Below are positions 1 through 64,000 of a stretch of 64,000 nucleotides of DNA, piece after piece (the first letter of the stretch is position 1; each line of letters opens with the position of its first letter). The position numbers and the translations under genes were made by a program. Under the pieces are notes generated by a model, which made no database searches, was not told the origin of the DNA, and worked only from the letters and a program-made list of their open reading frames with translations. This DNA is from Tridacna crocea (lineage: Eukaryota > Mollusca > Bivalvia > Cardiida > Cardiidae), in assembly GCA_943736015.1 (NCBI GenBank), contig OX031063.1, forward strand, positions 2,399,001-2,463,000. The letters run 5' to 3'.

Positions 1-47
1 TTTAACACTTTAGATCGTTTAGTTATGCTTTCATGATTCAGTGTTGA

Positions 48-277
48 TTAACTCATTACCACAAGAGAAAATTTTGGACTGGTCCAAATTGAAAGCATTT
101 GCAGACGACAAAATAAAGGTGACTGAAAAATAGAAATTTGTTCTGGGAAGGGTAGAAAACACTGTGGGAAAAGGAGAAAATGCTGGTTACCAGCATTTTC
201 TCCTTTTCCCCCAGTGTTTTCAAAAGGTTTTTTTTTTCTCAGGCATCAAAAGTAGGGATTGAGTGGTAATGGGTTAA
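48..277 (-). mobile_element. FB foldback MITE, type A, full length
   Basis: TTAA-bounded. Orientation convention used throughout: plus copies start TTAA-CCCTTTACCACACAATCCC, minus copies start with the other end (CCAAACGACAAAATTTTAG). Core hairpin arm GGAGAAAATGCTGGT is followed by its complement; flanking GAAAACAYTGTGGGAAAA also pairs. Confidence 0.9.
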
Positions 278-545
278 TATTGGACTGCACTTTTTGTGTA
301 ATCTAATCTTGTATCGGCACTGTTTGATATTTAACCAAATTTTGTGGCCATATCCAAGCAGGCCAGTACGTAAAACAACCAATACAATTTTTGCAGTCTC
401 AACTTGATCTATCCTAGCAGTTGGTTATGCCAAGCAGTCGAAGGGTTTACCCTTGTAGTGTATGGATGTTCGATGTCAGTATTAGAAATAACATGGGGCA
501 GTTTCAAATCTGTTTTTGTCCATGTATCTTGCAAATAACTGGACA

Positions 546-775
546 GTGAAGATCTAAGGTTAGACTGCATATTTTGTTTTGTGCTGTCTGATCTTGTTCT
601 ATTCTGTCTGTCTATTGGCGATTAAATCCAAGTAAAGCGCTACAAGTGTAAAGATTTGAAGTGAAGATCTAAGATTAGACTGCACAGTTTGTTTTGTGCT
701 GTCTGATCTTGGTCTATTCTGTCTGTCTATTCGCGATTAAATCCAAGTAAAGCGCTACAAGTGTAAAGACTTTAA
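546..775. repeat. Tandem duplication, period 115
   Basis: Segment starting gtgaagatctaag at 546 repeats at 661 with few changes through gcgctacaagtgtaaaga. Each unit holds a worn H2-like hairpin. Confidence 0.8.
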
Positions 776-905
776 GTTTGATCCAAAGAATTGGTCTACC
801 AAACTTGTTTTATTCTCCTTTTAATTCGGTCATACTGGCAAATACTTTGAATAGACTGATAAATTGGAATGCATAATTATTTGAGTAATCTGGGTTTCCC
901 TGTAT

Positions 906-1323
906 TTAACCCATTACCACGCAATCCCTACTTTAGACGCCCCTGAGAAAGAAGCCCTTTGAAAACACTATGGTAACCAGCATTTTCTCCTTTTCCCATA
1001 GTGTTTTCTATCCTTCCCAGAGCAAATTTCTATTTTTTAGTCACATTTATTTTGTCATCTGCAGTTGCTTTCAATTTGGACCAGTCTAAAATTTTCTTGT
1101 GTGGTAAAGGGTTAACTCTTTACCACACAATCCCTAGTTTTAACGACCCAGCGCAGGAAAGCCTTTTGAAAATGTTTCGGGAAAAGGAGAGAATGCTAAT
1201 AACCAGCATTTTCTCCTTTTCCCACAGTATTTTCTTTCTACCACATTCAAGGAAAAAAACTACATTTTGTTGTGGTCTGCAAATGCTTTCAATTTGGTCT
1301 TGTGATGTTTGGTAAAGAGTTGA
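906..1323 (+). mobile_element. Two FB type A copies sharing one TTAA
   Basis: Copies 906-1115 and 1112-1323 share TTAA 1112-1115. The first has lost the left hairpin arm (GAAAACACTATGGT runs straight into AACCAGC); the second is complete but ends in TTGA. Confidence 0.88.
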
Positions 1324-1637
1324 GACCATCTGTTGTATTAGGGACATTGCCTAGAAAGTAACTTTTATAACTTGTAATCTCATGGTTTCAAAGGTACCAT
1401 GTAAATCTTATTGAAGTTTTTTTTTTTTAATTTTTAACTACAAATATACAGAATTTACTGTAAGAAAAATGTTATTTTCCTTTTGTTTTTTTTGAAGCAT
1501 TTTAACTGCTGACTAATTTAGGGAATGGGGTAGTGTATGATATAGTTTATGAAGAAGTGAAGAAGTTTGTAGCTGTTTATACACAGGTTATGGCATTATC
1601 TCTTGGTTTCTGAAATAGATTTAGAGCCCTTGGAGTG

Positions 1638-1848
1638 TTAAACCTTCGGCTGCTGATTGAGACTCACTGACCTTTTGTGGACAGTGTAGATCAAGATCAG
1701 ACTGCACAAAACGTGCAGTCTGATCTTGATCTACACTATCCGAGAAGGAGATATTTCTCCCCAAAAGTTAACTGAGAAATAGCAACCCTTGAGTTTCTAC
1801 TATCCATTTTAAGGTATTGTTTAACTTACACACCAGGATAAGGGTTAA
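1638..1848. mobile_element. H2 hairpin MITE, full length
   Basis: 211 bases from TTAA to TTAA. Hairpin around 1680-1741 pairs GGACAGTGTAGATCAAGATC with its complement. Ends AAACCTTCGGCTGC and CAGGATAAGGG are imperfect inverted termini. Confidence 0.82.
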
Positions 1849-1989
1849 ATGAGCAAATAAGCTTGATAAAAGAGTATTAGCTTGGGTCTGTGATAAGGAA
1901 CTCACTGCCTTTGTGCTTTGCCTGGCACAAAGCAAGTTATCACATAATTCTGACCCTTCACGCAAAAAAAGAGACCTTTAGGAAACTGC

Positions 1990-2060
1990 CAAAAGTGTCG
2001 ACCCTGGTCAGCCTGTGCGGATTGCATAGGCTGACCAGGCGACACTTTTCACTTTTATGG
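1990..2060. mobile_element. Hairpin fragment related to the T5 element
   Basis: AAGTGTCGACCCTGGTCAGC pairs with its near-complement after a short loop; same style as the core of the element at 41628-41845. Confidence 0.5.
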
Positions 2061-2282
2061 TATTTTATGTATGAAAAGTGGTAATTCTTCCTTACTATAC
2101 AATTGTTTTTGAACTACCAGCTTACATTGACCCGAACTATACTTGATCTGTTTCCATTAAGTTGATATACATAATTTCCAAATTGTTCCTTTTCACGTGA
2201 TGGATCAAATGACAGACAGAATCAAAAGGTAAAAAGTACACTGGTTTTTAAAAGGCTGATTCTTTGGGGTTGTTAGTTGAAG

Positions 2283-2592
2283 GGTTAAATAGCAGACAAG
2301 GCAGATCCAAAATTAGAACACATTTTTTTGTGGAGTCTGATTTAGATCTACACTGTCCGAATAGTTAACCCTTTACCAAACGACAAAATTTTAGACTGGT
2401 TCAAATTGAAAGCATTTGCAGAGGACAAAAAAAAGTGACTGAAAAATTGAAATTTGTCCTGGGAAGGGTAGAAAACACTGTGGGAAAAGGAGAAAATGCT
2501 GGTTACCAGCATTTTCTCCTTTTCCTACAGTGTTTTCAAAGGGCCTCTTTCTCAGGGGCGTCAAAAGTAGGGATTGTGTGGTAATGGGTTAA
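2283..2592 (-). mobile_element. H2 remnant followed by full FB type A
   Basis: H2 remnant 2283-2368 ends CTACACTGTCCGAATAG at the TTAA (2365-2368) that opens the FB copy 2365-2592. Confidence 0.8.
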
Positions 2593-2799
2593 ATAGAATT
2601 TCACAAGGCATTCTAAGGGTTCAATTTGAATTTGATCTCATTTTATAGGTTTTTCATAAATTGACAGATAATGAAAATGGAAGAATCATTGAACTAAATG
2701 TCTTTTTTGTGATGAGAACTTTTTTTTCTTAATTTTGAATTAAGCAAATATTGCTGAATTTGAACAAGTTAGGTTTGAAGTGTTTTTAATAAATTTATG

Positions 2800-3031
2800 G
2801 GGATTCGGTCATTTGAGTAAAGTGTTGTCTCAGATAAACCTGCACAGGCTGATCTGAAACAGCACTTCTACGACTACATTAGACTTTATACTGCAGTAAT
2901 GTTGCACAAAACAAAAAATTACATAAAAACGGCAATAGTTGTTTTGGATTAGCCTATGCTGACTGCACAGGTTGATTTGAATCAATACTTGATGCAAATT
3001 TCAGAATGCCCCTTTTTGCGTGGTGCAGGCT
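2800..3031. mobile_element. P3 element (230-bp family)
   Basis: Shares GTAAAGTGTTGTCTC, CTGCACAGGCTGATCTG, CGACTACATT and AATGCCCCTTTTTGCG with copies at 4.0, 4.8, 13.0, 16.7 and 32.0 kb. Left end worn. Confidence 0.7.
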
Positions 3032-4007
3032 GTATGTTAATTTCACATAAGTTGGAATTATAGATGAAGTCAAAGAGGGAATACTTTTACAGAGATATTT
3101 ACAGAAATGTTGTTAACCCCTGTTTTAGATTCCAAGAGCATAATGCTGTGTCCTAGCTTATATATGTCTAGTCATATATACTCAGTTTCATAAGTATGAT
3201 AACATGACTTTTATTTGCTGTGCCTTACAGATTACTGATTTCTTTTTTTTTTTCTATTTTAAGTGTTCATAGGTTCATAGTTTAAGGGAAAAAATATGAA
3301 AAAAATATTATAAAAAAAAAAAAGAAAATGAAAAAAGCTTTACATTGAAATCACAATTATGATTGATGTTGACCAATGATGAGTTTGATAAGTTTGTTTT
3401 TATTTTGTGTGAATGTGAGTGTTAGTATGATTGGATAGTTTTACCTTGTATGACATTTGAAAGTGATTTTTTTTTCCCCAAAGCAATTCATCGCAGGCAA
3501 AGTTGGAATGTTCATTTTGTATAGGGATGTTTGGGATGAATGGTGATTTACTACCCGAGTGCAAATAGAAGCATGAATTGACAGTGTTGATCAATACAAG
3601 TGAAAACTAAGATGTTTTGGTCAGGAATGTTGTAGAGTGAGCATAATTCGATACTTTCATCCCATGTGACTGTAAATGAATAACGTATGAATTGGATGCA
3701 TGAGAGGGAATCAAGTTACTTGTTTAGTTTGTGTGCAACTTTTGCAAATTGGTTGCGTGTTTTATGGCAGTCAAGTATCAGTTTGAATTGTGTGTTGAAG
3801 TTTTTTTTTTTTAGATTTGAATAGATTCATGATAAAGTTGCTCATACTCTACCTTATATACAAGTACACCTTAGTATAGGGTGTATACACCATGCATATA
3901 TATATACATATATTTATATATAATTAGCGTATCTAATCAAAAACGGTTATTGCATCGTCATTTGTTATTCATTCACCCTGGTTATTGCCATTGTTTATAT
4001 ACAATAA
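3032..4007. other. No gene seen; AT-rich unique DNA
   Basis: Holds poly-T and poly-A runs (3240-3330) and a TA-rich microsatellite at 3896-3922. No open frame with convincing composition. Confidence 0.5.
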
Positions 4008-4268
4008 GGCCTGCAGCATGTGAAAAGAGGTATTCAGACTTTTGCGTAAAGTGAAGTCTCGGATTAGCCTGCGCAGTCCGTGCAAGCTAGTCCAAGTCTA
4101 CATTTTCCATTCTTTTATAATATTCTATTTTGTGCAAGTTTGCTGTAGGACAAAATTGAACGCAGTCAGAAAGAGCCGTCTTGGTTTAGCCTGCGTGGGC
4201 AGAGTCTGATACAAGATGACACTTCACACAAATGTCGAAATGCCCCTTTTCACATGTTGCCAGCCTTA
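4008..4268. mobile_element. P3 element
   Basis: Ends GGCCTGCAGCATGTGAAAAG and CTTTTCACATGTTGCCAGCC are inverted copies; internal imperfect palindrome GATTAGCCTGCGCAG. Confidence 0.75.
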
Positions 4269-4778
4269 GTATCTCCAAAATACTGAGTTATTTCATTTCA
4301 AACAATTACATTCATTGCTATTTAGAGGAATACATGTGAATTCCATACAGTGTATAATTATAAGATGTGCCATGGTTATTTTTAGAAATTATCTTATTAA
4401 AATTGCCTAACCCTTAGCTAAAACAAGCAAAACAGATATATTTCATGTTTGCAAGAAGTGAGAAATGTTGTCAATCCCCAGTCCAATTATGGCCAAACAT
4501 TTTTCAACAAAGCTAGTGTAGATTTTAAACCAGGTGGTATGGTGTGCACAGTGTCTGCAGCTGATCTGAAGTTTCTGTGTGCTTGTTGCTCTAAGGGTCA
4601 AAGGAGTTTTCTCTGATGTTTTCCAGAAGAAAAGTTATTATTTTGTTTATTTGATGTAAACATTTATTTGCATATCTTGTCGAAATTGCCTTGATGACGT
4701 TTAGTCTCACAAGTTTATGACTACTTTTGATAAATATTACTGTCTTGCAATGAGATGAAAACATTATTGAAATCATAT
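4269..4778. other. No gene seen
   Basis: Unique AT-rich sequence; no splice-bounded open frame noticed. Confidence 0.4.
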
Positions 4779-5003
4779 GGCCTGTAACAGGTGGAAAGAG
4801 GCATTCAGACATTTGCCTAAAGTGATGACACATTACGACTACAGTCAATTTCGTACTACAGTAGAATTGCAAGAAAGAGCAAATTGCATAAGAACGGAAA
4901 GTGTCATCTCAGATTAACCTGCACAAACTGCACAAGCTGATCCGAGACAACACTGTACTGTACGCAAGTGTCTAAAAGCCCCTTTTTGCATGATACAAGC
5001 CAT
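4779..5003. mobile_element. P3 element
   Basis: GGCCTGTAACAGGTGGAAAG start, then CATTACGACTACAGTC and the inverted end. Lacks one internal palindrome present in the 4.0-kb copy. Confidence 0.7.
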
Positions 5004-6336
5004 ACTTGAGCGTCACTCTGACAAAAGGGGGTTAAATGCCTTCTGTGGATGCATTATGCTAAGTAAGTCATCACAATGATGGATCAATAAGATCCATTAT
5101 AGTCTAACAACAGACTTAATTGTCAGGTTGAATGGTCTTGTGACATACAGAAACTTGCAAATGGCATGTTTTCACACTTGTTACCGTGCTCAGACTGGGA
5201 CTGCCCTGGCTGACATGGGTCGATGCATTTTACAAACATGTTCATTTCCCCCGTTTTCAGTGTATGACTTGATTTCTTCGACGGAACAACATCAGATATA
5301 CATGTAAGCATACCTTCAGCTCATAATTCTAATTTTGTTATGAAAAAAAAAATGTTTTACAGTGATTTGTGTGAAAATAAGTTTGTTTTTTTTTATAATT
5401 TTTAACATCAGGTCGATTTAGTTGATCCATTTAATGTAAGAGTGCTCCCTTTTGAGTGCTTCCTTTTTCTGACATGGGCAAACTATTGCAACCCTGGTCT
5501 CTAATGGCTTAGCAGATTTGACTTCGTATTGAAAGTACAAGAAAGACTATTAGTCAGTATTCTAATAAGTGATATTTACTTTTTATGAGATAAGAGGAAT
5601 TTTCTTTTTTTTTGTTTTATAAGCTTTCAAAAGCAGAGGATTATTACAAGCACTGACTTTGTTATTTTTATTTTCATGGCAAAATTTATTGGAATCCAGA
5701 ATCTGCCAATGAGATAAAGAAAGGGTTTGATGGTTGGGAGAAAAAGAATAAAATGAAAAAGGAAAGAGACTTTGAATAAAAAAAAGTCTGCCTGTCTCTT
5801 TTGACAGGATCATCGGACAATCTAGTTTTTAGCATATTACAACGATTTGTCATTCGTTTATATAAAGATGTATATTAGTGTTCATGTTCTCTTGTCAAAT
5901 TCCAAGTTTTTTTTCGTGTTTTTAAAAATATATATATATAGAAAAAAAGGTTTAAAAAAAAAAAGTTTTGTAAAGATGTTTTAATATTTGAATGCCTTTA
6001 TAGTTTTTGAACTGTTGCATTTAATATTTTGATTCTTCAAATGTTTATGTTGAAGTGTTGAAATTTACCATGATTCTTTCATGTTTATTAATCACATTGT
6101 AGAATTAATGATATTTACAAGAATTATTTTATTGACATGTGATAAAGGAATTATCACGCGTGGTGCAGAATGTTGTTTTGTACATGGTATACGAGATGTC
6201 AAAAAATAACTTGGAAGATCTTACAACGGTATTTAAATTTTTACTAAACAGTGCTGTATTTCTAAGACCCCGATGTTTGAAAATGACTTGGAAGATCTAA
6301 TAATGACCTTTAACTATTTACAAATGAACATGTTTA
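5004..6336. other. No gene seen; 1.3 kb without recognised repeats
   Basis: AT-rich, with A and T homopolymers and a TA microsatellite (5928-5941). It may be intron or intergenic DNA. Confidence 0.45.
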
Positions 6337-6762
6337 TGGACTGGACCAAATTCTAGGCATTTGCAGACAAATCATGTTAATAAGATGATTTCTGACTTGT
6401 TTATGGTAGAAAATATTGTGGGAAAAAGAGAAAATGCTGGTTACCAGCATTTTCTCCTTTTCCCACAATGTTTCCTGTAGGCTTCTTTCTCGGGGTTGTG
6501 TTGTATAGAGTTAAATCTATATTTTTGATGGGAACCATTTAACTCTTTACCAGATGAGGAAATTCCGGTCTGCTGAAATTGAAAGAATTTGCAGACAACA
6601 AAGTAAGAGTGGCTAAAAATGTGTTTATTGGCTGTAAGGGAAGAACACACTGAAAAAAGGAGAAAATGCTCGTCGCGAGGATTTTCTCCTTTTTCCACAG
6701 TGTTTTTAAACGCCTTCAACCTCAGAGCCGTAAAAACAAGGGCTTATCGGGAAAAGGGTTAA
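6337..6762 (-). mobile_element. Two FB copies, first one worn
   Basis: 6337-6514 is type A with a degraded left end. 6539-6762 has a variant stem (AAATGCTCGTCGCGAGGATTT) with one mismatch, intermediate between A and B. Confidence 0.8.
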
Positions 6763-7367
6763 AAAGTGGCCATCGTTGTAAATGCCATCGGTGAAAGTGT
6801 GTTTGGTTAAGGCACAAGTTGCTGGCAGAATAACAAATCTTAAAATTAGAATTAATGTAGACAACTTTTAAATAACTTTTAGGCCAGTGACTTGAACTTT
6901 GACCTACCACATTTTAGCAGATCAACCGACTTAGGATAAACCCCTTTTATTTAATTGGTTTGAATGAAACTCTTCTGTACTTCTTATAAAGAAATGTTTA
7001 CATTTGGCCTCTACTGGAACTTTAATCATTTAATGTAGCAACAGCATCAATTTTTTTCGATGACGATAAGATGTCTGTTTCTGTGAGAGATTTGTACAAA
7101 ATAGCGTGGATGATAAACAGTCTACTCAATACTGTCAGAGATGACCTTACCAACAGACAACTTTGCAAGCACCGTTGTATACTCAGAATGATATATAGGA
7201 CTTGCAGCAGAGTCCATGAAGACGTGTAAAAACAGTATGGCAAAAGGAAAATGTTGAAATGCCTTTTCTTTTCACCCTATGATGTTTTCATATGTGGTCT
7301 CTTGTAAGAAAGGAAATGAAAAATTTAATAAACTGCTGGAATTATGCAATAGTCCCCTTAACCCATT
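6763..7367. other. No gene seen
   Basis: Unique AT-rich DNA between FB copies. Confidence 0.4.
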
Positions 7368-7812
7368 ACCAAACGACAATATTTTGGACTGGTCCAAATT
7401 GAAAGCATTTGCAGACGATAAAATTAAAGTGACGGAAAATTTGAAATTTGTTTTGTGAAGGGTAGAAAACATTGTAGGAAAAGGAGAAAATGCTGGTTAC
7501 CAGCATTTTCTCCTTTTCCCACAGTGTTTTCTAAAAGCTTCTTTCTCAGGGGCATCAAAAGTAGGGATTGTGTGGTAATGGGTTAACCCTTTCCCAAACG
7601 GCAAATTTTTGAACTAGACCAAATTGAAAGCATTTGCAGACGACAACTCAACTCTTGCTGAAAAGATGGTTTCTATCTATGATAGGGTAGAAAACATTGT
7701 GGGAAAAGGAGAAAATGCTGGTTACCAGCATTTTCTCCTTTTCCCACAATGTTTTCAAAAAGGCTACTATTCCAGACCCGTAAAAACCAAGGATAGTTTG
7801 GGAAAGGGTTAA
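7368..7812 (-). mobile_element. Two full FB copies sharing one TTAA
   Basis: 7368-7586 and 7583-7812. Both carry type A cores; the second has the TTTCCCAAACGGC terminus otherwise typical of type B, so end and core types are mixed. Confidence 0.88.
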
Positions 7813-7849
7813 CTGAACAAGTCCATACTTTTATGATCCCATGGTAGAG

Positions 7850-7925
7850 GGCCCTTAAAAACATTGTATGAAAAAGAGAAAATGCTGATGACCAGCATTC
7901 TCTCTTTTTCACATGATGTTTTCAA
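7850..7925. mobile_element. FB core only
   Basis: Hairpin core with worn arms; both termini are gone. Confidence 0.6.
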
Positions 7926-8593
7926 CTGTGTCAAAGACAGCTCCTTTAATTTCAGGCATATTTCTTATTTTGTCAACTGGTAGAGAGCCGAGAAAAAGGG
8001 GGAAACAGTTTTTTTTTTCTTCATTCTTCCAAGATATTTTTAGACATGTAAAATACTCTTTTGATTATATTATATTTTTGAAAATCATTTTGTTTCACAA
8101 TTGTTTAATCTAGATTGTTCCTATTAAAAATTACCATAATTTGAGGGGAAAAAATATTCAAAAAGACAAAAAAAAAGTACAAAAAAATCATAAAATACCC
8201 AAAAAAATTTATAAAAATTGAAAAATGTTTTTTTTTTTCTTTTACTGTACATATGTTAAAACCTTACAGCAAGTATTTCAGGAGTATTTTGTTATTTTTC
8301 GTGTCCCCATGATAATAATCTTTATACATGTGTGTGTTATACATTTTACTTTATTTTCCTATTCTGGCTTGATTTAAGTAGATTTTGTTAGTTAACACAA
8401 ATACAATTTTCTTCATGATGAATAAGAACTATTTTAATGATGAACTGTGAAGAATGTCTATCCTGGTGTCTATGGGAAATCTTCATTGTAAGGTAAACAA
8501 AGATTTGTGAACATAGGTTGGAAGTAGAAATCTTTTGAAAATTATCTTAAGAGTTTTTCAAAACTTTATTATCTGTAGCCGTTTTGGTAAAAG
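7926..8593. other. No gene seen; homopolymer-rich DNA
   Basis: Runs of T and A at 8010-8235 and otherwise featureless AT-rich sequence. Confidence 0.45.
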
Positions 8594-8985
8594 GTTAACT
8601 CTTTACCAATTATTTCTTGCTTTAACCCTTTCCCAATCGTCAAGTTTTAGACTCTTCCAAACCGAAAGAGTTTGCTGATGGCAATTTTAACTTTCATAGC
8701 AATGGCAGAAAATTATCCGAAGGGGCAGAAAAGACTGGGGGAAAAGGAGAAATTGCTCGATGCAATTTCTCCTTTTCCCACACTGTTTTCAAAAGACTTG
8801 TACTGCAGACACGTGAAAACAAGGGCTTGTTTGGGAAAGGGTTAAGGATTCTGGGATATAGCTGTTGAAAACATGGTTGGAAAGGGAGAAAATGCTGGTA
8901 ACCAGCAATTGAAAACACGCTTGGAAAGGGAGAAAATGCTGGTAACCAGCATTTTCTCATTTTCCCTCTGTTTTCTACCATTTGA
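8594..8985 (-). mobile_element. FB type B copy flanked by fragments
   Basis: TTAA 8622-8845 is type B with a shortened loop (GCTCGATGC). 8863-8985 is an FB core in which the left arm is duplicated with period 45 (8866 and 8911). Confidence 0.8.
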
Positions 8986-9086
8986 AAAGCAGCTTTCACC
9001 TTTTGAACCACCTCTAGATTTCAGTCTGCTGCAGCATTCAATATGCGTATCTCTAAATATTTGTATTTGGTAAATTATTAACATCA

Positions 9087-9287
9087 TTAACTTTTTACCA
9101 AGTAGCAAAATTGTAGAGTTATCCGAAATTGAAAACATTTTGCAGACAATAAAAAAAAAAGTGTGATCCAAAAACTTGAAATTTTATTATGGTTACGAGC
9201 TGGTAATCAACATTTTCTCCTTTTTCCAGTTTTTAAGAACCTCCCTGTTCAGGGAATGATAAGTCATATAATGTTGTAAAGGGTTAA
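9087..9287 (-). mobile_element. FB copy, worn core
   Basis: TTAA-bounded, but the left hairpin arm is mostly lost (ATGGTTACGAGCTGGTAATC). Confidence 0.65.
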
Positions 9288-9513
9288 CTAATATATTTGC
9301 CTGATATATGCAAGTGTGACTGAGATTTGTCAGTACAAGACCTAGGTTTCTACGATTCATCTTGTCGATTTTTATAGTTAAGTTTGCGTGCTCATATCAG
9401 AACATATTTTGTTTGTTGTTTTATTTTGTGCTTTAGAAGTTGGGGCAAAAAATCCGGTTATTTTACTGTTGTCTGTGTAATGTTGGGAGCAATGTAGCAT
9501 CATTCTCAAAGTC

Positions 9514-10018
9514 TTGAAGCCTTTCCCAAACGATAAATTTTGGACCCTTCCAAATCGAAAGAGTTTGCAGACGACAATTTTAGGTTTGGAGAAAATGGCT
9601 AAAAGCTCTCAGAAAGGGTAGAAAACACTGTGGGAAAAGGAGAAATTGCTTGTTATGAGCAATTTTTACTTTTCCCACGGTGTTTTCTAAAGACTTTTAC
9701 TGCAGGCACTTAAATAACCAGGGCTTGTTTGGGAAAGGGTTAACCCAGGAAGGATGCAGAAAGTTTGGGTAGAGAGAGATTTCTTTTCTAATATCCTAAC
9801 CAAATGACAATGTTCATAATTTTTTCAGAATTAAAAACATTTGCAGATTATCAATGAAAGGTGGGTCAGTTAGCGAGATAAGTATTCAAAGAGGAGAAAA
9901 CATTGTTAGAGAAGGAGAAAATGCTGATTACCTATGTTTTCCCCTTTTCCCAGTGTTTTTTGAAAGTCTCATATTCACTAGAGTCCTGAAAGCAATCAAT
10001 TGTCTAGTTAGGGGAAAG
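9514..10018 (-). mobile_element. FB type B (9514-9743) and a worn FB copy (9793-10018)
   Basis: The first has core AAATTGCTTGTTATGAGCAATTT with paired substitutions. The second retains a recognisable but mismatched A core. Confidence 0.72.
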
Positions 10019-10117
10019 TCTGATTTTCTGTGGTCCACATCTTAGTCATATAGAGAAGTTACCATATATTTATTACCATGAGACTTTGTATACCCTTGTT
10101 GCGTACTAGATATATAA

Positions 10118-10342
10118 TAAATCTTTACCACGTTACAAAAATTTGGACTGATCCTAATTGAAAGCATTTGCAGACGACGATGTTAAAGTGGCTGAATTTA
10201 GAGATCTGGTTGAAAAAGAGTAGAAAGAATTGTGGAAAATGAGAAAATGCTGGTTACCAGCATTTTCTCCTTTGCCCACAATGCTCTCTAAAGCTTTCTA
10301 TCCAGGGTTGTGTAAACTTGGGATTGTGTGGGATAGGGTTAA
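10118..10342 (-). mobile_element. FB type A copy
   Basis: Right end TTAA 10339-10342; left TTAA eroded. Core complete. Confidence 0.8.
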
Positions 10343-10828
10343 AGTCTCCAAAGAAAACTTAATTAATTGCTTAAATATTTTCAGTGTCATTTGAAAGACA
10401 CACTTTCCTTTGCAGTGGTTGTCTTTACTTTCCCTGCTTCTTGGTATAATTCTGTATGATAATCTTACCTCTTTTTAACATATCATTTAAAGGAATTGCT
10501 ATTTGTTCCCTTTCTGCATGGTCTTGTTGCGAGATAATGTGAAGAAATTCAAGGGGAATAACAATGGGCAGACTGAGTCCATGCTTGATATGATTTACGT
10601 CTCCATGTGTTGAACTGCTTTTAGTGGTGACTGGCCACAGTTAAAACATGTTGTGTCGTGACTGATCTTGCATTGTACCAGGTGCACATCTCATTGCTTA
10701 CAAATTCAAGGAAAACTGTAAACGTAAAACTCTGAAAAAAAAGGGGAAAAAAAGAGCCTTGATATGATTTGATTATGTTGGAAGGCAACGCCATATAAGC
10801 AACTCTTTCCATACCATATATGACACCA
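10343..10828. other. No gene seen
   Basis: Unique AT-rich DNA. Confidence 0.4.
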
Positions 10829-11026
10829 GGGCCTGTATTCACCAACCGTTTTGGAGAATATTCTTTGTCTTATTCTTCAGAATTTTGTCCATGTGAAAGT
10901 AACAGGACTTCTGATTGGCTAAACCATTCGGTTTAGCCAATCAGAAGTCCTGTTACTTTCATGGTCAGGAAATCTTGAAGAAGAAGACCAAGAATGTTCT
11001 TAGGAATGGTTGGTGAATACGGACCC
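10829..11026. mobile_element. G6 palindromic element, full length
   Basis: Starts GCCTGTATTCACCAACC and ends GGTTGGTGAATACGGACC. Centre is a near-perfect palindrome (GATTGGCTAAACCATTCG then complement). Other copies at 48.6, 53.8, 60.4 and 63.7 kb. Confidence 0.82.
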
Positions 11027-11035
11027 AGAAGCTTT

Positions 11036-11110
11036 TGTGGACAGTGTAGATCAAGATCAGACTGCACATTCTGTGCAATCTGATCTGTGATCCATACTGT
11101 CCACTGCTAT
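11036..11110. mobile_element. H2 hairpin core
   Basis: GTGGACAGTGTAGATCAAG and complementary arm with a few mismatches, directly beside the G6 copy. Confidence 0.7.
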
Positions 11111-11861
11111 TTTCTAGTTTATGAAGGAACTGTCTCTTAATTTTGCAGAGGAAATATTTTTTTACCATTAAGCAAATGAAATTTATTGATTTAGTAGTAA
11201 AAGAGTTGGTCAACAGACAAATAACAGCCTGTTTCGTGAAGAGTTAAGCTTGACAGTTTATCCCATTTATGTGGATAGATGTGAGTTTTTGTTTGCAAAC
11301 AGGATGGTGCAGTCGAGGAAAGTAGTCAGAAATTATTGTCTAGACAGACCAAAGTTGTTTTTAGTTTGGCTTGTTTCGGAGAAAACGTCCAGATTAAGTT
11401 ATACTCTTGTCATGTGTTGTTGCACAAAAACATTGATTTTTCCTCGTATGTCCGTTATTACTGAAGATAGTTGCTTCAAACTTGGCCTAGCTGTAACCTA
11501 TCATAGAGGACCCTGGCCCAGGAAGGGAGTTAACCTTTGACAAATTTGATAGAGTTATGCCCCTTTTTAACCTTGGAGGGAAAAAATGATAGAGTTATGC
11601 CCCTTTTATCACATGAGATGATGTACAGAAATAGCAGCCAAGTGTTTGCACTTGCCTAAGATGCTCTTGTTTTGGACAGCGAGAGGAAAGTCTTATCACT
11701 GTTTATTATACCCTCGAAATACTTTTTTTTTTCCCAACTGAAATAATCAAATGTGCTTCCAGTAGGAAATCTGGTAAACAGGTAATTTTGTCTTTCGTAA
11801 TTTTGGATTTTATTTGGCAGTATTTTTAAAGCAATTAGTTAAGATTATTTGAAAAGAAGCT
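11111..11861. other. No gene seen
   Basis: Includes a short direct repeat (gatagagttatgcccctttt near 11549 and 11588) of a kind seen in dispersed repeats. A 96-codon open frame at 11250-11540 lacks splice or start support. Confidence 0.4.
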
Positions 11862-11935
11862 TACAGTGGAGATTTAAGATCAGATTGCATGTTTTATAGT
11901 CTGATCTTGACATACACTGTCAGCATAAGCAATTA
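11862..11935. mobile_element. H2 hairpin core, worn
   Basis: GAGATTTAAGATCAGATTGC and imperfect complement. Confidence 0.6.
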
Positions 11936-12588
11936 AGTTTAGGTACAGTGCTGCAAATGTTAAGATAGCCTTCAGTATAGTATTCAGTAAAAAAGACAAA
12001 ACATGCACTAATGCTCTGTGATGGTCTCTGTAAGTTTGAAAATATTTGCTGCAGGCTTTTCTGTAACTGTAGAAGTGTTTATTTGTGTCTGTATATACAC
12101 ATTTTTAATCAACTGATCTCTGAATTTACACGCTTTCTGATATAACCATTTGCCCAGTGTTTTATCCTAGCATTTTACCTCCTTACACAGTGTTTCATGC
12201 TTCAGACCAATTTTGGAAACAATGTCACTAAAAGGAGAAAGTGCTAGTGGGATGCCATTTTTTTTTTCGTTAACTTTTTTTTTTTGCAAATGCTCTCTTG
12301 GTTTGATTCTATTTCGTAGAATCTGGGACAGTAGACTTTTGAAAATTTTTATCACGACTACTTGCACCCAGACTCCGAGCTCCAGATAAGAGGTAGTGAT
12401 AGTATTCTAAATTCATTATTTCTCTTCCAAACTCTATGTTGTGGGTACTCATTAGAATCGTCTCGATGAGACAATTCTTATGAGTACCCATAACATAGGG
12501 TATGGTGGGGAATAGTCAATATTTTCTATTTTGAAATCAAACTCACTCCCTCTATTTGGAGACCCATAGATTGTAGGCTTCAAGTGCT
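11936..12588. other. No gene seen; contains an inverted dispersed repeat
   Basis: TTGTGGGTACTCATTAGAAT and its near-complement form a palindrome at 12437-12500; related sequence recurs at 27.4 and 59.0 kb (CACTCCCTCT motif). Confidence 0.45.
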
Positions 12589-12956
12589 GTAACCCTTATA
12601 TCCAATCCAATCAGTTGCAGAGGACAGTTTCATTGTGGCTGTATAATGCAAGTTTTATTTGGAAGGGTAGAAAACTATGTGGGAAAAGGAGAAAACACTG
12701 GTTTTATTGAGCAGGATTAGTGTTGAAAACTAGTATGGAGGAAGCTTTTGAAACTAGCATTTTCTACATTTCCCACATTGTTTTCTACCCTTTCCAAATC
12801 AAATTTCAATTTTTGATTCATATTTATTTGGTCGTCTGCAAATACTTTCAATTTGGTCTAGTCCAGAATTTTGTTATGTGATCAAGAGTTAACTTGTTGT
12901 CTGCAAATGCTTTCAGTTTGGACAAGTCAACATTTTGTTGTTTGGTAAAGAATTAA
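12589..12956. mobile_element. Composite of two FB fragments
   Basis: The core is split by about 60 bases of other sequence (12700-12755), and an additional right end (12890-12956) shares the TTAA at 12889-12892. Confidence 0.7.
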
Positions 12957-13020
12957 TTTGAAGCAGCACTGACCATATGTTAGTCTTCTGGGAAAGCAGG
13001 CAGTGGCATGAAAGGAATAA

Positions 13021-13247
13021 GGCCTACAACATGCCAAAAGGGGCATTCGGACATTTGTGTAAAGTGTTGTCTTGGATCAGCCTGTGCAGTCCGCGCAGGC
13101 TAATCCGAGATGGCACTTTACGACTACATTCGATTTTGCCTTAATGTAGACTTGCGCAAAACAGAAAATAATGCAGTCAGCGCAGGCTGATTCAGGGCGA
13201 CGCTTTGCGCAAATGTCAGAATGACCATTTTCACGTGTTGCAGGCCA
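13021..13247. mobile_element. P3 element, best copy
   Basis: Ends GGCCTACAACATGCCAAAAG and CTTTTCACGTGTTGCAGGCC-like are inverted. Internal palindrome GATCAGCCTGTGCAGTCCGC with complement. Confidence 0.82.
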
Positions 13248-13299
13248 TATTATGCATAGTACTGGTAGAAAAGGACTCCAGGGAAGCATGGATAGATGC

Positions 13300-13375
13300 A
13301 CTGGCTACAGCGATATAACTGAAATGGTGTTGAAGATGGCATTAAATACCATACAATCAATCGATCAATGTGTCG
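13300..13375 (+). mobile_element. SINE 3' tail fragment
   Basis: GATATAACTGAAATGGTGTTGAAG then CAATCAATCGATCAATG, matching the tails of the SINE-like copies at 28.9 and 51.1 kb. Confidence 0.5.
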
Positions 13376-13477
13376 GCCTATAGAACTCAAACTAATGATC
13401 ATAATATTTACATAGTCTTCCAGTATTTTAATGACATGCGAGTTTCAAAATGACTTGTTTTACAGATTATTATTTTG

Positions 13478-13790
13478 CTTTTTTATACCTCAACAAAACA
13501 AATGTTTTGGGGGGTATACTGGAATCAGCATGTCTGTCTGTGCATCAGTCTATATGCCAGTCAGTGTACAAAATACTAGTAATTTTGTTTTGCAAACACC
13601 TACAGTTTCCCTTCAATTGTATTGATACTGCACATATATTGCTCACATATTGAAGACTTGCAAGATGCAATTTTTAAGTGTCAGTTCTTCTTGGTTGATG
13701 AATTATCTCCCCTTGAACTTGAGACTTTTTCTGTCAGAGAGCTGGCAGGGGTATTATGTCGCATTCAGTGACAGCGCTAGTTTTTTCTCT
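13478..13790 (+). repeat. Dispersed repeat, 313-bp class
   Basis: Begins TATACCTCAACAAAACAAA, includes GGAATCAGCATGTCTGTC and GAATTATCTCCCCTTGAAC. An inverted copy lies at 30437-30752 and a shorter one at 50815-50950. Confidence 0.75.
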
Positions 13791-14018
13791 CCAAGATTAA
13801 GAAATTGAGATTATCTTTTCAAACCTGTTGTCATTCACAAGCATTTTGTTTGTCTGAAATTTGAAACTCATTTTTGGCCAAGAATGTAAGAACTATTAGA
13901 ATTGTGTCCTAGTAGAATTTCATACATCTTTGTTATGTATGGAATTGACTCTGTACTTACTGTTTTGAGGTATGATGGATTTGCAGTATGGAAAAAGGTG
14001 CAGTTCGCTTGAGGGAGG

Positions 14019-14211
14019 TTTCTTTCCCAAACGACTGTATTTTAGCTGGGCCCAATTTGAAAAGATTGGGTTTGTGTCATATACTCCAGAAAACATAGTT
14101 GGAAAAGGAGAAAATGCTGGTTACCAGCATTTTCTCCTTTTTCAACATTGTTTTCAAAAAGGCCTACTTCTCAGAGTTGTTAAAATTCGAGATTGTGTGG
14201 TAAAGGGTTAA
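14019..14211 (-). mobile_element. FB type A, left TTAA lost
   Basis: Core complete; ends TTAA 14208-14211. Confidence 0.8.
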
Positions 14212-14573
14212 ACGCAGGATTATTTGATAAATGGTTTAATTTCATACTGGTAGCAGATTATTCGTAAAACTGGATGGGAGCATAAAACTGGATGGGAGCG
14301 TTGGTCTTTGTAAGGCCATATTTAACCCTATAACTATTCGTCGAGATAACGGATGAGTGATCAAGGACCATTTTGGCCCTCTTGTTTTTCTCCCTCCTTG
14401 ACATGTATAGAATGACAGTCGGTGCTGCCTTTCACTTAGATGTAAACACACAAAATTTGTGATGCATTTTAGTGGAGAAAGGCAGGTGTAAAAACAAGTT
14501 TAACTAAACTGCACACAAGTTTAAGATAAATAAATACTTGAATTTTTAAGCCAGGTCATACCTTTAACCCTTT
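14212..14573. other. No gene seen
   Basis: A short direct repeat (taaaactggatgggag, 14265 and 14282) is the only structure noticed. Confidence 0.4.
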
Positions 14574-14790
14574 CCCAAAGGACAAAATTTTTGCCTGCAC
14601 CAAATTGAAAGGATAGGCAGGCAACATATCAAATGTAATGCAACTGATGAATTTTGTACATGAAAGGGTAGAAAATATTGTGGGAAAGGGAGAAAATGCT
14701 GGTCACCATCAGTTTCTTTTTTTTCCCACAATATTTTCAGAAGGCTTCTTCCTCGGGGTCGCAAAAACCTGGGATTGTTTGGTAAAGGTA
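14574..14790 (-). mobile_element. FB type A, right TTAA lost
   Basis: Core has one-sided changes (GGTCACCATCAGTTTC), so pairing is weakened here. Confidence 0.75.
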
Positions 14791-15446
14791 GGGATTGTAT
14801 GTCTGCATATACAATCCTAAATATACTACTCAAAATTTGATAGGGATCACCATATCATATTCAGCTACTGTATAGGTGCAGCATGTATCAGGTATGGTTT
14901 GTCAGTGTGTTACATTGCCTTTCTGAATGAGCTGTGGAAATGGATGTTTTTGATGCAAAATTGCATTTTGCTGTAACATATACCCGTATTGAAATGTCTA
15001 AATGATCCTTAATGAAGTTTGAGTAGCATAGTTTGCAGGAATCTATGCAGCTTATTGAAGCAGAATCCAGGTCATGGAGAATGGTTTTTCTTTTGCTTTA
15101 AATGAACAAGTAGCGTTCATTCTGATTGCCTGTTTTGTATAGGATATATATTTACAATGTACATTTCATATTATTTGTTGTTACTAGTACTTGCCATTTT
15201 TTTTCCCAAATGTTAACAATTTTAGTTTAGTTGTTTTTGCTTTAATTATACAAATCAAAACTTTCTGTCTCGTACTTGTGATACATAAATATGGGCCAAG
15301 ATTAATGTTAAAAATGTTTTAAAATGGCCATCCGCGCCTTTAGGATAACGTGCTTGCTCAGAGACTAAGAGGTCTTAGATTTAAAACCTTGATCATTTAT
15401 ATTCGAAAGATCAAAGATGATAATAGCAATAACTTTACGAAATAAT
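14791..15446. other. No gene seen
   Basis: Unique AT-rich DNA. Confidence 0.4.
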
Positions 15447-16112
15447 CTTCTACCGAACAAGCCCACGTTTTAATGACCTTGGGGAAGAACCCTTTTGAAA
15501 ACATTGTGGGAAAAGGAGAAAATGCTGGTTACCAGCAGCATTTTCTCCTTTTCTCACAAAGTTTTCGATCCTTCCAAAAACAAGCTCAAACATAATTGAC
15601 TACAATTCATAGGTTGTCTGCATATAATATTGATATTAACAGGTCTTCTGTTTGTCATCTTGTAAATCCTTTATAAACAATCCCTTGTCTTTACAACCCT
15701 AGTGTAGAAAGCTTTTGAAAACAATGTGGGAAAAATAGACATTGCTCATAATGAGCAAGGTCTCCATTTCCCACATTGTTTTCTAACCTATCAGAGAAGT
15801 GCAATTCATAAGAACAAGTCTTGGAATTGCGGTCAGCAGGTGCTTTTAAAATGAAAGAGTGTAAGATTCATTGTTTGATAAAGGGTTTAATGACTTTTAA
15901 CAACCCAGAGGAAGAAGCCTTTTGAAAACCCACATTTTCTCCTTTTCCCATAATGTTTTCTACCCTTCACTTTTATTTTGTAGTCTGTCACTTTTGTCGT
16001 CTGCAAATGCTTCGTTTGGACAAACCTAAAATATTGTCATTTGGTAATGAATCAAAGAGCATACCAATTTTCTCATCTTTCGTTAAAACATGGTATTGTG
16101 TGGTAAAGGAAT
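15447..16112 (+). mobile_element. Three worn FB copies in a row
   Basis: 15447-15650 (A core with an extra CAG at the apex), 15667-15890 (B-like, ATTGCTCATAATGAGCAAG), then 15887-16112 sharing TTAA 15887-15890 and lacking the left hairpin arm. Confidence 0.7.
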
Positions 16113-16711
16113 TATTACAAGGATTTTTATGGTACATCAGTAACTATGGTTTGATACCATCAGCATACCATTGGTGTACCTGATTGCTGCAATATAATCT
16201 GGGAAATATGAATAGTGTGACCGTCACCAGCAACTATGAATAGCTGGACCTGTTCCTTTAAATAGCTGAAAAAATATGGTGATACACATGCTTATGAAAC
16301 TGTACAGTGACAACTAGTCATTTTATGTACACTGGAAATGATTGAACAAGCACTGAAATGTTGAAATCGACAGATAAGTCATTGTGTCAAGCGTTACACA
16401 ACAAAAATAAAAATGTCAGAAACATTGCTTGTACACAACATGTTTTGGTTCAACTATATTTCAGAAGAATTTTTTAAAGTCGGATTTCAACCTAATTTGT
16501 ATTTTGTTACATTATTATCTGTGTAAAAGTGTACGATGTCAAATTTTGGTTGGATTAAGAGGATCTTTTACGGTATTGTGCTGATTGTGACGGTATATTA
16601 TTATTGTACCATTTTGAAAGGTTGATGAAAGTGCTTTTTATTACTTTGACCTTTCTAGAACAGATCCATTAAAGAGTGTGCACAAAGAAATCTTATTAAT
16701 AAGTTGATACC
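16113..16711. other. No gene seen
   Basis: Unique AT-rich DNA. Confidence 0.4.
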
Positions 16712-16962
16712 GCCTGCAGTACGCGAAATAGGGGCATATAGTCATTTGCATAAAGTGTCCTCCCATATCAGCAGTCTACCCAGATTGATTGGAAACGACA
16801 CTTTTTGTTGATTTTCTGTTTCATGCAAGTCTACTGTAGGCAAAAATATAATATTTGACATAGAGTGCCATCTCAGATTATCCTGCGCAGAGCTTGGAGG
16901 CTGATCCAAGACAATGCTCAACGCAAATGTCCGTATGCCCTTTTACCAGTGTTGCAAGCCAT
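16712..16962. mobile_element. P3 element, worn
   Basis: GCCTGCAGTACGCGAAATAG start and GTGTTGCAAGCC end. Confidence 0.65.
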
Positions 16963-16969
16963 AATTAAC

Positions 16970-17194
16970 TTAAACTCTTTACCAAACAACAAAAATCTGG
17001 ACTCTGCATCGAAAGCATTTGCAGACGACAAAATAAATGTGAATCAAAAATTGATTTTTGAATTTGGGAGTGTAGAAAACTGTCGAAAAAGGAGAAAATG
17101 CTGGTTACCAGCATTTTCTCCTTTTCCCACAATGTTTTCAAAAGGCTTCTATCTCGGGATTGTTAAAAATTGGGATTGTGTAGTAAAAGGTTAA
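16970..17194 (-). mobile_element. FB type A, TTAA-bounded
   Basis: Complete right hairpin arm; the left lacks a few bases (GAAAACTGTCGAAAAAGG). Confidence 0.85.
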
Positions 17195-17303
17195 GGCAAG
17201 CTATATAAATGAATGTGAAAATGATGAGAAATTGCCTTTGATTGGTAGTTTATCATTTTGTTGGGTTAGCCCATACAATGCTCGAACAGATTCAAGCTGT
17301 TTT

Positions 17304-17372
17304 TATGAACAGTGCAGATCAAGATCAGACTGCACAGAAGCTGGAGTCTGATCTTGGATCTACACTGTAAGC
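17304..17372. mobile_element. H2 hairpin core
   Basis: ACAGTGCAGATCAAGATCAG and complement ending CTACACTGT. Confidence 0.65.
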
Positions 17373-17507
17373 TGTATAATCATATACTTTGGGCAAAAAA
17401 TCCTTCAAATAGAAATATTTTGGATGGATTCCCAGATTGAACTGGTCTGTGTCATCAATTCAGCACTGCAAGGTTTAATCTTCAGGTTCATAAGCCGGAC
17501 TTCCTAT

Positions 17508-17720
17508 TTGTGGACAGTGTAGAACAAGATAAGACTGCACAGAAAGTGCAGTCTGATCTTGGACCTGCAAGATAAGACTGCACAGAAAGTGCAGTCTGAT
17601 CTTGGACCTGCACTGTTTGATAAGGATATGTATATATTTCTCATAAAAATACACTTGAAATAGCAAAATCTTTGGTTTTGCCATTGGCTTGAAAGTTCAA
17701 TTTGCTTATTCAGCTAGACA
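17508..17720. mobile_element. H2 element with duplicated hairpin
   Basis: CAAGATAAGACTGCACAGAA through TCTTGGACCTG occurs twice with period 43 (17525 and 17568), giving two consecutive stems. Confidence 0.78.
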
Positions 17721-18018
17721 AGGGTGAATAGAGAGGTCTACTTCATTACAAGGTAGTCTGCAACAGAAAATGAGTGATCAAAATTTCTTCTTAGAATATA
17801 CAAATAAACAAAGGCCAAATTAGCTTTATATTGCAGTTTATGAATAAAGTCATTGCTTGATATTGATATATTTTGTCTGAAAAGCAGCTAAAACATAGAG
17901 TAGACTGGTCTTTTGACATGTAGGAAATGTATAAATATCAAAAAAGAAAGACTAAGGTCAGGTTGTTGCAGAAGCCGTAGGCTGATCTGGGTTGACACTT
18001 ATTGCAGATGCATCCATA

Positions 18019-18690
18019 TTAACACTTTCCCACACAATCCAGACTTTTGACGACCCTGGAGAAGAGGGCCTTTGAAAACATTGTTGGAAAAGGAGAAAAT
18101 GCTGGAAACCAGCATTTTCTCCTTTTCCCACATTGTTTTCTACCCTGTCGCAGACAAATTTCATCATTTAACCCTTTCCCAAACAAGCCCTGTTTTTTAC
18201 ATGTCTGCAGTAAAAGTCTTTTGAAAACACTGTGGGAAAAGGAGAAATTGCTCATAACGAGCAATTTCTCCTTTTCCCACAGTGTTTTCTTCCCTTTTTG
18301 AGAACTTTCTGCCATTTTCTCCAAATCTAGAATTGTCGTCTGCAAACTCCTTTGGTTTGGAAGGGTCCAAAATTTATCGTTTGGGAAAGGGTTAACTCTT
18401 TCCCAAACGACAAATTTTAGACTTTTCCAACCTGAAAGAGATTGGAGGCGACAATTTTAAACTTGATGAAAATGACTGAAAAATCTCCAAAAGGGTAGAA
18501 AACACTGTGGGAAAAGGAGAAATTGCTCGTTACGAGCAATTTCTTCTTTTCCCACAGTGTTTTCAAAAGAGTTACATTGCAGACACGTAAAAACCAGGGC
18601 TTGTTTGGGAAAGGGTTAAGTGACATTCAAATTGTCGTCTGCAAAAGCTTTCAATTTAGACAAAATTTTGTTGATAGGGAATGAGTTGAT
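18019..18690. mobile_element. Chain of three FB copies plus a fragment
   Basis: 18019-18171 (A, plus, right side truncated), 18168-18395 (B, plus) and 18392-18619 (B, minus), joined by shared TTAA at 18168 and 18392; fragment 18629-18690 follows. Best place to compare A and B cores side by side. Confidence 0.9.
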
Positions 18691-19017
18691 TCCTTATTGC
18701 ACAGAATATTACTCCTATCTATTTGTGAGTGTGCCATATTTTGTTTGTCCAGTATATTATATGACATATCAGTTTACTTTCTCATAAAAAAAAAAAAATT
18801 GTAACCTAGTTTTTAGTTTGACGAAAAATCTGGGTATATTTTGGAATGGGATCATTGAGATTCGCAAGTTAAAAACTTGAACCAAACAATTCTCAATAAG
18901 AGCTCGGATTTTTAAGATTTCGTTAGCGTAGTTGAATGCATCTCTTATGACATTAGGCATAGAAAGGGTACAAAACATCTGAAAAGAAGGAAACACTGGG
19001 TGCTAGCTCTTTCTGTT

Positions 19018-19269
19018 TTAACCCTTTGATACAAAATCCCTGCTTTTTTATGACCCATAAAAGCCTTGTTTTTCACGTCATGTAAAGGCCTTTTGAAAAC
19101 ATTGTGGGAAAATGAGAAAATGCTGGTAACCAGCATTTTCTCCTTTTTCCACAATGTTTTCTACAATTTCCAAAATAAATTTTGATTCTATTGGGTCATT
19201 TTTTTTTTCGTCTGCAAATGCTTTGAATTTGGACCAGTCTAAAATTTCATCATTTGGTAAAGAGGTTGA
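19018..19269 (+). mobile_element. FB type A
   Basis: TTAA at left and TTGA at right. About 25 extra bases near the left end. Confidence 0.82.
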
Positions 19270-19859
19270 ACATGCTTGTTTTAAAAATTCTACTTTCCAG
19301 AAATTGATAAAGGAGGTATATGTTACCTGCGTACAAAGTGAATCCTAAATGTTAAGGAATTCTTCGTGCTAACCATGTTATTCTTGCCATCTCAGGTATG
19401 CTTTTTAACCCCACTTTTTGAAAGACAGGAATTGTATCGTGCATTTTCAGTCATTTGACAACCATAAATTATCATGGCTAAGGAATAGTGACATATAAAA
19501 AAGAAGTAACTTTAACAATTTGACAATTATCACTGATTGCCTTATGTATGTTTAGACTACTGACAACCATAAATTATCGTTGTGTAAGGAACAGGAAAAA
19601 GGCGACATAAAATAAAGGAATGAAGTAACGTTAATAAGATACTGCATAGAAAAAGTGCGGTAGACGATTTTTAGTGGTTTTGAGCTTGTAGCCTTATCTT
19701 AATGTGGGGGTTTATTTGGTCTTTTGTCCGCCAGTCTGTCCATATGCAATTTCTTGTTTGCGCAACTCCTACAGTTTATAATAATTATGTTCGTGTATGT
19801 GCTGCTCTACGAAGCTCTTGAGACTACACAATAAATATGTCTAAGCATTTGATATTTCT
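19270..19859. other. No gene seen; worn dispersed repeats
   Basis: Duplicated phrase ACAACCATAAATTATC (19460 and 19564) and a TTTGTCCGCCAGTCTGTCC piece related to the 13.5-kb repeat. Confidence 0.4.
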
Positions 19860-19982
19860 TAGAGTAGGAAACATAGTGTGAGAAGGAGAAACTGTTTGTA
19901 ACCAGCATTTTCTCCTTTTCCCACAGTGTTTTTCAAGTGATCTCTCTTCAAGTTGTTTAAATTCAGAATTGATTGTTAAAGG
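19860..19982 (-). mobile_element. FB fragment
   Basis: Core with mismatched left arm and worn right end. Confidence 0.6.
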
Positions 19983-20086
19983 AAAAGCCTATATTATAAT
20001 GGTACTCATTATAGCACTTGCTTGCCATCAAAAATGCCCAGTATATTTTGAAAAGCAACCAATGCGGAGTGCTGATACCTGTTTGT

Positions 20087-20235
20087 TATCCCCTGCCAAA
20101 GGCAGAGGGATATAGTTTTAGCGTTGTCTCCCCGTCTGGGTGAATATCTTCAATACCATTGGATGGAATTTCTTGAAACATTATACATGTGTACAATAAC
20201 CAATTCTACAGAGACATTTTTCTTTCTTTTTTATT
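20087..20235 (+). repeat. Dispersed repeat (second class)
   Basis: GTTATCCCCTGCCAAAGGC, then GAGGGATATAG and ACATGTGTACAATAACC; partner at 58244-58440. Confidence 0.7.
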
Positions 20236-20526
20236 CAATGCAAAATGGCAGACTGGGAGTGATTTTAAGTTAAAGGTTCTTTTTCGGCGGGGGATTTAAT
20301 TTCAACAAAATTGCTTGTTTAGTCAAAGATTGGGCCTATAGTCCGTCTTAATGGGACTTTGTGTGCATAATATTTTACAGATGATTTTTTTCTATTTTTC
20401 ATTTCCAATCATTTTGGTTGTAAGCTTTTTTTCAGAAAGAGTAGTTTGGTATTTTGAGTATTGACAAACCGGTTCTTGGCTGATTTGGAAACGGAAAAAG
20501 GACCAGACCAGCAATTTGAATTGGAG

Positions 20527-21056
20527 TTAACCCTTTATCACACAATCCCGACTTTTGACGACCCTGTGAGATTGAAATCTGTTGAAAACATTGCGGAAAA
20601 AGGAGGTAATGCTGGTAACCAGCATTTTCTCGCAAAGTTTGTTCTCCGCTTCGATACAAATTTCAAATTTTCAGTAACTATATTTTGATGTCTGCAAATG
20701 CTTCTAATTTGGAACGGTCTAAAATTTTGTAGTTTGGTGAAGACTTAAAAAAGATAAAGAAGAAAAAAAAAGGAATTGGTGAAAATTATTCAGTATAGAT
20801 TACAAAGCTATGAATTTCCACTAACCCTTTTTCCAAACAACAAAATTTTAGACTGGTCCATATTGAAAGCGCTTGCAGACAACAACAACAAAAAATATGT
20901 AACTGAAAAATTGAAATTTGTTTCCAGCAGGGTAGAAAACATTGTGGGGAAAAAAAGAAAATGCTGGTTACCAGCATTTTTTCCTTTTCCGACAATGTTT
21001 TCAAAAGGCTGCTATGTTGGGGTCTTTAAAACCAGGGATTGTTAGGTAAAGAGTTT
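20527..21056. mobile_element. Two FB type A copies in opposite orientation
   Basis: 20527-20748 (plus; right core arm shortened) and 20821-21056 (minus; ends worn to CTAA and GTTT). Confidence 0.78.
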
Positions 21057-21381
21057 CAGATGCATCTTAACAGCCAGAGAGTAAACAAACAATGTTGACT
21101 TTACAGTGTATAGAATCTAGTTAGCTGTGTAAAGGTTAAAAAAAAAAATGATACAAGATGTACAAGATCAAGAAATGCAAGGAATTTGTTGTCAATTGAA
21201 TTTGTAATAGCTAGGATAGCCTCTAGAGAATGAAATTCATTTTTATCCGTCGTAATCGGTGCAACATTGCAGCCGTCGGGGTCAACATTTGGCACGTAGA
21301 TACAAGAATGATTATAGTTTCATAAAAATAATGAAATTGGTTTTAAAAGAACTTTTATGAAAACAAGTAAAGATATATCTT
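21057..21381. other. No gene seen
   Basis: Unique sequence. Confidence 0.35.
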
Positions 21382-21599
21382 TTAACCCTTTACTCTATAG
21401 ATACTCATTTCTATGCATTGCTTGTAGGAGCCTTTGGAAAAGATTTTGGCAAAAGGTGAAATTGCTCTTGCACCTTTTCCCACAATGTTTTCTACACTAT
21501 CAAAATGTGCCATATACACAGAAGAAATGGCTTCGTCCTTGCTGTTATTTAGGGTCAGTTAAAGATACCATAGAAATGCCTTATTGGGTAAAGGGTTAA
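21382..21599 (+). mobile_element. FB type C
   Basis: Ends CCCTTTACTCTATAGATACT and GGGTAAAGGG. Hairpin arm GGTGAAATTGCTC here lost part of its partner; compare complete type C at 34952 and 50063. Confidence 0.82.
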
Positions 21600-21772
21600 A
21601 TAGAAAAACTCTAAAATTGTATTTTGTATGTAGGGCAAATAACATTACAGTCAATCCATTTTTTTTTTTTCGTTTATATTACAGAGATTAAATTTATTGA
21701 CATCCTGCAGTGATGTGTTTAGCATTCCAGTTGTTTGTTTTTGAACTTGTAACTGCTCTATTGAGAGAAAAT

Positions 21773-22202
21773 TTAACACTTTACCACACAATGACGACTA
21801 GTAACCCCCACCTGAAATAAAAGGCTTATGAAAACATTGTGGGAAAAAGGAGAAAATCCTGGTCATCAGCATTTTTTTCCTTTTCCCTGAATGGTTTCTA
21901 CCCTTTCAAAGAAAACTCATTTCATATGAGCCACATTGTAACTGTCATCTGCAAATGCTTTCAATTTGGACATGTGTAAAATTTTGTTGTGTGGTAAAGG
22001 GTTAAGACTTGTCCAAATTGTGACATTTTTGCAGAAGAAATATTGGGGCTCAAATACCAAGGTATGTTTATGAAAGGTAGGAAATAATATGGGAAAAGGA
22101 GAAAAAGCTGGTTACAAGCATTTGCTCCTTGTCCAAGTTTTCAATGGCCCTCTTTCTTGGATTCATTCTTTGATACACAAGATTGTGTTGTAAAGGGTCA
22201 AC
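21773..22202. mobile_element. Two FB type A copies sharing TTAA 22002-22005
   Basis: 21773-22005 (plus) is complete with a mismatched core; 22002-22202 (minus) is worn and ends TCAA. Confidence 0.8.
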
Positions 22203-22378
22203 AAAAGTATTTTTACACTTTACAGTTTAAAAAAGAAAAGTTGATCATTGAGATTGCAAAATAATCATCACTACAGCAAAGTCTGATTCGTTTTGTGAAC
22301 TTAACCTTAACAGTGAAAAAAGGGAAGTGTCATAACTGGCATTTGGTGTATGATAGAATGGTCAGTTCATGCCGTAGG

Positions 22379-22971
22379 TTAACACTCATCCACAGAATCC
22401 CAAGCTTAAATGATCCTAGAGTAGATAGCTCTTGAAAGCTTTGTAGGAAAAGGAGTAAATGCTGGTAAGCAGCATTCTCTACCTTTTCCACAATGATTTC
22501 TAACTTTTCGATACAATTATAGAAGTCTAATTACTTAATCAATGGTCTCTTTTTTGTCTTTTTAACGCTTTCTACAGTGAAGGGTCTAAAAGTTTGTAGT
22601 GTGGCGAGGGGTTAATTTGGAAACAAATGATGAACTGTCTTGGATAGAGTAGAAAACATTGTTGGAAAAAGAGAAAATGCTGGTTACCAGCATCTTCTCT
22701 TTTTCCGACAGTGTTTTCAAAAGGCCTTTTCAGCAGAGTTGTTTAACTCTTTACCACACAATCCCGACTTTTAACGACCCTGAGAAAGAAGCCTTTTGAA
22801 AACACTGTGGGAAAAGGAGAAAATGCTGGTAACCAGCATTTTCTCCTTTTCCCACAGTGTTTTCTACCCTTCCCAGAACAAATTTCTATTTTTTAGTCAC
22901 CTTTATTTTGTCGTCTGCAAATGCTTTCAATTTGGACCAGTCCAAAATTTTCTTGTGTGGTAAAGAGTTAA
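22379..22971. mobile_element. Chain of three FB type A copies
   Basis: 22379-22615 (plus, worn), 22612-22746 (minus, left end lost) and 22743-22971 (plus, near consensus), linked by shared TTAA sites. Confidence 0.87.
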
Positions 22972-23334
22972 ACGCAGGAAAGTAGTAAATACTGAAGTTC
23001 CAAAGGTGAACTTACAGGCACATAGCAGCTGATGTTTATGGTTTGAGGTGAGGTTATATATTCCGGCAGTCGAAGTGGGTTGAGTGTAAGAGTGTGGATG
23101 TTGAAGGGATATCAGGATGTTGGTTGTTTGTGTAATCTAATCGATATACAGATCTTTTGGTCTGAAAGTCCCAAGATTTATTGATGTGTAGGGTATGAAC
23201 ATTAATTTGTCTTGTCTTGTGTCTTACTTTACTTGTTTATTTTTAACCTGTTTTATCATAGTTCTGTGTTTAGTTGGTTTACTTGTACTATTTAAAACCT
23301 TGTAATGCTAAGCTCAAGACTCAATTGCTTTTCT
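22972..23334. other. No gene seen
   Basis: Unique sequence. Confidence 0.35.
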
Positions 23335-23425
23335 GGATAGTTTAGATTGAAGATCAGCCTGCCCTTTCTGTTCAGTTTGATCTTAAACTTTACTTCTGTA
23401 TTGTCTGATCTTATATCTACATGCT
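23335..23425. mobile_element. H2 remnant
   Basis: GATAGTTTAGATTGAAGATC and two partial complements. Confidence 0.45.
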
Positions 23426-23509
23426 CAGATACATTTGTTGTATAGTTTTGTGATCTATTGACCTAAATTTAATGACAAGAATTTAGAGTGATCAATTTTG
23501 ATCCATCCA

Positions 23510-23926
23510 TTATGATCCAATTTTTTGCAGGCAACAAAAAATCTGGGGACAAACTGAATTTGTTTTCCAAATGATAAAAAATATTGTATGAAAAGGACAA
23601 AATGCTGGTTGCCAGCAGTTTTTCCTATTCAGTTTTGCCATGATGGTTTCAAATGCCTTCTTGTTCAGGTTCGTCAGAACTTTGGATTAATTTGTAAAGG
23701 TTTAACTCATTACCAACGAACAATATTTTAGGTTTGTCCAAATTGGAGGCATTTGTATAAGACAAAAGTGACTTAAAATTTTGAAATTTGTTTTGTGAAG
23801 AGTTGAAAGCATTATGGGAAAAGGAGAAAATGCTGGTTACCAGCATTTTCTCCTTTTCGCATAATGTTTTCAAAAGGTTTCTTTCTGAGGGTCGTCAAAA
23901 GTAGGGATTGTGTGGTAAAGGTTTAA
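23510..23926 (-). mobile_element. Two FB type A copies sharing TTAA 23702-23705
   Basis: 23510-23705 is worn; 23702-23926 has a nearly intact core. Confidence 0.8.
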
Positions 23927-24216
23927 AACCTCTGTTAGATCATATATAATGGATCTCTTTTTACCGGTATTTCAGAAATAGTAAAAAGCCATTGGTTCTT
24001 TGTTTGTATCACCATTTTTTTCCCCTTGTAGTATGAGTTACTTAATCTTTAAATTACCATATAAAATCAAAATTTTCATTACTAATGTTAGATCTACATG
24101 GAATGAAAAATTTACTGATTATAAGAGTTGTGTGTAATTTTGGTTCATGTTTTTGTGAAAGAAAACTTGGAAAGCTGTGCATATTATAATTAGTCAATTC
24201 TTCCAGCAAGCAATGT

Positions 24217-24440
24217 TTAACCCTCTACCACACAAATTCCGAGTTTTATTGGAGCCATGATACAGGCCTTTTGAAAACATTGTTGGAAAAGGAGAAAATG
24301 CTGGTAACCAGCATTTTCTCCTTTTCCAACAATGTTTTCTATCCTTTCAGGGAACTACAGCTCATTTGTATCTATTTCCAAATTTGCATCTGCTGTGACC
24401 TTCAGTTTAAAAGAGTAAACAATCTAGTGTGGTCAGGGCT
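24217..24440 (+). mobile_element. FB type A, right end lost
   Basis: Core perfect over both arms, including the compensated GTTGGAAAAGG / CCTTTTCCAAC pair. Confidence 0.82.
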
Positions 24441-24532
24441 CAGCCCAGCCTCTATTGCAGGCTGAAATTAGCAGCTTGTGTATTGCAGAAAACCCCCAGT
24501 CTTATAGGCTTGACAAATAACAAGGTAACAGC

Positions 24533-24595
24533 AGAGATCCAAGATCAGGCTGCATACTCTGCATTCTGATCTTGATCAAGGCAGTTTGCATAAGG
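24533..24595. mobile_element. H2 hairpin core, worn
   Basis: GAGATCCAAGATCAGGCTGC and imperfect complement. Confidence 0.55.
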
Positions 24596-24913
24596 CTTTC
24601 CGGATTCATTTTTCACCTAAGATACGGATACGGTTTTTGCACTCTGATTTTTGTGCACACAATAAATTTTAGGTGATGAATTATTGTGATTGGGTCAGGT
24701 AACTGTACGAGTAATAAGTTGTTCTATATTGGAATTATTTGTTGTACTGTTTTACATGTCATCAACTGCGAAAAATATTCAGATAATAGGGGTATATTTT
24801 GACTTATATTCACACAGTTTGTATGAAGTAAGACATGCATGTTTTCAGAAAGTGTTAGAGAGATAATCTTAAAACTGCCAAATAATTGAAAAATACTTAA
24901 AGTTTACTTTCAA

Positions 24914-25075
24914 CTCTTGTGCCAAATGGTCCCACGATTTTATAACCTGGAGGAAGAGGGCCCTGGAAAACAAAGAGGGAATAGGAGACTAGAAGCCAGA
25001 AAGAAAAAGGGAAGAAAATGGTGGTAACTGGCAATTTTCCTTCCTTTTCCAGGATGGTTTTTACTTTTTTCAGAG
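24914..25075 (+). mobile_element. Old FB copy
   Basis: CTTGTGCCAAATGGTCCC to TTTTTCAG with FB spacing, but the core is extensively altered. Confidence 0.45.
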
Positions 25076-25104
25076 ACATATTTTGTCAGTTCAGTTGCAC
25101 TTGT

Positions 25105-25270
25105 GACTCGTGGTCAGTATAGATCAAGATCAGACTGCACAGAACATGCAGTCCAATCTTTGATCTACACTGTCGATAAGGAGATATTTATTCCCTAAAA
25201 CATTATTTGAAATTTGAAAACTTGAGCTTTTTCTATAGACTATTTTAGTTATTTAGCAGATATGGCTTGA
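25105..25270. mobile_element. H2 element
   Basis: GTCAGTATAGATCAAGATC stem, then CGATAAGGAGATATTTATTC typical of the H2 right half. Confidence 0.7.
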
Positions 25271-25329
25271 TCTTAAAATTTTTGTCATCTATATTTTTTT
25301 TTCTACTTCATTGAATCTGACCCTGATCT

Positions 25330-25558
25330 TTAACTCATTACCAAACGACAAAATTTTAGGTTTGTCCAAATCGAAAGCATTTGCAGACGACAAAATAAAA
25401 GTGACTGAAAATTTGAAATTGGTTTTGTGAAAGGTAGAATACATTGTGGGAAAAGGAGAAAATGCTGGTTACCAGCATTTTCTCCTTTTCCCACAATGTT
25501 TTCTAAAGGCTTCTTTCTCAGGGTCGTCAAAAGTAGGGATTGTGTGGTGATGGGTTAA
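25330..25558 (-). mobile_element. FB type A, full length, near consensus
   Basis: Both TTAA ends and perfect core hairpin present. Confidence 0.9.
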
Positions 25559-25653
25559 GCTGAATATATAATTAGGCACATAATTAGAACTCTGACTATT
25601 ATTCGGAAAGTTACATTCACATGGGAAGGTACTTACATTCACAGTTACAGAAT

Positions 25654-25857
25654 TTAACCATTAGCCTACAAAGTGCAACTCGAGGCTCTTGCAGACAGTG
25701 TATATCCAAGATCAGATAGCACAAATCATGCAGTCTGATCTTGGCTATACACTGTCCGATGATTAGATATTCTCCCAAAAAAATGACTTGAAATTGCAAT
25801 ATTTTGCTCTTATTACTATTGGCCGAAAAGTTTCAATAAACATATCCAGTTAGTTAA
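25654..25857. mobile_element. H2 element, full length
   Basis: TTAA 25654-25657 to TTAA 25854-25857, hairpin at 25690-25760. Confidence 0.8.
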
Positions 25858-26510
25858 AGATTGATTGGTAAAAAGATCGCAAAATTCAGACATCATTTGG
25901 TATTGCCGATGATAATAATAGAATAATTTATGTAGATGATTTTGACCTGGGTCAGGTTAAATGATGCAGATAATACCAGTTGAGTAAATCCCTCGCTTAA
26001 TTAATTGGCACTGAGATACGAAAAAAAGATTTTTTTCCACTTTGTTTAAACGAAAGTTACATTTTTCTGTTTTGTTGTTTCTAATATTAGTTTTAACTGT
26101 TTATTGTCAGTAAGCTGAAGAAAAGAGGTTTCCTTAGTCACCGTGAGTTTAGTCCTGTAGCACATATAGATAGCTTATAGAAAACGTGGGTTATTCACGA
26201 AAGACTGACAAGCTTTTTTGTAACTGGATGCCAGGATATATATATATGATTTTATTGCATACTCAGCATTATACAATTATATTTTTTTTCTGTTTTGTAT
26301 TTCAACCAGAAGGGAATTTTGTCAGCTCTCTATACATATATATATATTAGTATTCATTTATTCTACTTAAATCTTATCTTTTTTTTCCCTGCTTACCCAT
26401 TGATTTGTTTTAAGATTAATGGGGGACAACTTCGAAAAACTTGTATGCAAGTGGAATAAAGGTGTTTCTTTTTCAAAACGGTTTCTTTTAATTTTTAAAC
26501 AAACCTGTTA
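25858..26510. other. No gene seen; possible 3' UTR
   Basis: TA microsatellites at 26236 and 26335. A plus-strand AATAAA at 26455-26460 followed by GGTGTTTCTTTTTC would suit a poly(A) site, but no upstream coding exon was found. Confidence 0.3.
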
Positions 26511-26565
26511 GTTCTTTGTAACACAATCCCTAGCTCTAATGATCTAGAAAGAGCAGGCCAATGAA
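26511..26565 (+). mobile_element. FB left-end fragment
   Basis: GTAACACAATCCCTAGC and following bases only. Confidence 0.5.
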
Positions 26566-26619
26566 AAATAATACCATGTCTTATACTTGTGAAACATGGG
26601 ATATACATGAACACTAAAA

Positions 26620-27300
26620 ATAACTCTTTACCACACAATCCCAACTTTTAACTCCCCTATGAAAGAAGCTACCGGCATTTAAAACCATTGTGGGATATAG
26701 AGAAAATGCAGGTATCCAGCATTTCTCCTTTTCCCACAATGTTTTCTTCCCTTCCTAAAACAAATTTCAATTCTTTAGTCGCATTCATTTTGTCGTCTGC
26801 AAAGGCTCTTTTTTTGGACCAGTCTAAAATTTTTGTCTTTTGGTAAAGAGTTGACTCCTTATCAAACAACAGAATTATCAAAGAACAGAATTTTAGACTA
26901 GTTCAAATTGAAAGCATTTGCAGACGATAAAATTAGTTTGATTAAAGAATTGAAAATTGTTCAGGGAAGGGAAGAAAAGATTGTGGGAAAAGGAGAAAAT
27001 GCTGGTTACGAGCATTTTCTCCTTTTCTCACAATCTTTTCAGAAGGCTTCATTGTCAGGGTCGTAAAAACCAGGGCTTGTTTGGGAAAGGGTTAACTCTT
27101 TACTAAACAACAAAATTTCAGACCTGTCCAAAATTGGAAGCATTTGCAGACGACAAAGTTAATGGGGCTCAAAATTTGAATTTGTTTTGGGAAGGGTAAA
27201 AAACATTGTTGGAAAAATTTATACCAGCATTTTCTCCTTTTCGCACATTGTTTTCTTTCTCGGGGTCGTGAAAACCTGGAATTGTTCGGTAAAGGGTTAT
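26620..27300. mobile_element. Chain of three FB type A copies
   Basis: 26620-26854 (plus), 26851-27095 (minus, with a small internal duplication of CAAAGAACAGAATT near its start) and 27092-27300 (minus, left core arm lost), sharing TTGA/TTAA junctions. Confidence 0.83.
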
Positions 27301-27649
27301 GCTCTCACAGTGACGACCAACAGAAAATTAAAAGCTTCATAAAACACCGATGACAGTGAAAGCAGCCACTGACTTGAAAAGAGTGTGCTGTACATTGGTC
27401 TAATGAGTACCCACAACATAGGTTTTGAATAAAAATAATGGATTAAGAATACCATCACTCCCTCTTATCTGAAGCTCTGAGTGCATGCCATGTCCTATAT
27501 TCCAGGACTGGGGCCCTGTGTGGCTCTGGTAAACTGGGAAGGGGGAGGGGTGGGTGCTCATAACCTGGAGGATTGCAGCCCCACCTGATCTGCTGGGCTT
27601 ATTCGTTGGAGTAACCTTGCCCAACAAACTGTAGATCCCTTATTTTTCA
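27301..27649. other. No gene seen; dispersed repeat piece
   Basis: AATGAGTACCCACAACATAG (27403) matches the palindrome at 12.45 kb in inverted sense, followed by CATCACTCCCTCTTATC. Confidence 0.45.
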
Positions 27650-27707
27650 TATGAAAATGCTTTCAGTTTGGGCTGGTGTACAATTTTGTCGTTTGGTAGA
27701 GACTTCA
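27650..27707 (+). mobile_element. FB right-end fragment
   Basis: AAATGCTTTCAGTTTGGGC to TTTGGTAGAGACTT. Confidence 0.6.
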
Positions 27708-27916
27708 CAATGAAAACACGAAAACCTTGTGAAAAAATAGAACATGTACAAATGCTCAATAAAAAAAGGCTAAATAAAAAAGAAATTCCATCAATTTTAA
27801 TGATTTAATAAAAATCAAAGGTTAAAAAAGAGTTTGACAGTTCTGACAGCAAGGGTTTAATACTTTCCAAGCATTATTACCTTGATTCTCTCATGAATAC
27901 AGAAATAAACGAATTC

Positions 27917-28375
27917 TTCACCCATTACCACACAATCCCTCCTGTGGACGACCCTGAGAAAGAAGCCTGTGGAAAATATTGCGGGAAAAGAAGAAAATGC
28001 TGTAACCAGCATTTTCTCCTTTTCCCACAATGTTTTTACCTTTCACATAACATATTTCAAATTTTCAGTCGGTTTAATTTTTGTCTGCAAATACCGTACT
28101 TTCAATTTGGACCAGTCTTAAACTTTGTTTTTTGAAAGAGTTAACAATCTTGACTCTTTGCCACACAATGACGACTTTTGACGCCCCTGAGGAAGAAGCC
28201 TTTTGAAAACATTGTGGGAAAAGGAGAAAATGCTGGTAACCAGCATTTTCTCCTTTTCCCACAAAGTTTTCTACCCAATCGAAGCAAAATTGCACCATTT
28301 GAGCCACTTTGTAATTGTATGCGAATGCTTTCTATTTGGATAGATCTAAAATTTTGCTGTGTGGTAATTGGCTAA
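27917..28375 (+). mobile_element. Two FB type A copies, same orientation
   Basis: 27917-28144 and 28150-28375, five bases apart; cores intact. Confidence 0.86.
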
Positions 28376-28597
28376 CAGACAAAAAGGCAAAAAACAATGA
28401 AAAGTTTGTCTTCACTGCATTCCTAAGCCCTGTAGAGAGCTTGAAATCTGGGATTCGTAGTTTCAATTTCTCCGCTCGTCCTGTTTCTCTATGGGAATGG
28501 ATGATAATCAATGTGACAGGATTAATCATTTCATATCTGATGACTGTTTTGACAATGGTTATGAAGAAAGACCGCCACTAGCTTTAGAAAAATAAAT
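28376..28597 (+). other. Possible short exon: two open frames and an adjacent AATAAA
   Basis: Non-repeat DNA between two MITEs. One plus frame ends in a hydrophobic segment (WEWMIINVTGLIISYLMTVL) followed by KKDRH and stop; another reads INHFISDDCFDNGYEERPPL and stops. AATAAA lies at 28591-28596. Both frames cannot be real; no homology recognised. Confidence 0.22.
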
Positions 28598-28614
28598 ACA
28601 CAAACAAGCCTCCT

Positions 28615-28844
28615 TTAACCCTTTCCCAAACGACAAAATTTTAGACTGGTCCAAATTGAAAGCACTTGCAGACGACAAAATACATGTTACTCGAAATTGA
28701 AAGTTGTTTCTAGCAGGGTAGAAAACATTGTGGGAAAAGGAGAAAATGCTGGTTACCAGCATTTTCTCTTTTTACCCACAATGTTTTCAAAAGGCTTCTA
28801 TCTCGGAGACATAAAAAACCAGGGATTGTTTGGGAAAGGGTTAA
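28615..28844 (-). mobile_element. FB type A, TTAA-bounded
   Basis: Type A core with the CCCTTTCCCAAACGAC left end normally found on B copies. Confidence 0.88.
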
Positions 28845-29133
28845 ACTTAACATGCCCGCCCAGGTGGCTTAGTGGTGAGCATGTCGGACTCATGACCTGG
28901 TGGTTGCAAGTTCGATACCCAATTGAGGCAAACTTTCTTTCCGGCGTATTTTTACCTCTTACCTCTGCTGAAGCATGTGAGAAAAGTAGTCGGTGGCTTT
29001 GGAAAGAAAGTTGTGTAAGTATCAGTATGAGAAAGCCAGGAAACACATGAGCGGCACCGACCGCCATGATATGACCTTAGCTGTTAAAATGGCGTTACAC
29101 CCCAATACAACGAATCAAATCAAACTTAACATG
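28843..29133 (+). mobile_element. tRNA-derived SINE with 12-bp target duplication
   Basis: AAACTTAACATG occurs at 28843-28854 and 29122-29133. Body starts GCCCGCCCAGGTGGCTTAGT (A-box-like TGGCTTAGTGGTGAGCATG) with a B-box-like GGTTGCAAGTTCGATACCC. Tail is GGCGTTACACCCCAATAC followed by AAT-rich bases. Confidence 0.82.
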
Positions 29134-29189
29134 TAAAGCAGACTTGTATCAGGTAAAAACACTCAAACTTTCCACAAAACAATACTATA

Positions 29190-30226
29190 TTTTAACAACA
29201 TCTTCCAAATTATCTTTTGAAAACATTGTGTGAAATGGATCTTCATTCACCATATCAAAGAAAATTTCCACAGTTTGGATTACAAGTTTTTGTCTGTAGA
29301 TGTTTTTGGTTTGTTCAAGTCTAAAATTTTATCATGTGAAAAAGAATTAACCCATTACCACATAATCCCTACTTTTGACGACCCTGAGAAAGAAGCCTGT
29401 AGAAAACATTATGGGAAAAGGAGAAAATGCTGGTAACCAGCATTTTCTCCCTTTCCCATAAAGTTTTCTACCATTCACAAGACAAATTTCCAATTTTCAG
29501 TAACTTTTATTTTGTCCTCTGCAAATGCTTTCAATTTGGACAAATCTCAAATTTTTTGGTCATTTGGTAATGAGTTAACTATTTACGAAATCTCAAAATT
29601 TTAGACCTGAGAAGTCCAAATTAAAAGCATTTGAAGACAATAACATAATTGACAAAAATTGAAAATTAGTTCGGAAAGAACAGGAAATTTTTTGGAAAAG
29701 GAGAAAATGCTGATTACCAGCATTTTCTCCTCTTCCAATTATATTTACGAAAGTTTTTTTTTCTTCAGACTGTTAAAACTGGAGACTGGAAGTGGGTTAA
29801 CCCTTTACCACACAATGATAACCTTTAACACCCCTAAGAATTAAGCCTTTTAAAAACATTGTGAGAAAGGGAGAAAATGCTGATAACCAGCATTTTCTCC
29901 TTTTCCCACAATGTTTTCTACCCTTCCCAAATCGAATTTCAGTTTTTTGAGTTACATTCATTTCTTCGTCAACAAATGCTTTCAATTTGGACCAGTCTAA
30001 TTTACTCATTACCAAACAACAAAATTTTATGCTTGTCCAAATAGTATTTGCAGATGACAAAATAACAGTGACTGAAGAATTGAGCCATCTTTTGTGACGG
30101 GTAGAAAACATTGTGGGAAGGGGAGAAAATGCTGGTTACCAGCATTTTCTCTTCTTCTCACAATGTTTTCAAAAGGCTTCTCTCTCAGGGTTGTCAAAGG
30201 TTGGGATTATGTGGTAATGGGTTTAA
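29190..30226. mobile_element. Chain of five FB copies
   Basis: 29190-29350 (plus, core lost), 29347-29578 (plus), 29575-29800 (minus), 29797-30001 (plus, right end lost) and 30002-30226 (minus). The first four junctions are shared TTAA or a direct abutment. Confidence 0.85.
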
Positions 30227-30337
30227 TGGTTAAAGGTCAGGATTCTGTGTACTGTCCATGTGTAATTTTCTTCTGTTGTGCCTGTAGAAACTGTACAACT
30301 TCTGGGGACCTCATCAAGGCCTGAAAAACAGAGAAAA

Positions 30338-30445
30338 TTTACTTCTTACAAAACAACAACATTTTAGGCTTGTCAGAATTGAAAGGCTTTGCAGACGAAG
30401 AAACTCTTCATAAAACAACAAAATGTTTGACCTGTTGAAATTGTA
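30338..30445 (-). mobile_element. FB left-end fragments
   Basis: Two partial copies of AAAACAACAACATTTTAGG type ends in series. Confidence 0.5.
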
Positions 30446-30752
30446 GATGAAACTAGAGCTGCTGTCACTGAATGTGATGCCTGCCAGTGCTTTGACAGCA
30501 AAAAAGGGTCAAGTTCCAGGGGAGATAATTCGTCAAACAGGAAGAGGTGACACTTAAAAATTGCGTCTTGCAAATCTTCAATTATATGTTCAGCATAATT
30601 ATGTGCAAAGTTTCTATAGAATTGAAGGAAAACTGTAAGAGGAGTTCGCGACACAATATTAATAGTATTTTGTACACAGACGGACACACGGACAGACACA
30701 TACACAGACAGACAGCCTGATTCCAGTATACATTTGTTCTGCTGGGGTATAA
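30437..30752 (-). repeat. Dispersed repeat, inverted copy of the 13.5-kb repeat
   Basis: Reverse strand starts TATACCCCAGCAGAACAAA and includes GAATTATCTCCCCTGGAAC. The long open frame across it is not a gene. Confidence 0.72.
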
Positions 30753-30783
30753 AAAACAAGAACTTTTAAATGATGAATCTTGT

Positions 30784-31337
30784 TTCTGACAAGGTGGAAA
30801 AAAATCTGGGAGATGGGAGAAACACTGGTTACTAGTATGTTCTACTTTCTTTCTCTGGGTTGGTAAAACTCAGGATTGTCTTTTTAACCCTTTACCTGAT
30901 GTGCCAATTTGAGACTCTTCCATTTCAGCAGCAAATAAAGATATGATGTCAAAAATATGGACAAATGAGGATACAAATATCTGATTGAGTGGAAAACATT
31001 GTGGGAAAAGGAGAAATTGCTCGTTACGAGCAATTTCTCCTTTTCCCACAATGTTTTCAAAAGTTGTCTGTTGTTGATGCGTCAAAGTGAGTATCTATGG
31101 AGTAAAGGATTAACCCATTACCACTCAATCCCTACTTTTGACGCCCCTGAGAAAAAAGCCTTTTGAAAACATTGTGGAAAATGGAGAAAATGCTGGTAAC
31201 CAGCATTTTCTCCTTTTCCCACAGTGTTTTCTACTCTTTCCAGAACAAATTTCAATTTTTCAGTCACCTTTATTTTGTCGTCTGCATTTCCTTTAATTTG
31301 GACCAGTCCAAAATTTTCTCGTGTGGTAATGAGTTAA
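30784..31337. mobile_element. Chain of three FB copies (worn A, D, A)
   Basis: 30784-30887 (minus, worn), 30884-31113 (type D: B-like core AAATTGCTCGTTACGAGCAA with a C-like end GTATCTATGGAGTAAAGG) and 31110-31337 (plus, type A). Shared TTAA at 30884 and 31110. The last lies just past the TAA of the FG/SR-like gene. Confidence 0.87.
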
Positions 31338-31411
31338 GGGTTACATGTTACTCAAACTATTAACTTTGGTTGTCATGGTAAATGAAAACAATGCAGGAAT
31401 AAATGACTGAA

Positions 31412-31552
31412 TTAAGAGAAACTTGCCATTTTCTTCTCTGTCAGAATCTCGTCCAACAGAGAGGGTTTGAAGCCTATTTCAGAGTTGTTCTGAGAATCCA
31501 CAGTTTCCATTCGGCTAGGAGAGCTGCTTGGCTGGGGATCTACCTTTTGTAC
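31412..31552 (-). CDS. Second exon of the unidentified FG/SR-like gene
   Basis: Follows a ttattacag acceptor and is open for 46 codons, starting VQKVDPQPSSSPSRMETVD. Phase 0 matches the upstream donor. An AATAAA on the minus strand (31274-31269), inside a foldback MITE, could serve as poly(A) signal if this is the last exon. Confidence 0.5.
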   Translation of the reverse strand, partial: VQKVDPQPSSSPSRMETVDSQNNSEIGFKPSLLDEILTEKKMASFS

Positions 31553-34500
31553 CTGTAATAAAAATAGATACTAGTATAAATTATGTCTATTTATGGTAAA
31601 ATCTTCAATACATGTAGGATCACATGATCTGTTACAACTGTAGAGTAAGCATGTTTAAAAATAGGAATTCCGCACATCCGAGCAATATATGCCCAACTGA
31701 AGCTATTTACACCATTTAACCTTTGACTTCTCCACACCAGTCATCTAAAAAAAAAAAAAAGAGAACAAGCTTCCTGACATATGGACTAGCAGACATTCTG
31801 ACCTTGATGTTTTTGCAACAAAGGTTTTGGTCAGCCAAAATTTACAGTACGGACAATTTAGCCAAATCCACATTTTTTTTTTCTTTCCAAGATATCCAAG
31901 TTTATTTTGCCCAGCCAGAACACCCAAAACCTAATATATCTGGACAAACTTCAAATTACTAGTAAGTAAAAGTTCTAAATTTATACTGATATATGGCTAG
32001 TAACACATGAAAAGAAGCATTCGGACACTTGCGTAAAGTGTTGTCTTGGATCAGCCTGTGCAGTTGGCACTTTCTGACTACATTAGATTTTGTACTACAA
32101 TTGACTTGTGAAAAACAAAACTACATGAAAACCAGAAGTGTAATTTTGGACTAGCCTATACCGACTGCGTAGGCTGATCTGAGACAATGCTTTTATTCAA
32201 ATGACCCAATGCCCCTTTCTTTGTGTTGTAGGCCATATATAAGAGAAGTTATGAATCTTTTCCTCCTCTTTCATATCTTGTCGACCACACCTGTGATTCT
32301 TTTTAAGTATTAAATTATCATACGAACTAATATTTAGCACAATTTTCAAGTGAAAACCAGTGGGCTCATTTTAAAACCCCGCATAATCATGTGAAAAGAC
32401 TGTTCATTTCAAAAGACTACATTTTCATTTGAAATGTCAGTATATTCATGTGAAAGCCACTGTGTTCATGTAAAAGCCATTATGTTCACATGTGAGCCAG
32501 CATGTTTATATGAGAAGCCAGTATGCTCATGTGAAAAGACATGTCCGTGTGAGAGCCAGTATGTTTATATGAGATGTGTGTTGATTGTTCATGTGAAAAC
32601 CATTATGTTCATGTGAAAGCCATTATGTTTATGTGTTAGCCAGTATAGTGATATAAAAAGCCAGTATGTTCATGTGAAAGGACATGTTCATGTGAGAGCC
32701 AGTATGTTTATATGAGATGTGTGTTGATTGTTCATGTGAAAACCATTATGTTCATGTGAAAGCCATTATGTTTATGTGTTAGCCAGTATAGTGATATAAA
32801 AAGCCTGTATGTTCATGTGAAAGGACATGTTCATGTGAGAGCCAGTGTGTTTTAAAGAGATGCCTCTTGATTGTTCATGTGAAAGCCAGTGTGTTCCTGT
32901 GAAAAGCCAGAATGTTCGTGTAAGAGCCAGTACATGTGAGAATGCACTCAAAAGAAAAAAAATATGTTAAGTTCATTTCAAAATCTAGTAGACTCATGTG
33001 AAAAACAAGGGTGCAACATGTTCATCAAGAAAAGAAAGCCATTATGTTCATGTGAAAAGACATTATGTTAAATTAAAACCCCTCTATTTTCATGTGAAAA
33101 ACCTCTTTGTTCATGTGAGAGACAATATATCCATAAGAAAAGCCAGTTTATGTGAAAAGCCAGTCTGTTCACGTGAAAGAGCCAGTAACAGGTGAGAAAA
33201 GCTAGTGTGTTGCTTTTTCTTGTAAAAGCCAGTATACTAGTGCTTAATATGTGAGAAGCCATTAAATGTTCATGTAAGCACCAGCATGTTCATTTGAACA
33301 GCCAGTGAATTCATGTGAGAAAAAAATATCATATGTAGAGACACTGTTCATGTGAAAATGTAAGTATGTTCATATTACAAGCTCTGGTTTTTGTGTGTTT
33401 CTTTTACCCTGTGTGAAAGCCTGTATTTTCATATGAAAAGGCAGTATATTTATGTGAGAAGCCAGTATGTTCATGTGAAAAAACATTATGTTCATTTGAA
33501 AAAGCCAGTATATGAAAGTGAGAAGTGAGAAATTTTTACCTAATGTGAAAGCCTGCAATTTTTCATATGAAGAGCCAGTATGTTCATGTCAAAACCAGTG
33601 TATCCTTGGTTTACTTCAAAAACCTCTTAACTACAGTTTGAAACAAGCTGTGATTACAAGGTTTTTGAAGTAAACCGATGATATATGAGAAGCCAGAGTG
33701 TTCATGTGAGAGCTAGCGTGTTTGTATGAAAAGCCAGGATGATATAGTGAAAAGCAAGTAAGCTCTTATGGGGAAAAAAAGTATATTTATGTGAAAAGAC
33801 ACTAAGTTCCTTTGAAAAAGCCAGTATATTTATACATTTCACTATTTTTACCACTATCTGAAAGCCTGTATATTCATGTGAAAAGCCAGTTTATTCAGTT
33901 TAACCAGCAGTTAAATTTCATAACATTCCAAACGGATGCTCCCTCTCTGATTAATGTTCTCCCAGCATTTTTGTAACAGAAAATGGGCTTATTTTCTTCA
34001 ATAGTTTAAATGGTGTTGAGCAACATTTTCTCATTTTCCCACAATGTTTTCAGAAGTTTTCTGTTTCAGGGTCACTGAAACTTGGGATTGTGTGAGAAAG
34101 AACAAAAGAAAAATGGGTCATCACATCACTCACATTATCGCTGGCTGTACTCTGTGATCTGCTCTTTCTCTGTCGATGTTTGGCGGAGTGTTTCGACCTT
34201 GACCCTTTATCTCCATGACTATTTTTGGAATTGGGTTCTGATTCACTATTAGTATTCGTTGCATAGCTCTGACCTGAGTCCTGACCTCCACCAAATGTGA
34301 AGACATTGTCGGAATTAAAAACATTAGCTGCGTTGTTACTCTGACCAAAAGTTACAAAACCTGGATTGTTTCCAACTGTCATCACTAAGGCTCCAGGATT
34401 GAAGACAGTCTGATTTGGATTATTCATCAATAAAGTCTGTGACGTGGTTTCCATCTTACCAACAGTCTGTGGCAAAGATGCTAAATCAAACTCACTTGAT

Positions 34501-34826
34501 ATAAACACTGGTTTCTTGTCTTCTGTCGCACTATCTGGATTTAAACCTTGAAACACACTAGCTGGTGAAGACGTCACATTCTGTGAAGTTAAACCACTAA
34601 AACAAAACCCTTGGCTGCTCTGCAGTCCACTAGACTGGTTCAGGTTAAATAATGGTACACTGTAACTTTCCTTCAGACTTTCAGTGGACTGGTTCAAATC
34701 ATCAACATCCTTTAAGTAACCAGTCTCATATTCTTCATCAACGCTCATCTCCATCGTGTCAGAGTTATTTCCCTTCGATTCTTCACCACATTCCTCCATG
34801 ACTAACACATCAATTTTATTAATAAT
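31412..34826 (-). CDS. Unidentified gene, two-exon model: FG-containing, SR-like low-complexity protein
   Basis: The large exon (34826 or 34799 down to 34134) joins in phase 0 to 31552-31412. I do not recognise the family. Visible features: an acidic N-terminal part (MEMSVDEEYETGYLKDVDDL), a long Ser/Asn/Gln-rich middle with several FG-type pieces (VFQGL, VTFGQS, VFTFGGGQ), then a basic SR-like patch (SRSKHSAKHRQRKSRSQ). The second exon carries FKPSLLDEILTEKKM. Donor is gtgagt and acceptor ttattacag. Composition suggests a disordered nuclear protein, which is inference only. The start is uncertain: ATG at 34799, or an internal exon from a ctag acceptor at 34826. The end is also uncertain: TAA at 31414-31412, or a GC-AG donor (ATG|gcaagt) at 31427 leading further downstream. 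The intron contains the 32.35-33.92 kb minisatellite. Confidence 0.6.
31563..31993 (-). other. Intron of the FG/SR-like gene, no repeat recognised
   Basis: A-run at 31748-31759 and T-run at 31872-31881; otherwise unique. Confidence 0.4.
31994..32236. mobile_element. P3 element
   Basis: GCTAGTAACACATGAAAAG to GTGTTGTAGGCC; internal GTCTTGGATCAGCCTGTGC. Confidence 0.72.
32350..33920. repeat. Degenerate minisatellite, about 21-24-bp unit
   Basis: Dozens of units of the form agccagtatgttcatgtgaa with variable middle and length. A higher-order block of 143 bases is repeated (32571 and 32714). Lies in the intron of the FG/SR-like gene. Short open frames inside it are artefacts. Confidence 0.85.
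33608..33676. repeat. Perfect 18-bp inverted repeat with 33-base loop
   Basis: GGTTTACTTCAAAAACCT and its exact complement, embedded in the minisatellite but unrelated to its unit. Confidence 0.8.
34017..34100 (-). mobile_element. FB right half only
   Basis: Begins mid-hairpin (ACATTTTCTCATTTTCCC), lies 33 bases inside the intron beyond the large exon. Confidence 0.7.
34134..34826 (-). CDS. Large exon of the unidentified FG/SR-like gene
   Basis: 231 open codons between a ctag acceptor (34828-34827) and gtgagt (34133-34128), longest non-repeat reading frame in the window. Open reading beyond the donor soon enters MITE-derived sequence, supporting the splice. The first in-frame ATG is 34799-34797. 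Confidence 0.62.
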
Positions 34827-34951
34827 CTAGTTTGTAAAAGATACTGTTTATTACCAAAATTTTATGGACTATTTGTCTCTGGTAAAGGTACATGTATATG
34901 AAGGGTATAATTTATCTTTAAACTGGAAAAAAATTGAAATCATGTCATTTC

Positions 34952-35180
34952 TTAACCCTTTACTCCATAGATACTCATTTCTACGCATTGCTTGTAGGAG
35001 CCTTTGGAAAACATTGTGGCAAAACGTGAAATTGCTCATGACGAGCAATTTCACCTTTTGCCACAATGTTTTCTATGCTATCAAAAGGTGTCATATACAC
35101 ATAAGAAACAGCTTCATCCTTGCTGTTATTTAGGGTCAATCAGAGATACCATAGAAATGCCTTATGGGATAAAGGGTTAA
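34952..35180 (+). mobile_element. FB type C, full length
   Basis: Arms GGCAAAACGTGAAATTGCTC and GAGCAATTTCACCTTTTGCC; ends CCCTTTACTCCATAGATACT and GGGATAAAGGG. Confidence 0.9.
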
Positions 35181-35243
35181 AACATGTAAAAATATCTCTA
35201 AAATGTTTTATCTACTACAAGGTACATGTACATAGCTCAACAG

Positions 35244-35697
35244 ATTATTTCTGTCTTTGAAATGGTAGTAAACATCATGGGAAAAGGAGAAAATTTGAGT
35301 AACCAGCATTTTCTCCTTTTCCCATAATGTTTTCAAAAGACTTCTCTGTCAGTCAAAAAAACCTGAGATCTTTTGGTAAAGGATTAACTCTAACTTATTT
35401 AACCCTTTATCACACAATCCCAACTTTTCACACAACTGTGAAAGAAGCCTTTGAAAACATTGTGGGAAAAGAAGAAAATGCTGGTAACCAGCCTTTTCCC
35501 CTTTTCCTGCAGTTTTCTTCCCTTCCTGAAACAAGTTTCAATTTTTTAAGTCATATTCATTTTGTCATCTGCAAATGCTTTGAATTTGGACCAGTCTAAA
35601 ATTTTGTTGTTTGGTAAAGAGTTAACTATCTCAAGCTTTGACAGCACTGAAAAAGAGGGCAAAAATTGTGGAAAAGAAGAAATACTGGTAACCAGGG
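35244..35697. mobile_element. FB copies: worn minus, full plus, and a core fragment
   Basis: 35244-35387 (minus, left end lost), 35399-35625 (plus, type A, TTAA-bounded), 35643-35697 (left core arm only). Confidence 0.78.
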
Positions 35698-36308
35698 ACT
35701 TGGAATTAATTGTTTACATGGTGACAACATTACCTTGACATTACACAATGTATCAAAGGATCACACTTGAGAAAAGCAGTTGTGCCGCAAAAAGCTTGTA
35801 TAGATTATTATAACTGACACTGCAAAGGGACGTAACCAAGAAAAAGTAAATTATATGCACGCTGAAGACGTGTATGAACGCCATACACGATCTCGAACGC
35901 CATAGGGGAGAGCACATGAGGTTGTCTCCCACCTGTCGTTTGGGGTGGGGATTTGGGGGGGGCCTCCCCTAAGAAAATTTTGATATTCAAGATGGCTGTA
36001 GAACAATTTTGAGCCTCTTCTGAGGTAAAAATTTGGTTTTCAAAGACAGGTTTGATTGGAATTGGAATCAGTGGAATGGAATTGAAGCTGTATAATCAAG
36101 ATATTTCTGATCTTGGCTGTTTTAGAAAACAACCAAACTGAAAAATACACAAAAACAAGCAACCTACGACCTATAGTATTCTCGATTTCTTTTACATTAC
36201 ACATGTGCACGCTGTGCTTAATAGACATTACGCCTATGATGCAGCCCTTAAAATGTTTTCAAAAGTCCATTGTAAAAAATAAATACAAGTTATATGATGT
36301 AAAAAGCC
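35698..36308. other. No gene seen; G-rich run noted
   Basis: TGGGGTGGGGATTTGGGGGG (35941-35962) could form a quadruplex on the plus strand. Otherwise unique intergenic DNA between the FG/SR-like gene and DPH3. Confidence 0.4.
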
Positions 36309-36544
36309 TTAACTCTTTACCAAACGACAAAAAATTACACTTGTCCAAATTGAAAGGATTTACAGACAACAAAATAAAATTTTAATGTAACTGAAATGAC
36401 GATTTTTGCTTTGGATGGGGAAGAAAACATTGTGGGAAAAGGAGAAAATGCTGGTTACCAGCATTTTCTCCTTTTCCCACAATGTTTTCAAAAGGCTTCT
36501 TATACAGGGGTGTTAAAAGTCGTGATTGTGTGGTAAAGAGCTAA
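36309..36544 (-). mobile_element. FB type A just past the DPH3 stop
   Basis: Left TTAA, right CTAA, perfect core. Any DPH3 3' UTR longer than 36 bases must include it; an ATTAAA on the minus strand (about 36390-36395) lies inside. Confidence 0.88.
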
Positions 36545-36580
36545 GCCTTGGAAATACCTGTTGAAACCAATGTGACAACC

Positions 36581-36646
36581 TTATAAAGCTTTTTCTAGCT
36601 CTACAGAAGCTGTTGCTGGCACATCCTCCCCTTCTAAAAAGTCATC
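36581..36646 (-). CDS. DPH3: DPH3 exon 3 (residues 62-82 and stop)
   Basis: Follows an attttgcag acceptor and encodes [20 protein letters not shown] plus Leu, then TAA. This fits the KDxFxxGExVxAP-type tail of DPH3 proteins and brings the total to 82 residues. Confidence 0.88.
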   Translation of the reverse strand, partial: DDFLEGEDVPATASVELEKAL

Positions 36647-39600
36647 CTGCAAAATAAGTTGAAACTTTTAACTCTTTATCAAATGACAAAATTCTAGATT
36701 GGTACAAATTGGAAGCACTTGCAGACGACAAATTACAGGTAACTCAAAAATTGAAATTTGTTTCCAGCAGGGTAGAAAATGTTGAGGGAAAAGGAGAAAA
36801 TGCTCGTTACATTTTCTCCTTTTCCCACAATGTTTTCAAAAGGCTTCTATCTCAGGGTCCTTAAAAGTGGGGACTGTGTAGTAAAAGGTTAAATCACATC
36901 ACACTTTCAGTGCAGCTTTCTGAGACAATATTCTTTATAACCTTTTATCGAACAATTCCTGGTTTTTACAACCCAAAGGGAGAATTGGACAAAATGCTGC
37001 AAACCAGTCTCATTTATTATGTCATCTACAAATGCTTTCAATTTAGACAACAAATTTTGTTGTTTCTTTCTGGGTTTTACGATTTGACATGTCTATCAGC
37101 AAAAATTAAAACAGTTGATAAATTTGCGTATTTCCATAACTCTTTCCCAGACAAGCCCTTGTTTTTACAACTCTAAGGTTGAAGGCCTTTGAAAACATTA
37201 TGGAAAAAGGAGAAAATCCTCATAACGATGCATTTTCCACAGTGTTTTCATCCCTTACAGATAAAAATATCAACTTTTTAGCTACTCTAAATTTGTTGTC
37301 TGCAAGGTCTTTCAATTTCAGCACACCAATAATACCTCATTTACTAAAGAGTTAACTCTTTACCACACAATCCCGACTTTTAACTACCCTAAGAAAGGAG
37401 CCTTTTGAAAACATTGTGGGAAAAGGAGAAAATGCTTTGTTTTCTACCCTTCTCAAAACAAATTTCAATTTTTCAGTCACAAGTCATATTTTATTTGTCG
37501 TCTGCAAATGCTTTCAATTTGGATTAGTAAAAAAATTTCTCGAGTGGTAAAGAGTTAAACAAAAGAGAGAAAAACTGCAAAATTGAATACTTCCTATCCA
37601 ACTTTTGACTTGTTCATGCCTCATCAAAACATCCCTTGTCATCGCCAACCCAAATAGGGCGGCGGAGGGAAACAATCTGAGCATTTTATATCTTTTCCTC
37701 ATTAAGAGCAATTTATCCTTTTCCCACAGTGTTTTTTACCCTTTTTAAGAACTTTTTGCCATTTTGTCCAAATCTAAAATTGTCGTCTGCAAACACTTTC
37801 GGTTTCGAAGAGTCCAAAATTTGTCGTTTGGGAAACAGTTAAGACACAACACTTTACCAAGCGACAAAATTTTGGCCTAGTCTAAATTGAAAGTATTTGC
37901 AGTTGACAAAATAAGTATGAATTAAAATTTGAAATTTAATTTGGGAAGGGTAGAAAACATTGCTGGTAATCAGCATTTTCTCCTTTTCCCACTATGTTTT
38001 CAAAAGCTTCCTTTACCAGGGTTGTTTAACTCATTACCACACATTCCCTACTTTTGACGACTCCGAGAAAAAAGCCTATAGAAAAAATTGTGGGAAAAGG
38101 AGAAAATGCTGGTAATCAGCATTTTCTCCTTTTCCTACAATGTTTTCTACTCTTCACAAAACACATTTCAAATTTTCTGTTGATTCTGTTTTGCCGTCTG
38201 GAAATGCTTTCGATTTGGACAAGCCAAAAAATTTGTTGTTTGGTAATGAATTAAAGTCGAGATTGTGTGGTAACGGGTTATAGCAATATGGACAACAAAA
38301 TTTAAGTCAGTGTGAATCACAAATTAAATAATTTGATTAGTCTTCGGAAAGCTTCTAAACAATGTGGAAAAAGACATACTGCTTACCAGCATTTCCTCTT
38401 TTTCTAACTTTTAATCAGTTCAAAAGACATTTATTTAACCTTTTACCACAAAATTCCTACTTTTGACCCCCCCTGAGAAAGAAGCCTTTTGAAAACACTG
38501 TAGGAAAAGGAGAAAATGCTGGTAACCAGCATTTTCTCCTTTTCCCACAGTGTTTTCTACCCTTCTCAGAACAAATTTAATTTTTGAGTTACGTTTATTT
38601 TGTCGTCTGCAAGTGCTTTCAATTTGAACCAGTCTAAAATTTTGTCGTGTGGTAAAGGGTTAAAGGTTGTTACAACTTGTTAAATTTAGTGTGAATTATG
38701 AATTAAATAATTTGAATAGTGTTTGGAATGCTAGTAAAAAACAATGTGAACAAAAAAAGAGAAGTATGCACTTACAATATCATAAATCACTTTAATAAGC
38801 AAAGAACAGCTTGGACATTTTGCAACATCTTCACCAGATTGTAGATCTTCCTGCAGAAATAAAAAAAAAAACTTAAATGTGAATACCTATTCAGAATACA
38901 TCATGAATCTTTCATATACACTCTGAATCTATTCTTGGTAAAGAGAATTTTTTTTTTTAAGGAAATGTAACTCAACAGGGTTTTACAAAGCTTTGGAAAA
39001 TTTGGGGTCTACCCATGCAAACCATGGAAATGAGAGTTCAAATATTACACTTTCACATTAGATTGTTTTGATTAAATTGATTATGCAGCGTATGCTAACA
39101 CAATTTGTGTATGAGGAAGAAATGCTAAACTTCTGAATATAAATGCAGGTCAGACTTGATTTAATGCCCTGTTTCTTCCAAAAAGCTTTCTAAAATTATG
39201 TGTACCACGGCAGCTGTGTGATTAAAAACTATTACCATAGAATTGATTATAAATAATGTAAAAAAACCTATATCATGAAAATAAAGGCTTCCCTCATCTT
39301 TGGTGACTGGTTATCATGCAGACGCATTTTGACCCTTCACCAAAAGATAAAATTTTGAACTGGTTCAAACTAAAAGCACTAGCAGACAACAAAATAAATG
39401 TAACTCATCGTAAAAACCAGGGATTGTTTGGTAAAGGGTCAACTGAGGCACCTTTTCAGAGTAAACTGGAAGATCTTGAGATCACAAATCTAGTATGACC
39501 CAAAGTCCTAAATCAGCAATTGTCTGACCATAAAAGTTGAAAAAAATAGCGATTTTCAAGAGATTTATTTTTGTTTTATTCAAGATTGTATATGCAGATC

Positions 39601-39919
39601 TGGCACTATGTACTGCCCCTAATTATGGCGCATAAGGACACATAAATCTGTGTTCCATGAGACCATGACTCAGCATCCGATCTTCGAATTATGATGCATT
39701 GAAAAACGGATAGGTAAACACACATAATTGTTCACAATAACGGTTTTTCTGTTGCATTATCCGAAAACAAGATACGTCCGAAAAGTGCTTTAGTAAGTTA
39801 TAAGTTCCTACCTTAGTTATTTCGAACCGATCTCCGCAGGGACATGGATAGTAATAGGTCTCTGTCTCCTCATCATATTCCATATCTTCTATTTCAACTT
39901 CATCGTGATAAATGGACAT
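36581..39919 (-). CDS. DPH3: Diphthamide biosynthesis protein 3 (CSL-type zinc finger), complete, 3 exons
   Basis: Joining 39919-39812, 38850-38776 and 36646-36581 gives an 82-residue protein, the usual DPH3 length. Residues 1-36 open with [18 protein letters not shown] and reach [13 protein letters not shown]; exon 2 carries [20 protein letters not shown]. The four zinc ligands are C26, C28, C48 and C51 (CPC and CPSC). All introns are phase 0, with donors gtagga and gtaagt and acceptors ctgcag and ttgcag. Known family role: Dph3/Kti11 passes electrons to the Dph1-Dph2 iron-sulphur enzyme in the first step of diphthamide formation on the histidine of eEF2, and also serves Elongator-dependent tRNA wobble modification; it acts in cytosol and nucleus. 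The C-terminal exon is family-like in position and length but divergent. Both introns carry foldback MITEs, and one begins 36 bases past the stop codon, so 3' UTR sequence is partly transposon-derived. No frame break is seen; the gene looks functional. Confidence 0.95.
36668..36892 (-). mobile_element. FB type A in DPH3 intron 2
   Basis: TTAA-bounded, hairpin apex shortened (GCTCGTTACATTTTC). Confidence 0.85.
36940..37558 (+). mobile_element. Three FB copies in DPH3 intron 2
   Basis: 36940-37072 (worn), 37137-37355 (variant core) and 37352-37558, sharing TTAA 37352-37355. The last has lost the right hairpin arm (AATGCTTTGTTTTCTACCC). Confidence 0.8.
37705..38282. mobile_element. FB series in DPH3 intron 2 (B, A, A)
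   Basis: 37705-37842 (plus, type B right half), 37849-38029 (minus, left core arm lost) and 38026-38254 (plus, type A) sharing a TTAA, then a stray right end to 38282. Confidence 0.8.
38435..38663 (+). mobile_element. FB type A in DPH3 intron 2
   Basis: TTAA-bounded with perfect core, 113 bases from exon 2. Confidence 0.88.
38776..38850 (-). CDS. DPH3: DPH3 exon 2 (residues 37-61)
   Basis: 25 codons between an atttctgcag acceptor and a gtaagt donor. It supplies the second zinc-ligand pair (CPSC) and the LLIKVIYD strand of the family. Confidence 0.94.
38861..39328 (-). other. DPH3 intron 1, unique part
   Basis: AT-rich, no repeat recognised. Confidence 0.4.
39329..39443 (-). mobile_element. 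FB copy lacking the whole hairpin (DPH3 intron 1)
   Basis: Both outer parts join directly: ATGTAACTCATCG runs into TAAAAACCAGGGATTG. The entire core is deleted. Confidence 0.78.
39444..39811 (-). other. DPH3 intron 1, remaining part
   Basis: Unique sequence up to the exon 1 donor. Confidence 0.4.
39812..39919 (-). CDS. DPH3: DPH3 exon 1 (residues 1-36)
   Basis: Starts at the ATG at 39919-39917 and ends on AAG before gtagga. The acidic stretch and CPCGDRF motif are diagnostic of the CSL zinc finger. Reading on into the intron gives a non-conserved tail, so the splice is required. Confidence 0.94.
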
Positions 39920-39924
39920 TTTAA

Positions 39925-40060
39925 ATAATCAACTAGCAATAACAATCTTTGTTTTCTTTCACGTGTTTACATTATCAGAGAAAATATAAATGCGCATGCG
40001 TAAGTTGTACACAGGGTTACTTCCCTTTACCCGCCATCTGTCAGCTGCTGTTGACAACTC
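39925..40060 (-). promoter_or_regulatory. DPH3 promoter candidate (NRF1-type palindrome and E-box)
   Basis: Directly upstream of the DPH3 ATG sit a CACGTG E-box (39960-39965) and TGCGCATGCGTA (39991-40002), a close match to the NRF1 consensus. NRF1 sites are common at housekeeping promoters, which fits DPH3. The transcription start is not defined by the sequence. Confidence 0.5.
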
Positions 40061-40165
40061 TTTTGGGATCTGACGAAGGAGTTTTTGAAAATATTTTGAG
40101 AATAAGAGAAAAGTTGGTAACCAACAACTTTTCCACTACTATTTCTAACTTTTCAAGTACGAATC
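40060..40165. mobile_element. Old FB-like palindrome with a different stem
   Basis: GAGAAAAGTTGGTAACC pairs with the following AACAACTTTTCC. Spacing resembles FB but termini are absent. Confidence 0.45.
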
Positions 40166-40489
40166 CCATATCCAATCCTACTTTCTTCTCGAGTGACAAT
40201 GCTAACAACATTTGACAAATTTTTAATTTAATACTAGATTTGTCAAGTGAACAGGCGCTGAGCACTGACTGCTCTTGGATCTCTGCGCAATTATTTTTCT
40301 TCCAAGAATTGAGGATAGTCTTTTACGAAGATTTACTCCTCAATGCTCACTGTGATCTCTGAAAAATACATCTAATTTGTTTCGACTCTGTTTATGTGGG
40401 AAAGCAATCGTAACTCTGTTTATGTGGGAAAGCAATCGTACTCTACATCGTAATCAAAGAAAATACATTGATTAGCCCAACAGCTTCTT
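40166..40489. repeat. Unique DNA with a 28-bp tandem duplication
   Basis: ACTCTGTTTATGTGGGAAAG followed by CAATCGTA is repeated once (40385-40441). No gene seen. Confidence 0.6.
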
Positions 40490-40565
40490 TCACAACTACA
40501 GATTAGATCAGACTGCGCAAAAAGTGCAGTGTAGTCTTTGATCTGTATTGTGAGTTTCGCTGAGA
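40490..40565. mobile_element. H2 hairpin core
   Basis: CAGATTAGATCAGACTGCGC with imperfect complement. Confidence 0.55.
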
Positions 40566-40732
40566 TTTCCTGAAAAATAGATATCTCGAAATTTCAATTA
40601 TTCGGGTCTTAAATATCTGTAGACTGGAAAAACTCTACTTGTGAACTGGCCACCGTGGTAAATCTGAAATGCTGTTGGAAACAGAATGGAACACAAGAAA
40701 AGCAAATGAGACATGCTCTTGCAAAACGAGGC

Positions 40733-41160
40733 TTAACCCATTACCACACAATCCGTACTTTTGACGCCCCTAAGAAAGAAGCCTTTAGAAAACATTGTGG
40801 GAAAGGGAGAAAATGCTGGTAACCAGCATTTTCTCCTTTTCCCACAATGTTTTCTACCCTTTACAAAACAAATTTCAAATTTTCAGTCACTTTCATTTTG
40901 TCGTCTGCAAATGCTTTCGATTTTGACCAACCTAGAATTTTATCGTTTGGTAATGACTTAACCCTTTCCCAAACAAGCCCTGGTTTTTACGTGTCTGCAG
41001 TAAAAGTCTTTTGAAAACACTGTGGGAAAAGGAGAAATTGCTCGTAACGAGCAATTTCTCCTTTTCCCACAGTGTTTTCTACCCTTTTTGAGAATTTTCT
41101 GCCATTTTCTCTAAATCTAAAATTGTCATCTGCAAATTTTGTCGTTTGGTAACGAGTTAA
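40733..41160 (+). mobile_element. FB type A and type B sharing one TTAA
   Basis: 40733-40961 (A) and 40958-41160 (B, with a deletion near the right end). Same orientation. Confidence 0.9.
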
Positions 41161-41219
41161 TGGACGACAGGACGATTCAAGTAATCCTGAAGCAGCAATA
41201 GATAATTTATTTGACCAAT

Positions 41220-41627
41220 TCGCCCGGATCTTGGGACCCCACTGACTTACGATTAATCTACAGTAGTCATTTAGTTTAAATCTAAAATATGAGTGTTTTT
41301 TTTTTCCTTCATTTTCTTTTATTTAAAAATGTCCTATTTTCTTTTCCAATTCGATTTATCAATTGCCATTACGATGTTAGTGCGTAACTGGAACAAAATT
41401 GTCGTCAAAAATCAAATGAAAACTTAATGCATATTAAAAAGCCTAATGCAAAAATGGGCGACTCTAAAAAAATGTAATTTCATAAAGGGAATGACCGAAT
41501 CTAAGTTGAGAGAACTTGTGGTCAGACCCTTTTGCCTTGTCCTTTGATTGTGTATATTGTTCTGTGTTGTAAATTATATTCTTGTAAAATACTTGGCAAT
41601 AAAATATGTTTAAACTAAACTAACGAG
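41220..41627 (+). mobile_element. Possible LINE 3' tail
   Basis: AT-rich stretch ending with an AATAAAATATG signal and a short TAAACTAAAC tail, like 3' ends of CR1/Jockey-type elements. It is cut off by a TTAA element at 41628. No coding part remains. Confidence 0.3.
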
Positions 41628-41845
41628 TTAATGCATCTCCGTGATGATATGATGCCAAGAAAGTCATTACACTGTGACATATTAAGAGATCCACTAAATC
41701 CATTTGGCCTAAGGACTGTGTCATGAGGTAAACTGATCATTTGACAAGCAAAATAAAATTTCAAAAAGCAAAAAGTTTCGACCCAAGTCAGCCTGCACAG
41801 AGTGTGCAGGCTGACATGAGTTGAAATCTTTGGCAGATGCATTAA
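41628..41845. mobile_element. T5 element, 218 bp, TTAA-flanked
   Basis: Inverted ends TTAATGCATCT and AGATGCATTAA. Internal hairpin CAGCCTGCACAGAGTGTGCA with complement. Confidence 0.75.
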
Positions 41846-41928
41846 GCCCCTGTTTCACGAAGTATGGCTCTAATTATTTCTAATTAATCCAATAATTACC
41901 AATTTAGCAACTTCCGTTGTTTCTCATG

Positions 41929-41934
41929 TTTATT
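41929..41934 (-). terminator. Poly(A) signal AATAAA after the Cys-cluster gene
   Basis: Canonical hexamer on the minus strand, starting one base past the stop codon. If used, the 3' UTR would be only some 20-40 bases. Confidence 0.4.
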
Positions 41935-41935
41935 T

Positions 41936-42390
41936 CTAAATAAATAACCGAGACAAATCAACAGACAGAGTACACTTATCATCTTCTTCACTATTTTCTA
42001 TACATGGACATGCAGCCGTAGTGTTGCCCTCGTGACACGTGGTTGATGACGTCAGCTCTCGCGTGGAACCATTAGGCTTGAAAGGGTGTCGCCTTCTACA
42101 CGATGAAATCCATTTCTGGGGAATACTGAGGTTTTCATACTTCATAAGCTGAGGCAGGTAATATCTGGCAATAAATTCAGTGGCTGGCAACACTTTGGGT
42201 TTTCGTTTTTTATTCTTCTGTTTGTTTAAAGAAACCCCCTTCATGTTTGTACTTGTGTACTGTGATGTGTATGATGATAAAAACACTGGGCTGTAGGTTC
42301 GAGTCGAGTTATAGTCTTTTATAATATCTGTGTCCGTATTTCTGTCTCGCTCTGTCTCTTCGTCCTGGCAAAATGGACACTGCTTGGTCA
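41936..42390 (-). CDS. Terminal exon of the Cys-cluster gene
   Basis: Reading upstream of 42390 meets an in-frame TGA with no ATG between, so an internal acceptor is needed; cattcttcag gives the phase demanded by the exon at 43.8 kb. Non-repeat composition and a 455-base open frame support coding. Confidence 0.55.
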
Positions 42391-43864
42391 CTGAAGAATG
42401 CTTTCCTGAATGTTTAAGAGTGAACGGGCATTTAGCATTCACGAGTCATTGTCTTTCTCAATATTTTGACATACAGCTTTATTGAGAAATAGAGAAAACC
42501 AAAAACTTTTACGTATTTTTCTTGCATTGCCCCATGTGAGAATGTGTTCAGATAATAGAGAAGCATTTGTAGACCTTCAAAAGTTTACGTTCTCTGTTCC
42601 CTGTTGTAAAAAGGCATTTGCAATATTGTAAGAGAACGGAGGCTGTAAACTTCTGTGACGCATGCTAATTTTCAATGTTTTTTTTTTGTCGCGCTTGCCG
42701 CGACTTACTGACCTTTTGCGGACAGCGAAGATCAAAATCAGACTGCACTTTCTGTGCAGTCTGATCTTTGATCTACACTGTCCGATAACATGATTTCATT
42801 CCCAAAAACATAACTTTAAAGTAGATAGCAGTATTTATGTTTATTTTTTTCTCTCGAATTGAAAATTTCATTTTAGTTATTTAACCCTTTACAAAATGAC
42901 AAAGTTTTAGACTTGTCCGAATTGAAAGCATTTGCAAGCAACAAAATTGAAATTAGTTCGAGTTGGCAGAAAACACTGTGGGAAAAGGAGAAAATGCTGG
43001 TCACCAGCATTTTCTCCTTTTCCCACAATGTTTTCAAAAGGCTTCTATCTTTGGGTCGTAAAAACCAGGGATTGTTTGGTAAAGGGCTAATAGGGTTATG
43101 GTTAATGCTTAAGAATTCGTTCAGTGTAAGCTGTATTGATATCGGAATAAAACTTGTAATAGAGCAAAGAGTGTAGAGCAAGATCAGAATTTAGGCTGAT
43201 TTTAATGTACATCCTTCACAAAGTTCATCAATGGTCGTAAACCAGCAGGATAAAACTTGCCTCTTCAAATGACTACCTTTTGAGACTAACCCAAACTAGA
43301 AGCATTTGCAGACGAGAAGATAAATATGACTCAAGAATGGAAATTTGTTTTGGGAAGATTAGGAGGAATTGTGGGAAAATGAGAAAATGCAAAATTGATA
43401 TTTGTTTTGGGAAGGATAGAAACAATTTTTCCTTTTCCTACAATGTTTCCAGAATGTTTCTTTCTCCGGATTGTGTGATAAGTCAGAATTTTGTGATAAA
43501 AACTGAGTTGATCCTCTACCAATTGACAAAATTTTAGACTGGTCCAAATTGAAAGCATTTGCAGATGACAGAATAAGAGAGTCAAAAAAATGAATATTTC
43601 TTTCTATTAGGGTAGAAAACATTGTGGGAAAAGGAGAAAATGCTGGTAACCAGCATTTTCTCCTTTTCCCACAATGTTTCCTATAGGCTTCTTTCTAGGG
43701 TCGTAAAAACCAGGGATTGTATGGTAAAGGGTTTAACCTTCCCTCTTGTGTAAAACATGTGCACTGATGTACTCACGATATTTTCTGCAGATACACGATT
43801 CTGTTGCAATATAATCGCTCATCAAGTGCTGGACCTCGAGGTCACACAGTTCATCGTCACCATC
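41936..43864 (-). CDS. 3' part of an unidentified gene encoding a Cys-cluster, basic protein
   Basis: Exon 43864-43777 (acceptor tatattgcag, donor gtgagt) ends one base into a codon. The last exon starts at 42390 after cattcttcag and supplies the other two bases. Joined, they encode DGDDELCDLEVQHLMSDYIA, then CICRKYL-TKQCPFC, so a C-x-C-x7-C-x2-C cluster exists only after splicing; the residue completed at the junction is Leu. The terminal exon continues for 150 codons with a basic KKRKPK stretch, an ARYYLPQLMKYENLSIPQKW segment and ends at TAG 41938-41936; AATAAA follows two bases later. The cluster could bind zinc (inference). I do not recognise the family. The 5' end is missing from this model; possible upstream exons lie at 48.1 and 50.0 kb. 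Confidence 0.55.
42391..42699. other. Putative intron beside the terminal exon
   Basis: Unique sequence; no further exon recognised. Confidence 0.35.
42700..43090. mobile_element. H2 element abutting an FB type A copy
   Basis: H2 42700-42884 (perfect stem around TGCACTTTCTGTGCA) ends in the TTAA (42881-42884) that opens FB 42881-43090, minus orientation. Confidence 0.86.
43268..43736 (-). mobile_element. Two FB copies
   Basis: 43268-43490 is worn, with part of the arm region repeated (TTTGTTTTGGGAAG twice). 43508-43736 is type A with perfect core, 41 bases from the exon at 43777. Confidence 0.8.
43777..43864 (-). CDS. Internal exon of the Cys-cluster gene
   Basis: 88 bases in unique sequence, bounded by a good acceptor and a consensus gtgagt donor, open throughout with acidic content and three cysteines near its end. 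Confidence 0.55.
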
Positions 43865-44043
43865 CTGCAATATAGGAGGATTGAACCCGAAACCTAAACA
43901 TGATGCAGTAGGCAGATTCTATTTAGTATGATTTTAATAAACTCTGCAAGCTACAATTTGGGATGCCTTCATTGACGATATCGAAGTTACCCATCACTTA
44001 CAGTCAAATCTTGTTTATTAATCACTCGCCATACAGATTCATT

Positions 44044-44287
44044 CCGGTGTAATGCAGAGAAATGACCCCCATTACAAAATGACCCCCGGGTCATTTCTCG
44101 ACGTCGAGGAATGACCCATGGGTCATTTCTCTACGTCGAGAAATGACCCATGGGTCATTTCTCGACGTAGAATAATGACCCGGGTCATTTTTCTACGTCG
44201 AAAAATGACCCATGGGTCATTCCTTTACGTCGAGAAATGACCCGGGGGTCATTTTGTAATGGGGGTCATTTTTCTGCATTACACCGG
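44044..44287. mobile_element. 244-bp palindrome built from 32-bp palindromic units
   Basis: Begins CCGGTGTAATGCAG and ends with the exact complement; the outer arms agree over about 60 bases with one mismatch. Inside, ACGT nodes recur at 44101, 44133, 44165, 44195 and 44227 (period 32, once 30), each separated by a palindrome such as AATGACCCATGGGTCATT or its CCCGGG variant. Probably a non-autonomous DNA element with inverted termini; no obvious target duplication. Confidence 0.75.
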
Positions 44288-44392
44288 CCAACAACAGCTT
44301 AGAAATATTTGTAGTTCTTATTCCTCGCGCAGATTTTTTTCTTTCTTCGTTTATTTGAATTTTAAGGAATAAATCACTGAATATAGTTTTGT

Positions 44393-44816
44393 AAGCTAGG
44401 CCTTCCTTCTCTTTAGTACAGAAGATTGCGAGCAGATTGTCTTCAGGTCTACAACATAATGAATAACATCGACTTGCCCTCGACAAATAATCTACTAGTA
44501 ACTGCTAATTTTAACAGAACCAGGGTAAACAATCTGGAACTAATGAAACAATCATCAAATACAGAATTACGTAGGAATAGCTTCAGTATAAGGGTGGTCG
44601 ACTCATTGAACAGTCTGACACATGAAATAGTAAATTTTATGCCCCATGTGTTAATTCTTTCAAGAATCATCTATACAGTTTTTGGAAATACCATCCTTCC
44701 AAGTTTGAGCCACTATGCTACTCCCAAGTTGCATCAAACAGCCGAATCAATGAAAACAGATGAATCCCTAGAAGTCACAGACCTACCAATGACCCGGGAA
44801 CAGTTAAGTTAACAGT
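44393..44816 (+). pseudogene. Non-LTR retrotransposon reverse-transcriptase C-terminal remnant
   Basis: Reads KLGLPSL-stop-YRRLRADCLQVY, then later NRTRVNNLELMKQSSNTELR and FSIRVVDSLNSL. This is the conserved region after the RT domain of CR1/Jockey-like LINEs (LGLPSLEYRR, then RGDLIQVYKI, then RVVxxWNSLP). An in-frame TAG at the Glu position and loss of the usual FKNRLD end show decay. The last third (from about 44690) is not recognisable; a gtaagta follows at 44820. Confidence 0.6.
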
Positions 44817-45609
44817 AAGGTAAGTATTTAATTGATCTGTGACACATTATCTAGATCTACATATATATATATACATGTGCACTGAGCTCAAATAATAATA
44901 ATAATAAATAAATAGCTTGTTACATAGCTATCTTTTTCCACTTTAGGCGATAATGAGCAAGTATCAATAGCCTCCATACACTGGAATTTCATGCATTTCA
45001 GTTAATCAAGACCAATTCACAATAGATAATACAAGAACTAGACTGACGTTGCTGCTAGCAGAGACAGCGATATCCTTACGTTGTGACGTCATTATGTGTA
45101 ACAAAGTTCACGAGCATTACATTAACGAGACATTATAACTCAATGTTTAGTTCTATAGATCTAGAAATCTACGGTTTTTAGTCTGATTCGCGACAATATT
45201 CTTTATCGGCCATTCTATTTTCAGATTCAGTGTACTGATTTCAGAATGATATGTAGAAATGAGGACTCTGTAATGTTACGAATGCAATGTGGGACGGGTG
45301 GCCCGAAATATACAAATGATCTAAATTTAGAACAGGAAGTTACATAATTTTGTCGTCTGCACAGCGTTCTTTTGGAAGATCGGGAAACAAAGAATGAGGT
45401 GTTAAAGGCTGAAAATAAAGCACTTTCAACGGTAAAAACCTAATTTTGATTTCCGGAGGTTGTCAAAGATACCTCGCAGAGGTAAAACCTACAACTTCAA
45501 CGTGTTCCAACTGATTGAGAAGCCAAAAGTCAGCTGGAAGTTGCAATCTCGAAAGCGCTCGGCCGGAGGAGAGATTCGAATTCAATTACGGTAAGTACAT
45601 TAGACTACT
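44817..45609. other. No confirmed gene
   Basis: TA and AAT microsatellites (44860-44912). A CpG-bearing patch at 45440-45600 ends in a GGTAAGTACA donor-like site and includes a short coiled-coil-like frame (LLEDRETKNEVLKAENKALS); not convincing alone. Confidence 0.35.
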
Positions 45610-45839
45610 TTAACCCTTTCCCAAACAAGAGCCCTTGTTTTTACGTGTCTGCAGTACAAGTCCTTTGAAACCACTGTGGGAAAAGGAGAAATTGCTCGTA
45701 ACGAGCAATTTCTCCTTTTCCCACAGTGTTTTCTACCCATTTAGAGATCTTTCTACCATTTTCATCAAACTTGAAATTGTCGTCTGCAAACTTATTGAGT
45801 TTGGAAGAATCTAAAATTTATCGTTTGGGAAAGGGTTAA
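45610..45839 (+). mobile_element. FB type B, full length
   Basis: Perfect B core AAATTGCTCGTAACGAGCAA and TTAA at both ends. Confidence 0.9.
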
Positions 45840-45954
45840 AGTGTTTTGCATGGTAAATCTAACGTCGATGTTATTTTTTACTAGATGTAATGTTAATGAA
45901 GTGTGAGACCACAAGATTTAGACCAGTGGAATCTTTCGTTTTATTTAGATCTAT

Positions 45955-46135
45955 CAGCCGTAGGCCTGCTTCGACCCCCAAGACGCTTTGCGGACATTGT
46001 AGATGAAGAACAGACTGCATAAAACTAGCAGTCTGACCTTGGGTCTTCTCTGTGTGATAAAAATGTAGATCTATATTTCTTTTTCTCATAAAAAAAAAAA
46101 TAGATCTAGATCTTGACACTCCAATTAAATTTATC
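45955..46135. mobile_element. H2 element, worn
   Basis: GCGGACATTGTAGATGAAG stem with mismatches; H2-like right half. Confidence 0.6.
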
Positions 46136-46230
46136 ATTTTTTTTTCAATTTCAAAGGAACTCGATTTCTAGATTGCTGAAAAAAAAAACCCAATAAAATG
46201 CACTAGTCTAATCTAAAATTGTGCTGTTTG

Positions 46231-46464
46231 TTAACTCTTTACTAGATCTATACAATCCCAACTTTTAAAACTTCAACAAAGAAAGCTTTTGAAAACATTG
46301 TGGGAACAGGAGAAAATGCTGGTAACTTTATTTTCTCCTTTTCCCACAATGTTTCTATCCATCCCAATACAAATTTCAATCTATAAGTCAAAGCTACTGT
46401 GTCTTCTGCAAATGCTTTCAATTTCTACAAGCCTAAAATTTTGTCATTTGGTAAAGAGGTAAGC
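46231..46464 (+). mobile_element. FB type A
   Basis: Left TTAA, right end GTAAAGAGGTAAG; core apex altered. Confidence 0.78.
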
Positions 46465-46554
46465 AAACTAGAAAATGTGTTACTTTCTAAATTTAGAATT
46501 ATAGACCTGACCTACCATGAATGCTATTTATGCAACCTGTACATCTGTTGTGAT

Positions 46555-46895
46555 ATATGACGTTGGGTGGACTCACGAACAGATGCTAGTTCAGTTAGTA
46601 GAGCTGCAGTAACAATGTTCCAGGGGTACTGGGTTTGAGTTCCATGTCTGGCACACTTTTCTCCCTTGATTTACTTCATTGGCGATGAGGTCAGTTGGTG
46701 ATTGTCCAATGTCCATGGGGACTAACGGGGGAGTTGGTTACTAAAAAAAAAATCAGGAGGGTGAGGAGTTGAGTGGACTCAGGACCAGGTGCCTGGCTAG
46801 CTCATTTGTTAGAACTGGGGTACTAGTGTTCCAAGGGTTGTGGGTTCGAGTCCCACATCAGGCACACTTTTCTCCCTTGATTTCTTTCAGATCTT
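46555..46895 (+). mobile_element. Dimer of tRNA-like SINE heads
   Basis: Two related units: B-box-like GGGTTTGAGTTCCATGTC and GGGTTCGAGTCCCACATC, each followed by GGCACACTTTTCTCCCTTGA. An A-rich run separates them. Not intact tRNA genes. Confidence 0.6.
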
Positions 46896-47437
46896 AAATT
46901 TTTTAACCCTTAATCTGCTAAATGAATAAAATGAAATTCTAGCTTAAAGTCATCTTCGTGAGCCAAGGTTACGATCACTACGTGGATCTTACTTTGGCTG
47001 ATTGAGCTGGATTTTGAGATTCCTGCAATGCGCCCTCTATTGGATGCTGGTTATTAACCCCCTTTACATCATATTTCTGAAAGCCAATGAAATATGGTTT
47101 TACAAACTGCTTACAAATACAATTATTCAACATGATGGCATAAACAGACATCCATGTGGGTTTCCATGTTTACCTTCTATTCGAAAGGCCCCGACCTTAT
47201 TTTATTTTTATCAAAGATGTAATGCTACAAGCAATTTCATTCGTTGCAGTTAAAGTTGGCTGCATCTAATGAAAAAGCATATGGGGGGGGGGGGAAGGAA
47301 TGTAAAAATCAAGCTCGATCTGGCAAGGGTAGAGTAGTGCAGTGAATTGTCAGCCTTGGCTTGCAAAGATGGCTTATAGTAAGAACTTGAATGTTTTCTG
47401 TTTCAAAGTTGTTGTTTTTTTTTGAGGGGGAAAATAT
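46896..47437. other. No gene seen; CTCF-like motif and G run
   Basis: Minus-strand CCAATAGAGGGCGC at 47030-47043 resembles the CTCF core with one mismatch. G homopolymer at 47283-47294. The sequence around 46950-47060 has the feel of an invertebrate dispersed repeat. Confidence 0.35.
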
Positions 47438-48012
47438 CACCTATGTGGACAGTGTAGACCAGAGATCAGACTGCATATCTGTGCATTCTGTGCAGTCTGA
47501 TCTTGATGTACAGGTTTGTCAAAAGGTCAGTGAGTCACATTTACCAGCTTAACCCTTTACCACACAATCCCAGTTTTAATGACCCTGGAAATAAAAGCCT
47601 TTTGAAAACACCGTGGGAAAAGGAGAAAATGCTGGTAACCGGCATTTTCTCCTTTTCTCACATTATTTTCTACCCTTTCCAAAACAATCTTTTGAAGTTG
47701 GAGTCACATTTATTTTGTTGCCTGCAATTACTTTTAAGTTGGACTAGTCTTAGAACTCATTACCAAACAACCAAATTTTAGGTTTGTCCAAATCCAAACC
47801 ATTTGCAGACAACAAAATAAATGTAACTCAAAAACTGAAAGTTGTGTCCAGTAGGTTAGAAAACATTGTGGGAAAAGGAGAAAATGCTGGTAACCAGCAT
47901 TTTCTCCTTTTCCCACAATGTTTTCTAAAGGCTTCTTTCTCAGGGTCGTCAAAAGTAGGGATTGTGTGGTAATGGGTTAAATTTTGTCGATTGGTAAAGA
48001 GTTCAGGTTCAA
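47438..48012. mobile_element. H2, then two FB type A copies and a stray end
   Basis: H2 47438-47552 ends in TTAA 47549-47552 opening FB 47549-47752 (plus, right end lost); FB 47754-47980 (minus, perfect core); stray right end to 48004. Confidence 0.83.
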
Positions 48013-48145
48013 TAATGGAGTACAGGACATCAGCAGAAGAAATGTTTTTGATGAATGACTTGCATAAGACAAACAGAGATGTATTCATTCCGGTGTTGTT
48101 GAGTTTTTCATGACATAAATCCAGATCTAGGAGAGGTTCAGATAT
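48004..48145 (-). CDS. Candidate coding exon running into MITE sequence
   Basis: After a TAG that could be an acceptor AG, the frame is open in non-repeat DNA, reading ISEPLLDLDLCHEKLNNTGM and on through KSFIKNISSADVLYSIIEPE. At about 48004 it meets a foldback remnant, and no consensus donor precedes that point. Either this is a terminal exon with a MITE-derived tail, or an exon broken by the insertion. It could belong to the Cys-cluster gene, but no link is proven. Confidence 0.33.
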
Positions 48146-48303
48146 CTACATCTGTTTTCTACTTTTCATTTACTTTTGATTGCCTTTCCCAAAATGGAAG
48201 GAGATAGATAGTTAGAGAAAGAGAGAGAGAGTTTTGTATCTCATTGAACTCAAGAGTAATTGAGGCAAGAATAAAATGATATTTTAGATTTATATGCAAA
48301 CAC

Positions 48304-48535
48304 TTAACCCTTTACCACACAATCCCGACTTTTAGTGAACCTCAGAAAAAGACCTCTTGAAAACATTGTGGGAAAAGTAGAAAATGCTGGTAACCAGCAT
48401 TTTGTCTTTTTCACACAAAGTTTTCTAACCCCTATCAAAGATAAACTGTGTTATTTGAGCCACTATGAAATTGTGGTCTGCAAATACTTTGAATTTGGAT
48501 AGGTCTAAAGTTTTGAAATGTGGTAAAGGGTCAAG
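48304..48535 (+). mobile_element. FB type A
   Basis: Left TTAA, right TCAA; core with a few mismatches. Confidence 0.83.
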
Positions 48536-48615
48536 GGATAGGTTCCTGATCTGCATTTTAAATCAAAGTTGCGGCATATGTGCACAACCTTACAGACAGT
48601 TCAGGCCAAGATTAG

Positions 48616-49350
48616 GATCCGTATTCACCAAACATTCTCATTCTTTGTCTAATTCTTGTTTTAAAAAGTAACACAACTTCTGCTTGGCTAAACCATTTGT
48701 TTTAGCCATTAAAGGTGGATATTTAGAATTTTCACATTACACCAAATTAAAAAACATATATGTCATTGAAATTTATATGAAAAAACAATACAAATCATCA
48801 ATAATTAAGAATCATAAAATTAAAAAAAAAAAAAAATTTTTTATGGTATTCCCTAAAAGGCTACGTAGCCTCTTAAGCTATTTTTAGATTTTGTGCCAAA
48901 AATCAATAAAGCATTGTGGGAATGTCAAGTGACTGGCACGTGACTAATAACGCTTCAATTCCATTACATAACAAACATGTAATAATTATTTTCCATAATT
49001 TTCTCTTTGGATGGATGTTTGAAACTTCGTCTTTGTTTTCCTGTATTTAAATGAGTGAATTGACAATCTAAAAATAGAACGTGTCTCCCGTTGGTCTTAA
49101 CCTGGTCCGTGATAAATCTCTAATTGCTCGTGTTATCGGATGGTTTTGGACTACTGGGGTTTTATGAATGCAAATTAAAAGGCTTTGGGAGTATAATGAT
49201 GATTCTTTTGGATTTTTTGTAAAATTTTCGTCCTAAAATTTGAAGGGCCACCTTTAAGATGTTGTGGTTCTTTCAAATTTCACAAATTCTTGATAATAAG
49301 CCTTGTAGAATGTCGGAGAATGCTCTTAGGAATGGTTGGTGAATACAGCA
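48616..49350. mobile_element. G6 element split by a 549-bp insertion
   Basis: Left half 48616-48708 (ATCCGTATTCACCAAAC to TTTAGCC) and right half 49258-49350 (ending GGTTGGTGAATACAG) flank the N549 copy. Confidence 0.75.
48709..49257 (-). mobile_element. N549 element, copy 1 (nested)
   Basis: TTAA-AAGGTGG-type start and CCACCTT-TTAA-type end, 549 bases. Opposite orientation to the copies at 53.0 and 54.2 kb. Contains CTACGTAGCCTCTTAAG. Confidence 0.85.
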
Positions 49351-49501
49351 GTCTGGGCCGGTCATTTAGGAATGTCATTAATTAACTTATTGTAAAGTTG
49401 CAAATTAGCCCTAGCATATGTCGAGGCATTAATAATTTTTAATATATTACTCCTCATCGCAGTCTCTTTTTATGGTCCAAACAGATCTGTGGCAAAATTG
49501 T

Positions 49502-49731
49502 TTAACCCTTTACCACACAATGATGACTTTTAATGCCCCTGAAGAGGAAGAAGCCTCTTGAAAACATTAGGGGAAAAAAGAAAATGCTGGTAACCACTAT
49601 TTTTTCCTTTCCCACAGAGTTTTCTACCCTATCAAAGCAAAATTGCACCATTTCAACCACTTTGAAATTGTTATCTGCAAATGCTTTCAATTTGGATTGG
49701 TCTAAAATTTTGCCGTGTGGTAATGGGTTAA
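49502..49731 (+). mobile_element. FB type A
   Basis: TTAA-bounded; core altered (GGTAACCACTATTTTTTCC). Confidence 0.84.
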
Positions 49732-49923
49732 ATTGCTTCTGTTAATTTTACCCTCGTTCTTGACATAGTAAAACCAAATTATACAAAAAGAAAAATGATT
49801 GTGCAGAAACTCCAGCTAAACTAGCCTGGGTACAGCTTAGGAAATATGGTCAGATACATGAATAACTGAGCTGTAGCAGAATGCAACTGAAATAATTCGC
49901 GAAAGCTGCTCCCAAAAATTTAC

Positions 49924-50004
49924 ATCAGGAGGCAAACAGATTTCAACCTGTCTGCCCAGAATGTTGGTTTTAATAAGAGTCATTGTTTCAGGATTCAAAT
50001 ACAT
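49924..50004 (-). CDS. Candidate coding exon
   Basis: Open frame in unique DNA encoding IKMYLNPETMTLIKTNILGR then QVEICLPPD, ending at a gtaaat donor-like site (49923). An acceptor-like tttattgag lies just upstream, or the ATG within the segment may be a start. Function not recognised. It sits between the RFX-type site at 50.67 kb and the Cys-cluster exons on the same strand. Confidence 0.28.
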
Positions 50005-50035
50005 CTTGATCTCAATAAATATCAAGAAGCTTTAA

Positions 50036-50489
50036 TTAACCCTTTACCAGACTATCCCAAACTTAACCCTTTACTCCATAGATACTCATTTCTACGCATT
50101 GCTTGTAGGAGCCTTTAGAAAACATTGTGGCAAAAGGTGAAATTGCTCGTCACGAGCAATTTCACCTTTTGTCACAATGTTTTCTATGCTATCAAAAGGT
50201 GTCATTTACACATAAGAAACAGCTTCATGCATGCTGTTATTTAGGGTCAATTAGAAATACCATAAAAATGCCTTATGGGGTAAAGGGTTAATATGACCCT
50301 TGAAAATAAGACTTACCAAAACGTTACATTAAAAGGAGAAAATGCTGGATACCAGCATTTTCTCCTTTTCCAACAATGTTTTCTAACCTTTCAAAAACAA
50401 ACCGATCGTTCGGAGCACATATAAATTGTAGTCTGCAAATACTTTGAGTTTGGGCTAGCCTAAAATTTTGTCGCATGGGAAAGAATTAA
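50036..50489 (+). mobile_element. FB fragment, type C full length, and a truncated FB
   Basis: 50036-50063 is a left-end scrap; 50063-50291 is type C with perfect arms (GGTGAAATTGCTCGTCACGA); 50328-50489 lacks its left part. Confidence 0.85.
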
Positions 50490-50579
50490 ACAGTTTTGGC
50501 TGATATTGTTGAAAAGAATGATGTATTCATGAAATATATTGAACATTCAATACAAAATATTGTAATACCCAGAGAAAAT

Positions 50580-50730
50580 TGATGTGAAACTGATGAGGTC
50601 AATGTATGCCTTCCTTTTGACATGGTCCCAGCCCCTATTTCAAATTGGACATAGCTTCAAGGCCTGACTGCTGTCACCATAGCAACGCTAGGACCAATGT
50701 TCATCCGTCAACAACCATAGCATTATTTGT
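50580..50730. promoter_or_regulatory. Promoter candidate with an RFX X-box and CCAAT boxes
   Basis: GTCACCATAGCAAC at 50673-50686 fits the X-box consensus GTNRCC-AT-RGYAAC at every position. An ATTGG lies at 50644-50648 and a CCAAT at 50694-50698. RFX sites often mark ciliary genes in animals. The X-box is nearly symmetric, so direction is not given; minus-strand exon candidates lie downstream. Confidence 0.4.
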
Positions 50731-50814
50731 GGACCTTCAAAAGTTGTTTATTTCTATTATTTTATGGCAGGTGGAATATAAAAGATTTTAGTTGTTGTAA
50801 GAATATTTTCTGTA

Positions 50815-51023
50815 TTTATACTCCGCAAAACGGATGTTTTTGGGAGTATACTGGAATCAGCCTGTCTGTTCGTGTGTCCTTCCGTATGTCCATCCGTGTG
50901 TCTCTGTCTCCGTCTGTGTACAAAATACTAGCAATTGCCTGTTTTTGTCAAAGCACTACAATGTTTTCAAAAGGCTTCTACCTCAGAATCATCAGAAGTT
51001 GTCATTGTGTGGTAAAGAGTTAA
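50815..51023. repeat. Dispersed repeat piece followed by an FB right half
   Basis: 50815-50950 resembles the 13.5-kb repeat (GGAATCAGCCTGTCTGTTCG). 50955-51023 is the FB right half ending TTAA. Confidence 0.65.
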
Positions 51024-51034
51024 GATTTTGTGGT

Positions 51035-51262
51035 CCTTTGTGGCACAGTGGTTAAGTGTAGGACTTTTGACCTGGAGGCCCTGGGTTTGACACGCTCTGA
51101 AAGTACTGGATTTTTCATGGGGCTGGCCTTGGATGAGATACGGAGCTCCAGCCTGGTTCAGATGAAACCTAGGACTGACATTCATGAATAAGCAAACTGT
51201 TGCTATGATATAGCTGAAATAATGTTGACAGCAGCGTAAAACCCCATTCGATCAATCTCTAA
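51035..51262 (+). mobile_element. SINE-like element
   Basis: TTTGTGGCACAGTGGTTAAG start (tRNA-like), GGGTTTGACACGCTC B-box-like, and tail GACAGCAGCGTAAAACCCCA then TTCGATCAATC. Confidence 0.65.
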
Positions 51263-51268
51263 GGATTA

Positions 51269-51931
51269 TTAACCCATAGGCTGCTAAGCGCAACTCGCTG
51301 ACCCTTTTGCAGATAGTGTAGATCAAAGATCAGACTGCACAGAATGTGCAGTCTGATCTTTGATCTACACTGTCCGATAAGGAGATGGGATTTCCCAAAA
51401 CTTAATGATGAAATAGCAATATTTGGGTCATTACTATTGACTTGAAAATTTCATTTCAGTTATTTAGCAGGATAAGGGTTTAACTCTTTCCCTTACAAGC
51501 CCTTGTTTTTTCGGTACAAGTCTTTAGAAAACACTGTGGGAAAAGGAGAAATTGCTCATAATGAGCAATTTCTCCTTTTCCCACAGTGTTTTCTAGCCTA
51601 TCGGAAAACTTTCTGCCATTCTCATCAAATTTAAAATCGTCATCTGCAAACACTTTGAGTTTGGGACAGTCTAAAATTTGTCATTTGGGAAAGGGTTAAC
51701 TCATTACCAAACAACACTATCTTAGGCTTGTCCAAATTAAAACCATTTGCAGATGACAAAATAAAAGTGGCTGAAAATTTGAAATTTGTTTTGTAAAGGG
51801 TAGAAAACATTGTGGGAAAAGGAGAAAATGCTGGTTACTGGTAACCAGCATTTTCTCCTTTTCCCACAATGTTTTCTAATGGCCTCTTTCTCAGGGGCGT
51901 CAAAAGTAGGGATTGTGTAATAATGGGTTAA
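51269..51931. mobile_element. Chain H2, FB type B, FB type A
   Basis: H2 51269-51483 (best copy, perfect stem), FB-B 51480-51698 (plus), FB-A 51695-51931 (minus, apex extended to GGTTACTGGTAACC). Each junction is a single shared TTAA. Confidence 0.9.
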
Positions 51932-52118
51932 ACACAGGTTTGTTAGTGTTACTTCAGGTGCTCTGTAACTCAGTGGTTTCTATTGGTGTGCAAATGTTCA
52001 AAAATTCTTGTTTCGTGCGCAGACATTTATTTTTGTTAGACTTTCCTTTTACACGGCATTACAGAACCCCAGTCTTGTAACAGTACTTATATAAATATTA
52101 GTAACTCCCTTCTAAGTT

Positions 52119-52332
52119 CAATCATTACCAAACAACAAAATTTTAAGTTTGTCCAAATTGAAAGCATCTGCAGACGACAAAATAAAAGTTACAGAAAATT
52201 TGAAATTTGCTTGGTGAAGGGTAGAAAACATTGCGCAAAAGGGAGAAAATGCTGGTTACTTTTCCCACAATGTTTTCTAGAGGCTTCTTTCTCAGGGTCT
52301 TCAAATGTAGGGATTGTTTGGTAATGGATTAA
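52119..52332 (-). mobile_element. FB type A, right core arm shortened
   Basis: AATGCTGGTTAC runs straight into TTTTCCCACAATG; left TTAA eroded. Confidence 0.8.
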
Positions 52333-52609
52333 GAGAAAAATACAGGCACATCCTTTTTGAAAGCTTTTGTGGATGAAAAGGTGGACTATGAAGAAATCCA
52401 TTTGTAGCAATTTCATCATTTGCCACAATGTTTTATATTGCAAAAGTTACCTGTCTCCTATTACCAATCACTAGGCATCTACAATAAACAAAAACAAGGA
52501 TATAACACCCACTTGTATAAATTTTTAATTTTCCAGCAAAGCTTAAAAATAGACCAGAGGGTCTATTTTCTTTTGTTTTATTGATCAGCTATCTATGGCA
52601 TCTCGGTCC

Positions 52610-53030
52610 TTAACCCTTTACCTTAAAATCCAGATATTTAATGACTCTGGAGAAGGCTTTTGAAAACATTGTGGAAAAAGGAGTATATGCTGAAATCAGC
52701 ATTTTCTCCTTTTCCCACAGTGTTTTCTATCCTTTCCAAAAAGTAATTTTTCATTTTTGACTCATATTTTGGAGCTTTACAACTCTGAAGAAGATACTTG
52801 AAAACATTGTGGGAAAAGGACAGAATGCTGCTAGTAAGCAGCATTCTTTTTTCCAAGATGTTTTCTATCCTATTTCAAAAAGCAACTTTAAATTTTTGAG
52901 TCATATTCATTTTTTCGTCTGCAAATGCTTATAAATTGGGCAAATCCAAAAGTTTGTCATCTGGTACCTCAGATGATAAAAATTTTGGCCTTGTCCATAG
53001 TGAAAGCCTTTGCACATGGCTAGTTACTTC
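52610..53030 (+). mobile_element. Dimeric FB copy
   Basis: Two hairpins in series (52655-52730 and 52800-52865) with repeated flanks (CTATCCTTTCCAAAAAG and CTATCCTATTTCAAAAAG), then a worn fragment. Confidence 0.68.
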
Positions 53031-53033
53031 TAG

Positions 53034-53583
53034 TTAAAGGTGGCGCTTCAGAATTTGGGACAAAACTTTTACAAAAATACAAATATATCATCCTTATACT
53101 CCCAAAGCCTTATAATCGTCATTCATTAAACCCCAGTAATCGAAAACCATCCGACAACACAAGAAATTAGAGATTTACTATGGCCAAGGTCGACATCGAC
53201 GGGAAACATGTTCTATTTTTACATGAACAACTCGCTCATTTACACACCGGAAATACACAGACGAAGCTTCAAACATGGCGTCCGAAGAAGATATTATGAA
53301 AAGTAATTACATGTTTGTTATGTAACGGAATTTAAGCGTCATTAGTCACGTGCCAGTCACTTAACATTCCCACAATGCATTTTTTTTTATTTCTGGCGCG
53401 AAATCTAAAAATAACTTAAGAGGCTACGTAGCCTTTTAAGGGAATACCACCAAAAAAAGATTTTTTTGGTAATTTTATGATTCTTAATTATTTATGATTT
53501 GTATTGTTTTTTCATATAAATTTCAGTAATATATATATTTTTTGATTTGGTGTGATGTGAAAATTCTAAATACCCACCTTTAA
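53034..53583 (+). mobile_element. N549 element, copy 2
   Basis: 550 bases, TTAA to TTAA; its right TTAA is also the left TTAA of the next FB copy. Confidence 0.85.
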
Positions 53584-53772
53584 CCCTTTCCCAAACAATC
53601 CCTGGGTTTTACGGGTCTGGAATAGTAGCCTTTTGAAAACATTGTGGGAAAAGGAGAAAATGCTGGTAACCAGCATTTTCTCCTTTTCCCACAATGTTTT
53701 CTATCCTATTGTCATCTGCAAATGCTTTCAATTTGGTATAGTCCGAAAGTTTGTGGTTTGGGAAAGGGTTAA
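53580..53772 (+). mobile_element. FB type A with B-like ends
   Basis: CCCTTTCCCAAACAATCCC left end and a perfect A core; right part slightly shortened. Confidence 0.85.
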
Positions 53773-53774
53773 TA

Positions 53775-53926
53775 TGAAGAGATGAATTTTGAAAGGGTAC
53801 AAAATGTTTGTCAGCACTATTTTTTCCTATTCCCAAAATGTAAAAATTCTTGGAGAATAAGACCAAGACTATTCTTAAGAATGGTGGGTGAATACAGGCC
53901 CAGGTTTTGTTTGGTAAAGGATTAAC
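53775..53926. mobile_element. FB and G6 fragments
   Basis: 53775-53840 FB-like; 53841-53904 is a G6 right end (AAGAATGGTGGGTGAATACAG); then an FB end to TTAA 53923. Confidence 0.55.
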
Positions 53927-53940
53927 ATACTAATGACGAT

Positions 53941-54085
53941 TTAACCCTTTACCTGATTGAGTGGAAAACATTGCGGGAAAAGGAGAAATTGCTCATTACG
54001 AGCAATTTCTCCTTTTCCCACAATGTTTTCAAAAGCTGTCTCTTGTTGATGCGTCAAAATGAGTATCTATGGAGTAAAGGGTTAA
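53941..54085 (-). mobile_element. FB type D, shortened
   Basis: B-like perfect core with the C-like right end GAGTATCTATGGAGTAAAGG; about 85 bases of the left arm are missing relative to the 30.9-kb copy. Confidence 0.83.
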
Positions 54086-54111
54086 GCTACATCTGAGTGC
54101 ACTATAAACAG

Positions 54112-54178
54112 AGAGATTAGACTGCACAGTATGTGTATCATGTCTGATTTTAGATCTTTACTTTCAAACATTGTGGTC
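54112..54178. mobile_element. H2 remnant
   Basis: AGAGATTAGACTGCACAG with partial complement. Confidence 0.45.
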
Positions 54179-54190
54179 ATTATACTCTAG

Positions 54191-54739
54191 TTAAAGGTGG
54201 CCCTTCAGATTTTGGGACGAAAGTTTTACAAAAATGCAAAAAAATCATTATTATACTCCCATAGCCTTTTAATTTGCCTTCATAAAACTCCAGTTGTTGA
54301 ACACCATCCGATAACATGAGAAATTAGAGATTTATTACGGACCAGGTTGACACCAACGGGAGACACATTCTATTTTTAGATTATCAATTCTCTCATTTAA
54401 ATACAGGAAAACACAGGCAAAGTTTCAAACATCCGTCCGAAGAAGACATTATGGAAAATAATTATTACATGTTTGTTATGTAATGGAATTTAAGTGTTAT
54501 TAGTCACATGCCATTCACTTGACATTCCCACAATGCTTTATTGATTTTTGGCGCGAAATCTAAAAATAGCTTAAGAGGCTACGTAGCCTTTTAAGGGAAT
54601 ACCATCAAAAAATTTTTTTTTTTTGTAATTTTATGATTCTTAATTATTGATGATTTGTATTGTTTTTTCATATAAATTTCAATGATACACATTTTTTTTA
54701 ATTTGGTGTGCTCTGAAAATTCTAAATACCCACCTTTAA
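54191..54739 (+). mobile_element. N549 element, copy 3
   Basis: 549 bases, TTAA-bounded; same orientation as copy 2, about 610 bases downstream of it. Confidence 0.86.
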
Positions 54740-54838
54740 ATCAGTCATGGTATCATGGAATTAGTAACAGGTAGGATTTCACTTTAAACTAAATATGTTT
54801 ACTTATTGAAACAAGTAAATCTATATGTTTAAAGAAAA

Positions 54839-55090
54839 CTTTTAAAAACACTGTGGATAAAGGAAACACTAGCAGTCAACCAGCATATTCTCCTTTTCTG
54901 ACAAATTTCCACCCTTTCCTCCCTTATTTCATCCACATTTACTTTGTTTTGCAATGCTAAGAGGTTGAACAAATCTAGAATTTAGTCAGTTGGAAAAGAG
55001 TTAAACCTTTGAATAACTTGATTTGATTTTGTGACATTGTAGATTAAGATCAGACTGTACAAAACTGACAGTTTGATCTTTCATGTAAAT
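54839..55090. mobile_element. Worn FB copy and H2 hairpin
   Basis: FB 54839-55004 (plus, ends TTAA) and H2 core 55010-55090. Confidence 0.6.
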
Positions 55091-55243
55091 TGTCAAAATT
55101 GTAAATTGTCAAACTGTGCAATATATATGCTACAGATATTTAAGCCAAATAAAGCCTTGTTTGGTGATTATAAGTTTGGGTCTGTTCCCCCATCTGAAAA
55201 AAAGGTATACATGTATTGGATTTTATGTATTCATTGCTAAGGA

Positions 55244-55473
55244 TTAACTCCTTAGCGAATGATAAGATACAAGACTTGTCCAAATCCGAAGCATTTTCAG
55301 ATGACAAAATGACTGTGACTCCAAAATTTAAATTTGTTTTTGATAGGATAGAAAGCATTGTGGGAAAAGAAAAAAAATGTTGGTTACCAGCATTTTCTTC
55401 TCTTCCTACATTGTTTTCAAAAAGCCTTACATTTTAGGTTGTTAAAAGTTGGGATTGTGTTGTAAAGGGTTAA
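55244..55473 (-). mobile_element. FB type A
   Basis: TTAA at both ends; core with few mismatches. Confidence 0.86.
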
Positions 55474-55524
55474 ATGACGCAGAGGTTTAGGTAGATAGTG
55501 AATTAATAATTGCATGTTTTCATC

Positions 55525-55945
55525 CCTTAGGTTGCTAGGCAGAACTCAGCACCTTTGCAGACATTGAAGATTATGATCAGACTGTAATGAAGTGCATTCT
55601 AATCTTTAATTTACATTGTATGTAAAAGTGATATTTTTCCAGTGAAAAGAGAATTGAAATCATGATATTTGGGTGTTTATTATCAGCTAAATATTTTTGC
55701 TGAATTTATGGATACAGCCATTGAAGGGTTAACCCTTAGCTCTGAGCAGAACAATGAAATTTTAGACTTGCCTAAGTTGAAAGCCATTACAGATGTCAAA
55801 GTAGTTGTGACTACAGTTCAGATGTATACCTTTGTAAGAGTAGAAAACACTGATGGAAAAGGAGAAAACACAGGTAACTAAGGTTTTAGAAAGGTTATTT
55901 CCTCAGGGTAGTTAAAACTTGGGATAGTGTGGTAAGGAACAGGGT
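55525..55945 (-). mobile_element. H2 abutting FB with half a core
   Basis: H2 55525-55732 shares TTAA 55729-55732 with FB 55729-55945. The FB copy has the left hairpin arm and lacks the right one. Confidence 0.75.
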
Positions 55946-56114
55946 AAGTTACTCTTTTTGTTTATTTATTATATAATTTGTGATAGATAAATTGCGTACT
56001 CCATTTTGAAAATCATAATATGGGATATTATTGTTAGCGTTTTTTTTTCCAATATGATTCAAAACAGAAATGGTGTTTGCTCTTTCTGTTTGAAGCAATA
56101 TCCATGTTTATGAC

Positions 56115-56215
56115 TTGGTATTCCTATGTGGCTTAGTTGTTGATGTAGCTGATTTTCGAGCTGTGAATTCAGGTTCAATCCATGCTAGTGGCAGACGTCA
56201 CTTTGGGATGTTCTT
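56115..56215 (+). mobile_element. tRNA-like SINE head fragment
   Basis: TATGTGGCTTAGTTGTTGATG (A-box-like) and GAATTCAGGTTCAATCCATG (B-box-like). Confidence 0.4.
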
Positions 56216-56226
56216 ACTGTTCTCAG

Positions 56227-56455
56227 TTAACTCATTAGCTAACAACAACATTTGAGGCTTGTTCAAATCGAAAGCATTTGCAGACAACAAAATAAATGTG
56301 ACTCAAAAACTGAAACTTGACTTTGGATGAGTAAAACACATTGTGGGAAAAGGAGAAAATGCTGGTTACCAGCATTTTCTCCTTTTTCCACAATGTTTTC
56401 AGAAGGCCTCTTCCTCTGGGTCGTAAAAACCAGGGATTGTTTGATAAAGGGTTAA
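56227..56455 (-). mobile_element. FB type A, full length
   Basis: TTAA at both ends, core with one mismatch. Confidence 0.88.
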
Positions 56456-56665
56456 GACACTCCAGAATTGTAGCCACCGACAAAATATTACAAATGCATC
56501 AATATCTGTACAGTCACTGGGATATAAATCATAAGAACTGAAACACAATTTAAACCTGTTTATAGGTGCAATCTGACTGTGCAATACATTGCAAAGAAAG
56601 ATGAGCCTTACCTTAGGTCTATTCTCTCCGATAACAGTTTGGAAGACCAGAAGATTTTAAGCTTA

Positions 56666-57341
56666 TTAACCCTTTCCCAAACAATCCCTGGTTTTTACGG
56701 GTCTAGAATAGTAGCCTTTTGAAAACATTGTGGGAAAAGTAGAAAATACTGGTAACCAGCATTTTCTCCTTTTCCCAAAATGTTTTCTACCCTATCATAG
56801 ACAGAAATAATCTTTTCAACAAGAGTTGAATTGTCATCTGCAAATGCTTTCAATTTGGTCTAGTCCAAAAGTTTGTCGTTTGGGAAAGGGTTAAAATTTA
56901 AAGCATTTGCAGAAGATAAATGTAACTAAAATATTTGGTTATTTCTTTAGAATTTCAGAAAATATTTTGGAAATGGGATGAAATTCTTGTCTCTGGCATA
57001 TTTCCTTTTTCCACAGATTTTTCAAATGCTTTCTTTCTCAGGGCCATCAAAACTTGAAATAATATGGTAATGGGCTGAGATCTTTTACAAATCAATTTTT
57101 TCTTCAAGAACTGAAAATTTTCAATACATTAACTCATTACCAATCAACAAAATTTTAAGTTTATCCAGACAGCAAGATAAAAGTGACCCAAAATTTGAAA
57201 TTTGTTTTGTGAAGGTCAGAAAACATTGAGGGAAAAGGAAAAAATGCTGGTAACCAGCATTTTCTCCTTTTCCCACAATGTTTTCTAAAGGCTTCTTTCT
57301 CAGGGTTGTCAAAAGTAGGGATTGTGTGGTAATGGGGTTAA
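56666..57341. mobile_element. Three FB copies
   Basis: 56666-56894 (plus, B-like ends with A core), 56891-57078 (minus, worn, shared TTAA) and 57129-57341 (minus, about 15 bases missing from the left arm). Confidence 0.82.
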
Positions 57342-57520
57342 TGTATGTGTGTTTACACTCTGATGGTGGAAGGATGATGCAATTACACTTGCTTGATGTA
57401 ACTGATCAAATTGAAGTGTAGAATCTGAGATGAATTGGAAAATTGTATGTCACAAAAAGAAGAAGATTGATTTTTTGATCTTTGTAAAACATCTGTGGCT
57501 AAATGAAGCATGTTAATCTG

Positions 57521-58065
57521 TTAACTCATTACCACACGAGAAAATTTTGGACTAGTCCACATTGAAAGCTTTTGCAGACGACAAAATAAAGGTGACTGAA
57601 AAATTGAAATTTGTTCTGGGAAGGGTAGAAAACACTGTGGGAAAAGGAGAAAATGCTGTTTACCAGCATTTTCTCCTTTTCCCATAGTGTTTTCAAAAGG
57701 TTTCTTTCTCAGGGGCGTCAAAAGTAGGGATTGTGTGGTAATGGGTTAACCGTTTACCTCACAACCCCTTTTAAAGACCATCAAGAAGACGGCTGTTGAA
57801 AACATTGTGGGAAAAGAGAAAAATGCTGGTAACCAGCATTTTCTCCATTATTTCCACACAAACCCTTTCAAAGACCATGAAGAAGATGGCTTTCAAGAAT
57901 ATTGCATGAAAAGGGAATATGCATGTAACCATCATTTCCTCATTTTCCCATAGTGGGATCTTTCCTTCCGAAATAAAATTTTACTTTGAACCATATTTAT
58001 TTTGTCTACTGCAACTGCTTCCACTTAGTACAAGTCTAAAATTTTTTTGTTTAGTAATGAGTTAA
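57521..58065. mobile_element. Two FB copies sharing TTAA 57746-57749
   Basis: 57521-57749 (minus, type A) and 57746-58065 (plus), the latter with the left half duplicated (CCTTTCAAAGACCATGAAGAAG). Confidence 0.83.
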
Positions 58066-58243
58066 CATGTGATTTTCTGTTGTCAAAGAGTCTGATGACA
58101 CTTGTGGAATAGGTTTTACCATGGACCCTTCCATATGTAAGTGTTCAGATCTCCCTCTCTCCCTCCCTCTTGTTTGCTCTCACTCTCGTCAATCATGAAC
58201 CAAGGGCTAGGGAAGGGGGGTGGGGGGGTTTAAGCACTTTTTT

Positions 58244-58440
58244 GTTATCCCACGCCAAAGGTGGAGGGATATAGATTTGGCGTTGTCCGTCCATCCTTCT
58301 GTCTCTTGGTCCGTCAGTCTGTGTGTCCGCCCGTCGGTGTGTCCATCCCGGTAAATATCTCCAGTACCATAGGATAAAATTTCATAAAACTTTATACATG
58401 TGTACAATGACCTATTCTGCCGAGACTCATTTTTTAGTCC
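58244..58440 (+). repeat. Dispersed repeat (second class)
   Basis: GTTATCCCACGCCAAAGGTG to ACATGTGTACAATGACC; matches 20087-20235. Confidence 0.7.
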
Positions 58441-58563
58441 CTTTTCGTGTGACAGGTCACAATTATTTTTATTTTATGTTGTTGAGGCAACCAACAATAC
58501 TCTGATGAGTCAGGCTACATCGCTGTTCAGACCTCAAAAATACTTGTTTTGTACCTTTCCCAT

Positions 58564-58787
58564 TTAACCCTCTAACATACAATACCTGCTTTTGACGACT
58601 CTGAGAAAGAAGCCTTTAGAAAACATTGTTGGGAAAAGGAGGAACTGCTGGTAACCAGCTTTTTCTCCTTTTCCCACATTTTTTTCAATACTTTCAAAGA
58701 GAAATTTCACTTTTTGAGTTACATTTAATCTTTGTATCTGCAAATACTTTCAATTTGGACAAGCTTACAATTTTGTTGTTTCTCTTA
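58564..58787 (+). mobile_element. FB type A, right end lost
   Basis: Left TTAA; core nearly intact; the last bases are replaced. Confidence 0.8.
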
Positions 58788-59426
58788 GTGGTGTCATAGA
58801 AAAATGAAGCTGTCTGATACACTGGATCTATGCTCTGTGAAAAGGGGAATAAATCAGATTGCAAAAACCATTGACCCAAGTCCTTGGAGGCTGACCTGGG
58901 TGGAAACTTTTGGCTTTTGGTAAATTTTCTTCATCTCGAAAGACCACAGGGTACTCCGTGATTCAGTTATAATAATAAATATGTTCAATTTTGAAATCGA
59001 AATCACTCCCTCTTTCTGGAGCTCTGAATACTATCAGAAATGCCAGTTTGAATGTCCTCTTTGTATCGGAAACGCCATTGAAAAATAGTAGTAATTATTT
59101 ACAGAAAGGTGGTCCTTTTCCTGTGATTCTTTTTCAAATAGTGTCTACTGAAACGGTAATTCAAAGTCGCCTTAGTTTCGGGTGGATCATAAAATGCCGC
59201 GAGCATCTATAAGGGACATAAGTCAAGCTGGTAATTATGAAAGATTAATCATCGAGTTATTTCCCTTCAAAAAAAAAAAAAGGCTGAGCGGCGGAAATGT
59301 TCAGTTTGAAGTTCTAGTATTCAAACTACTTTTGACTTTTTGATGCAGACTCTTCACAACAGATCAAACGAAACTACGGAGTGATATTACAGGGTAAAAT
59401 TAAAAAAGATAAGAACAATACATGTT
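58788..59426. other. No gene seen
   Basis: Includes a T5-like hairpin trace (CCAAGTCCTTGGAGGCTG) and the CACTCCCTCTTTCTGGAGC piece shared with 12.5 and 27.4 kb. A-run at 59267-59280. Confidence 0.4.
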
Positions 59427-59655
59427 TTAACTCATTACCAAACGACAAAATTTTAGACTGGTTCAAATTGAAAGCATTTGCAGACGACAAAATAACGGTG
59501 ACTGAAAAACTGAAATTTGTTCTGGGAAGGGTAGAAAACACTGTGGGAAAAGGAGAAAATGCTGGTTACTAGCATTTTCTCCTTTTCCCACAGTGTTTTC
59601 AAAAGGCTTCTTTCTCAAGGGCGTCAAAAGTAGGGATTGTGTGGTAATGGGTTAA
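59427..59655 (-). mobile_element. FB type A, near consensus
   Basis: TTAA-bounded; good reference copy, including the AATAA-rich arm ACGACAAAATAACGGTGACT. Confidence 0.9.
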
Positions 59656-59774
59656 TAGACATATCTGACAGAGATCAGACATATTGAAGCATTATCAGCA
59701 ACAATGATCAGAATGGTAAACAATGATTAATGAACTTTTAACATGCCGAATGAGGTTATACAGTTCATTTGTAA

Positions 59775-60165
59775 CTCAGCGGACAGTTTAGATTAAGATC
59801 AGACTGCACAGACATGCAGTCTGATCTTGATATATACTGTCCGATATTTTGTGATTGTATATTCAGGTATTTCGAAAGAAAAGAAACAACATTGTAACAG
59901 AAATATTTGAGTCCTCATTAAAGACAGAAATTGTCAGTTGTTTATCAGTCTATAGGTTGAAGTGGTAGAATGACCCTGCAATTTCTCCTTGAAACAGACG
60001 GAATCTATTCGTCTTTTTATCTGGGCTGACAGAATAATTTCACTGCAAAAGAAGAAACATTTTGCCACAATTTAAGAGTCAATGAGCGGATGATATAGAT
60101 CGGTGATCGGACAGTACTTTCAGTGCGGTCTGATCTTGACCTACTACACGCCCTGAAAGTTCTGC
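59775..60165. mobile_element. Two H2 hairpin cores
   Basis: 59775-59845 (good stem) and 60090-60165 (worn, GCGGATGATATAGATCGGTG). Confidence 0.65.
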
Positions 60166-60440
60166 CAATGTCGCCATTTAGTTAAATGCATCACATTTCA
60201 GAACATAAAAGTTACACAAAGAGACAGACAAATCTAAGCGTCATGCAATTGTTTTGTTACTAGTGTGCCAGTTATGCATTGATTTTCAGCTCCGACTACA
60301 TGGAATTCACACTTTTTCATACGATGTTCGTTAGTTTGCTTAGAGTTTACGCCAGCATAATTCAGTATGAGATTAAGCAGTCCTGTGAGATTCGACAGGC
60401 ATATTTCCAGCAAAGTTTAAGTCAGCATTGGAGGGCAGCC

Positions 60441-60590
60441 GCGGTCCGTATTCACCAACCATTTTTTTGAAAGATTTTCTAACTTTGAAAGTAACACAAC
60501 TTCTGATTGGCTAAACCAAATGGTTTAGCCAATCAGAAGCTGTGTTACTTTCATATATTGAAAACTCTTCTGAGTAAGACTTTGAGCGTT
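60441..60590. mobile_element. G6 element, right part lost
   Basis: GCGGTCCGTATTCACCAACC start and central palindrome GATTGGCTAAACCAAATGG with complement. Confidence 0.78.
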
Positions 60591-60804
60591 TAAAAGAATA
60601 ATTGAACTCTTCAAATATCGCGTGACGTCGACGCACAAAAGAACGTCGTAGCTTCTGCAATTTTGTCATTGGTATTGTTAGCAAAGGCTACGGGTGAGTA
60701 GGTCTGACTCTTGGAAATAAGTTATTAATCGATTATTGATCTACTGATTGGTGATATCATTTGATTTAATCAGAGATATGGTATTCGAATGTTTTGACTT
60801 ATAA

Positions 60805-61194
60805 TTAACTGAAATAAATTTGTTTCTTTTTTTGGAGACGCCGTTGTAAGATACGCGGCACATCAATATTGAGGTTAAATACAGGAGTAAGCAGGATACA
60901 TTTCATCAGCTTTAAGGAGCCATGTCTCCTCTCGTTGCAATGTTTCTTTTTAGCACAATGTTTGCAAAAGTGGCCAGTTGTAAAATTGGGAAAAAGGGAC
61001 ATGAGCCATGCTCTGTAAATGTCAGAGTTTTTTTTAATGAAGTAAAAGCTGAAACTGAAAAAGCTCGTGTTTGGGTCTCGAAAGCATCGGTCATGTATCT
61101 GATTCCAATGCATAAGGAAGTTGATGTCTACGTATTCTAGACGTTGGTTACCTGTGACATGCACTTGCCCCAGGTACCGTTTTGTGGTGACCAA
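60805..61194 (-). other. Overlapping open frames on both strands, status unclear
   Basis: The minus strand is open for about 129 codons (Cys/His containing, e.g. HFCKHCAKKKHCNE) and the plus strand 60922-61140 for 72 codons with a hydrophobic start. Minus strand also shows splice-like sites (acceptor gacatttacag, donor cacag|gtaacc) that would cut it into smaller exons. Not recognised; could be a decayed exon pair. Confidence 0.2.
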
Positions 61195-61334
61195 AATGCA
61201 AACAGCTTTTCAAAGATTTCATGTCAGTATAATAGAAGAATATAATTTAAAATTATGAAATACAATAGTAGACAGGAAGGCACAGTTCATTTATATCATA
61301 ATTTTGAACTGTCATTGAAATCGTTATGTATAGT

Positions 61335-61420
61335 TAATGACCCGGAAACGGAAAAGCGATCGGATTTCTTCGGATTTGTTTCAATGTCAAGTCGGTGACG
61401 TTCGGAACAATGGCGGAGAG
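61335..61420 (+). promoter_or_regulatory. CpG-containing promoter candidate (ETS, CRE-like and YY1-type motifs)
   Basis: Unusually CpG-rich for this window. Contains ACCCGGAAAC (ETS/GABP type), GGTGACGTTC (CRE-like) and ACAATGGCGGA (YY1 type, often at transcription starts) within 80 bases. No gene is confirmed downstream. Confidence 0.42.
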
Positions 61421-61460
61421 GCGCACCACCCAGCTGACCCTGTGCTTAACAATAAGATAG
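61410..61460 (+). CDS. Short ORF or leader exon at the 61.3-kb promoter
   Basis: ATG in the YY1-like motif opens MAERRTTQLTLCLTIR and stops at TAG, which abuts a gtgtta donor-like site (61461). Most likely an upstream ORF in a leader exon, if transcribed. Confidence 0.25.
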   Translation: MAERRTTQLTLCLTIR

Positions 61461-61572
61461 GTGTTAAGATATGAACTGGACATTAACGAGCCGCATTGTG
61501 AGAAGAGGGAGATATGTTTATACTCGTAAAAAGCCTTTTGAGTCAACATAGTGTTTGAGATTTGTTTTATAG

Positions 61573-61625
61573 ATGAAGAGGAGTGATGGTGCTTCGAAAA
61601 AAGAAATCAAAGATACCTTTTTCCG
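61573..61625 (+). CDS. Candidate first coding exon
   Basis: A tttgttttatag acceptor is followed at once by ATG encoding MKRSDGASKKEIKDTFFR and a CG|gtaaag donor. Without splicing it ends in TAA. No later exon was identified; the next kilobase holds AT-rich DNA and a trinucleotide tract. Confidence 0.3.
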
Positions 61626-62364
61626 GTAAAGCCATGCATCTATATATCTACTTGTTAGATGGTTTCTTTTGATTCAAGTTACAAGGTTAAAACAACATTC
61701 GGGCTTAAATTTTTTGTCTCGAATGCGTAAAGCGAACTGCCTGGAGCGGTCCGAGTTAGAACTTTTGGCTTCTAAGATAAGGCATTCTTTCCGATAAGAC
61801 CTCTGTGTTGAAGTTCACGCATTCATAGCAAATGACACAAACGAACAACGTCATCTTTTAGCCTGACTTACATACGCAAACGATGAGCATTCTCAGCGCT
61901 AGAGGTTTTTTTTTTCTGATAAGGCTGATTAGCTTCATATTTTTCCCACTGCGTTTGAAGTGTTATTGAAGTGAACGCGACCTCTTGAATCTGAAATGCC
62001 CTAATGTGCACAGCTTTGCAGATTATAACAACAATACTGTTGAGATAAGTTGCTAGTATTGACAGTACAGGAAGGATAGAACTTTTTTCTGTTTTTCATT
62101 TAATTGTTCTGGGGTTGTCTGTGGCAAAAACTGCTAAAATTATTATGATCATGTTTGATCAAGTCTTTGCTTTCTTTGATTTGTTAATAGAATTAACCAG
62201 GAATTGTGTTAATCGCTGCCATGGCCGCACATTCAGGGGATGAAGTTATATTGGAACTTTCTTATCGCTTTTCTCGTGAATAACGCGGAACAGCAACACA
62301 ATAAACAAATAACCACAAGGACGGCGGCGACGAAGATTTAAAAAAAGCAACGCCTTGACTAGCG
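61626..62364. other. No gene seen
   Basis: Unique sequence between the candidate first exon and the trinucleotide tract. Confidence 0.35.
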
Positions 62365-63135
62365 CTTAGACAAACACTACTACTACTACAACTTAATTAA
62401 CCACGACAATAACAGCGAGATAACGACCACAACAACAACGGCAACTAGGACCACAACAAAACACCATTACAACGGTGACGACGACCACAACAAAAAAGGA
62501 CCACAACATCCAATGTGTCAGCGACCTCAGCAACAACGTCGACGAAGAAAACAAACAGTCTCCGACGACAACAACAGCAATAACGTTTTCCGAGAAACAA
62601 TGACCATTACAACAACGGCACCCACAACAACGGCGATGTCGGCAACAACAACTATGGGCTGTAACAATGAAGAATGCGACCAAATCAACACCAACAAGGG
62701 CAACGACGACCGCAATAACAAGGAATCAAGACAACGGCGACGATAAACAAGCAGAGTAACGGGCTGTAACAACAAAGGCGACGGTGGGTACTACAACAGC
62801 AATATTAACGACGACCAATCAGCGGCGCGGACAGTGAAAACAACAGCGAAGGCAACGGCTACAACAACAGCGGCGGCAACGAACACTTGGACAATTGTAA
62901 CGACGACGACAACAAAAACCACGAAGAGCAACATTCACGAGGTGTTGAAAGACCGCAGAAGCAACAGACATCAAAGACTACGACTACAACATCGACAACG
63001 ACAAGAACAGAAGCTCCGAGAACCACAAGAGCAACGGCCGCTGTGATTACCATAACAACGATGAAGCCGACGACGACGACAATAACAACAACGCTGACGA
63101 AAACAACAACGGCTATATTGACGACGACGACAGAT
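62365..63135. repeat. Imperfect CAA/CGA-type trinucleotide tract
   Basis: About 770 bases in which the plus strand is a shuffled series of acaacaacg, gcgacgacg and similar triplets, very poor in T. Open frames on both strands (Thr-rich on plus, Val/Cys-rich on minus) follow from composition. Confidence 0.8.
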
Positions 63136-63692
63136 TATGAGATATTTAGATCTCAATCTCAAAGTATATGATGAAGTAATCGAGCATCTTTTTCATGTGT
63201 CTTGTAAATAAATTTCTCAGTTATCAAGTAACATAAATATTAAAATCGGATCAGTATCGGTGAGTGAAATGTAAGGAAAGACTATGGATCAAGATAACAA
63301 GACAACCATTTTTTTAATTTTAATTTTGTCTCTTCACATCCTGCGAATTCATTCTTAAAATGATATTATTATGAAATAAACCCTGCAATTAAACACGAAT
63401 TTGACAACTAATATGACAAGATTATTTTCTTCAATACCACGATATTATTATCGGCCGTCCGATTTCTTCCTTTCAAACTGTGTCAATAACATCTTAATGT
63501 TCAATTATTGTCATTTTTGTATGAGAGTATGAAAGATTATCAATGGATTTTTTCTCGTTGATTGACCTTATCTCTCGTCTTTGTGAGCTATAAACGTCAT
63601 GTAATGATTTGCAAACACATTATCATTGTATTGACTGTCTTACTTTCTTCCTCTTGCTTTTTTTTCTGTCCTTGCAAATTTTTTTCCAAATC
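63136..63692. other. No gene seen
   Basis: Unique AT-rich sequence. Confidence 0.35.
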
Positions 63693-63870
63693 AGGGTCTA
63701 TATTCACCAACCATTCTTAAGAACGTTCTTTGTCCTAGTGTTCAAGATTTTCTGACTGTGAAAGTACCATTTGGTTTAGCCAATCTGAAGTTCTGTTATT
63801 TTCACAGTGACGAAATTCAGCAGAAAGAGACTAGTAATGTTCTTAAGATTAGTTGGAGAATACGGACCTA
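63693..63870. mobile_element. G6 element with half the central palindrome deleted
   Basis: Ends GGTCTATATTCACCAACC and AGTTGGAGAATACGGACC. GAAAGTACCATTTGGTTTAG shows that the left half of the centre is missing. Confidence 0.78.
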
Positions 63871-64000
63871 GGTGTCGTCGCGTTTCAAAGCTACACCGTT
63901 GCATTTCAAAACTGTACCAATTAGCTATGCTGTGGAATAAATTTCACTGTTTGTCGACAAACTAACAACGTCTGGTCAATGGAGATTTGCAATCATATTC

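What the first reader, a model, noticed from the sequence alone, without database searches (positions are those of the whole stretch)
18019..18619. Paired substitutions preserve the central stem between FB subfamilies
Left-arm/right-arm pairs read GGAGAAAATGCTGGT / ACCAGCATTTTCTCC in type A, GGAGAAATTGCTCGT / ACGAGCAATTTCTCC in type B and GGTGAAATTGCTCGT / ACGAGCAATTTCACC in type C (50063-50291). The outer stem also varies in pairs (ACATTGTGGG with CCCACAATGT versus ACACTGTGGG with CCCACAGTGT). Compensated changes in several positions suggest selection on structure, or arm-to-arm correction by hairpin-templated repair.
Basis: partly seen in the sequence, partly recalled or inferred. Interest (0 to 1): 0.85.

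Follow-up and report, generated by a model that had tools for sequence, protein, structure and literature searches.

The report
Conserved central palindrome in TTAA MITEs
The paired changes are real, but they are mainly a few changes inherited by whole subfamilies of a hugely repeated small jumping element whose central mirror-image core is much better kept than its flanks; single copies show little such repair, so the pattern does not show that a folded RNA is being preserved.

Summary
Observation confirmed. 18019-18689 is an old TTAA-flanked MITE (type A) holding two type-B copies at an internal TTAA; 50063-50291 is type C. All share a central 67-bp palindrome. Five consensus cores have 0 of 33 mismatched pairs yet differ at five pairs, few inherited events. 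In 219 copies private changes are mostly one-armed (591 single, 66 double, 55 expected; Watson-Crick doubles 44, 27.6 expected), with no wobble bias (G.T 185, A.C 208). Genome-wide: type-A stem 191,599, type B 10,018, paired intermediates 34 and 14. Partner doubles exceed non-partner doubles 1.9-fold, about 1% of changed copies. An uncompensated A.C lineage has 4,045 copies, mirror change 214. A and C2 flanks differ at 75/128 positions, core arms at 8/66. So the core sequence is constrained in source lineages, resident copies decay arm by arm, and rare template-switch copying (L028) supplies some double changes but looks too slow to maintain the palindrome. Best guess: a symmetric protein-binding module of a piggyBac-type MITE. 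RNA-structure selection is not supported.

The parts
18019..18689 (+). outer, older type-A MITE copy, split at an internal TTAA (18168-18171) by two later type-B copies; its right remainder is about 18620-18689
   Evidence: joined flanks align to model 1-227 at 172.7 bits
18074..18140 (+). type-A core palindrome of the outer copy (mismatches at p8, p12, p33)
18168..18395 (+). type-B MITE copy, TTAA to TTAA
18223..18289 (+). type-B core palindrome
18392..18619 (-). second type-B MITE copy, opposite orientation, sharing the TTAA at 18392-18395 with the first
18498..18564 (-). type-B core palindrome (one mismatch at p20)
50063..50291 (+). type-C2 MITE copy
50118..50184 (+). type-C2 core palindrome with a G.T mismatch at pair 13/55
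34952..35180 (+). second C2 copy in the window
30884..31113 (-). type-C1 copy: C-class flanks with a core that differs from type B only at pair 8
2365..2592 (-). Acg copy (p8 C-G) carrying the uncompensated A.C at pair 12 that is common genome-wide
51696..51931 (-). type-A copy whose centre is doubled (GGTTACTGGTAACC), possible template-switch footprint
8862..9074 (+). type-A copy with tandem left arms (L-L-R), possible template-switch or slippage footprint

Best explanation
This is a non-autonomous TTAA-inserting MITE of about 229 bp with piggyBac-type ends and a central 67-bp palindrome. Shown: the palindrome is far better conserved between subfamilies than the flanks; its few between-subfamily changes are mirrored in both arms; resident copies then lose pairing arm by arm. 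Inferred: in the source elements both arms are kept to one sequence because the core is a symmetric recognition module, most likely two identical half-sites for a dimeric protein such as the C-terminal domains of a piggyBac-type transposase, so a change usually spreads only when both half-sites carry it. Template switching between arms, for which there is one clear footprint, can make both changes in one event and is the likely mutational route. Pairing itself (a folded RNA or DNA hairpin) is then a by-product of the symmetry, not clearly the selected trait.
For: TTAA at both ends in 92 of the 96 hits (of 310) that reach both model ends; nested insertion at TTAA with a recoverable empty site. 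Consensus cores: 0 of 33 mismatched pairs in each of A, Acg, B, C1, C2; flanks A-C2 differ at 75/128 (shuffled control 0.725) but core arms at 8/66, A-B 39/128 against 6/66: the sequence, not only pairing, is kept. Private rate in arms 0.037-0.040 against 0.064-0.070 in flanks of the same copies. Residents decay largely independently: 591 single, 66 double (55 expected); G.T 185, A.C 208. Genome counts: A 191,599; B 10,018; paired intermediates 34 and 14, so the two-pair A/B difference left no abundant paired intermediate. Arm copying: partner doubles 156 and 198 against 93 per configuration for non-partners (ratio 1.89, CI 1.58-2.26); L028:7884-7957 left-right-right arms in which the first right arm mirrors the left arm's private p6/p8 changes and flank. 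The genome holds at least 118 DDE_Tnp_1_7 matches, many without inner stops. Precedent: piggyBac ends carry identical 19-bp palindromes bound by a pair of CRDs (PMC11707139, passages).
Against: No protein binding was shown, the parent transposase was not identified, and the one transposase neighbourhood I could read (L036, 4 kb) had no matching TTAA/TIR pair. 67 bp is much longer than the 19-bp piggyBac palindrome and sits in the middle, not near the ends. Copies with inherited one-armed changes are common (4,045 with A.C at p12), so neither perfect symmetry nor perfect pairing is essential at every position. Lower private change in the core may partly reflect minor flank lineages, and singleton counts in the large A1 class do not show it. 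The partner excess among residents could include minor inherited lineages; without p6, p12 and p32 it shrinks (42 doubles, 38.8 expected).
Confidence: 0.5

Rival explanations
1. Selection on a folded DNA hairpin or cruciform (or single-stranded intermediate) in the source elements: pairing, not sequence, matters for amplification.
For: All five consensus cores are perfectly paired although five pairs changed; p14, p21, p26 and p31 are A-T/T-A or G-C/C-G flips, which keep pairing without a wobble intermediate.
Against: 28 of 33 pairs do not differ between the consensus cores although flanks differ at up to 77/128 positions, more than pairing alone seems to predict; inherited mismatches are common.
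Confidence: 0.2
2. Selection on an RNA stem in transcripts (small-RNA precursor or similar), with compensatory evolution.
For: Three window cores fold as RNA into a 32-bp hairpin at -49.5 to -54.9 kcal/mol; covariation beats the shuffles; Watson-Crick doubles are in small excess.
Against: No wobble preference on either strand (185 G.T, 208 A.C); four of five diagnostic pairs are transversion flips; resident copies rarely compensate beyond chance; no Rfam match at gathering cut-offs in the window. Any perfect palindrome folds this way. Selection on so many resident copies is implausible (inference).
Confidence: 0.1
3. Arm-to-arm correction (template switching at a quasi-palindrome) alone maintains the palindrome without selection.
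For: Partner doubles are 1.9 times non-partner doubles; carriers of the same private compensated change are mostly not flank neighbours, as repeated events would give; a clear left-right-right footprint in L028; such events are described for RNA genes (PMC8794818, abstract and passages) and yeast quasi-palindromes (PMC3820800, abstract).
Against: The rate looks too low: c of about 1.8 times the G-to-A rate, an upper bound if part of the excess is inherited, leaves about 45-55% of pairs mismatched at equilibrium in a simple neutral model of mine, against 0 of 33 in the consensus cores. 4,045 copies carry an uncorrected A.C against 214 with the mirror change. It also does not explain why the arm sequence itself is conserved. 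Caveat: copying could be faster in transposing source elements than in residents.
Confidence: 0.12
4. The palindrome is re-formed repeatedly: autonomous parents carry one arm near each end, and each MITE subfamily arose by internal deletion joining them, so arms match because the parent's two ends match.
For: Subfamilies differ greatly in flanks but share ends and core; piggyBac has identical palindromic sites at both ends.
Against: Of 9 left-half and 8 right-half hits in the 309 kb scanned, none lie on one strand and in the right order within one locus (my reading of the list; most loci are 3-10 kb, so long elements could be missed). C1 and C2 have very different flanks yet nearly the same core, which needs several coincident deletions.
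Confidence: 0.08

Closest known systems
piggyBac-superfamily MITEs (TTAA target)
   Same: TTAA at both ends as shared target duplication, mostly CCCT-starting short inverted termini, no coding capacity expected at this size, very high copy number, host holds piggyBac-type transposase genes
   Different: 67-bp near-perfect central palindrome conserved between subfamilies whose flanks have largely diverged; mobilising transposase not identified
19-bp palindromes of piggyBac ends and imperfect palindromes of the piggyBat left end (PMC11707139, passages read)
   Same: palindromic DNA in a TTAA transposon, recognised symmetrically by a dimer
   Different: here 67 bp, single and central; no sequence relation tested
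Template-switch compensatory mutation in RNA hairpins (PMC8794818, abstract and passages read); quasi-palindrome correction in yeast (PMC3820800, abstract read)
   Same: one-event mirrored changes and arm copying; the L028 footprint fits
   Different: here in DNA of a MITE, with a rate bounded from counts over about 200,000 stems, and apparently insufficient to maintain the palindrome alone
   Same: inverted repeats able to fold back
   Different: FB elements as I recall them have long terminal inverted repeats of tandem modules; here termini are short and the palindrome is central

Membership tests
TTAA-specific (piggyBac-type) MITE | TTAA target duplication | tested here: met
   92 of the 96 hits that reach both model ends have TTAA at both (such hits lean towards TTAA because the model ends in it); nested copies with an empty site restored by joining flanks
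TTAA-specific (piggyBac-type) MITE | short terminal inverted repeats starting CCCT / CCYT (the motif is recalled) | tested here: met
   TTAACCCTTTCCC within 2 mismatches: 96 matches against 2.05 expected; consensus ends mostly CCCT, but some read CTCT or CCCA
TTAA-specific (piggyBac-type) MITE | small, non-coding, high copy number | tested here: met
   229 model positions; 108 hits in 64 kb; 191,599 exact type-A stems genome-wide. Coding was judged only from the size and the window frame list
TTAA-specific (piggyBac-type) MITE | shares ends with an autonomous piggyBac-type element in the host | tested here: inconclusive
   118 DDE_Tnp_1_7 matches; only one neighbourhood (L036) could be read and it gave no matching TTAA/TIR pair
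RNA structure under selection | compensation within lineages and tolerance of G.U over A.C | tested here: not met
   185 G.T against 208 A.C; private doubles 66 against 55 expected; Watson-Crick doubles 44 against 27.6 expected, a small excess
Template-switch maintained hairpin | mirrored private changes with stem extension in single copies | tested here: met
   one clear case, L028:7884-7957; partner doubles 1.9-fold
Template-switch maintained hairpin | rate high enough to keep arms equal | tested here: not met
   simple model, residents only; common inherited A.C
FB (foldback) element | long terminal inverted repeats made of tandem modules (recalled) | tested here: not met
   termini are short; the long inverted repeat is central

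The most novel reading that the evidence does not exclude
The core is an essential cis module that acts as a folded hairpin in the spread of a TTAA MITE (through a single-stranded or cruciform step not known to me for piggyBac-type elements), so its arms evolve jointly by mutation plus single-event template switching; the family's huge copy number would be a natural assay for template-switch rates.
Probability: 0.13. Interest if true: 0.8.

Novelty: new variant of a known kind. Interest (0 to 1): 0.5.

Why it matters
Paired substitutions in a stem are normally read as proof of a functional fold. Here genome-wide counts separate three layers: inherited source-lineage events, largely independent decay of resident copies (about 200,000 exact stems and their mutated relatives), and a small measurable excess of mirrored changes. 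That makes the rate of arm-to-arm copying at a palindrome boundable in a large eukaryotic genome, and warns against calling RNA structure from MITE covariation. If the core is a recognition module, it would explain why a mirror-image sequence stays the same while its surroundings change.

Tried and rejected
RNA families: no Rfam match at gathering cut-offs in the window. A DNA-similarity search of the own genome with the 67-bp core found nothing (that search skips very common words); exact patterns worked instead. Slid-partner counts first suggested about a two-fold excess of private double changes; with site rates and copy age allowed for it shrank to 66 against 55, so the slid control was set aside. 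It shrinks further without p6, p12 and p32 (42 against 38.8; Watson-Crick 26 against 18.3) and is clearest in copies scoring 150 or more (19 against 11.4). Over all 33 pairs, 45 of 219 copies carry at least one private compensated pair (54 such cells, 29.9 expected); carriers of one such change are mostly not flank neighbours, though some p10 carriers are. Satellite copies in L027 and L029 first looked like a mismatched subfamily; they are tandem arrays and were reduced to one copy each. The 219 copies are 250 core-spanning copies less those duplicates and copies scoring under 60; L001-L015 were fetched by an exact type-B core and lean that class to perfect cores. Singleton counts (random copies only): core below flank in B, C, C2, Acg, A2 and in the 27 best A1 copies, but not in larger A1 sets (0.0017 flank, 0.0051 core over 139; 0.0090 and 0.0100 over 75; 0.0067 and 0.0084 in 87 chosen by right flank). 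Singleton counts depend on sample size, so I lean and the consensus comparison. Centre changes (A to T 19, to G 7, to C 3 in A1) fit loop inversion, but flank A-to-T is also common (0.051), so not claimed. The autonomous partner could not be identified. The listings (20 of 28 papers shown; 15 of 26; 12 of 14; 12 of 30) showed no paper that I recognised as describing this family; absence from print is not shown.

Full report
Where it is. The window is a 64-kb stretch of an unnamed 1.05-Gb assembly of 31 contigs. A profile built from 14 hand-picked elements finds 108 copies in the window and 310 in all 309,465 bases held at that point. In the 20 stretches taken by place (L016-L035, 200 kb) there are 134 hits, satellite units included, or about 0.67 per kb; three of the 20 had none. 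By extrapolation (inference) the genome holds several hundred thousand copies.

Anatomy. A copy is about 229 bp from TTAA to TTAA, with short inverted termini (mostly CCCTTTACC/CCCTTTCCC...) and a 67-bp palindrome (33-bp arms, one central base) that starts 55 bp from one end and stops 107 bp from the other. TTAA is at both ends in 92 of the 96 hits that reach both model ends. The stretch in the finding is a nested insertion: an older type-A copy carries two type-B copies of opposite orientation, sharing one TTAA, at an internal TTAA; joining the flanks restores a single element at 172.7 bits.

The observation. On 40 gapless window cores the covariation beats the shuffles and all slides; these cores were hand-picked mainly from a list of palindromes and lean towards paired ones. 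The pairs that differ between subfamilies are p8 (T-A/C-G), p14 (G-C/C-G), p21 (A-T/T-A), p26 (A-T/T-A) and p31 (G-C/C-G). Relative to the common A core, B differs at p8, p26 and p31; C1 at p26 and p31; C2 at p14, p21, p26 and p31; a part of A (Acg) at p8. On a tree of 160 copies built from flanks only, paired states need 1 (p21), 2 (p26), 3 (p14), 4 (p31) and 6 (p8) changes, against means of 12.7-33.0 when shuffled. So the covariation is mainly a handful of inherited events plus private noise.

Resident copies. If structure were kept in each copy, or if arms were corrected often, private changes would be mirrored. In 219 copies, leaving out the five diagnostic pairs, 591 cells have one side changed and 66 both; matched permutations give 55.0 +- 5.6 (33 of 1,000 as high). 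Watson-Crick doubles are 44 against 27.6 +- 4.4 (none of 1,000 as high), a small real excess that shrinks to 26 against 18.3 without p6, p12 and p32. One-sided changes give 185 G.T and 208 A.C of 722 over all 33 pairs. In a transcript of one strand G.U would be tolerated and A.C would not; there is no such bias on either strand.

Genome-wide counts. Exact 31-bp stems: type A 191,599, type B 10,018. The two possible paired one-step intermediates between them occur 34 and 14 times. One-sided G-to-A at p28 in type A: 3,116 + 3,078. Mirrored double at p28: 156; at p22: 198. Non-partner double (one arm at p28, the other at p22): 104 + 82, or 93 per configuration. The ratio of partner doubles (geometric mean) to non-partner doubles is 1.89 (1.58-2.26), and the p28 excess is about 1% of the 6,350 changed copies. 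Hence arm-to-arm copying happens, or something that looks like it, but rarely.

Is copying enough? If mismatches are resolved at rate c and single changes arise at rate mu, the ratio gives c of about 1.8 mu for G-to-A. This is an upper bound if part of the excess is inherited. In a simple neutral model (mine) such rates leave about 45-55% of pairs mismatched at equilibrium. The five consensus cores have none of 33. Copying might be faster in transposing elements; but a one-sided A.C at p12 in the Acg core is found in 4,045 exact 59-mers against 214 for the mirror-image change, so most of those copies inherited it uncorrected, and 6 of 13 C2 cores share a G.T at p13. These two also show that perfect pairing is not needed at each position, and that no single transcript strand reads both as wobbles.

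A footprint. L028:7815-8076 has three arms in the order left-right-right. The first right arm mirrors the left arm's own changes at p6 and p8 and runs on into its flank (TTAG ... CTAA); then an ancestral-looking right arm follows after a short TAAC overlap (read by eye). This is what a template switch with incomplete return would leave (mechanism: PMC8794818, abstract and passages; PMC3820800, abstract). L025:1053-1161 (left-right-right-right), window 8881-8963 (left-left-right) and the doubled loop at 51801-51878 are weaker candidates; two other triple calls, in L006 and at window 58634, look spurious.

Constraint. Consensus flanks differ at 39/128 (A-B), 75/128 (A-C2) and 68/128 (C1-C2), with 0.725 for shuffled sequence; core arms differ at 6/66, 8/66 and 4/66. 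Private change is lower in arms than in flanks (0.037-0.040 against 0.064-0.070) and in small subfamilies, although singleton counts in larger A1 sets do not show it. So the sequence of the core, not just its pairing, is kept in the lineages that spread.

Mechanism. The likeliest reading is a symmetric recognition module: both arms should carry the same half-site, so mutations spread mostly when mirrored. In piggyBac the two ends carry identical 19-bp palindromes bound by two C-terminal domains of a dimer, and piggyBat binds imperfect palindromes with its own, differently folded, C-terminal domains (PMC11707139, passages). The host genome has at least 118 matches to the piggyBac transposase domain, many without inner stops, but the mobilising one is not identified: the single neighbourhood I could read (L036) has no fitting ends. 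Shown: TTAA insertion, core conservation, mirrored subfamily changes, largely independent decay, rare arm copying. Inferred: what binds or reads the core.

Verdict.

Noticed in passing
window 1679-1741, 25694-25756, 51315-51371, 59780-59843: A second palindromic repeat family (GGACAGTGTAGATCAAGATCAGACTGCAC and its mirror), four copies in the palindrome list.
   Followed up: no
window 10829-11026 and 60486-60553: A third palindromic repeat (TGAAAGTAACA...TGTTACTTTCA); at 10829-11026 the arms reach 97 nt at 80%.
   Followed up: no
window 44044-44287: A block of overlapping palindromes built from AAATGACCC...GGGTCATTT and TCTACGTCGAGAAATG units, with inverted arms up to 106 nt at 93%.
   Followed up: no
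L027 and L029: MITE copies carried inside tandem arrays (hits spaced about 1.64/3.27 kb in L027 and 1.85 kb in L029), so the MITE has been taken into satellites.
   Followed up: partly
window 906-1321, 7358-7812, 18168-18619, 51480-51931: MITE copies abut and share one TTAA, as if the TTAA at an element end were itself a target.
   Followed up: no
window 53943-54085 and L006:6-141: A short C1-like form of about 143 bp that keeps both ends and the core but lacks most of the long flank.
   Followed up: no
G000, for example C3, C5, C9, C10 and C15 (492-aa frames) and C3, C4, C10, C18 (624-aa frames): Several sets of piggyBac-type transposase frames with the same or nearly the same score and no stops, suggesting recent spread.
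   Followed up: partly
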